Assembly: GCA_029204225.1 (NCBI GenBank)
Contig: CM055113.1
Span: forward strand, 24,424,357-24,488,356
DNA: 64,000 nt
Direction: 5' to 3'
Origin: Diphasiastrum complanatum
Taxonomy: Eukaryota > Streptophyta > Lycopodiopsida > Lycopodiales > Lycopodiaceae
The number at the start of each line of letters is the position of its first letter. The stretch's first letter is position 1. The translations under genes and the position numbers were made by a program. This document shows, one piece after another, positions 1 through 64,000 of this stretch. The notes under the pieces are model-generated. The model was not told the DNA's origin, did no database searches, and saw only the letters and a list, made by a program, of their open reading frames with translations.

Positions 1-3000
1 GATTATGACTAGTAATATTTCTTTTTCTTTTGTTTAAAGATGAAAAGTTATTCAGCGTCTCCAATACTTTATAATCTGATCTTGCATGCATGTCATACGT
101 GAATCACGGTTGAGTACCAAGTGCCAAATCCAACAATTATATCAAAATGCAAAAAACTTTTCTAGTAATTAGAAAGTAACAATGACAACCATGTAGATGA
201 CACAAAATATTCAAAACACTTTGATCACTTATAAGCAATGGGTTACAAGGATATAATCTACAAATCATTGGCAATCATGTGGACATGGCACTGAGATCTA
301 GCATAGAAATTGCCATGGCTCTCATACACAAAGGGAGATGGATGAGCTCCATATCTCTAACCAAGTGAATAAGTCAATTTTTACATTATATACTATTTAA
401 TACCTAATATAGAAAAACTTAAACCCTGTTAGTAATTACTAGTTATCCTTGTTCAATAGCTTTTAGAGGTTTAAAGAGAGATCATCCACCTTCACTCATT
501 ATGGCTTCCTTTTGCACTTAGTAAAAGTTGACATACATTTGTTGAATATAAGAAATTTTTACCTCTAATAGTTGATGTATTCAGTCATATTTATATGGCA
601 CTCCCATTACTTGAACATTTTGTATTTGATATTTGAGGTACCTTGCTAGTAGTCTTTCACACCAAAAAAAATGGCAATGTTGAGTAAGTTTCCAACAAGA
701 TATTCTAGTATATCTATCAATCAATCACTGCTCCACAAGCTCCCAGTAACTTTTGAAGATGGTTGATGAAAAGATTGATGATGCTTAATATTGTTTACAT
801 AAGCATTCAAATCTCCAAGCATAACAAATGACAACAATATGCCATGTTTGTCATCTTCACCCCCCATCATCCTTGCTTGGATCAATCCTCCTTTGCCTAA
901 TGCATATATTTTCCATTGCACATGATGCTTTCACTTCATCCATTGTTCCAACTGAGGATGATTGATACTTTCTTCAACTCCAACATTGTGATAAGAGCAA
1001 TGATTTCTACATTTGAACTCTTGATCCCATATCAAAGAGGCTTATTATTATCATAGTCAAACTAGATTGTGGTAAATTTGACATTATTGTCAAGTAGCAT
1101 CTGGTTTCTTGTAACGAGACTTTAAAAAGTAATTCCTCAAGGATTTTTCTCTTGCAAACTATTAGATGTAATACTGGTCCTTAATAGTAATCAATATGCG
1201 TACATCAAGCTGTGTTAGGTCATCTAGTTTTCCCCAGATTTTCATTGGTTCAAATTTTCTGGCATGTATCCACACAATTATGATCATGTTAAGTGAAGTT
1301 GTCTAGTTAACTTGCATTAAATTATGATTTTTCAATAAACGACTATTCCATTTGTATTTAACATATTCAAAGGAAAATTTCTCAAATATTGAACATAAAA
1401 ATACTTGGTGTATATAATTGTAGTCCTCTATAAGAATATAATTACCAAGTTTATGGAGCACCAAACCTTGTCATTCAAAAAAATTCTATTTGATTTGATT
1501 TTTTTTTATGAATCTAGGCACTGTATTTGTAACCATGGGAGTGTAAGGACAAAATTGTCCTTGATTTACTATTTGCATTATGAATTACAAAATAGATTGA
1601 GTGATTCATCCTACAGATATTAGTTGATCAGTTGACAGTAAGACCTATCCAATCCAAGATCATAGCATATTGAAATCCTATTGTCAATAGTTGTCACTAC
1701 ATGTTTTGAATCCTTCTTAGAGGAACCAATATGCTTTGTGCTAGCTAAGGAATTGTTCATGACACATTGCAATGTAGTTTTGATCTTTCAGGTCCTTGAA
1801 TCCACTTTTATTGCCCTTTCTCCATTTGAGATATTTCCATACCTCTTTCTCAATCATGTAACATAGTACTTTATCTTAATGATGGCCTTTCTAACAACAA
1901 CATGAAAGACGTTGACATTTCAGAAAAAGCCAACAACAAAATTGAGATGAGAAAGTGAACATCATAAACATTGAGATAGACATATTAGTTCACACAAATG
2001 TTGTTAATGTGCCCCTTCGCAAACTAGATCATTTACATTAGTTTAACTCATCCATGATCGTTGACTCATCCATGATTGACAAAAAACTGGCAGACAACAA
2101 ATCATAAAAGGCAATAGAGAATAGAGTCAATGGACTACAAAATTAGCTCAAAATTACCTTTGAGGAAGCCAAGGTCCAAAAAGAGACCAATCAGAAACTA
2201 GGTGCTAAGGTGGAACTTATTGGAAGCACAATTTGATGCTATGCCCTAGTTTCAAATTTACGTAATTACTTGAAAATTTTACGTTAATAACTCAACGTTA
2301 ACAAACGTTAATAACTATTAAATTTCAAAAAAATTTCAAACAATAATTGCCAAAGTTCTTTAGAATCTTAAGTACATTTATATCTTAATATTGACTATGA
2401 CTTTTTTTTCTCAATGAGATTTTGATATTTACGTAATTACTTGAATTTGAAATCCTTTATGCTATGATTAAGGAGCATGACTATCTTAGAAGAACAATCC
2501 AAGCAACGTAATTTTACCAACAAGAAAAAATAGTAGTTGTTAGGCCCCATCCCCAAAAAATCTCCAAGAACAAATAATGCTCGACAACAGTTTCTTGGTC
2601 AAACAACAAGATTGGCTCCCCACTTTAAACAATGAATGACAAAGAACCCACAAAAGAGATTCAACCATCCACGAGATCCACCAAATATCAATGTCTTTAA
2701 TTCTTTGTTGACAAACCATAATGCATTAACAAGAGATACAAATCTCTATAAAGAAATATCCTTTGGCATCAAGGTAATTACATCCTTCCCTATTGTCTCA
2801 ACAATTTAGATAGTAAACTACAACAAATCGAGCCACAACCAATATGAACGTAAACAATTTTCTGAGGTAGATGAATGTGCTCAATTGGAGTATTTTCATG
2901 TGCCTAGAGAAGTGCAGGTTGACAACAAATACCATCCATTGCATTGACAGCATCCATGGAACTTGGTGCTACTTAACAGCATAAATAGCATTTTAAATCA

Positions 3001-6000
3001 TAGTCCAATCTCCCCAAATGAAAAGAATGTTATTTAGCGATAGGCCAAGCCCGAACATTACCGTATCAGGGCGAGTGCCATGCTGATCAGTTTATGGGAT
3101 ATCAGTTCGTTTTGTTTTATGCATAAGTATGAATAGTTTTTAGCATATATATTGTTTATCGCTAAAAGGTATGGTGTGGACACATGTGCAGGTGTTAGAG
3201 CAAATCCATGTTATGCTAACCCTCGTGACTCTAGTTTCGAAAAACAAATCACGCACTACTGTCCATACTCCTGAGCAAATCTATGCTTTTTAGTCGTATC
3301 TCACCATGTTCTGATATGACAACTGAATGTGTTTTAAATTTTGCAAAAGCCATGATTGAATAAACTTGCGTTTATCAAGACTCCATATTCAACCCGTGGT
3401 GTTTATGACATTGTTTTGGATAGGTTACATATTATCGGTGGGGTTTTCGTGGTTTTTACAAGGTATCAGGGCAGATCCGTGCCATTCTAATACTTTTGTA
3501 AGAACCGTTCATCTTACGCAAATCCATGTTGTCTAAGATAATTCAAAGAAAAACCTTAGTACGGGACGACAAAGGTGTCATCATTACCAGAGTTGTTAAA
3601 TCGTTTACAAGTTGGTAGTATCTAAATAGGTAAAAAGAGACATATTTCAGCATTTAGAGTCATTACAAGTCATATATCCATATAAAAACACCTTCCCTTT
3701 GAGCGTAAGCGGTGTATGCAGAGTCTGAATTTTGTTGCGAGAACTCATACCTGGATGATCGCAGATGTGTTTTCTTGTGAGGATGCCATGTTACTCCTTC
3801 GAGTGCTCTTGCCTTCTTTAGAATCAAATCATTCATAACATTATTGTCAAATAACGTATAAAATCGAACTTAGTATATCGAAGAAAGCCTTTCACTTAAC
3901 AGCTTATATCAATTTGGGAGCTAGTGGTTTTATGTATATACCTATGCAGACGCTTATAGAATTATGGTCCGAAATCGAACCTAATCGAAAAAGAAAGTCG
4001 TAGTAATACTTGATGCTACAAGAAGCGCATGTTGTATCTATTAGTGATTGAACACTAGTATTCTCTTTGAAATAGAAACCAGTCAATAGCATGATAGCAA
4101 CCTGGCTAAAGCATGAGATATACTAAACAAAACCAAAATGTGCAGTTACCTTAGTTGTAACTCTTGTATGATAGAATGAAAATAGAGCTGATCCTTTTCT
4201 GGACATTGTATATTACCTTTCAGTATTCAGAAAACAACCGAACAGTCATGCTATCCTTTGAAGGATAGTAGTGCTTATTTTGTACTATAGTTAACAAGCA
4301 AGTTATCATCCTTAAATATATATCATAATGCGTTGATCACACAAGAGTATTTGTGGAGCAAGGAAGTGCCTCATCGCTAGTCATTTAGATCAAAGAAAAC
4401 TTCTGAAACTACACAAAGAATGTGACGCATGCCTATCACTATCATGTGGTAAGTATTGTGTGTGGAAGTCCATCGCGGACAGTGGACCATTTACATCCAT
4501 TTTTTCAAGCACAAAACTTGAGGAGGTCCATCGCTGGTCAACAGACCATACTTTGTCAAATAAACCACATTATCTTCCTTGCTCGGGACAGCGGACCAAT
4601 TCATACAAAAAAAATCCACACAAAGAGAGTGTGATCCCTTGTTGATCATTCAAAAAAGGTTTATACCATTCACATATCGTAAAGAGACGAAAGCAATGAT
4701 ATGAAATGAGACAAGCCACATACCGTAAATCAGAAAAGGATGATTTCAAGCCAGATAGGGCGCATTCCCTGCCATGAGTAGATCTCCAAACTTGCTTCCC
4801 ACCATATCGTAGAGAAGTCTCATTCAAAGACAGGTGATACATAGCAGTTCCGGAGGAAGCTTTGTGGAAGAGCCCTATTAACCAAATTTGGTGGAAAACT
4901 ATTTTTCGAAAAGTGCAATAAATGGTTGGGTTGGTAAAAAAAGAGACAACCCACCAACTGACCCGCCAATAGTGAATTTCTTAGGGGGCAGTTAGCTCCC
5001 TATAAGGGATAACTAACTGCCCACCATCAAACCATTAATATAATGTGGTAGATCATAGGACAAACCCGGAAATGCTTTTGTTAAAAGAAGTTTGTTAATG
5101 ATAAGGCAAAGTTTATCCCTCATAAAACCATTTTTTTGAAACGCGTTTAGCAAGATTGCTACCTCTTTTATAAAAGTATCTTGATTGTTGTAGCAATACA
5201 TTGCAGAAATGACTTGAGAAATAATCACTTTGTAGGAATTGTAAACTGGTCTATTGGAGGCCAGATGTATGTATTGTAAGTACTGAAAAGGTAAGTCTCT
5301 TGTTTTATCAAACTTGGAGAGTTGAGAAACACTTGTGTCTATGACCCATGTCTTAATAATAAGTCTCTCATTTATAAAAAGTTTCTAAGCTTGAAGAGCC
5401 CTTGGCAACCCTAACATGACCTAATGCATCCTTGATGAGAAAGGTGTATCATCTCAAATGAGAAGCAATCCTTTTGTTCGTTTTTATGAAATTTTTATTT
5501 TTAGTAGTTATGTCCCTAGAGGTTCACGCTAAGAAATCTATAGCCAAAACCCTCTCTGACTATGCTTGCCCAAGCACTATGGACCATTTGAATGGGGCTC
5601 ATGTTGAACAACAAATATGGAACTGTACATTATTAGCCTAAAAATCTCTCCCGTGGCCAGCAAGCCCCATGGTGGTGAAATGACTTGTTAGAAAAGGCCT
5701 AATTCACTGATTCAAGGTGTTTACTGAAACACATGTTGCCCAGCTAGCTAGCGGTTAACTTTCACTAATTTACCTTATTTGCAAAAACTGTCAAAGTGTT
5801 GCTGGTACTGAAGTGGTCAATTCTGATTTTAAATTTCTAGATGGCTGCTATTTAAATTTAGTTTAAAAAATTTTCACCTATAATAGAATGTTTCTACAAT
5901 GATTTCCTCGTGACTATGTCATCAAGTATTTCAAAAAAAATTGAGATCTGAATTTTTAGCACCTTTATGGAAAATTAGGTGGAAAGGTCTCTCTTCTATC

Positions 6001-7517
6001 AACTTGACCAACTTCAAACATTTTGCCTACTCTCTCGTCTCTCGATTTTTGCCTTTAATGAAGATTTTTCCCTTCTTACAGGACAAGTGCCCCTTTTCTG
6101 TCCTATTAAAAGAGTCGCCCCATTTGATATGGCATACATGTTATAGACCATCCAGCACATGGAGGCTACATACATGACTAGACATATACTCTCAAGTTTT
6201 AACCACTACAAAATGTAAGATACCCAATAAGAATTATTAAAGTTGATGTTAAGAATATATTCTGACCACAACACAGCTTGTAAGTTTCTTGAAACAAAAT
6301 GCACCTACACCTCCATAGTTTTAGCATGGTGCTAAAACTAGATTATCATTTCACAATGTATACACAGCATACTTGCAGATTTACAGTTCAAACTCTTCGA
6401 TTGAGCACGTCTTTAAATACTCCAAATCTCCAACCTTGACTTCATCCTGAATTGCAGACCTCAATCTAGTAATACATTTCGTCATACAGTTGTTTTTGTA
6501 ATGGGTTATTATTTGAAAGAAAGGATAGCCTCCAAACTTTAGATTAGAAAGAAAATACCATTTCTCGTGTCATTATTGACAACCACCATCCAAGCCATAC
6601 TACCATTACTTATAGAAATTTAAGAATATTATCAAAAATTTCGATCCATGTATGGCCAAACATTATTCTACTGCCCTGCCAAAAACTGTGGGTCAATAAT
6701 ATAATGAAACTGAAAAGGAAATCATGTTACAGGTAAGTGATGAACTTTTATTCCAAAAGAGTACAAGTAAATAATCAAAGAGCATACAGGTCAGATGAGG
6801 ATAAGAACTCTCAAGATATAGCATGAGCAAAGCATGCATTCATATGCATGCTATGCATATAAATGCAAGGCAAGTTTGCAAGTTTGTCAAAGTTGTTATC
6901 GACCTTGGATACACTGTTGTCATCAAGACTTTTCACCAGCTGATGAAAGAATTGACATACTAAAAGAAATATAGGAACAGATGGCAAATTCCATCCGCAA
7001 CCCCACTAGGAGGAACGAAATCACTGTCAAAAGTATGATAAATCCCATGCTTCAACTATACTAAAATAAAAATGTAAGAGTGAGTTTGAGGCTATGGTAG
7101 TACTAATAAAGCAGCTGCAAAAATGACACCGGACATTTCCAAAATGTCATTAGTAGGGCCAACTGTAATATTATGAAGCCTACTACTACACCTCAGTGGC
7201 TTATCAGTATTTAAAAGTCTGTCCCATCTCCTTATCCTAAATTATTTGAGTTCACTAAAAATTCACATTTAGCATCATGAACTAAAAGTAATTAGCAGGG
7301 CCAGAAGTAATAACTGACATTCAAAATTTTTGAGAGGCTCTTCCAGAATCTAGTCAATCTCTGATGAAAATTGTCTGAATTTTGCAATTTCATGTTCTTC
7401 ATCAACCCAGGGAGCCGGTATTAAGAAATAGAAAGCAAGCTAAAAATTTCCAAAGTACTTCAAGCATGTTGCTGGAGCTGGAGTAAGCTTGTGCTTGCAT
7501 ATATTTCGAGCTATCCA
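1..7517. other. AT-rich stretch without a recognised gene
   Basis: No open reading frame here exceeds about 90 codons, and none shows a family motif I can name with confidence. A minus-strand frame at 721-921 contains GDLNAY, faintly like the GDFNA motif of LINE endonucleases, but the context is too decayed to call. A phrase starting GTATCAGGGC occurs near 3,063 and again near 3,463; it could be remnants of retroelement primer-site leaders. The last few hundred bases are presumably the 3' flank of the RAD23 gene. I saw no clear polyadenylation signal. Confidence 0.5.
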
Positions 7518-9262
7518 TTACTCATCAAACTCCGCTGCGTGCTCTAATAGATAATTTGCAGCTAGTTGCTCATTTTTATCACATGCAAGAAAGGCTTCTA
7601 TCACAAGAGCTCGATCAAATCCCATTGCTTCAAGCTGCAAAGAAAAAAGCATATCAGAGTAAAAATGCCAAACAAAAGATCGCGAGAAAATTTTACATCA
7701 TCCTAAGCAAAGAGTTGTACCCGATCAATGGCTTCCCGCTCTTCTGGTGTCACATTAATAGTTTGTGGCATTGCTTCACCTATATTTCCAAGCAAATCCC
7801 TGCAATCCTCATTTTCAGAAGATAATTCGAAACAATTTTTGATGGTCCAATTGTATAAAAATTGTACAAAGCCAACATTCTTATTACCCAATAATCGAGT
7901 CACAGAATTATACTGTTACACTAAAAATTCCCAAGGCAATCTCTGCAAAACCAGTACCATACTTGAAAAAGCTTGCTGTGAAGATTAAAAGTAGAAACAT
8001 ACTGTGCTTACCCTTCAGCACCTTCAGCCACTGGTTCATTGATAAGACGAAGAAATTCTGCCTGATTTTCATTAATAAGTCGCAAAAGTTGAGGATTCTG
8101 CTTTCCAAGCTCCTGAAGCATGGGCTGGCTCATGCATGTTACAAAAAGGGTAAGCACAACTAAATTTATGTGGCTGCCTCCATATCACCATCCGAATATT
8201 AGATAAGACCATCAGAAATTTAATCACAACTAACCTGCAGAATTTGGGGATTGACCTGGACCATGGTACGCAGTGCTTGAAACTGCCAGAGAGATGAAAG
8301 CATTAGGGTAAGTCTAAAATTTCTTCAGCTTTCAGAGCTTCACACATATTGCAACTGCAAGCTAGTCAGTGATTTTCAGGAAATTTTGTAGCTTAGTTGA
8401 TTGTCTAATATTTCCTACTGGCTATCAAAAGAATATGCACAGAGCTGCATCAACAATAAACTAAAACCTACTTCAACTTTCCAATCTGCAAACTAGTTAC
8501 AAGTAAAAACTGCAAAAACACTCTCAACCTGACAGCACTTTTGTTAAAACAATCTTTTACAAATGGTTCATGTTGAGTTATTGGTCATTTACCTGGGGAT
8601 TGTTTCGCAGGAAATCCAAGGTACCAACAGCACCTCCGGCACCTGCTATTCCTGGCATACCCTACATTCACCCTAACGAATCCATACATTTTGCTATACA
8701 AAGCTAATAATTTAAAAGTAGCAAAAGAGCTCGTTCAGGACACCTGATAACAATATAATTTTATGCATCTCTATGTTGGACTCCAAAACAGGAACATCTA
8801 TGCCTAGAAGCATATGAAACCAACCTGAGGAAATAAGTCCAAAGGGACAGCATTAGGTCCACCCAGAGGAGCGGCCTGAGCACCAACAGCAGGGACAACT
8901 GGAACTTCGCCTATTTCAGCAGAAGCTGGAACTGCAGGTCGAGAGACTGGGATAGCCACCTCAGCAGACTCTGGAATGCCCTGAACCAAACAGTTTCTTG
9001 AACTCATACTCTCTTTTTCTACCTCAGTTTGATTTCACTACAAAATAACTCCATTAAAGCTTAGAGGCTAATTGCAATTCATACACTGTAAAGATATTCT
9101 ACTGCGCGTTCAGGGTTGTTGTACGCAGCACGAAGGGCACGAACAATTGTATCCCTGTCCCAACTTCCACTGCCTAACTCCATTAATTGTTGAATGGTTT
9201 GCTCAAGAACAGAACCTGCAACAACATTTGATGCAGCATGGCCATATATATCACCAGTAGAT
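7518..9262 (-). CDS. RAD23: RAD23 exons 6-12: UBA1, XPC-binding and UBA2 domains
   Basis: Seven closely spaced exons. Exon 6 (9085-9262) holds UBA1. Exon 7 (8825-8980) is a Pro/Ala/Val-rich linker. Exons 8-10 (8593-8661, 8235-8282, 8012-8124) hold the XPC-binding/STI1-like repeat with NPQ motifs. Exon 11 (7721-7799) carries the linker into UBA2. Exon 12 (7518-7634) completes UBA2 and ends EHAAEFDE before TAA, the usual RAD23 C-terminus. Intron sizes are 104, 163, 310, 110, 212 and 86 bp. A (GT)n(GA)n microsatellite at 9,381-9,456 lies just inside the long intron 5. Confidence 0.95.
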
Positions 9263-9380
9263 CTGCACCACAACAACTAGAGGTAAGTACAAACACAGTA
9301 ACTGAAAAACTAAGCTGAACAGGCTGAAGTTGGTAGTTCAGATCAATTAAAGGTATAACAAGGTCAGTTATGAGCCAAAT

Positions 9381-9459
<79 letters not shown>

Positions 9460-10321
9460 AACTGTACTGATTAAAAGAACCATAATTTCTGACAGAAGCT
9501 CAAAATTGAAATCTCTCCTCGAGGAGAGATGCTATGCTTACTCTAGCTTAACCATCCATACTCTGAGCTACTCTAGCTAATCCCAGATTCTAAATATTCA
9601 ATCGATCGGCAAATAAGGCTCACCACTATATTCAGTCTTCAAAAACACAAAGCAATTACTTAGTAGCACTAAGCACATACCTGGATAGCTCAGGCTATAC
9701 TGATGAATCATAATAAACTTTGATAGTTCATGGCACAAGGAACAAGTTTGTTTCAGATATGCAGAAAAATTTACATAGTAGGTTGACTCCAAAACATAAC
9801 TTACAGTGATGAGCAGTGTTTCTTTGACATAATCAAAAGGCTTTTCTTTTCCTTCAGATTTAAGCATGACTTACTTGTGGCTTATTCAACTTGACAAACT
9901 GCTTAATATTTAAATCTACTTCGAAAAGGATCTCAGAAAACAATTTTTTTTGCAGTTTTGGACTACAGAGGGTACCAGTACTGTATGGGAAATTTTTTGA
10001 GCAAATTATTTTTTTTCTTTTACAATTCGCGATTCAAACAGCAATTCGCGAATCGCGGCTGCCCCTTTGCTGACATGATTCAGAATCGCAGTCCAAATCC
10101 CGGTTCAGAATCACGATTCAGAATCTTCCTAGAATCATTTTTTTTTTTTTTGGGCAATATGGGTATCAGATGAAAGCTCTAATTAAGAGCATCATTACTG
10201 TGTAATTTGCCGAATGTTTCGGGTGCAGGATGGTCCAGTAACTCCCAGCTTTACGCTATAGCTCCTTTTAATATAAAAAATTAACAAAAGAAAGAGAATG
10301 AACCAATGTGTTCATAATAGG

Positions 10322-10363
<42 letters not shown>

Positions 10364-10461
10364 ATCACAACAAACTGAACAAAAACCATGTTGAATCATT
10401 TTGAACCATACTGAACCTTAAATGAAACATTTTTCAACCATATAGAATTGTTTTTCAAACA

Positions 10462-10515
<54 letters not shown>

Positions 10516-12030
10516 CTTGATGCCTTACTCCAACTCATCACATATATTCAGCGTGTCAGTGCGTTCCAGTCTTCTGAGCAGAGATATACTCAGGCTACTC
10601 TCATTTCATCTCAGCATCTTCACAGTCAGGGATACCATGTGGCTTGGTTCTCTCAGGCCTCCAAACTTCTTAGCACACTCGGGGCATCTCTATCACTGCA
10701 CTTCCTTCTGGTACCCATGACTACATCAAACGATTCATTTATAGAGCTTACCTTGATCGAGCCTGGTATGGTCAGTTGGGTGTCAAACCCGACTTTTATC
10801 GGCTTCATTTCTTGGAGACAGATGTATCAGGGTCTCCACTGCTACCACTATACCTACGATCTGGATTATCAGAGTTATGGTATTTAACACCTCTAGATCC
10901 TTCATGATGAGACAGGTGCTTTTATGGGAGGAGCATCCACTTGAGGTAGTTGACTCCTACACATACCTAGGGGTGGTATTTTTTTATCCCACTTTCAGCA
11001 TGCGACAGGCGGCATTTTCCCGACCACGGAAGGGTTATGCATCGTCGGTGGAGTTGGAGAGATTATGCTTCAGCTCACATGTTAGAGATGCGACTAGTAA
11101 GTGCCGACTCTTTGACACTATGGTCGTTCCCTCAGCTCTATATGCATCAAAGACATGGAGTACTGGCTTGACAGCTACCGAGTGGGCGCGCATCTCACGA
11201 CTTCAGATTCATATGCTCTCTCAGATGATACGGCCCTCTATCCCACATCATATTATATTGGCAGAGTTTGTCGTCCCCCCTATTCAGATAGAGGCATTGT
11301 TCCATATTGTCACATTCATACAGCGCCTAGAGGATCTTCAGGGTAGAGACACACACTATGTTGCAGCAGCTCTGTCGTCCTCCCAGCACCTACACCAGGG
11401 ACACTCCTCGTGGTATTCCCAGGCCTGTCATCTCCTCTCCACATTGAGTATTCGCATTACGGATCTACCAGCTGGTACTCATCAGTATATTAGAGGATAC
11501 TTATACAGGGCATATCTTCAAAGCACTTGGCAGGATTCGTCTGGGGTGAAGACGGAGTTCTATCGGACACATTTTCTATCTCGGGATCCTGCTGGGTATC
11601 CCATTGTATCCAGATACCTAGTGGACAGTATCTCACACAGACTGCGGATAGTGATGGGTCAGTTCCGGGTTTCCTCTCACCAGTTAGCCATTGAGACTGG
11701 TAGATACAGGGGCATCCCGAGAGATGCGCGGATTTGTAGTATGTGTGATCTACATGGCGTAGACACCACCGATCATCTACTTGACGACAGAGAGACGCAG
11801 CTCGCACAGAGACAGTGCCACACCATACTTTACATCATTTTTTCTCACAAAGCAGAGAGACATCTATGATGCTTGACTCTCCTTGTGCATAGTACTATTT
11901 CCTGTTTTATTGTAATCTTGTTTCTTTTAGGTGGTTGAGCTTTCACGCTCCCACCGAGCACACTTGACATGTACCTTTTTTTTCAGTCCTATGTACCTTA
12001 GGGTATTCCATGGACATTAATAAAGATCTT

Positions 12031-12101
<71 letters not shown>

Positions 12102-15100
12102 ATAAACCATAAAACCGAAGTTACCGAACTAAAACCACAAAGAACAGTATTGAATCATGACACTGTTGTGAATAGGATCATCATAATATATAATATCGGG
12201 CCACATGGCACCAAAATGGGGTACAATGATGTTCCATGAACGTAATGAAAACTATACAACTAGGACTCGTCGGAGTCATGGTAATTAAAATCCTCCGAGT
12301 CTGTGCCTGTCTGCTGATCCCAAGGGTCTGCAGATGAATCAGAACCGGAGGGAAGCCTGCCGAAGAAGAGGGACGAGAAGGACCCGCTGTCACTGACCCA
12401 ACATGCTGATGCTCATGGATCTGAACCAAGCCCTGCTGCTACGGATGGAACTGGAGTGGCCTCGCCTGGATGATGCACAACACCTAAACCCTGCCCAAAA
12501 CGTGTTGTACTAGGCCATGCACCTGTACCATGCCCTGCCCGTGATGTACTAGGCCCTGCACCTGTACCATGCCTTGCTCGTAATGTACTAGGCCCTGCAC
12601 CCATAGTAGGCCCGCCTGTGAGCTCTGCCTGTGAGCCTATAGTTGCTCCTGCTACCTGTCCCTGTCTACAACCCTGTGATATGGCATCGGGCCCAAACAT
12701 ACTAGACAACCTCTACATCTACTCGTCGAAAATCCCCAACTGGCCCTCTGACCTGTAGTAAGTGAGCCCTAACCCTGGTGAGTGATCCTGTGAAGTGACC
12801 ACCACAATGCAAAAATCTCCATCTGCGGGTTCCAAAGCCATGGTGTGTACCCACATCCCCCTTGGTAAGCTCAACCTCGGCCCAAAGGCCTCGGCCCCGC
12901 ACCGGCATCGTGTCAACACAAAATCAAGCCTGCAAACAAAAATAAGCAAGCAAACGTTCAGTAGAAGAAAATACACTGCATTGAACAACAATACCAGGCT
13001 ATAATAGAGCTCAAAACATTAGAGCATACATCACAATGATTCCAATTCATACATCATAGCAAGTGCCAAAAAACACATGGGATTAGGGCGTGGGATAGAA
13101 TTATTTTAGTATGAGCGATAACGGGCAGTTGTTGTCGGCGTGGGAGTCCGTGCAGGCGTAAAGGAGTGCAGTGTAGGCCTAAACCATGCCCCAGGCAGAT
13201 GCTTGCACGATGCTCCACACCTAAACCCTAAAAAACATGGAATTAGTGTTAGAATTAATGGTTAATTGTAGAGGCCAGCCTGCGTGCTATAAGGCCTATT
13301 TCTATTTTTAGTATAGGTACCTAAGTTAGTACCAATTTTGCTAGAATAGTATAGAAATCTATTTTAACCAAGTTAGCATAGATTTCTATTGTTAAGACTT
13401 CATAATTAGCATTTCAATTGCTATTGTAGTAGAATAGCTTTTGCTTTTCATTGTGCACAGCCTCTATAAGAGTAGATGGGCGCCCACCTCCATTGTTATC
13501 TCAGTTTCCAGCTTATGAAGCATAGCTTCTTGCAGTCTCTCTTCTTCTTCAGCTTGTGGTTGATGTTTTGTGTGAGTACTAATAAGATTAGTCTACTCCG
13601 ATTAGAGAATCTCTTCGATTCTAACATGGTATCAGAGCCATCTCGTTAAGATCGGGATCTACGGAAGAAGGAGATCAGCGCTGCAGGTTTTACTGGTGGA
13701 GATCGCATCTAGTGGAGGTGCTATTTGGTGAAGGTTGTATCTGGTGGAGGCGTCATCCTGTGCAGATTTTTCTGGTGGAGGACACATATGGTGCAGGTTA
13801 GCTTCTGGACAGGCAGCATCTGAGGGCGGCACATCTGGTGCATGTCACAAAGCTACAGGTTACAGCAGGTGCAGGCAACATCTGAGGGCGGTAGCAGCTG
13901 GGGACAGTTAATATCTGAGGCAACAACGACCAGACAGATCAAGACAGGTAGTACTTGAGGCAGCAAAGACCAGGACAGGTCTGATTCAGGGCAGGTGCTA
14001 ACCGGACAGTTCTAATCTGAGGCAGTAGAGACCAGACCAGGTCTAATTCAGGGCAAGTGCTAACTGGACAGGCAGTGAGCAGATTTCTACAAGCAAGAAG
14101 AACTGAGGAAGGCAGAATCTGGGACAAGCAGAGACCAAATAGACAAGATCTGAACAAGTGATATCTAGTGAAGGCAATAATTGTACAGGTAGTTGTCCTC
14201 AAAAATTGTTGCATGCAATTATATTCTTAGTGGAAAGCCCATCATTTTTGTAAAAAGATGGGCAGTCTGAATGAATCTGTTCTTCCATAATCAAGCAAGT
14301 TAGATGGATCTAACTACAGCTTGTGGAAGTTCAAACTTCAGAATATCCTTCAGGACAAAGATTATTGGGAAATTGTCATGGGACAAGAGGTGATGGCTCA
14401 CGGTCTCAATGATCAAGATAGAAGGGCATTTGAGAAACGGGTGCAACGTGCGCATCATATTATCAACTTATCTGTGAAGGATAAGGTGATTCCGTTGATC
14501 AGGAATGCAATTGGGCCTAAGGATGCATGGGATATCCTTAAGAACACATATGAAACGGTAAGTAAGTCTCGAGCGTTGTTCTTGAACAATAAGCTTCATA
14601 CCTTGAAAATGGAATCACAAGAATCCATTACGGATTTTATTACCAGGGTGAAAGATCTAAGAGATCAGTTGTCTTCTATAGGGGAAATTGTACTTGATAA
14701 TACTCTAGTACAAATTGTTTTGAATAGCTTACCATTACAATATCAGAACTTTGTTATGACACTAAGTTTGAGGGAGAGATCGCCGACATTTGATGAGCTC
14801 AATGGTTTGCTACTTCAAGAGGAATTACGAAGACAAAACTTGATGTCTAGAGAAGATTTCAAGGCACTGGGATTCTTTTCCAAGAATCAAGGTAAGAAGG
14901 GCAACAATAAAGGAGGCAAAAAGGATCAAAAGCAAGGAGGGAAGGACAATACGGAAAAAGGAGATAGTTCCAAATCTAATCCAAAGAGAAATGGCAGTGG
15001 TAATTTTTGTGGCAAGTATGGTCATTTTGCATTTGAGTGCAGGAAAAAGAAGGCTATCCAGGACAAGAAGAAGCAGTCAGGCAACTTCATTGAAGACGAA

Positions 15101-18100
15101 GACAAAAGTAAAGTTGTGGGATGCTATGAGTTATTCTCAACTTCAACATCAGAGATCTCTGAAGATTGTTGGTATATTGATTCTGGAGCAACGCAACATA
15201 TGACATCACATCGTGAGTGGTTCACACAATTTGATGACACTGGTGTAAATTCACACGTCAAACTTGGAGCCAATTCTTCTTACGATATCAAAGGTAGAGG
15301 TACAATGAGAGTACATTTACCTTCATGGAATATAGGAGAAATTAAGAATGTTCTCTATGTTCCAGGCTTAAAAAAGAATTTACTTTCAGTTTCTGCCATA
15401 GCTAAACAGAATATGAAAGTTGAGTTTGACGATCAAAAGTGGCTCATCAAAGACAAAAACAAAGGTTACAAAGTTGTGGTCAAAGGATTATTGGAAGGTC
15501 GACTTTACAAACTTGATGCAACTACATTGGATCATCAGGTTTGTGCAGCTTCTGATAGTATAGAGAGCAAGATATGGCATGAAAGGTTTGGACATCTGAA
15601 CTATAAAAGCTTACAGGTTCTAAAAGACAATAATATGGTAATAGGATTACCTAATATTGTATCTTCAGGAAAAATTTGTGAAGGATGTGTTATGGGCAAG
15701 CATCATCGTATGCAGTTTCTCAAGGATGGAGCATATAGAGCCAAGGAAATCTTGGAGCTTGTTCATACAGACTTATGCGGTTCCATGCAAACTGAGTCTA
15801 TAGGGGGAGCATCCTACTTCATGATATTTGTGGATGATTTTTCCAGGAAGGTATGGATATACTTGCTTAAGTATAAGAGTCAAGCTTTTAAGTTCTTTAC
15901 TCAGTTCAAATCACTTGTTGAGAAGCAGACAGGAAAGCAAATCAAGATTCTACGTTCAGATAAGGGAGGTGAATTTATATCTACAGAGTTCCAGGAATTC
16001 TACAAAGAACATGGAATCAAGAGACAATTTGCTTCAACTGATACGCAAAAGACAGCCAACAAAACCACCTAAATCACTGTTTAATGAGCAAAAAGCCGTA
16101 AAAACCAGCATTCACTCTAATTGATCCCGTTGCTAACAGAAAAGTGTCCCTAATGAAGTAAACGGCAACACAAATGAACTGAAAATCGAAAATTTACTTC
16201 CTAAAAACCAATATGAAGTGTCTTAACATCGAACCAATTGTATACCTGGTAGTGCACTTACCACACAACCGATTACAATTCAAAAAAGGAAATCAACAAG
16301 AAGAACAATCCGAACTTTTCACCGTTCGTTGCATACTCCATTGAATTCTCAAAAAAGTGTTAAGATTCTATATCACACAATGGAAAAATCCCCACAATTC
16401 GAGATTCCTCTTGAACACAAATCAATGGCAAAAACGTGCTCAGAATTGGCTCTGATACCAATATAAAGTCCTCAATCCAAGGATCCTATTCTAAGCATGC
16501 CAATCACAAGCAACACAAGGGAACCTAATGGTGGACAAACCAACCCAACCAAACCTAGATCGAACGGATCTAGCCCCCAAGCTATGGATCAATTGCTCAG
16601 AGAGGAATGAGGCATCACACCAGCAGCATCCTTCCACCGGTCATGCTATCAAGCATACACTAGTGAGAGCCCAATAGGTATACTTATACCCTCCAAGGCC
16701 CATGCACCACTAGTAATACACTGTGACACCTCACTGGACAACTCTGCAGCCTATCTAGGCCACGTCATCCAATTCCCCAATGAATCACTAATAGACCCAT
16801 ACAAATCCACCATCAAGTGTTTAGGCCTACAACCATTAATTATGACCATGTACACATAAGGGCCCCAATTCCCTTATAGTCACAACTAACTTACGGTTAG
16901 TTGGTCTACTGATCCCTAGCGTGGACATGCTACCCGAAACCAGTCATCGGCATGACAGTTATGGTCTTCAACACTTCTCGAGCATTCATGCAGCGACAGG
17001 AGTTTACTTTTGATGGACAGGTTCTAGAGGTGGTCCCTTCCTATACATACCTGGGGATCCTTTTCTCGGGTCCTACGTTTAGCATGAGACAGGCAGCTAC
17101 CACTTGACTAGGGAAGAGACATGCCTCCCTTGTTCAGCTAGAGCGATTTTGTTTCCGGAAGTCCATCCAGGATGCTCGCAATAAGAGTCGCCTCTTTGAT
17201 ACAATTGTCACCCCTACGGCTCTATATGCGGCAGAGGCATGGTGTACAGGTCTCCCCTCTTCACACCGGGCCAGTCTTTCACGAATACAGACCGCCATGC
17301 TAGCTCAGCTAATTCGAGCGAAGCCTTCTGTTCCACATGAGATTCTCCTGGCCGCGTTTGTAGTTCCACCTATACAGATCGAGGCAGCTCTTCAGCTCAT
17401 TACCTATATACAGAGGGTACAGGCGTTACCAGAGATAGACAGACGATACATACAGATTGCACTATCCTCCTCACAGTGTCTTCATGATCAGGGCCACAGA
17501 TTATCATGGTTCTCTCAGGCATCTCACCTCTTACTTGAGTCATTTATTGGTAAATCCATCACAAAGCTTCCCTCAGGCACCCATCAGTATATCAGACGAT
17601 TTCTCTATCGAGCATATCTAGAGTGGACTTGGCATAACCAGTCAGGGGTTAAGCCAGCTTTCTACCGGACCCATTTTATGGAGCTGGATGCATCAGGGAC
17701 CCCAGTCATGCCACGCTACTTGGATTCGGGATTGACATGCCTACCACTCTACACTCTCTCATAGCCTATGAGGACCCACGGTGTGTCGCTCTGATGGTAC
17801 GCGAGATGTTCATACTACGGAGAGATGTATACGGGACATCCCGGCATTTTACCTTTCAATCATTGATTACTTCCTTCTTTACTAGGTGGAGATCTCGTGA
17901 TTTAGTGCCTGAGGATGATGATATCCGCTTACATGCTCATAGAGATCAAAAGGTTCGAAACTGGTATCTATGGAATCTATGGCCGTAGGAGAAGCTGTAG
18001 CTTATGATAGTCACAAGACAACTCGTGTTATGACTTCGCATCAGTCTCAATCTCAGTCATAGGCCAATGCCAATCCTTAAAATAAACAATGGGCTTGGTC

Positions 18101-21100
18101 TGCATTAAGGGTTTCCCTAAAAAGTTACTAGCAAAGTTAAAAATCTTGGAGATGTAGTGGAGCTTGAGCCAAATGAGCAAGCTGCCCTAATCATCTTAAG
18201 GCCATCAGAGACCCTTACACCTATACATTTCTCTCCAAAGAACGACAGGTGTATCGAAGAACAGTTTTGCATGCTTTTGAGCTACGAAAAGAAAGACACT
18301 ATTTGAAAGTCAAAAGCAAGCAAGTGTGCAACGGGGCATTTATGAACACCTGCTTAAAAGATAATGTAGAAACTAAGAAGACTACACATACATTGCAGCT
18401 GTTGTGCCTGGAGCTGGAATAATTGTACTGTGTCCTGCAGCAGCTGGTCTGCATGAAATTAGATGCGCATCAAAGAGAACATTTAGGAGTTTGAGAAAAA
18501 GGACTATTGTATACACCCTGAAGCTTATAAAAACTGCACACGTGCAGTAACAGCTACAAATGGAAACCAACAAATCAATTGTTAGTATCCATAGACACTG
18601 GAAAAATAAGTATGATTCACACTCACACAGCATGACCAGGACCAGCAGGTGAAGCGGGTGCCACAGGACCTGGAGCTGGTGCTGGTGGGGGTGGGACGGC
18701 AGGAGCAGAGACCTGGATTGGGCAGCAACATAGTGGGAAAAAAATAGTAAGAAGCACTTTAGTTATAAGAATAAAAGCTCATGACTATGGTGTGAAAGAC
18801 TACCAAACAATTTTAACATGAGAGACTTTTCAATGCAAGTGAGAGAACTTTTACAGTTGGGTTTTTTTTTTTGCCTGGATCATCAATGCATATCAACAAA
18901 TCAGTGAATCTTCATAATGTTTGATAAGGATGCTTCAGAAAGTAAAAGCTGAACTGGCTATCTGAACCTAGATTCCTGTAGATTCCCGGAAAGATAGGCC
19001 ATGCTAGCAAACTTAGCTTAGAGATTATAATAATTATAAGAAATTACTTCAGTCCTTGCACTCGAGCAACATAGGTCAAAGCTAGACAATATCAGGTCCA
19101 ATAGAAAACAATATGTGAAACTCAAGATATTATAAATGTCTAACGAAAATTCTAAGGAAATTCAACTCCATGATGGTTATGAAGTACACATTGAAACTTT
19201 TCTCAATAAGCTGAGATCCTGTTACTTCTTTGAATGTAAGGCAGATTCAACCATAGGAATAACGAATCCTAAAACTCATAGGTTTTTTGACATAAAACTA
19301 AGACCGTTGCTTCATATGAAAGGATTTTCTTTTGATTCTGATTTAACTCACTCTTTAAGCAAGTACAAGAAATTCCAAAAGCTATTATCTGGCTGTATGT
19401 AGCTTCTATACTCAGCAGAATCAACAAACTGCAATTTAGTTGTGAGGATTTTTCCTTTATCACAGGCTCCTAGGCATACAAGTAAGACTATTGCTTTGTC
19501 TGAAAGGACATACAGATGTGCTAGTCATTATACACAGTATGGAGAATCCAAGATACATCAAGGCTTTGAAAAAAAGCAAAAGATAGATGCCAGGAACCTA
19601 CTCATTATTTCTTCTTTTGATTCTGACCTGTATGAACTCTAACTGAATATTACTAACACTCACGCACTACTGAAAACCAAATTCAGGGGCTAAATTGTAA
19701 ACAAGGCTTAAGTGATTTTCAAAATCTAAGTATAACCAGTTGCCTTCATTGCATGTTGTTAAAATTATGACATGGCTGAAACTGATGCACGTGAGACAAT
19801 AGAAGATAGTTGAAGATTCATGAATTTGCTACAATACATACATCCCCAAAGTGGCCAAGTAGTTGACATTTGTCTTTACCTCGAGTTTTGGAGTTTCATT
19901 CAACTTGGGTACACAAGAACAGACACACCATAAAAGTATTTGCACTTTTAGCTTAATATGTCTGAGCACCTCCTTGATAAGAATTAGAGCCTAAGCAACC
20001 ATAATACACCATAAGCGTAATAACCAAAATAGTAACTGTCATATCAATCTTCCTCGTAATTTTTATGTGAGCTCATTGACCAAAATTCATGCAAAAGCCC
20101 AATTATAGACCTAACAATATGTCTTTGAGAGATTACGATATATCGAAAAGTCACAAATGAAATTGTAGAGTTGAAAGGCTAAAACAGTAAACTTCAGCCA
20201 AAAAAGTCAAATGGTTAGAGGGCCATTTTCGAACCCAAAATGACCCCAGATGAATCAGTTACTCAAGGGCCGATAGAATGCAAGCTAACGTGATGGCTGG
20301 TGAACACGGCTAGGCATTTCACCCAAGACAGGTCGTCGGCCAAGACAGGTCAGGTCACAGGTGTGTCACAAGCTACAACTTGGTGAGCCTATCTAGCAAA
20401 TTTCACAGATGTGGCCGCCATGAGCATAGCCAACATGGAGATTTCACAATTTCTGGTGTCCTAACTCATGATGACTAATTTGAAAAATGTTGCTATCCCC
20501 TTCTGAGAGCTAGTTCCAAGAATCTAAGACTGATGTTTCTAGTATAATTTGGAGCCATAGGCTGGAAATCAATGTTTTCTTCAAAACCCAGCAATCTGGA
20601 TAAAATCTTTGTCTGCCCTTGTTATAAAGTAGAAATTTGATGGTGCTCACCTTAATCCTAAATAGAAAGTGCTTTGACAAGAAGTTAAGAACATCATTCA
20701 TAAAACATAAGATAGAAGTGTAGATTGTCTATTTCATATCAATCTCCTAAAGAGATATCAAGATCATCAACAATATATTCGTTGAATAAGCCCTCCATAC
20801 AAACATTAGCATAGAATTCTACAACAGAAACTCTCAAGAATCATGATCATAAACTACCAAATCTGACAAATCACCCTTAGGATTAGGGCAAGAGGGATCT
20901 CATATAGTTGTGAACCTCATGCGATTTAACTAACTAATGTCCAAATGTCTTAGAACTGCCCCCAAGTGGTAATATATGGACCTGATGTGATTTAGTAGTA
21001 AAATGGAGACCCAAGTACACTAGAATATCAAGATATGCTCCAAGTACATGTCCATAACCACAAGAAATGTTCCTTCTTTTTTAAGGTAGCTAAAAGTTGA

Positions 21101-24100
21101 AAAAGAATTTGTCTCAGTCATATCGACACTTCCCTGCAAGTACCAAGAGTTGAGATTCTGTTAGGGTCTAGTGCAGTATGCAGATCACATCACACAATCA
21201 CCATAGCCACTCCTCACAAGCTCTCAGAGATGGCACAACAAAAGTTACTAGATTACAAAGAAACACTGTACATATAGAGTATTCACAAACTGCATGAAAA
21301 GGTAGGTGTCCTAAAATTGGCCTACCACCTGTCAAACTAAGGTCGGGCCCAATATGGCCAAATTCAACCGACAAACTTGGGACATGCCCCCAAGTATAGC
21401 AAGTACTGTAAATAACTCTGTACAGGCTAATTCTTCCTATGTGTGGCTACCCGGCTAACCCAATAGCCGTCTACGGGATCAGTGCCCGATCAATATATCC
21501 TAACGGGTCACGTCCCGATCACAACCATATACAGTAAACCAAATAAACTGTACACTAATCACATCATCACATTTAGAGCTTATACTAATGAATCAGATCA
21601 AAACTGATTTCTAACTCTCTCCCTTAAGCTCAAATGTGATAAGAGTGAAAAACAATATATTGCAGCAGCGTCTCGAGTGTCCAAAAGATGTTATGCATAT
21701 CCCTGCTACCCTGTACTTGACTCACACTCAAGCACACCGACAAACCACCAGGTTTGACTCACAAAGTATCATGCAAACACAATGCTCATACAGAGAGTCT
21801 ACCATACTCTCGACCAACTGACTCGTCCCCAATCCGACTTGAACACAAGTGGACCACATGAGCGACATGGCTCAAACTGAGGAAATCCCACTGCCACCAT
21901 GAGACTTACATCCTCCATCTAGCTAGGCTGACATCCTATCAGACACTTACAAGCACAGACCTGTAAAGCTGACATACATGAGCGACTGAGGCTCAACCTG
22001 AGGAAATTTTTCTACCACCATAAGATTGCACCCTCACCAGATAAACAGCTAGTAGACAATGACAAGTCAATGAGCATAAAATGACTACTTTGTTCTTGAC
22101 GTAGCAAATGCACAACCACATACAACTCTGACTCAGATCTAAACTCTCGTGACAAGGCAACATGCAAGCCCACACACACTCATGCAAACCAACACGAATG
22201 ATAAAGCGTCAAATACATGACCAAGGCCTGCCCATAAGTGGTATCCTGTCGTACCAACACATGTGCCACCTATAGATCCGCTGCTACACCACTGGTCACC
22301 AAATTAGGTCCTCAACCATGGCCTGCACCTGTACCAAGATGCTCTCACGTCCAAGCATATACATCTATCCAATAAGTCCTGAAAGTTGATCCTAATCCAT
22401 TCCCCATGCTCCAAGCACAAGAGTCTACCAAGGACTCAATGAATGAAAGTACACAAACCTCACCATAGGCTATACCTGAGTAGCTCGCCCACCTCCCAGA
22501 GATACTGATGATGATCTGCCTGTCCTACATCCCATGTAGGTTCAACTTCCATGTTTGACGTTGCCAACTCTAATTTGACCAGTACATAGGCCTCCGACCA
22601 AGGAGCCTATCTCGCCAACATTGTATCCATCATAGCGTCCAAGCCAAAGCAAATGCAAACTAGATCCACTATCATGATGAACAACTCACCCACGATCCAT
22701 AGCATATCAGGTAGGATAGATCCAGAACCCTGTACCCTGTACCATCTGATCACCAAGTATCCATAACCCGCTGATAGCTCCCCAAGAATCTCCACCTGTA
22801 GTGCAACTACACTCCAACTCGATCTAACTAAAAACTGCATCCTGCTTACCAAAAGATGATGGATAGAAATAACATGTGACGCCAACCTGGAGATAGCTGT
22901 GCATATAACCATGCAGCTCCTAGTCACCATCCTGCTAGACAAGCCGAACTCAAAAGCATCACCTGCTCCACCTAGCTCCTAGCATCTGCTCGCTCTCCCT
23001 GGCTATGTGCCACCCGACACCATGCCAACGCAAGCATATCCCTGAGTTGCCGCTCATGGGATCCCGAGACTGCTGTCTCCCTGATCGTACTGAGGTATAT
23101 GGCTCTAAGTGACTCCCTCTAGGCTTCCCCATGATCTCACCACCTGAGAATCTGCATCATGGAAATTCCAACACAATGTGCCAAGCCTAAACTCCTGCAA
23201 ATACAGCCAACTGCATGAAAGCTATAGATAGCTTATCCACGCCCGTGATGGTAGATGCCTCCCCATCGATGCCAATGTCCAAAACTGGCCCCCTGCTGTA
23301 ATGTCAACCTGTACTCCCAAATGAGCACACCATGAAGTCCTCGCCATCAATATTCCTTGCAGTAGATCACTTGCAAAACACTCACCACAGTGTTTGCCCT
23401 CTGATCACACCCCGTGCGATCTCCATCAGCTCTCCAACCTAGAGTTGGCTCTCAAAGTTTCACGCTTTGCCCATTTGCGTTTGCAGCTTCTTGATTCCAT
23501 CATGAATCCCACCTGTAAGTCCTATCATGCCAATGACTCAAGTCCAATATGAAATAGCTGCCCCCTAATGATCATCCCATGTCATCCTACAGTGTTATCC
23601 CTACCAGGTATCCCAATGCCATTCCTGATCACAAAGATCTAAGCATCTACCCTGTAGTGCCCACCTATATTCCCCCAAGCTAGCTCCAAGCTGCTCTGTG
23701 AATGGTTCCAAACCACTCCTTGAGAATACACTGAGCTGTAAACTCCAAAGCCACCATCAAGTCCCTCACATGATTGTGCATGCCAATATCCCTCCAAGTG
23801 AAGCTGTGAGATCTTCCATGGCCCTAACCAAATGATCTGCACCTTGCCATCACTAGAATCTGCATCCTTGATGCAATCCTGATATGGCAAATTGACTTGA
23901 CTTATCCAAACTGGCAGTTGAAGTGTATCTCCTCGATGACAAACCTGATACACTGCTCCACAACTACAATGGCTTGATCAAAATTGACTTACCGACTGCA
24001 AAACCGCAAAATCATCACACTCACCACTCACCAAGAGCATCCAAAGTGTGATTATCGACCCGTTCTTCATCCTCTGCGTGCCCCACACACAGCTCGTCCA

Positions 24101-27100
24101 ATGCAAGTCCATTATCTTGCCCAATGGCTTCTAACTGGCACCACCTCGCACTTCCATCACCCGTGACCACCAAAATGTGTGTACCCCCAAGCTAGCCCAT
24201 ATTTCCCTCCGAACGAGAAATTTCAAGCTACAGATGCGTGTGTCAATGCAGCTATCACCTGACTCGACAATGCCACTGCCGATCATCCATGTGAGAGCGT
24301 TCCCCCAAAACGCCACTTGACGTTGGTTGGTTCGAACTCCAACAGTTGAATATGATCACAACAATTTTTCACCTGTAACCGGCATTTCATGCCTACCGCT
24401 CACCTGTGATTGCTTGCACTCTCAAAATTGTCACCAATGATGAGTAGTCACGCCGCCAAACTGCACTTTCGTCGCCACAACTAGCTTTCTCCACACAATT
24501 CCACTACCATTCGCCCCCATACTGGATTTATCACTTCCAAACACCCTGTTACCCTATCAGGAGTAAGTAATAATGATTCCCAAGCAATAATGCCTCATTG
24601 TACCGCCCTTTAGGTTTCACCAGCCCAGAATAGCCCCAAATTTGGCCCACGGTACCCAAATAGCGAATGTAGCCCATCACTAGGTCACCCGCACTCCACT
24701 CGATAGAATGGTGATGAAAACTCCCCAAAACACCTTTCTCTCTGCTCTATGACGTCGCTCTGTACGCTGACTCTGAGCAGCCAATTTCAGGGGTCATTTT
24801 GGCCCAAGGATGGCCAAAAAAGGTGCCCTCTAGCCAAAGATATTCCTCTCAAAAGATTGCCCTAGCAAAATGAACTGTTTCTTCGTTATGAAAATTTTTT
24901 ATGAAGAAATCCATTTTCTAGACTTCGGGTCCCTTCAGCCCATTTTTTTTTGAAATTTTTTAAAGAAAAGCCTTCAGAAATGGCTTTCAAATCTTCGTGG
25001 GCCCTTCACCTAAAATCCAATGGTGTCTTTCAATCCAATGGTCCAGTTTGCTCTCCGAGCAAGCTATCACGACCGTTGATCCTCGATCTTTATGATCGGA
25101 CGGTTCTCCCATCTTCTGCGTGCTGAAGCTTCCTCAAGCAGCCGCTACGCACTCCAACACGCTATGGACCTGGCCTATTTCACCGCGCGCGACCTGTCCG
25201 CCCACGAGCTCCTTCTTTGCCTCTCTCTCTCCAAACTGGCTATGGTAGACCCTCTCCACGGCTGCCTTGCTCCCCACAGATTTGTGTTAAATCTGCACCA
25301 TGGCTGCCAACGGCCATTTACATGATGATTTGAATTGCTAAAGCGCCCTCAAGCATGCTTTTACAACTCCATAAATAGTGTCCTATATCAAAAGAACCAA
25401 GCTTTTGCATACTGAAACCCTAGCTTTCATTTTTCAATCATAGCAATCATAGAGCAATTATCCTTCTTCTCAGTCATGGAAACTATGGTCAGCTAGGGTT
25501 TACAGACAATAAACCTTGGATTTCTCTCTGTATATGACATATTTTGGAGACCAAGTTGAAATTCTGTTAGGATCTAGTGCAGTATGCAGATCACATCACA
25601 CAATCACCATAGCCACTCCTCACAAGCTCTCAAAGATGGCACAACAAAAGTTATTAGATTACAAAGTATAAAGTATACATATAAAGTATTCACAAACTGC
25701 ATGAAAAGGCAGGTGTCCTAAAATTGGCCTACCACCTGTCAAACTAAGGTCGGGCCCAATATGGCCAAATTCAACCGACAAACTTGGGACATGCCCCCAA
25801 GTACAGCAAGTACTGTAAATAACTCTGTACAGGCTAATTCTTCCTATGTGTGGCTACCCGGCTAACCCAAGTAGCCGTCTACGGGATCAGTGTCCGATCA
25901 ATATATCCTAACGGATCACGTCCCAATCACAACCATATACAGTAAACCAAATAAACTGTACACTAATTACATCATCACATTTAGAGCTTATACTAATGAA
26001 TCAGATCAAAACTGATTTCTAACTCCAAGATACCCAACAACTAGAAAGTCTTAAGCTTGTCAGCCAATCCCAGTTGTTGACTACAACTTTTAGGCAAATG
26101 ATAAACCTAATAGTGAAGTCCAACCACAAAGAAGGATTACAAAGCATGATCCGCAAGAATCTCAAAAGGCCATTCATAAAAATGATTACCAACAGGACAT
26201 TTATGACAGTGAAAAACACTTCCATAAGATGACATGCACAAGAGGACTATAGAATGAAAAATGAGATCAAAGAATAATTATCTGACAAAGATAATGCTAA
26301 AAGGTGACTAAAGACTACTTTGCAAGCCCTCCCACAAAAGCATGCCACCCCTCTGAGTTCTCCCACAAAAAATAGACAATACTAGAATCAAAAAGGTGAG
26401 AAATAACGACCCTTTTGTGCTCAGAAAGTTGGACGACTACCTTTAGTTGCCTCCTTCCTAGAAGAAGAATTGGGTTCTTGAGAAGGTGACTAAATGGTAA
26501 AATTGGATACTGCCAAGTTCGGAGATCCAAATGAAATTAATGAAGTTTTGAAAACAAATAATAAGGGCTCTGTGCAATCAATATTTTTGAATCTACCTGG
26601 GGTGGTGTTGGTGAAGATGATGACGAAACCTGTGTTGTTGATGCCTTGCTCTGTGCAAACACGAAGGATCTACTGTCACAACAATATAGCAAGACTCTCC
26701 AACTCAAAATGGTCATGCAAGACAAGTAAAAGTACAATCTCAACCATAAACCTTGAATGCCTCAAATTAATAAAGGGCATAAGACTAAGCCATTACAATT
26801 TTCCAACACTCACCTTTGTCAACATTACTACAAGAAAACTATTCTCTATAATTGTATTGTCATCCATGGTTGTCTCATCTTTCAAGACTTTTCCTTGATG
26901 AATCAGCAATTGTTGTGAACATGGCAGTGCCTCTCTCCCCTGCAAGTCTTCTATTTGTTTCTTGACAGCAATGACCTATTCATAGAACTTGCAGCCATGT
27001 AAGATATGCCTGGTAATAGCCAAAAAGCCAAAAAGATTGATAACTAGCAAAACAATAACCAGCATGCAAATATCTATAGCGATTTTCACAACACGAGTTT

Positions 27101-29261
27101 GAAGCCCTAATTTAAAGGACATAAGTACTGTAGATTTTCCATATAGCCCTTCATAAAGTGAGAAGACTGCCTTTTAGTGAACCAAAAGAAATCATATGGA
27201 CAAGGCATTACAGTAAATGAGATTTTTTCTTCAAAATGAGCTTTATTGCACGGTTGATTTAGCAACAAATTTTACAAAAAGCACGTACTAAAGAGTGAAA
27301 AGGTGGCAACAAGTCTGATAACAGGTACTTACAAAACAAAAAATGGTAATCCACAAACCAGAATGCAATGGAACAAAAAGATAAGGTCAAACCAAACAAT
27401 GGAATGCATAAAGTATAAACAAAAACATATTGCTGTGGGGAAGATATTTTGAATGCAGTGTTTGAACTGTTCAGGATTCAAAATGCATCATTGTGACTTC
27501 CACGTTTCAATAAATCATTCTAATTTAGCAAAGCTTGTGCAAAGTAGCAGTCATCATGAAGTGCCACTAGAGATGTTCACAGAACATTTAGATACCAATT
27601 ATGCCCTTCATTTAGAATTTTCTAAAGTTAATTTTAATGTTGAACCTAACTAATGAGCATTTTGTCATGTCCTGATAACTTTCATAAGTGATCTCTTGTG
27701 GGGTTAAGAATAGTTGCAACCATACTCCAATGCAAATCAAACATTATACCACTGTACAATTACTGTTTTGAAGTAGCATAATTTCAACCAAGTCTACTTT
27801 TTTACCAATCCTGGACGACTATTGTCCGTAAATACTCTCAATGGTTCATCAAATTACATATGGAAGCAAAAACCATAGATGTGTGTATTCAAAACTTTCA
27901 AGAAGTTTTACTCAGTTCCACCCGGCAAACCTTAGGCAACTGATAGTTCAGGCCGGATGTGTCACTGTAAGTGACCTGGTGTACCCACACGCCACCAGGA
28001 CCATCATGCAACTAACCAATCGACCCTAAGCCATACAGGTCATGACCAAGGTTAGCTTAGCTAGCCTAGGACCCGAGTGGTCCAGTGACCACTTAGGCAC
28101 GGTAGGGCCAGGGGGTGGCTACTCGATGAGTCACTACAGCTTGAAGGGTTAAGGTGCCTACAAGGCATGCCAAGTGGCTTCATTGCCCCACGCATGGATG
28201 CAATGCTTCACTTGTACTGGAATACCAGGTAATACGACTTGAAGGACCAGGAAGAGAATCATTCTACACGCCGGCTATTGTGTTATTTAAGAGAAAACGT
28301 CAAAAATCAGCAGTACTTTGATGGATTGATATCAAGTATGGATCTCATCATCAAGACAAAGATCTTCATAAGTGCTTCCTTTGTGGGGTAAATTTGCTGC
28401 CACGTGATCACGTCGAAGTTGCTGCCTCAGCAGCAGTACTTTGGCTAATAGATATCAGTTTATCGCAGCTTCTATAGGGATCTACGATGTTGTAGCCAAC
28501 CAGGCTTCTAAAAAGGCAGCAATTTACCTCGTGCCACTCGGCTGCCAACAACTATGATCATGCCTAAGACAACATTTGCCGATGACAAGTAGATCCACAC
28601 TACATCAGTTAGGCAAGGAAGAACTTCGTGCATCACTTTGATATAAAGTCAGAGGCTCATTGCAAAACCACTTTCATACCATGCGCGAAACAAAAACCAG
28701 CTAATTGAACTACCGACAACTGAAATAAATGGCTACACTTTTTTCTTTGTTGTGTCCAATCTACTTCTCTTGGGCACCTGCTCTGTCCTAACTCGTTGGG
28801 CCTCTTGCCCTTGTTAGTTTTGGCCCCTAGGTCAGGACCAGGATCCTCTCTTTTTGCATCTATCTCCTTGTTGCATGAGTGCCACGACCATTATCATGAT
28901 GGATTCCTGTACAAAATAAGCAACATTTGCTGTCTCCAAAGAGTTTGCTAACCAGCAGCGTTCGCTGCCTCCCTAAATCATGATCAGAGATCGCTCCTTC
29001 CAATTAGCCTGATCAGCCAACAATTAGGCAGCCTCAAGCTCCAAGGTTCCTACTCAGTCAGTGCTTGAAAGGAAGGAACAAGTAGAAATTACTTGAAACC
29101 TATTTTTTCAAGCTTTACATGGGGCTCAATTTACCATACAAAGATGAATCATAAATATTAAGGCCTATGTTCCACATCTGTCTACTCTTATGTCTATGTC
29201 CCCCTTTCTCTCTTTATCCCTATCTCCAAATGACCACACGTAAACCCTACCCCCCGCCCCC

Positions 29262-29321
<60 letters not shown>

Positions 29322-31137
29322 CAAGCAGCTTCATTGCCACCCCCCAATGGATGATGACCTCACATATATCCACGTGGAGGAAAAGTGTAAGGCCTTCTAG
29401 GAAGCCCCAAAGTCAGGTAAACGAGTTATCTATCCGAATGGATAAGTGCGCTTTTTTTATAGCGCTCCTGACAGTTCCCAAGGATAGGGATTTGGGGTCC
29501 CCAGGACCGGGAGTATCCCGTGGCCCCATCGGACATCCACACCATCTCTAGATTGGAGTATGGAACTGTGATGGTATAGACTCATCTTCCATTGTTTCCG
29601 ATCATTCTTTCTTCTTTTTCACTATTGGTCTCACCTCCCACCCCCCAAGGTCACCCTCCCACCCCACGCTTACCCGTGCACCCAGATATACATTTAGCCC
29701 TCTATACATGCCAGTCTACCAAGGGTGTTTGGCTTCATTACTCCACTCTTTTCCCCATGACAGTACAGTTGACGCACAAGCTGCTTTCCTTACCAACTCT
29801 CTTGCTCAGCTTAAGCGATTTTGCTTCCGGAAGTCCATTCGGGATGCTCGGAGTAAGTGTCGACTCTTTGACACCATTGTCACCCCCACACCCTTATATG
29901 CAGCAAAGACATGGTGTGCCAGTCTTTCTTCCTCACACTGGGCCAGTATCTTGAGATTACAAACCACCATGTTAGCTTGTATGATTCAGGCGAAGCCTTA
30001 TGTTCCACACGAGATCCTCCTTGCCGAGTTTGTTGTTCTACCTATACAGATAGACGCAACTTTCCAGCTTATTACATATATTTAGAAAGTTCAAGCACTT
30101 CCAGATGCAAATGGGAGATATACATAGATAGAACTTGCTTCCTCACATGTCTTCACGATCAGGGCGATAGATTGTCATGGTTTTCTCAGGCATCTCACCT
30201 CCTCCTTTAATCATTTGGTATCTCCTTCACAAAGCTTCCCTCGAATACTCATCAGTACATCAGACGCTTTTTATATCGAGCATATCTTGATCATATACTT
30301 GGAGACAACAGCTAGGGGTTAAGCCCGACTACTACCTGACTCCTTTAATTGAGCTTGACATATCAAATCCCCAGTTTTGCCACATTATCTGGATTCAGGT
30401 TTGTCACACAGCCTCAAATTTACATTTCGCCAGCTCCACATGTCATCACATCAGCTAGAATTTGAGACTGGAAGGTTCCATGGTATTTCGAAAGAGGAGC
30501 GGATTCGCCAATTATGCTCTTTGGGTGAGGTGGAGTCTGAGGAGCATTTTATCTTTAGATGCATTGTATACTATGAGATCAGGGAGATACTATTGTCTAT
30601 TTTGCGACATGCCCACCACACTATGATCGCTCATAGCATATGAGAATTCCTTGTGTGTTGCACGTATGCTACGAGAGATGTTCCTACTGTGGTGGGATAT
30701 ATGTCAGACATCTCAACACATTATTTCTCAGCCTCTGATTACCTCTTTCTTCTCTAGGAGAAGGTCACGACATGACCCAAAGCATCATGATGATGATGAT
30801 GATGACGACGACATACATGTTCACAGAGATCAGCCATGTTGTTGCTTGAGCCGTCAAACCTATCACGAAGGGACATCCTAGGCGACGTCAGCGGCTACCA
30901 GAGCTCCCCCTGTTGCAGCTCGTATCACATCTTCCTATAGCATCGGCACCAGCAGGACATGATGATAGTGTAATACTTTATTTTAGACATCCATTTGCAT
31001 CTATGCTCCTACATATACCCTGGATTTATTTCAGTTCGTAGTAGATGTTTCTTTCTTACTGTTTCGGAAACGTTTCATATGCTCCCAATGTTAACACATA
31101 CTTGACATGTACATATGCCTTTTGGCATGAAAAAGAC

Positions 31138-31220
<83 letters not shown>

Positions 31221-33291
31221 CTTAGACCCAAGCATCATAAAAACTCTCGAAGTAAAAGACCCTAGACTCCAAACTCTAAAACCTAGGCAAAAAAGAAAAA
31301 TTTCCAACATCAGTGCTCGATTGTCCCATGATCAAAGCAAGCAAATTGAACATGTTGGTTTTTGCATTAAAAAAAAAAGTTTTTTAAGCCCAATGTTAGT
31401 TTTGTTTTATAGTTACTTTTACAAGAAATTCTAAAAACAGTAGGTTTTGAAGAAAAAATGTGACCTCCATTCGTACCTAACACGAACATGATTTTGAAAT
31501 GTGTCTGGTACAAAACAAGGCAACTATGACTCAAATAATACTTTTTTACCACATGTTCCCCTCTAATAGCTACGAAGGCTAATAAAAAAACCAGCTGTTA
31601 GACAACCAATCATTAACCCACCTTTCAAAAATAAATAAATCAGATTCACATCCCCAACAATGAAGCAAAAGCCACCAAAATTAGCTTATAGAGGTGAGTT
31701 CTGTGGCCCCCTACCACTATGGGGTCCCAACTTTTTCCATGACAATGATTAGCCTTTAATCATGGATAGAAGAGAAATCATCCAAGCACACGGAAGAGAC
31801 ACCCACCAAACTCATGGTGTATTGGCTTATCCATAATTTGTTGCTCAAGTATTACAATTTGAAGGGTTTAGACCTTTTGAATCAATAGAGAGAGATTGAA
31901 TTTAAACCGTTAACCGTCAAACATAGCAAGGAGATGACCACATCGAATAATTGTCAGAATTTTAATTTTTTAGTCATCAAACTCTGAAGGTCAAAGGTAA
32001 AAACACAAGGCTACCATGTCAAAACTAAACTTAGGTTAACCTCAGCATGTTCTTCATGGTACATGTTACTAACTTCTTGACAGATATTTTAAGTGCTCTC
32101 CTACTTCTGACATAATAAGAACCTGGCTGAATTTGTTTATTTCAATATTGGGCACATTATCAAGCATAATTGCCCTGCTTTTTTCTTTGCACAAAAGATC
32201 CATGGCTTTTCACCGTAAATGGCACTATGAATATGAAGTCCAACGCTTTGCACTTTGCACGGCCCCTAAAGCCCATGGGATTTTCACCATGATAGGCAGG
32301 TGTCAGAAAAAGCAAAGAACAAAAATTCAGCTGCCATTTTTTCACCCAAGGAAAGCGGAACCTTCACCTACACTAGATATTGCTTTGTGAAATGGTTGCC
32401 TTTCAATGTCCATACCAATGCCTTTCGATGTAGATTAACCAAGGCGTGTAGCAGATATTATGAAAGGGAGTAGATTTATGAATTGCAATATAGAGCACGG
32501 CCTGAAAATGTGATACAGATATCTGATACAGCAAACTCCAATTTCAGTCACGAATATCAATCATTTGCATTGAGTTAATATAGTGCGGCTCATTTTTCTG
32601 AAACTTACACCGCTTATGTGCTGCGCCGATGCATCAACAACAATCTGGAAGAGCCTGAACGCCCTAAAATGCCTGTAGTACACAATTCTAGCAGTTGCAG
32701 TGCAAAATGGATGCTGTTCCCGTTTTAAATCTAATGCCCGACAAAACTCCAAAAAAACAAGGCTGGAGTCAGCGACTGCAAAGATGAAGGTGTCTCCCCC
32801 AACCCTCATTAATCTGACATTTCATTGAAAGCATTCTTACGGAATGTAGAAAATAAAATTCTATTTGAAACAAAATTTCCGGTGCAAAAAGTAGAAAACG
32901 ACGTGCACAGAACTACTAAGCATAGAGAAAAACGAGCCTAAGTCACAACAAAGAGCTCTCAAACTCCCGAAAGAATCAAAATACTCGAAAACAGAACCGA
33001 ATTGACATCTCTATAACCGGAGCAGTGAGTGCAGCACTCTAAATTCCTGGCACGCTTTCAAAATAGAGACAAAAAAATCTGGAGCTCCAAAACACATGCG
33101 TTAATTTTCCCTCAAATCAAAAAAAAAATGCACTCCAATCAACACCATCGAAATCAGAGACCAAAACGAGCTCGACAATTGAAGGAAAACGTTGAAGCGA
33201 GAAAATGACGATGAGGCATACTTACTGTGTCTGATGGACTGACGTCGATATCGAAATGGTTTCCCTTGAGAGTCTTCACAGAGATCTTCAT
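7518..33291 (-). CDS. RAD23: RAD23 ubiquitin receptor / UV excision repair protein, 12 exons
   Basis: A proteasome shuttle receptor. The N-terminal UBL domain docks on the 26S proteasome, two UBA domains bind polyubiquitin, and the central XPC-binding domain stabilises the XPC/RAD4 DNA-damage sensor. Coding exons in gene order: 33226-33291, 26814-26975, 26597-26650, 18627-18712, 18392-18448, 9085-9262, 8825-8980, 8593-8661, 8235-8282, 8012-8124, 7721-7799 and 7518-7634. All introns are GT-AG and all phases agree, giving 394 codons, normal for plant RAD23. UBL is residues 1-76 (starts [10 protein letters not shown], includes [10 protein letters not shown]); UBA1 about 155-201 ([18 protein letters not shown]); XPC-binding about 267-325 ([20 protein letters not shown]); UBA2 about 345-394 ([18 protein letters not shown]). 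The linker is Pro/Ala/Ser-rich. Three introns are 6.3, 7.9 and 9.1 kb and hold retroelements; the others are 86-310 bp. No frameshift or stop is seen. Which RAD23 paralogue this is cannot be decided. Confidence 0.95.
9381..9456. repeat. (GT)n(GA)n compound microsatellite
   Basis: About 12 GT units run directly into about 26 GA units. It lies about 120 bp into RAD23 intron 5, downstream on the plus strand of exon 6. Confidence 0.97.
10020..10140. repeat. Cluster of short palindromic repeats
   Basis: The segment contains AATTCGCGAATCGCGG and repeated GATTCAGAATC words in direct and inverted order. It ends in a T-run of about 13 bases. It is non-coding, inside RAD23 intron 5. It may be the end of an unidentified small transposon. 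Confidence 0.4.
10329..10361. repeat. (TC)n microsatellite
   Basis: A perfect TC run of about 33 bp within RAD23 intron 5. It lies 100 bp before a second, longer TC run that abuts a LINE fragment. Confidence 0.95.
10465..10513. repeat. (TC)n microsatellite abutting a LINE fragment
   Basis: A perfect TC run of about 49 bp. Homology to the LINE C-terminal region begins immediately after it, so the microsatellite marks the left edge of that fragment. Confidence 0.95.
10514..10876 (+). mobile_element. LINE fragment A1 (C-terminal coding piece)
   Basis: This piece matches the C-terminal part of the same non-LTR element seen at 16,961 and 29,765. Shared phrases include the HQ...[12 protein letters not shown] region and the KPDFY.LHFLE region. 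It is cut at both ends, with (TC)n on the left and the start of the next fragment (A2) on the right. No open frame spans it. It is antisense to RAD23, inside intron 5. Confidence 0.6.
10877..11869 (+). CDS. LINE-type protein, region downstream of reverse transcriptase, 330 codons
   Basis: This open frame corresponds to the part of a non-LTR retrotransposon pol that follows the RT core. It starts VFNTSRSF, then has [27 protein letters not shown] and [16 protein letters not shown], features shared by plant LINE proteins after the RT thumb. Near residue 290, a CxxC...H pattern ([16 protein letters not shown]) resembles the zinc-binding end of such proteins, but the last Cys is missing. The RT catalytic YxDD box is absent, so the copy is 5'-truncated and cannot move by itself. 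Two further copies of this region in the window have stops or frameshifts, so this is the best preserved. It is antisense in RAD23 intron 5 and has no host function that I can see. Confidence 0.7.
   Translation: MVFNTSRSFMMRQVLLWEEHPLEVVDSYTYLGVVFFYPTFSMRQAAFSRPRKGYASSVELERLCFSSHVRDATSKCRLFDTMVVPSALYASKTWSTGLTATEWARISRLQIHMLSQMIRPSIPHHIILAEFVVPPIQIEALFHIVTFIQRLEDLQGRDTHYVAAALSSSQHLHQGHSSWYSQACHLLSTLSIRITDLPAGTHQYIRGYLYRAYLQSTWQDSSGVKTEFYRTHFLSRDPAGYPIVSRYLVDSISHRLRIVMGQFRVSSHQLAIETGRYRGIPRDARICSMCDLHGVDTTDHLLDDRETQLAQRQCHTILYIIFSHKAERHL
12034..12097. repeat. (TC)n microsatellite, probable LINE tail
   Basis: About 64 bp of TC repeats follow the 3' UTR of LINE copy A2 directly. Confidence 0.95.
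12181..12991 (-). pseudogene. Unrecognised decayed reading frame with 13-residue repeats
   Basis: Several overlapping minus-strand frames (12,181-12,429; 12,413-12,709; 12,719-12,991) look like one broken coding sequence. The middle frame has three copies of a 13-residue unit of the form GAGPSTxRAxHGT, encoded by a 39-bp DNA repeat at about 12,487-12,602. Stops and frame changes separate the parts. A low-complexity Gly/Pro/Ser/Thr tail of this kind is often seen in transposon-linked plant proteins, but I cannot assign a family. It lies in RAD23 intron 5 in the gene's own orientation, yet fits no RAD23 exon. Confidence 0.35.
13247..13626 (+). repeat. 5' LTR of truncated copia element
   Basis: The LTR starts TGTTAGAAT and ends ATTCTAACA, a 9-bp terminal inverted repeat with the standard TG...CA ends. 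It is 380 bp long and is followed at once by a primer-binding site. No matching 3' LTR was found in the window. Confidence 0.85.
13627..13638 (+). other. Primer-binding site (initiator tRNA-Met)
   Basis: TGGTATCAGAGC directly after the LTR. It is complementary to the 3' end of plant initiator tRNA-Met, the usual primer of plant copia elements. Confidence 0.9.
14321..16072 (+). CDS. Copia gag-protease-integrase polyprotein, C-terminally truncated
   Basis: 583 codons are open. The first part is a UBN2-type copia gag (starts [15 protein letters not shown], with NNKLHTLKM). A zinc knuckle follows near residue 230 ([12 protein letters not shown]); its first Cys is replaced by Gly. The aspartic protease site is [11 protein letters not shown] near residue 285. 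The integrase zinc motif has [12 protein letters not shown] and [10 protein letters not shown]. The integrase core has HTDLCG and a second Asp in LRSDKGGEF. The frame then runs into unrelated sequence and stops. Translation probably began upstream, near a DGSNY-like phrase at about 14,303, in frame with this ATG. The protein could at most make a defective gag-integrase. Confidence 0.85.
   Translation: MWKFKLQNILQDKDYWEIVMGQEVMAHGLNDQDRRAFEKRVQRAHHIINLSVKDKVIPLIRNAIGPKDAWDILKNTYETVSKSRALFLNNKLHTLKMESQESITDFITRVKDLRDQLSSIGEIVLDNTLVQIVLNSLPLQYQNFVMTLSLRERSPTFDELNGLLLQEELRRQNLMSREDFKALGFFSKNQGKKGNNKGGKKDQKQGGKDNTEKGDSSKSNPKRNGSGNFCGKYGHFAFECRKKKAIQDKKKQSGNFIEDEDKSKVVGCYELFSTSTSEISEDCWYIDSGATQHMTSHREWFTQFDDTGVNSHVKLGANSSYDIKGRGTMRVHLPSWNIGEIKNVLYVPGLKKNLLSVSAIAKQNMKVEFDDQKWLIKDKNKGYKVVVKGLLEGRLYKLDATTLDHQVCAASDSIESKIWHERFGHLNYKSLQVLKDNNMVIGLPNIVSSGKICEGCVMGKHHRMQFLKDGAYRAKEILELVHTDLCGSMQTESIGGASYFMIFVDDFSRKVWIYLLKYKSQAFKFFTQFKSLVEKQTGKQIKILRSDKGGEFISTEFQEFYKEHGIKRQFASTDTQKTANKTT
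16073..16910 (-). mobile_element. Opposite-strand LTR and leader remnant
   Basis: The reverse complement of TGGTATCAGAGC lies at 16,449-16,460, so a copia primer-binding site reads on the minus strand. Its leader would be at about 16,073-16,448 and its LTR at 16,461 to about 16,900. LTR ends are not clear, and no coding part was found. The remnant is flanked by the truncated copia on the left and a LINE fragment on the right. Confidence 0.4.
16961..17988 (+). pseudogene. LINE fragment B, post-RT region with stop and frameshift
   Basis: Homologous to the 10,877-11,869 frame, starting [14 protein letters not shown] stop (TGA at 17,105-17,107) interrupts it after 48 codons. The main open part is 17,297-17,764 ([21 protein letters not shown] and later [13 protein letters not shown]). 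The C-terminus continues in another frame at 17,737-17,988 with [19 protein letters not shown], also seen in copy C. No (TC)n tail follows, so the 3' end is missing. It is antisense in RAD23 intron 5. Confidence 0.65.
18392..18712 (-). CDS. RAD23: RAD23 exons 4 and 5: Pro/Ala-rich linker
   Basis: Exon 4 (18627-18712) encodes a [21 protein letters not shown] linker and ends in phase 2 at a GTGAGT donor. Exon 5 (18392-18448) continues [18 protein letters not shown] and also ends in phase 2. Together they form the flexible spacer between UBL and UBA1. Identification rests on composition, matching phases and position between clear RAD23 exons, because linkers are poorly conserved. Confidence 0.85.
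18713..21147. other. RAD23 intron 3, left part
   Basis: AT-rich intron sequence between exon 4 and the LTR element. Open frames are below 90 codons and show no family motif. I see no repeat or RNA gene. Confidence 0.6.
21148..21616 (-). repeat. LTR (3' LTR in element orientation)
   Basis: 469 bp with AGTT...AACT terminal inverted repeats. About 96-97% identical by eye to the copy at 25,554. It is bordered on the left by the CCAAG target duplication. Confidence 0.85.
25554..26024 (-). repeat. LTR (5' LTR in element orientation)
   Basis: 471 bp, the partner of 21,148-21,616. It is bordered on the right by the second CCAAG. The interior side carries TGGTCTCC on the minus strand, the candidate primer site. 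Confidence 0.85.
26597..26975 (-). CDS. RAD23: RAD23 exons 2 and 3: rest of UBL and start of the Ser/Pro linker
   Basis: Exon 2 (26814-26975, 54 codons) continues the UBL domain and includes [13 protein letters not shown] and [11 protein letters not shown], both typical of RAD23. The stretch REALPCSQQ differs from the more usual DVYPADQQ loop. Exon 3 (26597-26650, 18 codons) reads [17 protein letters not shown], the low-complexity linker that follows UBL in plant RAD23. The intron between them is 163 bp. All junctions are GT-AG and phase 0. Confidence 0.92.
26976..29764. other. RAD23 intron 1, left part
   Basis: No coding or RNA feature is recognised. A GC-richer patch at about 27,930-28,240 has no open frame. 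A CT microsatellite lies at 29,265-29,317. Confidence 0.55.
29265..29317. repeat. (CT)n microsatellite
   Basis: A perfect CT run of about 53 bp, about 450 bp upstream of LINE fragment C, in RAD23 intron 1. Confidence 0.95.
29765..31218 (+). pseudogene. LINE fragment C with (CT)n tail
   Basis: A third diverged copy of the same LINE C-terminal region. Frames 29,708-30,085 ([35 protein letters not shown]), 30,377-30,643 ([18 protein letters not shown], a complete CxxxE..H...C zinc-like motif) and 30,651-30,881 ([10 protein letters not shown], then eight Asp in a row) follow one another with stops between. A 3' UTR with CTTGACATGTAC precedes a CT run at 31,138-31,218. The copy is 5'-truncated and dead. 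It is antisense in RAD23 intron 1. Confidence 0.65.
31138..31218. repeat. (CT)n microsatellite, probable LINE tail
   Basis: About 81 bp of CT repeats with one interruption, directly after the 3' UTR of LINE fragment C. Confidence 0.95.
31219..33225. other. RAD23 intron 1, right part
   Basis: Intron sequence up to the exon 1 donor. No exon, element or RNA gene is seen. Frames below 90 codons are treated as chance. Confidence 0.6.
33226..33291 (-). CDS. RAD23: RAD23 exon 1: start of the UBL domain
   Basis: Twenty-two codons from the initiator ATG ([22 protein letters not shown]), matching the first two strands of the RAD23 ubiquitin-like fold. The donor is GTAAGT and the exon ends in phase 0. 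This ATG is chosen because the UBL domain begins directly at it, as in other RAD23 proteins. The exon is 6.25 kb from exon 2. Confidence 0.93.
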
Positions 33292-33328
33292 ACCGCCCGC
33301 TCTTCGTCTTGCTTACAGAAAGGCTTCT

Positions 33329-33358
33329 GGCGATGGCGATGGCGATGGCGATGGCGAG
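33329..33358. repeat. (GGCGAT)n hexamer repeat in the RAD23 5' leader
   Basis: Four perfect GGCGAT units and one GGCGAG variant, 38-67 bp upstream of the RAD23 start codon. Read in the gene's direction the unit is ATCGCC. It is probably transcribed as 5' UTR. Confidence 0.9.
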
Positions 33359-33510
33359 CGAGCGTTCCAAAGAAAAGGAAAAAGAAAGAAAGAAAGAGTT
33401 TCAAAAGCAAGGGATCGCGAATAAAGAAAGAGGAAAAAAAATAGAAGGGACAGATTGCACGGAGAGAGATGGGGGGGGGTTTGCGCACGCCACATTTGAA
33501 GCCCCCCCGC

Positions 33511-33811
33511 ACTTGGATTCTTGCCACATGTCAGAAAATGCTGACAGCTCTTTTTGATGTTTAGCATTTCAAACACGTGGCAAAATCTGCATGTCTTTGA
33601 TGATATCCAACGGGGGACAGGTTTGAACCTAGCGTGCCGGTAAGGTACGTAAGAGAGAGAAGGGGCAAGTTGAATGGCACGATGTATTTTAGGCTCGCCC
33701 ACTTGGATTCTAGCCACGAGTCGTGGCTGCCACGCGGAAGATTTTCAGTGGTTAGATCGTGTAACGTGGCAGGATCCAAATGCTTTTGAGAATATCCAAC
33801 GGTGGTGAACT
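33511..33811 (-). promoter_or_regulatory. Duplicated upstream module with G-box-like sites
   Basis: Two diverged copies, about 190 bp apart, share ACTTGGATTCT.GCCAC at 33,511 and 33,701, and ATATCCAACGG near 33,603 and 33,792. The first copy contains a perfect G-box, CACGTG (33,574-33,579, in ACACGTGGC). The second has the related AACGTGGC (33,763-33,770). G-box/ABRE motifs bind bZIP and bHLH factors in plants. Position 220-520 bp upstream of the RAD23 start suggests promoter function, but this is inference. Confidence 0.5.
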
Positions 33812-34677
33812 GAAAGTGCTGGCGTGAGAGTCAGATCAAGCAAGAGCCTCTTTTTAGGTTTACTTCATTGAGTTGTGGGCCTCCATAGATTTTGATGCTT
33901 TCAAGGAATCTTATGCATCAAAAAGCTCAAACATCCACATACAAGCTTAATCTATGTTTGTGGTTTTGGTACATAGTTGTGGTGAAGTGTGCAATCTAAG
34001 TTTCGTAGTTTGTTAGCTTTGCTACGAATCGGTAAGTTAGTGTGATTATATGCACTGATGTGTCTTTGTGTGGTGAGTTTGAGTGGCAAACTCGTTCTTG
34101 AACAACAATGATGTGGTATTGATTTGCGACATAATATGAGAATAATAAGTTGAAAATAAAATTTAAAAATATGTGAAAAATTATTTCGTGTGATAAATTT
34201 ATATTCTGATTTTGAAATATGTGCACGATCTTGATAAGTTTGTATTGCATAGTTAAAAATTGGATATAAGTTTGTTGTAAGTTTTGAATACAAATTTAGA
34301 AATTAGACGATGATTATGATTTCGTTAATTAGCAAAATGTGAGAAAGTAATTAGTCTATGTTAGATTGATTATTATTTTACAGGTGATTATTGAAATGTG
34401 ATTTGATTGAACAGTGAATCCGTGGACGACTTTGTAACATGAAAAGCTTAATATTATGTCAATTTGATAGAAATGGAAGTTATTACATGAGATAGTAAAA
34501 CTTTTCTTCTTGTCACTTACCAAATCATTATCTTCATTCAAATCTACAAAACAATTTTATCACAAGTAATCAAAATTAACAATCGCAATTTTTATTTTTG
34601 AATAATCACATTTTCACATTCATAATTTGCTTTTAAAAGTGCCCACAATAATCACGATTACTTTCTAAAGTATTTCA

Positions 34678-34905
34678 GTCAGTATTCAAGACTGTTCACA
34701 ATTGTTCACGATCAATATTCACGATTCGTAGTCACAATATTCACAATTAGTATTCACCATATTCACAATCAGTATTCACGATCATTCTCTCATAATATTC
34801 GTTTCTCAGTATTTGTAATTTCAAATCAGTATTCACAATCAGTATTTGCAATGTTCACGATCAGTATTCACAATATTCACGATCAATATTCACAATATTC
34901 ACAAT
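34678..34905. repeat. Degenerate array of TATTCAC(A/G)AT words
   Basis: The decamer and close variants recur more than ten times, irregularly spaced, in AT-rich DNA. No larger unit is obvious. Confidence 0.7.
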
Positions 34906-36036
34906 TAATATCTCCAAATAAACATTCCTCAGTATTTGCAATTTTAGATCTCACAAACCATCAATTAAGTAGTCTTCATGACGCATATCTGAAAAGTCAA
35001 CCATTGTTTCATCTAATATGGAAGACATTTTCTATAAGTCCTGCGAAAGAAAACACAATAACAAAATTATAATTAGATGAAAATCAAGTATTATTAGTGA
35101 AAATTTATTGATCCGTTTTATGTTTCACAAAAAAGCGTAAAAGTACAATCGTCTGCCTCAAGGAAAAGAAAAGAAAACAAAACAAAACACAATACATGAG
35201 CTTTGGACATATTTGATACTATTTGCTAATGAGATAACCAAAGCTACTGGGAGATGCATTAAAAACAAAGTTAAACTTACTCAAACTTCTTGAATGTAAA
35301 CTTGGGATGGCAAAGTAGGCCTTTGTGGTATTCAATCGTTTTGCCTATCTGGAATGCAAAATCTACACACACACACACACACACAATTTTCAAAATCAAA
35401 AGTCTGGAATGCAAAATCTACACACACAATTTTCAAAATCAAAAGTCCTGTAATATGATGGCCTTAAATTTATATATTCGTTTATGTCAATCAACTTTTG
35501 TATGGAAAGCTATGGCTATTACTCATTGGACTACTCATCAAGTTAAGCAATAGATTTGGTATCAATTTTGGTCATTACGTCCATAACAACCCTAACAAGC
35601 AAAAAAAAAAACTCATGTTGTTTATGCTAGGTAAAGACCCAATATGCAAATCGCATTTGTTAGGCGAGCTTTGGTACTATAAGCAATGAAAAACTGATCC
35701 TTCAAAAGAAAAATCATAATAAATTTGCCAACTTCATTTTGAATGTTAGTTATTTCAAAATCTTAAATGATTTAATTTTAAACCCTCATTATACATGAGT
35801 ATTATCCAACTTTTTTGTTTATCAAATCTTCCATGACAACTTCGATTTTTATGTTGCCAAATTAGACTCAATTTTATGGCTACACTTCAACCAATAAATG
35901 TAACGTAAATTGAATTGTGTCTATAGTATAAAATTTCCAAGATTAGAGACCAAATTCGATGTGTATATATATATAAAGTCAAGGATCGTGCAGATATTTG
36001 ATTGAATGCTACTAATGGATGCATAGCTTGACGCCG

Positions 36037-36119
36037 GCTCTGATACCACTGTGAAAAAAAAAAAAAAAAAGGGCTGGAACGCTCCAACCAAGCCGAGCAA
36101 TCGGGTTGCTCTGATACCA
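36037..36119 (-). other. Two copia primer-binding sites on the minus strand
   Basis: The reverse complement of TGGTATCAGAGC occurs at 36,037-36,048 and 36,108-36,119, with a poly-A run of about 17 bases between. The second abuts the LTR at 36,121. A primer site after an LTR that itself follows RNase H and a polypurine tract implies tandem or nested copies. Confidence 0.75.
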
Positions 36120-36120
36120 C

Positions 36121-36805
36121 TGAAGGGCGAATCTCTGTGACATTCCCAAGAGATGAAAGCCGGATAGAGCCGACTTGGCAGGAGTAGCTACTGCTACTGA
36201 CTGCTGTCTAATTCTCTTCCAAGCCCTAGATCGTTTTTGGCGACCGTTGTAAAATTAAACTTGTAAACAGTAGACAATGGTGAGTAGAACAACAGCGGAA
36301 AGATATCTACTGCTAGCATGCATTCCAATATTGCAGATCATACACATTGAGAGAGAGCTAACTATTCAATACTTGATCTGATAGTAAGATGCTGAAATAT
36401 AAACAGCTATTTATACTAAGCAATTAGGTCATCAAATGCGGCTGCCAGTTGGCTGGAGTTTGATGGCATTCATCCAGTTCTTCTCAGAAGTTGCTTGCTG
36501 ATAAGCGGTGACATTTGGCCATAAGCAGTCTATCTGCAGAAATGAACGTAAACGACCACAGGCGAAAAATGCGAAAAATGTGACAGTCTTTGCTAAAGTC
36601 ATTTCCTTCACTTTTAGGGCATCTGGCATTTTGCGAAAAAGCCGAAGTGAGAGAAAATCCCTAAAAGTGAAAATCTCAACACTATGAGCCGTTTCCAAAT
36701 AGTTATGCAGACTGTGTAAAAACACGAAAAAATCTGTAGGTCTGGATAAAAGTTGGACAAAAATTAAAATGTCGATTAGTCGATTAGTAGGAGAATAATC
36801 CAACC
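36121..36805 (-). repeat. LTR of a minus-strand copia element
   Basis: On the minus strand it starts after a purine tract (TTAAGGGAGAG), reads GGTTGGATTATTC at its start and ends ..CCCTTCA. The usual first T of TG has become G. About 685 bp. It contains GCGAAAAATGCGAAAAATGTGAC, a motif also found in the LTR at 37,613. Confidence 0.6.
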
Positions 36806-36829
36806 TCTCCCTTAATCTGAATCCATGAA

Positions 36830-37612
36830 TGCCTTGACCTTTAAACTTACTTCTGCACAAAACTTTCTGTGTGCATCCAAACTTAGTGCTTTGGTAAAAA
36901 ATATCTGTTGTCATATCTTGCATTCGACCAAACTGCAATCTGACCTCTTTGTCGAGAACTTTGCTTCTAACATAGTGATACTTGAGTTCAATGTGCTTAC
37001 TCCTAGAATGAAATCTAAGGTTGGCTAATAAGGCAATAGCACTTTGATTATCACAAAATAATAATGTCGGAGCATATTGATTCAGACTGATATTTGAAAG
37101 TAAGTTTCTCAACCAAATTGTTTCCTTTGTAGCTTGTGAGGCTGCGATATACTCTGATTCTATAGAAGATAGAGCTATCGAAGATTGCTTACGACTGTTT
37201 TAGGAAACATGACCATTGTTGAGGAAGAATGTAAATCCAGAAGTGGATTTACGAGTGTCTACATCTCCTGCCCAACTTGCATCTGTGTAACAATGAGTAA
37301 ATTGAGTTTGTCGCTCCATAACAAATGCAAAAGTCCATAGTAGCTCGAAGATATTTCATGACTATGATAAGAGCCTTCCAAAGTGTTACACCAGGGTTGG
37401 TCATATACTGACTTAGGGAGCTGACTACAAAAGCGCTGTCTGGCCTGGTATAGATCATTGCATACATAAGAGATCCTATTATTGAATGATAAGGATACTC
37501 ACGCATTTGCTCCTTCTCTTCAATTGTTCGGGGACACTGGTCCTTCCACAATTTGAGACCTGGTTCCATTGGTGAGAGAGCTAGCTTGCAATTAATCAGA
37601 TTGTATCTGACT
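36830..37612 (-). pseudogene. Copia reverse transcriptase C-terminus and RNase H, broken
   Basis: On the minus strand the sequence reads KLALSPMEPGLKLW, YPYHSIIGSLMYAMIYTRPD, then RKSTSGFTFFLNNGHVS, SIALSSIESEYIAASQATKE, and CDNQSAIALLANLRFHSRSKHIE. These are the end of copia RT and its RNase H (catalytic Glu in ESEY, Asp in CDNQSA). Frame changes lie near 37,250 and a stop replaces Trp in the HVSW motif. The RT core with its YVDD box is missing because the homology is cut at 37,612, where another LTR begins. Confidence 0.8.
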
Positions 37613-38793
37613 TGTTGGATTTATATCCTTTACTCTCCTAAATCCTATCCTAATTTGCCTCCATTCATGCTGTATTTTTACTTATGTTGTCACACAGTCT
37701 GCATATTTATATGTAAAATAAGATAGGCGAAAAATGCAACTGTCTGCATAAATACATGTAAATTTCCATAGGCGAAAAAGGTGAAAAAGGTGACATTGTG
37801 TTTTTACACGTGATTTGTGAAAAGCGAAAAAGATGACACTGCCCTACAAAATGTCGAAGGTGCCCTTATAGAAAGTGAAGACACCTTGTAAAGCAAATTT
37901 TAAGGCATTTGTCGAAGTGTCGCTTTTTTTGCATCTTCACCAACGTTCATTTCAGTGAAGGCTGATGTCGCGGCCTTCTCATGCTCATCCCATGAACTGT
38001 GCAATCAGATTTGACAACGACCATAGCCACCCACGATCTCCTACAAAAAGCACAACCACTTTGTACCTTCTTCATCTGCACACCTGTAACATTATGTATA
38101 TATATTTTGGATATCATCTGCATATTCAATATCAATGAATAAGCAACGAGTGTGTGAAAAAAAATAATAACATCAGATGCTTATCAGAGATAGACGAAGT
38201 AGATGCTTTCGCGCATCGACTCTTTGTATTGTCAATAATAAGTTTAATTCTTTTTTTTTCAGATTGGATTAGCTTTGTGAAGCACGCGGTTTTGTCCGCT
38301 ATTGTCTTGTGCTCAACAGCATTATTGACCTATATATTTTGCTATACATAATCTGATTACAGCTTTGTTTGTTCTACGTTCAGATTTGTGTCAACATTGC
38401 TATGCCTTTCTACATTCTGTTTGACTCCCTTATTGCTTAATTTGATAGTCTATTCTTAGCGAATCATTATCAGTCTAGCTCGTCACAAATTATTCGTGAC
38501 AAATAATTTGTCTAGCTGTTCGCGACAAATTATCTTTCTGATATTTTTTTTTTGTTGCTTAATGTTTGGCTACGTAATCAGAACGAACGTGATTCTATCA
38601 CTAATGTTTTGTTCGTTTTTTATAAGCGTAGTCATGCTTTAGGGAAAGAGTGAGAAAGCTCATTCCGCTGCGCACGAACACTTTCCGTTCGAGTTCGTTT
38701 CTTTTTTCGATTTTTGAGTTCACTTCTTTTTGTGTTCGTTTCTTTTTCGAGCTAATTTTCATTTCTCTCTCACACACATCTCTTTCCCCAACA
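37613..38793 (+). repeat. 5' LTR of a second copia family
   Basis: 1,181 bp, starting TGTTGGATTT and ending CCCCAACA, followed by a primer site. The interior contains GGCGAAAAAGGTGAAAAAGG words. It cuts the minus-strand copia at 37,612. Confidence 0.75.
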
Positions 38794-38805
38794 TGGTATT
38801 AGAGC
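38794..38805 (+). other. Primer-binding site (initiator tRNA-Met, one mismatch)
   Basis: TGGTATTAGAGC, one base different from the standard TGGTATCAGAGC, directly after the LTR. Confidence 0.8.
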
Positions 38806-38926
38806 TATTTTTGTAGCTTGGTAAGCTTCCACAGTACAAGACTGTCTTATTGTTTTGTAATCCATTACTGGATTTTCATACTTAGGTCACTGATAGTTTT
38901 TCCTATCACCTAGACTAATCTTCCAC

Positions 38927-39238
38927 ATGGATTCCCAAGGGAAAGCCAGTCCTATCATCGACAAGCTTGATGGAGCCAATTACCATATGTGAAAATTCAA
39001 GACAAAAACTGTACTAATGGCTAAAGAATTGTATGATGTTGTTACAGGTGTAGAAGGGAAACCCGAAGCAGACGATGCAGCAATTGCCAGATGGAAGCTG
39101 AAGGATGGCAAAGCGTTCGCGTTGATCATCCTCAATATTTTGGATACCCAGATCGGCCATGTATCCGAAGCCCATACATCCAAGGAAGTCAGGGACATCT
39201 TGAGCACACTATACGAAGTGCGAGATATAGCTTCCTAT
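38927..39238 (+). pseudogene. Copia gag N-terminal fragment
   Basis: ATG at 38,927 begins MDSQGKASPIIDKLDGANYHM, then a TGA replaces the Trp of the conserved NYxxWK motif. The frame continues KFKTKTVLMAKELYDVV and GKAFALIILNILDTQIGHV up to RDIAS, then stops. It is closely similar to the gag at 44,818. The rest of the element is absent beyond 39,240. Confidence 0.8.
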
Positions 39239-39659
39239 TAAGATCAGTCCTCCAGCAGCTCCGCAAATTCTATCTCAGAGATTTTGCCTATTTACTGTCA
39301 AAAAGTCACATTTTTTTTCATATTCTCTATCTGCCAGTCAAACTCTCTGTTAGAATTCGCCATCCAGCCTAAGAACCCGTTCTCAAAGAGTACGATTTCT
39401 TAGTCATACCCGCGAATTTTGAAAGTACAATTTTTTTCCAGAAAATAAAAAAAAAATCACTATTCTAACATTCAGAACTCCCTGTCAGAATTCGCGAGTA
39501 TTACAGTTCGATTTATCTGCCTCTCCACAATTTCTCAGCCTGTCCGCGAATTCTATCACGACCAGAAAGACCAATTTTTTGGTTCTACACTATCAATTTT
39601 GCAAGCAGACTGCCTTTTTGCCAAGTACAGTACTGACTTGCTCATCTGTATTCTGCATC

Positions 39660-40190
39660 ATGTCTTGTGGTTGTGCTGAATCTTCTAATCCGGCTCCTCC
39701 ACAACTAGAATGAAGAATTCCACGTATCGATACACCAAAGTACGATGGAGAATCTGACCCAGTCCGATTTCTCAAAGACTTTGATAATGCATGCCGTTTT
39801 TATGGAGATACCTCTGAAACTAAAAAGCTATGTCTATTTCCTATGGTACTCTATGGAACCGCCAAGAAATGGTACTTGAATCTGAAAGCTCCTGATTTTA
39901 CTTCTTGGACCACCCTCAAAGATGCTCTCATCAAGCGTTTCAAGCCATCCAAACTGACTCCGAGCCTGTTCATTCAAATTACCCACATCAAGATGCGTCG
40001 CGAAGAGTCTATTCGAAACTACATTGAGCGTTTTAAACATCTCAAAGTAGAATGTGTTGATGAAAATATCACTGAACGTATGGCCATAAAACTGTTCTTA
40101 GTTGAATTGCCTAAAAACATACGCCGTGAACTCAAACCAGTGGACCTTTATGGTCAACTTAAGGATGTGATGACTGATGCTATCGTGAGG
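39660..40190 (+). pseudogene. Gypsy gag domain with early stop
   Basis: From ATG 39,660 the frame meets TGA after 20 codons, then stays open: PKYDGESDPVRFLKDFDNAC, GTAKKWYLNLKAPDFTSW, LIKRFKPSKL and REESIRNYIERFKHLKVEC. This is the retrotransposon gag domain (W.....L...F). Near 40,190 the frame shifts and continues as 40,307-40,500 with KNVWCPICSQHHTACE, a zinc-like Cys/His segment. Confidence 0.75.
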
Positions 40191-40809
40191 AAGACGAAGG
40201 TTCCGACGATGACTTTGACCATCGTGAAAAGAAATCTAAGAATCCGGACCGTCCTAATCACTCGAAGTCTGACAATATCGCTCAATCTTCTAAACTTCTA
40301 CATCAAATGGAAACCTGGCAAAAAGCTCAACAATCTCATATGGATAGACTCACTGCCGATTTTCAAACCGCCATGAAACAGATTGCTGATAAATCCTTTC
40401 CAGCAAGGAAAAATGTCTGGTGTCCAATTTGCTCACAGCATCACACTGCCTGCGAAACCATTTCCCAGCAGCCACCAGACCCACCATCTATCGAGCTTAC
40501 CACCCTTACCCTCCACAGCAGCCTGTGCCATGACCAGAGGTTTACCAACCATGACCAACTGCACCAAATCAATATTCATTCCCATGTCAACAATTTTTCG
40601 TTAACCAACCTGCCCCACACAACGTTGTCCATTATCTTGATCCAAATACCATCAATCCGGCCACCTACTATGTGGAAGACAATACTCCACCGCAGTACTC
40701 TACTGAAACGGTTGTTTATTATACCTATGATTCTAATGCTCAACCAGTGGATCCCAATGCCCAAGCTTACAATCCAAACCAAGTTGTCTTTGCCACACAT
40801 CAGCTACCC

Positions 40810-41698
40810 GCAATATGAGTATGTTTTATCTGTGCAGGTAAACATCCTAGTATTCGCTGCCCAGATACACTTCGCTTTCCTCCAGCTTGTGAAAAATGTG
40901 GTATTGAACATCACGTGAAGGACTGCCCATCCCAATCTAAGCCAGCCGCTCTTGTTTGTTCAGTGCAAGTAGAAACCTTACCCATCGAAACACATTCTGC
41001 TTGGGTCTTGACTCGTGCACAAACCCAACGCCAAGCCCCTACACTTGCATCCAGCAAAACTCAACTGCAGGTTGTTCCTCCAAGTGAAGATTCAACCCCG
41101 ATAGTTTACCCTCAGCCATCTGAAAAAATTTGGCTGCATCATCAGTATCGCCAGCAAATCCGCAATGCCGACCAACAATCTTCCTCTTCTCATAAAGTAC
41201 CTCACAAGCCCTTTGAAAGCAAAACCCTTGAAGATACTGAAGTTTGGGAAGATTTATTCCAAGCCAATGTCACTCTTCTTTTCCATGTACTCTGGAAGCA
41301 TGCTGGCCAGTGGAAACAACAGATCCAATCCAATAACACCACCACTACTGACGAGTTACCTGAAATGCCCTTACATCTAACCAATCCACTCAATGAACGA
41401 GACAACATCAAAATCCCAGCTACCCATCATCAATCCCGTGAAGTTTTAGCAGTACTCGATGGAGGCTCCAGGGTTAATATCATTTCCAGAGACAAGCTAG
41501 CCAAACCCACTTGTCAGCTTCGGATGGCTGATCAAAGTGTGGTCCGGCCTACCGGTTTTCTTCCACACGTGCTGATCAAACTAGGAGGTCTCAAGTTTTC
41601 TGTCGATCTCGTAGTACTTGATATTCCCAATAATGTCTATTCTTATGAATTACTACTTGGTCGTCCGTGGCTCACCAATGCAAGAGTCGTTCATGACT
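40810..41698 (+). pseudogene. Gypsy zinc knuckles and aspartic protease
   Basis: Two Cys/His knuckle-like motifs at about 40,820-40,925 (CFICAGKHPSIRC and CEKCGIEHHVKDC) lead into the open frame 40,915-41,700. Its end has VLAVLDGGSRVNIISRDKL and YELLLGRPWLTNARVVHD, the retropepsin fold with DGGS at the active site and the LLGRPWL flap-end motif. A stop ends the frame right after the protease. Confidence 0.7.
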
Positions 41699-43405
41699 AG
41701 AGCAAAGGCTGAGATACTTTTGGAAATCATGATAGTTCTGTCACCATTGATTCAACGGGTAAACTCAAACCTGCACGCATCCATGACGAAAGGTCCTCAA
41801 CCACCAACTCAGTATTTGAGCCATACTTTCAGAAAAGGGAAACACAAGCATTGGAAAATCAGTCTCCTTCTTCAACCAACCTCTTGTCATACTTTTGCGC
41901 CCATTCTCATGTCTATCGTCCACACCATCTACCGTTGTCACCACCACCCTCCCTTCCATCTGCTTGTTTATCAGCAGTTTACTGTTTTTCTGAGAAATTC
42001 CCAGTTTTTGATAGTCTTACCGAAGCAACTGATAGATCATTGCAAGTGTCTTGCGGAGACCAACTACCACCTATATTGGTTGTTCAGCAGAAAAAGACCT
42101 ACAAAAGCAGGCAAAACAGCTAGAAGAAATAAAGAGAAAGATCCAAGATGCTGAGGAGGAAAGGACGAAGACTTAAGCAACATATGAGTCAGATCAATTT
42201 TGAACAAAATAAACTCTTTAGAGCAATGATAGTTGAATCCCCTCCTACGAAGCCCAAAGAGATCCAAAAGTAACGGATCAAAAGAAAGAGTTGCAGAAAA
42301 GAAAGATGAAGACAACTGTGAACCTACAAATAAAGCAAGCTCCTCACCCAGCAAGTGGTGGTCAAAGCTCGACAGTGCAAGTGTCCAAGGCTGCAACTGT
42401 AGAACTATCAGTTCCTTCATCCTTTCACCAAGCCTTCATCATGTTTTCTTACCGTTACCAAACCGTCCATCCAAAACTGTTCCTACCACCAATTTTTGAT
42501 GAGTCCATCCCCTTGAGACTGATAATCAAAGTTTGTGCAACCTGTAGATCAAAGGTTTTCCTTGAGACTAAAACTTCAACTGAGAGAAAAACCGCGAAAA
42601 CACCCAGAGACAAATGGAGGATACAGACCTCCCAGAAGATAGAATCTGCCTAGAAACCAAAGATGAAACCGTTAATGGCAGATACAAGTGACTAAACAAA
42701 GAGATACATGGAAAGCACTCAAGTGAAGCATGTTGAAGTTGTTGAGAGCTCTCCACTTTGAGAATGTCAACCACCTATAGCAATAAGTCATTCTAATCCA
42801 ATTGCGGCAATTCATGAAAAATAGTTTTTGTGATAAAGACTGGCGACAATATGCACTTGGTTTTATGTAAGCAGACGAGGATCTACACTTTTTCAAGTGA
42901 TGATCAAAGATGCCAATGCAAAGCGGAGTGACATCGTCCAACATGAGTTGTAGTGGGTCCTGCAACACATTAGGGGTGGGATGATGTTGGTTGATTCTGA
43001 CGAATCCCCAAGATACTCGGACAGAGCAACTCAAGAGCACCTCTCACCTTAGACCGTTAGGAGTAAATAGCTGTAGAATCTTCAGAATGTTCATTTGGGC
43101 TGCACTTTGATTAGTGAATGAGCGTTCTTGGCTTGCATCTCTACTAGAATGTAAGTGCGTACAAGAGAGATGACCCTGAGTAGTCCTCTGATAGGCAGGA
43201 CAAAAAATATACTACAATGACAATCTATCCCTTCTGCTTGGTTTGGCATTGTAATATCAAGAGCACACATAACGAATGCCATGAAGCCTGATAACAGGCA
43301 GAATACCAAGCCGTAGAAGCTGTAAGCAAGGATCAAAAAAACCGTAGTAAACAGATCCTCTAGATCTTTGGATCTGTAAACATTTGTGTAAACATTAGTG
43401 TCAAC

Positions 43406-43528
<123 letters not shown>

Positions 43529-43602
43529 AGAGTAGAGCAAAGAAAAGACATGCTAGGGTTTGAGAGAGAGAGTGTTGAGAGAGATAGAAAGATAGATACA
43601 AG

Positions 43603-44672
43603 TGTTAGATTTCTAATGTTCAGCCTTAAATAAAATCATCAAGTAATGAGCATCTTGAAAATGGAAGGCCGAGAACATAATTTCGGACCTTCACTTTTTC
43701 CCTTTAAAGTTTTTCCCTTATGTCTTAAATGTTTTTAAGGCACCTTCTCCTTTTTCGCCTTTTTCGCGACTTCGCAAAAAAAGCGACACAGTGGGCAAGT
43801 GGCCAAAATGCCTTAGAAATCATTTTTTAAGGCACCTTCTCTTTTTCGCCTTTTGCAACTTCATGAAAATGCGACATAGTGGCCAAGTGGCTAGAATGCC
43901 TTTGAAATCATTTTAAAGGCACTTTCTTCTTTTTCGGCTTTTCACTGCCTTCAATCTAAGGCACCTTCGCCTTGTTCGCTAAAACTTTAGTATAAGGCAC
44001 CTTCGTCTTTTTTTGCCTTTTCCGGCTTCTTCGCTGCCTTCAGTATAAGGCTGGCAAGAATGCCTTAGAAACCATCCTTAAGGCACCTTCATCTTTTTTG
44101 CTGCCTTTAGTCTATAGGTGCCTTAGGGATTTGCACACACCTTAAGTCTAAGGGAACCTTCAAGAGTTGCATACCTTCAGTCGAAAGGGCACCTTCGGGT
44201 TTTTCACGTTTTTGCTACATTGGCAGACCAATGTCGCCAACTTATCATCAACCCTAAAACAGGTGGAGAAACAAATATCCTAAGGGCGGTTACCAACTTT
44301 TGTATAGATGCAAAACTGGAGTAAATGGCAGTTAAGGAACAAGATATTTCTCTCTCGACACTTGTAAATATATATACTAGTTGAATCAAGCTATGCAAGT
44401 GTTAATTGAATTTCTTCTTTTAATCAAAGTTTTTCTGTAGCCAGCATTATCACGCTCAACAAGCTGAAGTTATTACTTCAAGCCATTGTACTCATTGTTG
44501 ATTTTTATCAGAGTGCAATTTTTGTCTCACTACTGCGTCGTTCATTTGCGCATTCTGTATGAATTCTTCTACTTGAACATTCCTGCTGCTAACTGTTGTG
44601 TGTCTGTTCCTACATGCCATGCTCAAATCCTCGAGCTTCTGTTGTCGTTCATGCTCCCACCGTTTTACGACA
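43603..44672 (+). repeat. 5' LTR with internal AAGGCACCTTC repeats
   Basis: 1,070 bp, TGTTAGATTT...TTACGACA. About 43,735-44,200 has six or more copies of an imperfect unit built on TTAAGGCACCTTCTCCTTTTTCGCC, separated by GCCTTAGAAATCATT-type spacers. The 3' LTR lacks about 290 bp near its right part that this copy has. Confidence 0.85.
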
Positions 44673-44684
44673 TGGTATCAGAGC
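44673..44684 (+). other. Primer-binding site (initiator tRNA-Met)
   Basis: TGGTATCAGAGC, a perfect match, directly after the 5' LTR. Confidence 0.9.
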
Positions 44685-44817
44685 GGGCATTTCAGTAATC
44701 TGCATTTTCTACTGCAGATTATCAGTCTTGTTTCTATCAAGACATCTTTCTAGCAAACGCGCAACCAACAATATTCCGATAGTCGTTGTTTCTACCAACG
44801 ATCTCGTTCAACCAGAA

Positions 44818-47044
44818 TGGATCCATCATCTAGTTCATCTCTCATTGACAAACTCGATGGAGATAACTACCATCTGGAAATTCAAAATGAAGGTTATACT
44901 TCTAGCCAAAGAACTGTGGGACATCGTTGATGGCACAGAGCTCAAACCAGAAGGTGATGCAGCCATCATCACCAAGTGGAGACTGAGAGATGGCAAAGCA
45001 TTTGCCATGATCACCCTCAACATCAAGGATACTCAGATCAACCACATACGTGCCGCTCAAACTGCTAAGGATGCATGGGACATCCTAGCAACTCTCTATG
45101 ACATTAGAGATGTTACATCCAAGCTCCATCTGAGGAAGAAATTCTTCACCCTCAGAATGTCTGAAGCAGATAGTGTTTCAAGCCACCTCAACACCTTCAA
45201 AATCTTATGGAGCAGATGACTGCAACTGGCTTAGTCATAGAAGATTCCGATGCACTCATGACTCTATTATCGAGTCTACCTTAAGCCTACGAAAATTGGG
45301 TAATGGCAATTTCTACCTAGGAGCACCTCACTCTATCAAGAATAATTTCGCTGCATCAACATCCTCCTCAAGCTCAGGATCGGATCCTCAAGCTCTATAT
45401 TCAAGAAATCACAAGAGGTCTACACAGTCAGACTATCCTGAAAACAAGAGCAACATGCAACAACCTATATCAAACACACCATCAACTTCAGAGTCTTCAT
45501 TCTTCCAGCCAAGACAGAATCTATTCTGTAAGTACTGTAAGAGGACTGGTCACCTTATCAAGGATTGCAGAATGCTGCAATACAACAACAAAAGGAAACA
45601 ACAGTTCCAACAACAAGAAAATGCTGCTTCTACCAGTTACTCGATCCAGCAACAGGAGGAAGATGAAGTTGCCTTCTTGACCAAAGTCGAAGAACAATAG
45701 GATATCGATTCATGGTATTTGGAATCAGGTGCATCACAACACATGACTCACCATCGACACTGGTTCCATGACTACAAGTCATACACCCATCCTATAGTTG
45801 TGCAACTTGGAGACAACTCGACTCACACTATCGAGGATGTAGGAACAGTCAAAGTCAAATTCCAGAAAGGTGATGTAATGTTTTTGTCCAATGTTCTTCA
45901 CATTCCAAATTTGACCAAAAAAAACCTGCTCCCAATCAGCAGAATCACAGATTCGGGTCAGAGGGTCAAATTCGATAGACAGGGCTGCACTATTTTTGAC
46001 AAATCTAGGAAAGTTATTGCTTTCAGTGGAAGGTGTAGCAATTTGTACAAAATCAATCACTTCTATTCTACAAGTAGTCAAGCTCTTTTTACTTCAACTT
46101 CTGAATCAACTGAGATGCTTTGGCATTTTAGATTAGGCCATTTAAATTCCAGTTGTATTCAGCAAATGTCGAAACAAAATTTATTACAAGATCTACCCTT
46201 CATTAGCAAATTGAATTCTTCATGTGAAAGCTGTATTTTCAGCAACATGCTAGAACTCCAGTCACTTTCGATTCAGTTCGTTCTTCTAAAGGTTCATTAG
46301 ATCTTGTACACATGGATATTTGTGGTCCTATGCAGACTATTTCCACAGGGGGAGCTGTCTATTTGCTGACTATCATTGATGACTTCTCTCGGAGGACTGC
46401 AACATATTTCTTGAAGAACAAATCCGAGACTCTCAAGTTCTTCATGCAGTTCAAGGCATCATCAGAAAAATCGACCCAGAGAAGAATCAAGCTCTACGCT
46501 CTGATGCAAGGGGGTATTTATCTCCACCGAGTTCAAAGCTCTATGCAAGGCCAATTGAATACATTTACAACAACATTCAGCCAGCTACTCACCTCAGTCC
46601 AATGGTGTAGCTCAAAGGAAGAATCAGTCACTCATCGCAAGTGCAAAGAGCATGCTGGCCCATGCCTCTCTTCCAAAAAAATTCTAGGCAGAATCTGTTA
46701 CTACAACAGCCTACTTTCAAAATCGATCCATCTCGGAGCCCCTGCATGGCAAGACGCCTTATGAGGTGTGGACAAGATCGAAGCTATCACTCACAATTAT
46801 TCGAGTGTTTGGATGCATAGCCTACGCACAGATCCCTACTGATTTAAGTAGAAAGCTGAACAACACCAGCAGAATGTCGATCTTCATCAGCTATTCCTCA
46901 GACCATCAGACATACAAGCTCTTCAATTTGGACTCTCAGAAGACCTTCATGAGCAGAAATGTCATTTTTGCGGAAGATCAGTTTCTCGACCACAAGGGGA
47001 AAGCTACTTTGAATTCAGATTCTAGAATCGACACCAACGGCTAG
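44818..47044 (+). pseudogene. Copia gag-protease-integrase, multiple frameshifts
   Basis: Gag begins at ATG 44,818 (MDPSSSSSLIDKLDGDNYHL), shifts frame by one base near 44,876 and continues FKMKVILLAKELWDIV to 45,219. A zinc knuckle (CKYCKRTGHLIKDC) lies in 45,173-45,700. The protease motif at 45,715 is WYLESGASQHM: the catalytic Asp is Glu. Pre-integrase and integrase pieces follow: LWHFRLGHLNS, CESCIFSNM, HMDICGPMQT, IIDDFSRRTATYFL and VFGCIAYAQIP. Stops or shifts occur near 45,220, 45,700, 46,300 and 46,764. It is the same gag family as 38,927. Confidence 0.8.
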
Positions 47045-47456
47045 GAACGACTCAGGACTGATAAGAAAATTGACAAACCAAAAGATCGAACCGATCAAGA
47101 CAGCCTCCATCCCAAGTTACTAATGATTTGGCCTGCTAATTTGTGTAGGAATCATATGCTATTTTAGAGGCAATGTCAACACCTGACGTTGATCAAAAGA
47201 AGGCCAATGCATCTTTTAACGAGAATGGTTTAATTCCAAACTCGACAGGCTCGAATTTTTATTTTTAGTCTGTGTCGAATCCCTTCATAATCATCACCTT
47301 TCATGTAGATGATATGTTACTATTTAGTAACAATATGAATTTATTGAAGGATTCAAAATGCATGTTAGCTCTATCAAAAGGAGCTTCATCTCAAATTTAA
47401 CGATATGTTAAATCCGAAGTTTAAAGCATTTTTTCAAGATCCTCATTAAGGGGGAG

Positions 47457-48233
47457 TGTTAGATTTCTTATGCTCAGACAAGTAATGAGCATCTTGAAAA
47501 CGGAAAGGCCGAGAATATAATTTCGGACCTTCACTTTTTCCCTTTAAAGTTTTTCCCTTATGTCTTAAACGTTTTTAAGACACCTTCTCCTTTTTCGCAT
47601 TTTTCGCAACTTCGTGAAAAAAGCGACATAGTGGCCAAGTGGCCAGAATGCCTTAGAAATCATTTTTTAAGGCACCTTCTCCTTTTCGCCTTTTTGGAAC
47701 TTCGCGAAAATGCGACACAGTGCCAGAATGCCTTAGAAATCATTTAAAAGGCACCTTCTCCTTTTTCGACTTTTCGCTGTCTTTAATCTAAGGCACCTTC
47801 GCCTTCTTCGCTAAAACTTTAGTTAAGGCACCTTTGTCTTTTTTTGCCTTTTTCGGCTTCTTCGCTGCCTTCAGTATAAGGCTGGCCAAAATACCTTAGA
47901 AACCATTCTTAAGGCACCTTCGCTTTTTTCGCTGCCTTCAGTCTACAGGCGCCTTAGGGATTTACACACACTTTAAGTCTAAGGGCACCTTCAAGATTTG
48001 TTCAGTCAAAAGGGCACCTTCAAGTTTTTCGCATTTTTCCTACATTGGCAGACCAACGTCGCCAACTTATCATCAACCCTAAAATAGGTGGAGAAACGTC
48101 GTTCATTTGTGCATTCTGTATGAATGTTTCTACTTGAACATTTTTGTTGCTAATTGTTGCGTTTTCGTTCCTACACGCCGCGCTCAAATCCTCGAGCTTC
48201 CGCTGCCGCTCACGCTCCCACCATTTTACGACA
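47457..48233 (+). repeat. 3' LTR, internally deleted
   Basis: 777 bp, the partner of 43,603-44,672. The GTGGAGAAAC...GTCGTTCATTTG region is contracted by about 290 bp, and part of the left end also differs. The AAGGCACCTTC unit array is kept. It is followed by the ACAAG target duplication. Confidence 0.85.
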
Positions 48234-48238
48234 ACAAG

Positions 48239-48777
48239 GAGTTGTTGGAGGGAACCGTTTGAAAGAGTCGTTGGAAGGATCTACTGAGGCCAACAAAGTT
48301 TTCTCCAAAGAGGTTAGTAATCTAAACACACATTGTTTTTTTTTTCTATTTTCATTTCAATGTTTTACCACTAGAAATCGATTTGTTTTTCAGTGTTGTC
48401 TATAACAAAAGTTGTCTAATATCTGTTATCAATTATTGAAACTATCTTGTGATTTTGATTTGTCTATCAATGGCATCATCCATGTTTTCAAAATTATCTA
48501 GATACAATTTGTGATGTCGTTGTAGGAGAGAATGGATCCCTGTATAGCATATCTTGAAGAATATTACTATGTTCGCATAAACAACTGGTCAATGCAAGGA
48601 CGTTTGGCATTAATTCAGTTTATGTTTTTTTCTATTCGTGTGTGTGCATCTGATTGCAATGATATAAGATTAGTTTTGCAAGCACTTGCTAAAACTTATC
48701 AAGCATCTAACGATGGATTACTGTTGTCTTTGATAGCAAGTTTAAACTACACCTTCCTATGGCTTGCTGTGAAATAG
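48239..48777 (+). CDS. Unrecognised candidate gene fragment next to the copia insertion
   Basis: A possible small gene: a leader-like segment to about 48,314, a GT...AG intron (about 48,315-48,525) and an open frame of 81 codons from ATG 48,532 (MDPCIAYLEEYYYVRINNW). DNA to the left of the copia element at 43,545-43,597 also looks like a plant 5' leader (CTAGGGTTTGAGAGAG). If the 4.6-kb element is removed the two halves could join. No homologue is recognised. The end of the frame is rich in Leu and may be read-through into an intron. It could equally be chance. Confidence 0.25.
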
Positions 48778-48779
48778 TT

Positions 48780-51700
48780 AGAAAGGATGGGCAGGCTAAA
48801 ATTTGCCCTTTGATTTTGGTTTTGAAGGCCACAACCTGTCAATTTTTGTGGGATTCACAACCTTGATTACTATGTGACATGCCAATGCAAAGTGACATGG
48901 ATTACCAGAATAGCACCTTATTTTGGCCTGATCATGACCACTTCAATGTAACTTGAGTTCTACAGCTCTAATTCATGAAATTATAACAATATCTCACACT
49001 AGAAAAGATTTAAATCCACTTCAACATTTCACAAAGTAGTCCACAACATAAGAGATACTCTTTCCCCTATTTAACCAAAACATTGACTTGATAGACTGAG
49101 TTGTGGACACACATAGGCTCAAAACTTTGCATATCAAGCTATGTAGCCTCTGAATGTGAGTGTTGTGAGTGTTGTGGACACACATATCAAATGACCTTCA
49201 TATGTGAAATCACGCAGCAGGGAAAATGACAATGCAGCGCATGTCTGATATAGTTTACATTCAGATGATACATTCTGCCTTTCAATGGATCATCACTTGT
49301 ACAAAGGAGTCCGACCTATTTAAACATCATATTGGTTACAACATCGAAACCTTAGATAATCCAAAATGAGGAGATGGATGTTCTATTTCTATTTCAACGG
49401 CTGGTAGAAATCTTCCATGTAAGGAAGGCCACAACCTATTGGGTTCTCAAACACATATTTTTCAAATAAGTTGCAGATTCACATTCTCACACAAATTTGT
49501 ATGCATCTCTCATAGTGCATAATCATTTGCATCATCCATAACATCAAACAAACATCTGCCATCTGTGCACAGAACTTAGGCAATAGAAATAATAGAGCAA
49601 TTTGACAACATTATTTTTCGCTATTTTTCAGTGTATGTGGTTGACTGTAATCGTGTGTGTTGTTCAGAATGCTCATTTCTTGAATTTATGAGTGTTGTCT
49701 AACATAATTTACCATTGTCATGAAAGGTCCATCTTTAACTCATAATCCTCTGGGTGAAATTATATGACAAAAGTTTCACTATGACAAATTTATTAATTGT
49801 CTTATACTGGTAGCATGCTGCTCTCTCGACGCTCGCTTTTTTGTGCTTGCTTTTTTTAACCCCCGGCTAATGGGCACACATGAAATTTAGCCTTCTTCCT
49901 AATTTTAAAATTTTAACTTAACCTACATATTAACGAACTCAATAGATTTTGATTTTGAAGGAACTTTTAAGAAGAATATTTTTGAATCTCAAATCTATGA
50001 AATTTAGAAATTTGTAAAATGCTTCTAAAATAGGAAGAAATTATCTTGGTACACTTGGCCTTTCAGATCGAACTTTCTTGAACCTTCCTATCTATGTAAA
50101 GGATTCTAGAAGGAATCTTCGATATTGCACACAAAACTTTAATCATACAGCTCTAAGAAGCTTTTGCAATTATCTTTGTGACTACGATGCTACAAATATC
50201 CAATAGCTCATTTTGTAGATCTTTTGAATACATGGAAGGATTGACCACCACCTAAACTTATCAACGACCGACAACCAAAAGATTCAATCAACCGGCATGT
50301 AAAGCAACAAAGAATTTGATTACCAGCATTGCATGATGTTGGAGGGTCCTTCTATAGATCTTTAAATTCCTTCAAAATTCTTTTGGAATGTAAACACAGA
50401 GCTAGTTGTGAGATGCCTCCTTTTTGTAATTGCAAACTACTCCAATCCTCAACGTCACAGTGTTTGGCATGTAGCATCATCAGTGCTCCCCCCCAAGGCA
50501 CCATTGTCATCAACACATGACAGTGCCAATTGCAACCTACCTTTGTTTGCTTCCTATATTACCTGCTGATTATGATTTGCCTTAACCTTGTCGAATAATT
50601 TGCGAGCAAGACAGGTCTTGATTGCAATGCTCTCTGCCTCTCCCATCAGTGACATACTTCTTCCATAGCTAGTGGAAATATACACCATCATTGTGCTACC
50701 CTTACCAGACACCAAGAATAGCGATCCAAAACACCTTAAAGGAAGCTCAACAAGAAACAAACACAAGATAAGGGCCCTCACTTCAATGGTCCGACGAAAT
50801 GAAACCCAAAAGATGAAACAAAAAACTGGATCTAAAAGTCCACAAAGAATGGCCGCTAAACAATCAGATCGATAGAAAAGAAGACTCGATCATCTGCAGA
50901 TTATGCACCACCATAAATTTGTTTCAGCCTTTGAAGTTTTCAACCTCATGCATGCATTAGATTCTTGCTGGAAGATGAATAAAGCATCACATTCACATGT
51001 TTTGCCTTTTTGGCCTTCTGCATCGTGCATTGTTTGCATGCGCTCCTAAGAACTTTTTGATAAAAACATATGCATGTTAGTTTAGCCTTAAATCAAAGTT
51101 CATGCCTTCAAAATTTTGGCTACCATTATAGAATATCCTTTAACATTGACTTCTTTCCAAACTCCATTGACCTACCTCAACACGTTAATAACAGGCCTGC
51201 CGATTTTTCGTTAAAAACAGGCATCGTAATATACCAGAATGCGCTACACCAAAGCATAACAAAGAAATTGTCGGGTGCCCTTCAGGCGTGAAGGGCGACC
51301 TTCATGCATCAGGCAGAGCGTCAGAGCGTGTTTATTGCATCTTTCCACAAAATTTGCACGAGTACATAACTGATCACTGAATGCTTTATAGGATTTGATC
51401 AATATTCACTTGAAGGCAGACAATATTCATCTTCATCATCATTTCATGTTTTGTTTTGATCAATCACAACCATAGTTTGATGCCTTATACAGGAGGAGAA
51501 CTTCAAAACTGGAGTGATTGATATGTCAAGTTTGTGACCTACTAGAGTGATTGCAGACCTAGATCCGGTACTCACATCCACAGATCATTGAGCTTTAGTT
51601 GACTCTTCTCGTTTGGATCTCTTAAGATTTGCGCTTGGCAAAGGTCTTAAATCAGTTGTTGAAAACACTGGTGCTATTCAACAAAAGCAAACAGCTTCTA

Positions 51701-51926
51701 TCAATTTAATTTGCATGTTGAATGCACGTTTCATCCTTCTGGAGTCTTCTATGCTTAAGATGCTTCCCATACTAATCTGACAACTGCTAATCGTTGATGT
51801 TTCCTTCTAGGTATGCTCATCAGCAGATCTACACCACCATCATCTCATCTTATTTCCTATGTTGAAAGGTAATGAAAAGTAGGCCCTTCTATTATCGTCA
51901 TTTAACGGGCATTAGTGGCCCATTAG
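48780..51926. other. Intergenic stretch, no gene recognised
   Basis: Open frames are all below 80 codons and lack motifs. A pyrimidine/purine-mixed, AT-rich composition prevails. I see no LTR, tRNA or long repeat here. Confidence 0.55.
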
Positions 51927-52024
51927 TCAACACATAGTATTGCCTTTGCAAGGCAAGGCCAAAAACACATATACCTCAACACATAGTATTGCCTTTGCAA
52001 GGCAAAGCCAAATATAGGGACATT
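51927..52024 (+). promoter_or_regulatory. Direct repeat with an internal palindrome upstream of DAHP synthase
   Basis: A block starting TCAACACATAGTATTGCC occurs at 51,927 and again at 51,976 (period 49 bp). Each copy contains TGCCTTTGCAAGGCA, a 6-bp inverted repeat with a 3-base centre. It lies 100-190 bp upstream of the DAHP synthase ATG, so it is probably in the core promoter or 5' leader. A regulatory role is inferred. Confidence 0.5.
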
Positions 52025-52115
52025 GGGGAGGATTCAAGATTTAGGGTTTAGAGATCAATAAATGAATTGGAATTGGAATTGAAATTGTTGGTGTGTCGTT
52101 GGAGCGCATAGAGCG

Positions 52116-53477
52116 ATGGCCAGTGCTGCGGGATCAGCAGCAGCGATCGGTTCAGTCTGGCTGGCATTTAAAGGCACTAAATCTCAGAGATTTTGCAGCA
52201 GCAGCGCTGGAGGGAGGCCAGCATCGCAGCCTGGAGCTGCAATCTATGGAATGCACAATCATGCAGAGCCCATCAAAGTTGCAGAGCCAAGAATTGATGC
52301 TAGTGAGAGTGAAGGAAGTTGGAATCGCAGCAGCTGGAGATCCAGAAAGGCTGTGCAGCTGCCAGATTATCCTGATGCAGAGCAGCTCAATTCTGTCCTT
52401 GAGACGATTGAGAGTTTCCCTCCCCTTGTATTTGCAGGGGAAGCGCGCAGCTTGGAGGACAGGCTTGCGGAAGCGGCTCTGGGCAGGGCTTTTTTATTGC
52501 AAGGAGGCGATTGCGCTGAGAGCTTCAAAGAATTTAGTGCAAACAACATTCGTGATACGTTCAGAGTCCTTTTGCAGATGAGCGTGGTGCTCATGTTCGG
52601 AGGACAGATGCCCGTGATCAAGGTTGCTAGATTACGTGGAATTCTTCATTAATCAGGATGGTTGATACTTTTTTTCGCAATTGTGATATGGATTGGTTTT
52701 GGATATGAAAAAAGTTGCTGTAATTTTTTGTATGTGGTTGGAGCAGGTTGGCCGAATGGCAGGTCAATTTGCAAAGCCGAGATCAGAGCATTTTGAAGTG
52801 GTAAATGGTGTCAAACTCCCGAGCTACCGTGGTGATAATGTGAACGGCGATGCCTTTGACAGCGAATCTCGTATTCCTGATCCCCAGCGCATGGTGAGAT
52901 CCTATTGCCAAGCTGCAGCAACTCTAAACTTATTGCGTGCATTCGCCACAGGAGGCTATGCAGCTATGCAGCGGGTCACTCAGTGGAACTTGGATTTTAC
53001 CTTGCACAGTGAACAGGGTGGAAGGTACGAAACCAAAGTCGTCTTCAATGTCAAATTCCTTCCACATATTCTGTTTCTCCTGTAACTTCTAATAACCATT
53101 CTAGTGGGTTTATTTTCATTCTCTTGTCTAACAGCAAAGCATTTTACTCTGGTCTTCTGGCAAGGATAGAACAGCTCACAAGAACTTGAAAGTGAAGCAG
53201 GTATTTGGAGCTGGCAAACCGGGTAGATGAAGCTTTAGGCTTCATGGCCGCAAGTGGACTGACAAAGGATCACCCCATCATGACCACCACAGAATTCTGG
53301 ACATCCCATGAGTGCTTACTACTTCCTTTTGAGCAGGCTTTGACCCGACAAGACTCTACCACAGGTCTTTGGTATGATTGCTCTGCTCATCTGCTGTGGC
53401 TGGGAGAGCGCACACGCCAATTAGACGGTGCGCACATCGAATTCCTTCGTGGCATTGCAAATCCTTTAGGAGTGAAG
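52116..53477 (+). CDS. DHS: DAHP synthase exons 1-3
   Basis: Exon 1 (52,116-52,622, 169 codons) holds the transit peptide and the GGDCAESF motif. Exon 2 (52,747-53,024) runs from VGRMAGQ to EQGG. Exon 3 (53,201-53,477) runs from [14 protein letters not shown] to NPLGVK. Introns 1 and 2 are 124 and 176 bp. Intron 3 begins at 53,478, and the LTR element starts only 26 bp after this donor. Confidence 0.96.
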
Positions 53478-56400
53478 GTACGTATCGTATCGCATCACGT
53501 TCCTGATGGAATCAGAGTGTTCAGAAACTGATATAGCTTGCTGAAATAGTGCGATCTGTAGGCATTCATTAAACATAAACCAACGCAAAAGCTCTCACTC
53601 TCTTTATCTCTCTCAGTTCAAGAAACGTAGGATACAATGTTCCCAAAATGGAAGGTGTCATTCTGCTATTCCAGCGTGCTGTCTTATACAATGGGCTCCT
53701 ACTTAAAAGATCTAATTACAAGAAATCTTAATTAATCCTAATCATATTTATCCACTAAGCCGCTATCTTTATGATCAGGGTCATCTATTTACATGCCCTT
53801 CCTCGCATTGACTACTTGCCAAGTAGCCGTGTGACCCCATACGTCCTATCAATGTATTGGGCACAAATCCCAACAATCTCCCAACTAACCAATACATTTA
53901 AAAGATACTCATGATGTAAGACGAGTCACAAAATATATTATCATCGAGCTATGGCCTTTTGTGACTGCCCACTCAGCCATTTTCACATCTTCTACTCTGT
54001 CAGTCACTCAACCACTTTCATTGGCCTTCAACACAGTGTTTTGCAAGTCTTCTGATCTTCAACAACTACTACATGCTTTGGAGTAGACAGTCCATGATCT
54101 TTCTTACATGCTTTGGAGTAGACAGTCCATGATCTTTCTTCATTGCATTCTTCAGACTACCATAGATTCCAATTTCAGTCTTTATCAATTCTTTGAATGA
54201 TTGGGCACCAACAGGAAAAATCCTGAAGACCTTCAGGGCAAGCTCATTTCCATCAGCGAATACCCATTGATGACATCAAAGAGACGAACCACTAACACCA
54301 GCTTTGCCATCAATCCATGCACAAGATTAACCATTTTAGCTCCAGTCATTTTTCCAACTTTCCCAGGCAAGGGAATGAGGTCAGATCTTTTAGCCATAGC
54401 TCTGAACCATTGATTTGCCCTCTCGGCCTCCTTTCCTCCACTATACACTCGAAGAAAAACTGACGCAACTGGTGCCATCAAGGATGTGACTGGGTCAGCG
54501 AATCTTCCAAATGCATCTGAAACTATGCACTCACAGCGCATGTAGTATCCAACACCCTCTAACTCGGGCTTGAATATTATGTAACTTTCAACAAGTTCAG
54601 CATCTGCAACAATACCTGAGACAACCTTCTTCGATATTCACAGGAGTGAACATGAGTTCGATCCGAGAACGAGAACCGACTTCTTCATTGCAGTATTAGC
54701 CTCCTGCTAATGTCCCAACAGTATCATTGACCAGAGTAATGACTTGCATATCTAACTTATGTTGGCCCCTTGCAGCTTGCAACTCTTCGACAATATATCT
54801 TCCAACAGATTTAGCTACAAGCCACATGCCCCTTAAATTGGTAGCCATAACTTTGTTCCATTCATCATCTTCAAGCTCTAAAGATGACTTCACAGTTCCT
54901 CTGAAGCCTGTGTTGTTAACCAGGATATCAATCTTCCCAAAAGCGTTCCAAGCATTCTCCACCAAGCATCCATGCTTACCTCACTGTTACTCACATCCAG
55001 CTTCAAGATTGCTACTTTTCCTGCCATCTGCCTCTGCTGTTGCTGCTCACATGCCAAGGAATCAGTGGAAGTAGAAAGAGACTGGATGTGTTGGAGGAGA
55101 GAATGCAAGAGCTGCACCCTGCGAGCAGCAATAACGACATGGCAGCCATGGGTGGCCAAGGCTAGTGAGAACATCCTTCCAAGACCACCTGTGGCAAGCA
55201 CCACTTTCCCTTTTAACCAAACATCATCGTCTTCCTCCATCCCCATTGACATGCTCTCTCTTCTTTTGTCCTTCCCTTTCCTTGCTTCCACCTAACAGTA
55301 TTTTAGAATTGGTGGAAATTTGTTCACAGGAATTGAGAAAGTGAACCCATGTTCACCTTGTCATTCAAGGAGCGGGTGAAAACCCTCACCTTTCGTAGCC
55401 AACAAACTTGCCAGCTCCGCAATATTGAGCCTAAACACATTCTCATTCTTTTTCTTGTCACAATATAAGATCTTGGACCAATCTGAAAGAGTTACTGGTG
55501 TAGACTGATGCCTCATTTGCGTGCTCGTGCCCAAAGATTGAGCTACCTGAGGCATCATCTGTGAGGTAATGAGCATGTGTGCACTGTCACGGATGCCACC
55601 CTGTGCCAACAAGATGCCAAAATCATGATTAAGCTGAGACAGCACAGAAAGACCACGAGCTAGGTCTCCATCACCAAAAGAATCTTGGTCTCTGACCAGC
55701 CACCGCCTGTGACGACTCACCACTAGTGTCTGCTTCTCTCCTTCCGCTTTCTTCTCCTAAAGCAACATGAATAGCTGCAAGATGCTGGTTTTCTGTTAGA
55801 AGCCTTTGAATCTCTGCATGCAGCATAGCAAGCTGTTGCTTAATTAGAGTAGGGGAAGGTCCTAAGCCTGTCTGAGGTCCAAGCATTCCTGGTCCAAGCT
55901 GTGCATCATAAGTACCAAGGCCCACCCTTTTTCTTCATCCTCAGCAGTGATGCTCACGATCCACAATATCAATCTGCCCACGAAAGCCTCCTTTGCAGTA
56001 GTAAAGGTTGCGATCCTCAAGCTTTCTTAAGATATCTGACCACAAAAGGCCCCTTCACAGCTGCAGAAACAGCGGAAGAAGAAAAGGTTGTGATCCTCGA
56101 TGGAGGCACAAACCCTTTGCCTTTGATTCGCATGCCCCTGATTCCCCGCGACACGTTCTTGATGATCAGACTCACTCCACCAAAGCTCCCACTACATCCA
56201 AAGACAGTGTATGTACAAGAAGATTTTCATAACGATCCTTTCTTGCAGTGACCTTCTTCAAATCATTATTCCACAATGGTTACCATCTCAAGCCATTCCA
56301 AAACACAGAAACAAGCACCAAGCCTCACCTCACCTAGTGACTCTCTCCAGAAGTATGAGCCTCCAGTATCCCACTACTTCCCCTTGAGTTCTAACTAGTA

Positions 56401-58288
56401 AGTACCCTGTCTGAGCTTTCTCAGTGCAGCCCTTGCTGCACACCTCCGCTTGTTCCAACTCTCAATGTCCTCCTTGACATGCAAGATGCAGCCTCCATGC
56501 TGTCACAGTCAAGCACCCAGTGTTGTCTCTCTCTCAGAACCTCTTGTTCTGCTCTTCAAGATGCAGCCCTTGCTACACACCTTGTTCCAACTCTCAATGC
56601 CCTCCTTGACATTCAAGATGCAGCCTCCATGTTGCGACAATCAAGCACCCAGTGCTATCTCTCTCTCAGAACTTCTTGTTCTGCTCTTCAAGCAACCAAT
56701 GCTTGCTTCAAAATATTGCTACAGACACCACTGCTGGCACTGCAGATCGAATTCCTTCAAGGACAATACAACACTTCAGCATGCATTGAAGAACAAGACC
56801 CTATACTTGCTCCAGCATCCCAATCTTCTTCCAACAACTTGGAACATCCAAAAAAAAAAATTGCCGCTCCACGGAACTTGAATCTCCCAATCAGTCTTCA
56901 TTGGTGTGTGGGCCCATAACCATTGACGGAATCAGAGTGCTCAGAAACTGATACAGCTTGCTGAAGTAGTGCGATCTGTAGGCATTCATTAAACATAAAC
57001 CAAAATAGACAGAACGCAACAGCTCTCACTCTCTCTATCTCTCTCAGTTCAAGAAACGTAGGAGACAATGTTCCCAAAATGGAAGGTGTCATTCTGCTAT
57101 TCCAGCGTGCTGTCTTATACAATGGGCTCCTACTTAAAAGATCTAATTGCAAGAAATCTTAATTAATCCTAATCATATTTATCCACTAAGCCGCTATCTT
57201 TATGATCAGGGTCATCTATTTACATGCCCTTCCTCGCATTGACTCCTTGCCAAGTAGCCGTGTGACCCCATACGTCCTATCAATGTATTGGGTTCAAATC
57301 CCAACGGTTCCTTATTTCCAAGGGTTATCAAGGAAGAATTTATAGTTGAACATCTCCGGGCCCTTAGAATGGCTGCTGATTTTTCCTGCAGCAAAAAGAG
57401 ATATGAAGATATCTAATACCTGATGAATGTAGGATTTCCTGAGCTCCCTTTCATATTTCCTTCCTTTTAGTTCTTTTGTGCAATTTCCAGTAACCTACAC
57501 TTCTGATTCTTTTTCTTTGAGCAACAGGAACTTCATTTTATTGCTCCATCTGGTTTTCAACAGTTTCTGAACTGCAACCGCCTCTTTTGGCAAACATTGA
57601 TTTCTCTGTCTTTACTGTGCCGCAGGTGAGTGATAAGATGGATCCCAGTGAACTGGTTAAAGTCTGTAAGATTTTGAATCCGGAAAACAAACCTGGCAGA
57701 TTGACAATCATTGTTCGAATGGGGGCAGATATTCTTCGAAAAAAGTTGCCCCATCTCATTCGTGCTGTGCGGCAATCAGGTATCATCGTGACATGGGTCA
57801 GTGATCCCATGCATGGTAATACAATCAAAACCATCAGTGGAATCAAAACTCGATCTTTCGATGCCATTCGAGTAAGTTTTAATACAGTGTTCAGGTGATC
57901 TATGCTTTTATTTACATCATTTTTTTCAAGCTGTTATAACTGATTCAAAGAAACCACATACTTTGGTTGAGAAAAACATATATGTAAGCTGTTGATAAAT
58001 CTCATGGGAACTTCTTGGCAGGCTGAGCTTCGTGCATTTTTTGATGTGCACCAACACGAAGGCAGTCACCCTGGTGGAGTTCATTTGGAAATGACAGGTC
58101 AGAATGTGACTGAATGCATTGGTGGATCCAAGTTGGTCAGTGTGGATGATCTAAGTTCTCGCTACCACACCCATTGTGATCCAAGACTTAATGCCTCCCA
58201 ATCTTTGGAGCTGGCTTTTGTAATTGCAGGACGCCTGAGGGAAAGGCACCTCGACAAAAACGTATCTGGAATGCTTCAATTGCTTTGA
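52116..58288 (+). CDS. DHS: Class II DAHP synthase, plastid, 5 exons
   Basis: 3-deoxy-D-arabino-heptulosonate-7-phosphate synthase condenses phosphoenolpyruvate and erythrose 4-phosphate, the first step of the shikimate pathway. Exons: 52116-52622, 52747-53024, 53201-53477, 57626-57871 and 58022-58288. Introns are GT-AG, phases agree (0, 2, 0, 0) and the product is 524 codons, close to other plant enzymes. Residues 1 to about 60 are Ala/Ser/Arg-rich and suit a transit peptide. Class II signatures: [11 protein letters not shown] (about 127-137), [75 protein letters not shown]-like [21 protein letters not shown] (about 460) and [17 protein letters not shown]. The metal-binding Cys, His, Glu and Asp positions appear kept. 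A 3.8-kb LTR element sits in intron 3. The start is the first ATG giving the transit-peptide-like N-terminus. Confidence 0.96.
53504..53875 (-). repeat. LTR (3' LTR in element orientation)
   Basis: 372 bp. On the minus strand it starts TGTTGGGATTTG and ends GATTCCATCA, with TG...CA ends. It is closely similar to 56,924-57,306, which has an 11-bp insertion and a changed terminal base. Confidence 0.88.
54066..54142. repeat. 38-bp direct duplication
   Basis: The unit ACATGCTTTGGAGTAGACAG followed by TCCATGATCTTTCTT occurs twice in a row near the 3' end of the host-fragment element. Confidence 0.85.
54190..54600 (-). pseudogene. Unrecognised open fragment inside the LTR element
   Basis: An open minus-strand stretch reads [60 protein letters not shown] and so on. 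Codon-like composition and length over 120 codons suggest another coding fragment of host origin, but I do not recognise the family. Confidence 0.45.
54700..54775 (-). pseudogene. Hexokinase-like motif fused after the dehydrogenase piece
   Basis: In frame with the second dehydrogenase part, the minus strand goes on [17 protein letters not shown] and then a stop. [12 protein letters not shown] is a well-known plant hexokinase motif (the catalytic Asp lies in NDT). The abrupt change from SDR to hexokinase marks a chimeric junction near 54,770. Confidence 0.6.
54780..55291 (-). pseudogene. Short-chain dehydrogenase/reductase fragment inside the LTR element
   Basis: From 55,291 the minus strand reads [28 protein letters not shown] and [13 protein letters not shown], the SDR cofactor-binding half. 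The usual TGxxxGxG turn is damaged (TGGLGRM). After a one-base frame change near 54,965 it continues [36 protein letters not shown] and [11 protein letters not shown]. The order and spacing match plant SDR proteins, without visible introns over about 500 bp. The catalytic Ser and YxxxK are not reached. It looks like a processed, truncated copy. Confidence 0.75.
55671..55925 (-). pseudogene. FLX-like protein fragment inside the LTR element
   Basis: An open stretch of 84 codons includes [20 protein letters not shown] and HVALGEESG. This matches the start of the coiled-coil region of plant FLX/FLX-like proteins, which act in flowering-time control. The fragment lacks the rest of the coiled coil. 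The following frame (55,361-55,723) is open for 120 codons but I do not recognise it. Confidence 0.6.
56426..56690. repeat. 132-bp tandem duplication in the element leader
   Basis: Two units of about 132 bp, each with TGCAGCCCTTGCT.CACACC, CTTGTTCCAACTCTCAATG and AAGATGCAGCCTCCATG. They differ by a few bases. They lie near the 5' end of the host-fragment element. Confidence 0.8.
56908..56921 (-). other. Primer site matching the initiator tRNA-Met anticodon arm
   Basis: On the minus strand GGTTATGGGCCCAC lies two bases after the LTR. Its complement, GTGGGCCCATAACC, equals part of the anticodon stem-loop of plant initiator tRNA-Met (from established tRNA sequence, recalled). Drosophila copia and Ty5 are primed this way, by a cleaved half-tRNA. 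The usual 3'-end site TGGTATCAGAGC is absent. Confidence 0.65.
56924..57306 (-). repeat. LTR (5' LTR in element orientation)
   Basis: 383 bp. It ends in CA on the minus strand; the outer TG has become CG. The GTTCC target duplication follows at 57,307. Confidence 0.88.
57626..58288 (+). CDS. DHS: DAHP synthase exons 4 and 5
   Basis: Exon 4 (57,626-57,871, 82 codons) starts [13 protein letters not shown] and ends FDAIR. Exon 5 (58,022-58,288) starts [15 protein letters not shown] and ends GMLQLL before TGA. The intron between them is 150 bp. Exon 4 joins in phase to NPLGVK of exon 3 across the 4.1-kb intron, as in other plant DAHP synthases. Confidence 0.96.
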
Positions 58289-58772
58289 ACATTTTGAGCT
58301 GATGCCCTCTTATTCTATCAGTAGCAGTGTGGGGTGCAGTCCTGTGTCCGTAAATATGTCGAGTCCTAGCCTGTGATGTATTGTATATACATTCTATGGA
58401 AGGACCTGAGATAGTTGGTTAAGTTGAGTGTAATCGTATTTGTGTCTTTCAAGTCTTCAAGGTGAGCTATCTGTGAACGTGATGAGCCACTAGCAGCTCC
58501 TGCAGTAGCTGAATTGGTTGATTCGTTCATTACCATCTTTAAAGCTAGCAAAATATAATGAATGAGCTCCTCATTCCTTTTTTTCAAACCATGGGTTGCA
58601 TTTTGACTTATGATTCTATTGCAATTGTGCTGTCATTTGGAAACTATCACAATTTGATCAATCCATGGGATGCCAATCTCCTTGTAGATAGCACAATCTA
58701 CTCATGGGTGCATGTACTCCTACACATTCTTTTTAGTGATGCACTGATCCTTCTTAGTGCAAGCTTGGTCAT

Positions 58773-59503
58773 TATTGTACTCTCCTCTGTTCACATTGTT
58801 GATAAAAATTTCCAACCAGTAAATTGGCCTTAAAATTATGGCAAGGCTGTTAGGCCGAGCCATCACTAAACACGTGTTGAACTGGGTCTAAAGAAAAAAG
58901 ACCTTGCCCAAGCATAAAGAATGGTGAGGAAAATCCCTCTTTTTAACGCTGAAATTTTTGGCAAGTCCCAATTTTGCATTTTATGGGTCATATTTTCCCT
59001 TTTCAAACTTTTTTATGAACCTTTCATGAGCATAGTGTGTTTGTGAAATTGTCTTCATAGACTTAGATTCTATAATATGCCAAAAAATATATGAAGTCAC
59101 TTTTTATTTATTTATTGTACTCTCCTCTGTTCACATTGTTGATAAAAAGGGCTGGGCTGGACGATGCCGCATAAATTGAAGATGACATCATATGTTGGTG
59201 TAGTGATTTGAAAGTATTCCGAAATGACCTTTCCAACTTGTAAATTGGCCTTAAAATTATGGCAAGGCTGTTAGGCCGAGCCATCACTAAACACGTGTTG
59301 AACTGGGTCTAAAGGTCACTAAAAAGACCTTGCCCAAGGCTAAAAAATGGTGAGGAAAATCCCTCTTTAATGCTGAAATTTTTGGCAAGTCCCAATTTTG
59401 CATTTTGTGGGTCATATTCTTCATGAGCATAGTGTCCTTGTGAAATTGTCTTCATAGACTTAGATTCTTTAATATGCCAAAAAAATATATGAAGTCACTT
59501 TTG
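58773..59503. repeat. Tandem duplication of about 340-390 bp
   Basis: The block from TATTGTACTCTCCTCTGTTC to TATATGAAGTCACTTTT occurs at about 58,773-59,107 and again at 59,113-59,503. The second copy has an extra segment of about 85 bp after GATAAAAA. A 91-codon frame running into the first copy (58,558-58,833) is probably chance. Confidence 0.85.
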
Positions 59504-59911
59504 GATGACGGCCGATGATTAGGATGGCGGCTGATGGTTTAGGAAGAAAGCCAATGGTCGTTGACAGGTGGCCGATGTATGTGTTTCTTTGATGTTGTAA
59601 ACATATGAGGGTGAAAGAGCTCCCAACCTACGGGTGATGGGCGCTCTGAACATAAACACATACACGAAGAAAACATAAAAAACATAAACGTAATTTTCTC
59701 CAGCTCGAGGCGCATAAACTCCATCTCCAGATCTAGCATAAACTACATTTCCATCTCTAGCTCCAGTAAATTTCCATTTGCAGGTCCGGCTCCTCATCTA
59801 TGGCTCTCTCTTGATTTATCCTTGTAGATTTACATCATCCAAGATCATGTACGTAGCTGCTACAACCAAAGTGCATGATGTGAAAATGCACTTGAACCTG
59901 TAAATCAGTTC

Positions 59912-59913
<2 letters not shown>

Positions 59914-59961
<48 letters not shown>
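59914..59961. repeat. (GA)n microsatellite
   Basis: A perfect GA run of about 48 bp in intergenic DNA. Confidence 0.95.
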
Positions 59962-59964
<3 letters not shown>

Positions 59965-60906
59965 CCTGGATTTAAGTTGTGTAATCAAATTTTTTTGTAT
60001 GTCCATGCTAGCATTAGTCTTAATATGGAAACATCCAACATGCGTCATATGATAAGCAAATTGGTCTAAAATGCTAGGGCACGCCTTTAGAACATTTACC
60101 TTTTGGATTGTTATAAATTTACCTTTTGGACTGAAATAACCCACGACGGAAAGAAAGCAAATAGAGAGAGGGAGCCGTGATGGATGTATCTAGTGAGCCT
60201 AGAGGTTACACACAACCTGTTCTGCTCTCAATTTCTCCGCCAACGTGTATATGTGTCGAACTGCCATATGCAACTGAGAACGTACATGATCACGTGGAGA
60301 GGATGGTGATGGCATAGCTAGCCAATTGAGGTCAGAATCGTCAGACTCATCGATGAGGAAGTTGCAACTGTTGAAAATTCAGGCTTGGGGAGTCAAGCTA
60401 TTATAAAATTTTATTGAGTGATGCCAGAGCGCCCACATTGCTTGGAATGACAGCCCAAATGCCAGGTGGGTCCTAGTATATCTACCACACTACTTGCAAA
60501 TGAAATATGATGCATAGAGTACCGGCTCCGTTGGGTAGGAACTCGTACTGGGTTGGAGTCTAGTGATAGCTCTATTGGATTTGATTTTGTGTAGAAGATC
60601 TCTAAAATAGGTCTCGATTCAAAGGCCGTGCTTGAGATGTTGTTTCCATCTTATGTTGTTTCCACGGTGTTGCCATCATATTCTTTTTTAGATGCTGCAA
60701 ACTTGCCTCTAAAGTCGATAATTTTATGGCTCCTTCTATGGCTTCAAGTTGGCATTACTCAATAGCTTGGGGCATAAATGTATGGCACTCTTGGTCTAAA
60801 AGCCCAGTATGTAGTTTATTTTGTTTTGGTCAACACCATCAATCCGTCTCTAGTTTCACTATGGCTTTGGTTGATCATAGCCATCTCATTCATAGACTAC
60901 GGAGTA

Positions 60907-61230
60907 CCTCCAAAGCATCATTCATAACAATCTGCAATCGAATACTTCTATAGTTTTGCTATAGCATTGATTAGTCATGATATTCTTTGAGTCTCAACTA
61001 TGTACTCATGTTAAATGCTTGGTCAATAAGCGTGGCATAGAATAGTGGCCTTAAATAGACCATAGAAGAGCGCCTCCAAGGCATCCTTCATGACTACTGC
61101 CATTGATTCTCATTGAAGTTTTGCTATGGCAATGGTTAGTGATGATTTTCTCACATACTCAATTAAGTATTCAGGTGAAATTCTTGATCAATAAGCTTAC
61201 CATAGAAGAGTGGCCTTGAAAAACCATTTC
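60907..61230. repeat. Two diverged tandem units of about 166 bp
   Basis: Units start near 60,907 and 61,073 with CCTCCAA.GCATC.TTCAT and end with TAGAATAGTGGCC and TAGAAGAGTGGCC respectively. The DNA before the first unit (about 60,840-60,900) has a weaker third match. Confidence 0.6.
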
Positions 61231-61711
61231 AATTCACATTGTCCTCAATAATCATCCTTGAATGTTTCCATTTTTGAGAGAATATTTTGCTACATTTTTC
61301 TTCAGCATTTTAAGTTGCCTCCTCAACTTTTAAAAATCTTCATGTGGGGACACCATTTTTTTAAACAAATTTGGGAGTTGAGCATAAATTTGGCAGTAAT
61401 TTAATTGGGCCTCACATACTACTTAGGAAGTTCTTTAGGCCATAGACATTTAATTGAGGACATTAGACTCTATAAATGCCATCATGACATAGAGTGAACT
61501 GAAGAGAAGGTTACACATGTTTGGGTCAATTAGATCAAATTTGGGGTTTTAGAAGAAGTTGCAAGCCTTGTTTGATAGAGGAAATTATTCATGAGCTAAG
61601 TTCAGGATAACTGATTTCATTTTCATTGTAGAGCATTTAATAGAATAGATGTGTGAGCATCAATCTGATTAAAAATGTCGCTAGAATCAAAACTCATTAG
61701 ATTATAAAATA

Positions 61712-63264
61712 TCATACCTCAAAGGCTGCCAACCACCAGATGTCATTCTCAGACTGAACATTGAAGTTAAAATCTCCTTGATCGTTAGTCTTTTGAAGTG
61801 CTCCATTCATGAGGCTCACTCTCTCCATTTTTTGTCCTTTAATAAGTTCTGATTCATCCAACTTCAGTACCAAGACTATCTTACTGTCTACCTTTTCCAT
61901 GGAAATATCATAGAAATGTATAATAAACCTTAATAACGTATTCATATCGACAAACAAGTTAGTTGACTGATTGTAAGACATGGATTTTTTGTCCTTTGAT
62001 TGATATACTTCCTCGATATGAATTGGAACACCTATAAGCTTTTGAATTCCTCTATTCATTGAACCACGCTCTGATTTTATTTGAAATGGTCGTGGAATAG
62101 GAAATTTCTTAATGCTAACCAGCGTCAAAGCTTGTTTGATAATCTTAAATATGGTGCCATAAGCATCTCTACTTATTCCAGCAAAATCACATGCTCCTAG
62201 AATTATAGTATTGTCAAGTATTTTTTGTACTTCAATCATTAATGCATCAACAATTTCTATCTTAACACGACTGTTTCGATTATTGGTCATCAATGACTCA
62301 GTTGATTTTGTTGTCAACACAGAGCCCATAGCATTGTCTTTTACATTTTTGATTACCAACCAATACAGATCTGTAAAAAAAGAAAAAAATAATAATAGAT
62401 GATTAATGTTACAATTTACAGTCATGCTAAAACAATATAAGATATGAACTCTTGAAGTATAAAGGCCAAAAGTCAAAAACTTATTTGAATGCATAAATTC
62501 TCCTTTTCTGATAGCCTCCTGTTGATGACAAATTATGAGTATTTGTGTTCATCACTCGCTTTTGTTTTTTTGTTTTTATCTTTTTACCTATCAAGTCAAC
62601 ATCTTTCAATAGTTGTGAGTATGCAGATGACCATTATTCAATTCGATTTCTATTTGATCTATCTCTTTTCTTGTACTCACTATGATTTTTTGTACATTTT
62701 CATTTTCTTTTTGGAGAACCTCATTCTCTAGCAATTTTATTCGTAAAATATTGTCTTTTTGAGCACAATATGAAGATATACGTCTAATTACATCGTCTAA
62801 ACAACAAATTCTTTCCATTGAAAATGTGTAACCATATTCTTCTAATCTTTTACAATAACCTAGCAAACCATTCTTTCCATGACAGACAAAATATATCAAT
62901 TGAGTAGCAGAAGAAAATTTGGGATGCTGCATGGAGTATGGATCTTTAAGATATAATGTCCCGTCTATCCAGAGGTCCAGATTTGCTTTCCCTCCTGCCC
63001 TTAGCGCAGACAATCATCAACTGATAAGCAAGATGCTTTGACACCTCTTTTGAACAAAGGAGCATATCCTTCAGGAAGATCTATATGGAGATGAAATTTT
63101 TTCATTGTAAGAAGAAAAAATAGATTACGATCCAATAACAGTTCAACCAAAAAAAAATGAAACATACTCAGCACCTTTATACATTTCACATACTTGTTTA
63201 TCATTTCACGTAGCACTTGAAGAATGAGATTGATCTTTGATTCAAATGTTGTCATGCCGCTCAT
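61712..63264 (-). pseudogene. Broken, unrecognised coding locus
   Basis: Three minus-strand frames follow each other. 63,264 to about 63,170 (MSGMTTFESKINLILQVL) can splice at a GTATGTTT donor to LPEGYAPLFKRGVKASCLS (about 63,005-63,080). A frame change near 63,005 leads into 62,606-63,013, with LWIDGTLYLKDP and a Lys/Glu-rich coiled coil at the end. An acceptor near 62,373 opens 61,712-62,372 (WLVIKNVKDNAMGSVLTTK ... VLKLDESELIKGQKMERVSL ... NDIWWLAAFEV), which ends at a GTATGA donor-like site. That amounts to about 450 codons in all with at least one or two frame breaks. No family is recognised. A decayed transposase or a lineage-specific gene are both possible. Further exons below 61,700 were not found. 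Confidence 0.45.
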
Positions 63265-64000
63265 TTTTTCATTTTTGAGTTTTGAGTTTTCTCAATCCGT
63301 GTATTTTGGTTGCCGCTCTTCTTTTTTCAAATCTTGCCATCTTTCTTTTCTCTCGAGAGATGTAGGCATTTTATGTAGCATTCAAAGATGGTGACTGCTA
63401 ATTGATGCAAATATTATAATGACGTCCATCTATTTTTCCTCTAGTTCGTTCAATCCATAATATAATGTAGTTGGTGCTCTTCTTTTCAATTCTTGCCCCC
63501 ACTCTCTGTTCTCCCAAGAGTTTATTTCTCCAGAGGCATGATTTTTCCCAAGAGAAACCTTAGTTAACCATGACTGTGACCATGACTGTAACCAGAGCGG
63601 TTTTGTATTCAAACTACTGCGGGCAAGCACTTCTTATATTATAATCTTTAATTTTGACTAATTTGTCCATCCTACGTGGCATTGTGAAAAATTGCCTACA
63701 ATTGCAAATCTAGCCATGTAGAATATTGTACATTTCGTCAATATTTTTTGTTAGTCACTTGAATGGCCAAAGTGCCACTTGTAAATCCACACCTAAAGTA
63801 GGTTACCACGAGTCAAGAGGAGTGGTTGTGTCCATTTGGTAGTGATTCCTACTTTGTAGGATCTAGACCATGATTTATGATGAGATTTGTACCTACCATG
63901 CACCTACCAAGCATGACTCTTGGATCTAGGCTAGGGTTTTCACATTAGGGCAAGAAAGTTGAGTCGACTTCTTTATTACATGCTGGATTTTCACCTAACT
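63265..64000. other. Upstream flank with a short diverged duplication
   Basis: A segment with GCTCTTCTTTT.CAA.TCTTGCC...CT.TC.CGAGAG-like sequence at about 63,313-63,362 recurs at about 63,474-63,522 (GTGCTCTTCTTTTCAATTCTTGCC). No gene is seen in the rest. Confidence 0.4.

Follow-up and report, generated by a model that had tools for sequence, protein, structure and literature searches.

The window analysed here, a 64,000-nucleotide stretch of Diphasiastrum complanatum DNA (C22:24424357-24488356 of a 1.745-Gb assembly, against which the genome searches were run), carries a class-II DAHP synthase gene on its plus strand and, antisense within an intron of this gene, a complete LTR element of 3,803 bp (window 53504-57306, minus strand; structure read from the sequence). 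A first, sequence-only reading had placed the insertion in a DAHP synthase intron, and five out of five flanking exon stretches matched the class-II DAHP synthase family PF01474. The features are given below in window coordinates and in element direction, followed by the host gene.

57307..57311, no strand: target site duplication (TSD) copy adjoining the 5' LTR, GTTCC on the plus strand, equal to GGAAC in element direction
56924..57306, minus: 5' LTR, 383 bp
56908..56921, minus: primer-binding site (PBS), matching the anticodon arm of initiator tRNA-Met (complement of nt 26-39) over 14 nt
55922..56923, minus: leader, interior positions 1-1002, common to sister copies
56449..56560 and 56581..56692, minus: two tandem 112-bp units in the leader
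55749..55921, minus: FLX-like piece; donor exon C13:25701128-25701300, 92%
55447..55734, minus: S40/senescence-regulator piece; donor locus C4:69648478-69648762, 80%
54800..55295, minus: short-chain dehydrogenase (SDR) piece; donor gene on C6, whose exons 1 and 2 meet exactly between 54899 and 54898
54705..54818, minus: hexokinase piece (limits of the Pfam match), overlapping the SDR end, with the switch at about 54800
54356..54577, minus: AIR9 piece (A9 repeat region); two C15 donor exons, without the intron
54120..54251, minus: enolase piece (limits of the Pfam match)
53876..53886, minus: polypurine tract (PPT), AGTTGGGAGAT in the window copy, AAGTGGGAGAT at 7 other loci
53504..53875, minus: 3' LTR, 372 bp
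53499..53503, no strand: TSD copy adjoining the 3' LTR
52083..58285, plus: class-II DAHP synthase gene, host context outside the element
52083..52649, 52687..53082, 53196..53528, 57521..57895 and 57971..58285, plus: DAHP synthase exon stretches

The LTR pair and the GTTCC duplication had already been recognized from the letters alone, and both stand at the positions listed. The LTRs have the termini TG..CA, except that base 1 of the 5' LTR is C. Paired LTRs and a TSD identify an LTR retrotransposon, one LTR end base having changed. The two LTRs differ by 11 substitutions over 371 aligned sites (7 transitions and 4 transversions, K2P 0.030) and by one 11-bp indel. A PBS lies 3' of the 5' LTR and a PPT lies 5' of the 3' LTR, and both are kept in other copies.

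The interior was said to be free of gag and pol, and this description held. Pfam detected no retroelement family in nine ORF stretches of the element, and tblastn with ten gag, pol and LINE query stretches gave no match in the interior; the copia control stretch of L042 was matched. (L numbers denote stretches of the genome read for comparison; 20 of them, each spanning about 10 kb near an LTR match, were all compared, and frames were listed for 17.) With the same ten queries, no match was found in the interiors read of L049, L037 and L039, and L034 was matched. On these searches, an ordinary pol-bearing element is rejected, as is an autonomous LTR retrotransposon with its own gag-pol, and at 3,803 bp, including LTRs of 383 and 372 bp, the element exceeds the size of a TRIM.

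Several other observations concern the surroundings of the element. Positions 52004-58805 of the window recur in inverted orientation about 87 kb away (C22:24385581-24392382; L002 and L004) with 99.8-99.9% identity, flanks included; this repeat is either a recent segmental duplication or an assembly effect and does not count as a second insertion. A Copia gag-integrase coding stretch with 593 open codons lies at 14291-16069. Long AG/CT tracts, which give Leu-Ser repeats when translated, are numerous in the window (e.g. at 10426, 12024, 29155, 31045 and 43094). Scanning the window with Rfam and for tRNAs yielded nothing informative.

In the place of gag-pol, the element carries pieces of host genes, in the order FLX-like, S40, SDR, hexokinase, AIR9 and enolase. 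All recognized pieces are in sense orientation, i.e. on the minus strand, as previously stated. The FLX-like, SDR and hexokinase pieces of the sequence-only reading are corroborated by Pfam, genome and protein matches, its two further open fragments correspond to the S40 and AIR9 pieces, and the enolase piece is an addition. Donor loci were located for four of the pieces on four chromosomes: C13 (FLX-like), C4 (S40), C6 (SDR) and C15 (AIR9).

The FLX-like piece has its best DNA match outside the family on C13, with further matches on C18 (84%) and C7 (80%), and both of its ends fall inside the donor exon. The C13 donor matches the annotated protein O6H91_13G044200 (100%); the name FLX rests on a protein search (at least 78 proteins listed, some named FLX-like), and no Pfam family bears it. 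The S40 donor, with 62% identity in the protein search and an open frame of 269 aa, matches the annotated protein O6H91_04G131100 (100% over 42% of the query); its Pfam score of 29.2 bits is above the cut-off of 22, and that of the element is below it (17.6 bits). In the DNA search, SDR exons 1 and 2 are 88% and 97% identical to the C6 donor, and adh_short is above the Pfam cut-off in the second SDR stretch of the element. Hexokinase_1 (27.3 bits versus a cut-off of 24.3) and Enolase_C (27.3 versus 21.5) also exceed their cut-offs in the element. The AIR9 donor exons were found by protein search (67% and 66%); against a Pfam cut-off of 27.5 bits, the element scores 13.2 and the donor exons 26.2, just below, and 14.1. 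PDB searches with the AIR9 and S40 pieces gave nothing informative.

The candidate enolase donors are 19 matches on C6, C21 and C22, all weak (48-49% identity, E 0.002-0.005). These 19 enolase-like exons, with nearly equal scores, lie at C6:56.7-57.2 Mb, C21:36.4-37.2 Mb and C22:32.0-32.5 Mb (L057, L058) and form an expansion. Partial LTR-like matches also occur in the C6 and C22 regions.

In the C6 gene of SDR, exon 1 ends in ..TTCAGAG followed by GTAAAATT, and ..TGATTTCAG stands directly before exon 2. Across the junction, the element has ..TTCAGAGGAACTG.., an exact exon-exon join at GT..AG ends, and the donor intron of 13,264 bp is absent. For AIR9, GTTTG follows the end of the matched donor exon, and about 1.26 kb separates it from the next one matched; the element is continuous here, and the intron is missing. 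The AIR9 piece is also without at least 13 residues encoded by the second donor exon (by eye), indicating an internal deletion. Where the element is continuous in its enolase piece, the weakly matching C21 and C22 exons are preceded by an acceptor-like stretch, which is only suggestive of a lost intron; the FLX-like match is confined to one exon and is therefore silent on introns.

Missing donor introns, predicted if processed transcripts were captured, are thus found for SDR and AIR9, and the splice-site join of the one together with the absent intron of the other indicates that spliced RNA was copied. This agrees with the earlier proposal that cellular transcripts were copied in. Such intron-free host-gene pieces inside LTRs resemble those of the maize element Bs1, and not the genomic pieces of Helitrons and Pack-MULEs, in which introns are commonly kept. 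Capture of a single intron-bearing genomic locus, named beforehand as a finding that would overturn the reading, is ruled out by the separate donors and the missing introns.

Further joints lie within donor exons. At 54800, within exon 2, the SDR piece parts from its donor and continues into hexokinase, in keeping with a chimeric SDR-to-hexokinase junction that had been placed near 54,770. The end of the leader is marked near interior position 1002 by L033, which shares the leader to that point and then continues with other sequence. The unequal identities of the two SDR exons count against a single capture, which would need uneven later change; exon 1 agrees with the donor at 98% over its final 57 bases.

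A search for sister copies with the LTR, as had been suggested, gave at least 42 matches in the genome at E ≤0.001 (40 of 68 candidates scored), and the interior gave at least 73 (40 of 57 candidates scored). The SDR-hexokinase-AIR9 chain of the window is present on C22, at C20:25177657-25178644 (85%) and at C23:24879289-24879736 (86%), and the C20 copy has SDR exon 1 at C20:25171996-25172380 (84%). Over 99 bases of SDR exon 2, the window and C20 copies share one difference from the donor, two are found only in the window and eight only in C20; the shared difference is compatible with one capture, without being proof of it. Intron retention was considered for the C20 copy and rejected: its first SDR match extends beyond the exon junction (2025/2026) to interior position 2032, and in L031 the donor splice acceptor is absent from the bases 5' of exon 2. 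A nested insertion appears to fit the split better.

Other copies have the same ends and a different middle cargo, in support of the "transducing family" that the first reading had envisaged. In one type, the leader of the window element is followed by a BTB/POZ piece (PF00651), which scores 29.8 bits in L049, above the cut-off, and 15.4 bits in L047, below it, and which is seen by eye in L037, L039 and L042. A piece of ATP synthase delta (PF02823) is present in L049 and L043 and, by eye, in L039; none was recognized in L037. L049 and L037 end in AIR9-enolase, and in L048 the leader is joined directly to the enolase piece. The remaining stretches are copies with one end read and solo or broken LTRs. 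L039 and L043 are duplicates (99.4% alike over 9.3 kb), and L035 and L036, with identical match lengths, probably are as well. In total, six host genes are recognized in the window element and eight across the copies read.

Some sister loci have peculiarities of their own. L049 has no 5' LTR in place and has instead an inverted copy of its own 3' end (96%; 3968-4417 and 7660-8017). The middle of L049 (6139-7080) was searched with Pfam, NCBIfam and a protein search, and its sole match was the annotated protein O6H91_04G018100, which is itself an ORF of the sister element L043 (L043:2530-3339; C4:10.16 Mb) and contains the ATP-synthase-delta piece. Direct repeats of 1.2 kb, 94-96% identical, flank the copies in L039 (217-1418 and 7474-8692), L043 and L038, and look like LTRs of a larger element; since L039 and L043 are 99.4% alike, they are uninformative as to order.

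The ends of the element point to the kind of enzyme that may have copied it. The PBS, GGTTATGGGCCCAC, starts two bases past the 5' LTR and pairs with nt 26-39 of what we take to be the plant initiator tRNA-Met; this tRNA query was found with 100% identity over 71 nt at 9 places in the genome. Among 21 sequences scanned, the 13-nt core of the PBS is exact in the window and at 5 loci and differs by a single base in a further 4, and the PPT form AAGTGGGAGATTGTTGG is exact at 7 loci, the window PPT having two mismatches to this common form. Such a half-tRNA-Met PBS is a property of Ty1/copia elements, in some lineages only. Priming by half of tRNA-Met is described for Drosophila copia and yeast Ty5 (PMC5371799), and in plants half-tRNA PBSs are, in the passages of PMC6317226 that treat them, confined to Ty1/copia, at about 2% of elements. 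Because of this restriction, we infer a putative helper of the Ty1/copia type. In L034, the LTR and leader (92%) are followed by a copia RT in the same direction, with no LTR between; this locus is broken, no 3' end was recognized in it, and it may be either a deleted relative with copia pol or another capture.

The family retains its LTRs, the PBS-bearing leader and the PPT; in the place of gag-pol, the window element has sense pieces of several unlinked host genes, at least two of them spliced, and other copies differ in their middle cargo. We consider it very probable that this is a non-autonomous clubmoss LTR family whose multi-gene spliced cargo was acquired from RNA, with a copia helper and by template jumps. 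Under this scheme, a Ty1/copia helper would supply the proteins that package the element RNA and copy it, with priming by half of the initiator tRNA-Met. During minus-strand synthesis, the polymerase would repeatedly jump to co-packaged spliced cellular mRNAs and back or, alternatively, between sister RNAs, by which cargo would be added or swapped. The composite would then be mobile as a single unit, and the window copy would have inserted antisense into the DAHP synthase intron. Template jumping is deduced from the joints, of which the one at 54800 and the two at the ends of the FLX piece fall within donor exons, as template jumps predict. A broader reading, which we put forward tentatively and rate as a little less probable than its opposite, is that the family, a non-autonomous lineage of copia type, continually collects spliced host mRNAs: between fixed ends, its middle would repeatedly gain and swap cDNA pieces of unlinked genes by template jumping.

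Reverse transcription by a LINE could also produce such chimeras, if template jumping between mRNAs generated processed pseudogenes that later came to lie inside an LTR element and were carried by it. Fused multi-transcript pseudogenes made in this way are described in Magnaporthe (PMC2104539), and LINE coding stretches are present in L037, with others seen by eye in the window. However, by eye there are no poly(A) runs between the pieces and no piece end coincides with an mRNA 3' end, and a repeated change of cargo while the ends stay fixed is better explained by copying within the element than by a LINE origin, which we regard as improbable. Somewhat less probable still is capture at the DNA level, in which Helitrons, Pack-MULEs or break repair would have placed genomic segments from several genes in an old LTR element. 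Elements of the Helitron and Pack-MULE type do hold many gene pieces in plants (PMC13317346), and DNA repair may also leave joints inside exons, but the SDR intron lost exactly at GT..AG largely refutes this origin, and the loss of the AIR9 intron, the single direction of the recognized pieces and the recurrence of the chain elsewhere in the genome, bounded by the same LTR-type ends, all argue against it.

The cargo itself looks like a passenger, unlike a conserved protein function, as pairwise dN/dS values among sister copies, calculated on the open frames as they stand, are near 1. They amount to 0.91, 1.22 and 0.99 among L049, L038 and L041 and to 0.76-1.16 in the other 7 of the 10 pairs that leave out the window copy; the 5 pairs that include it, which align poorly, gave 0.67-0.77. 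Selection on the cargo is rejected with less force on this basis, given the few copies and the partly poor alignments. A working chimeric gene, its pieces kept as a selected protein, is the least credible origin and highly improbable, since the long AIR9-enolase frames that persist in L049, L038 and L041 (248, 262 and 235 aa) and the annotation of O6H91_04G018100 as a gene are opposed by dN/dS values of 0.76-1.22 among the sister copies (10 pairs) and by window pieces that lie in different frames, with stops.

The copied and carried pieces invite comparison with Bs1, which keeps a gag-like part; both Bs1 and the window element are LTR elements with several host-gene pieces. Bs1 holds pieces of three host genes (PMC13317346) and captured exons only (PMC4717578), whereas the clubmoss element has six recognized pieces, sister copies with a differing middle and no gag found. 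The soybean TRIM GmaRetroS15 is likewise a small, non-autonomous LTR element; it has 5-bp TSDs and carries only exon sequence from three host genes (PMC4717578). The gene-carrying TRIMs described there measure 1,172-1,449 bp, against a TRIM mean of 685 bp (PMC4717578); compared with these, the clubmoss element is longer (3,803 bp, LTRs of about 380 bp), contains pieces of more genes and has an exchangeable middle. The gene-carrying LTR elements of maize, rice and sorghum form a further comparison group, and none of those in a maize survey is given more than one gene in the relevant part of that source (PMC2774510). By its PBS type, the anticodon half of initiator tRNA-Met, the element resembles Drosophila copia, yeast Ty5 and the elements Osser, Bryco and Gymco-II (PMC6317226, PMC5371799). 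The club-moss copia group Lyco stands outside the half-tRNA-primed groups listed in that part of the same source (PMC6317226), and no polyprotein by which to name a lineage was found in the clubmoss family.

LTR capture of host-gene pieces is thus already known, with at most three genes per element in the published examples compared, as the parts of these sources dealing with them describe it. No earlier report of the clubmoss family was among the matches listed in literature searches on gene capture, LTR elements, lycophytes and Diphasiastrum, which mostly covered papers outside subscription. We regard a real, RNA-made, multi-gene mosaic within a mobile family as confirmed. For annotation, it means that an ORF of a sister copy (O6H91_04G018100) has been counted as a gene. 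With six pieces in one element, eight across the copies read and a middle that varies between fixed ends, the order, rate and joints of retroelement-driven exon shuffling would be directly readable. If the collector reading is true, the family would provide a natural record of the mRNAs that enter plant retrotransposon particles and a route to multi-gene exon shuffling.
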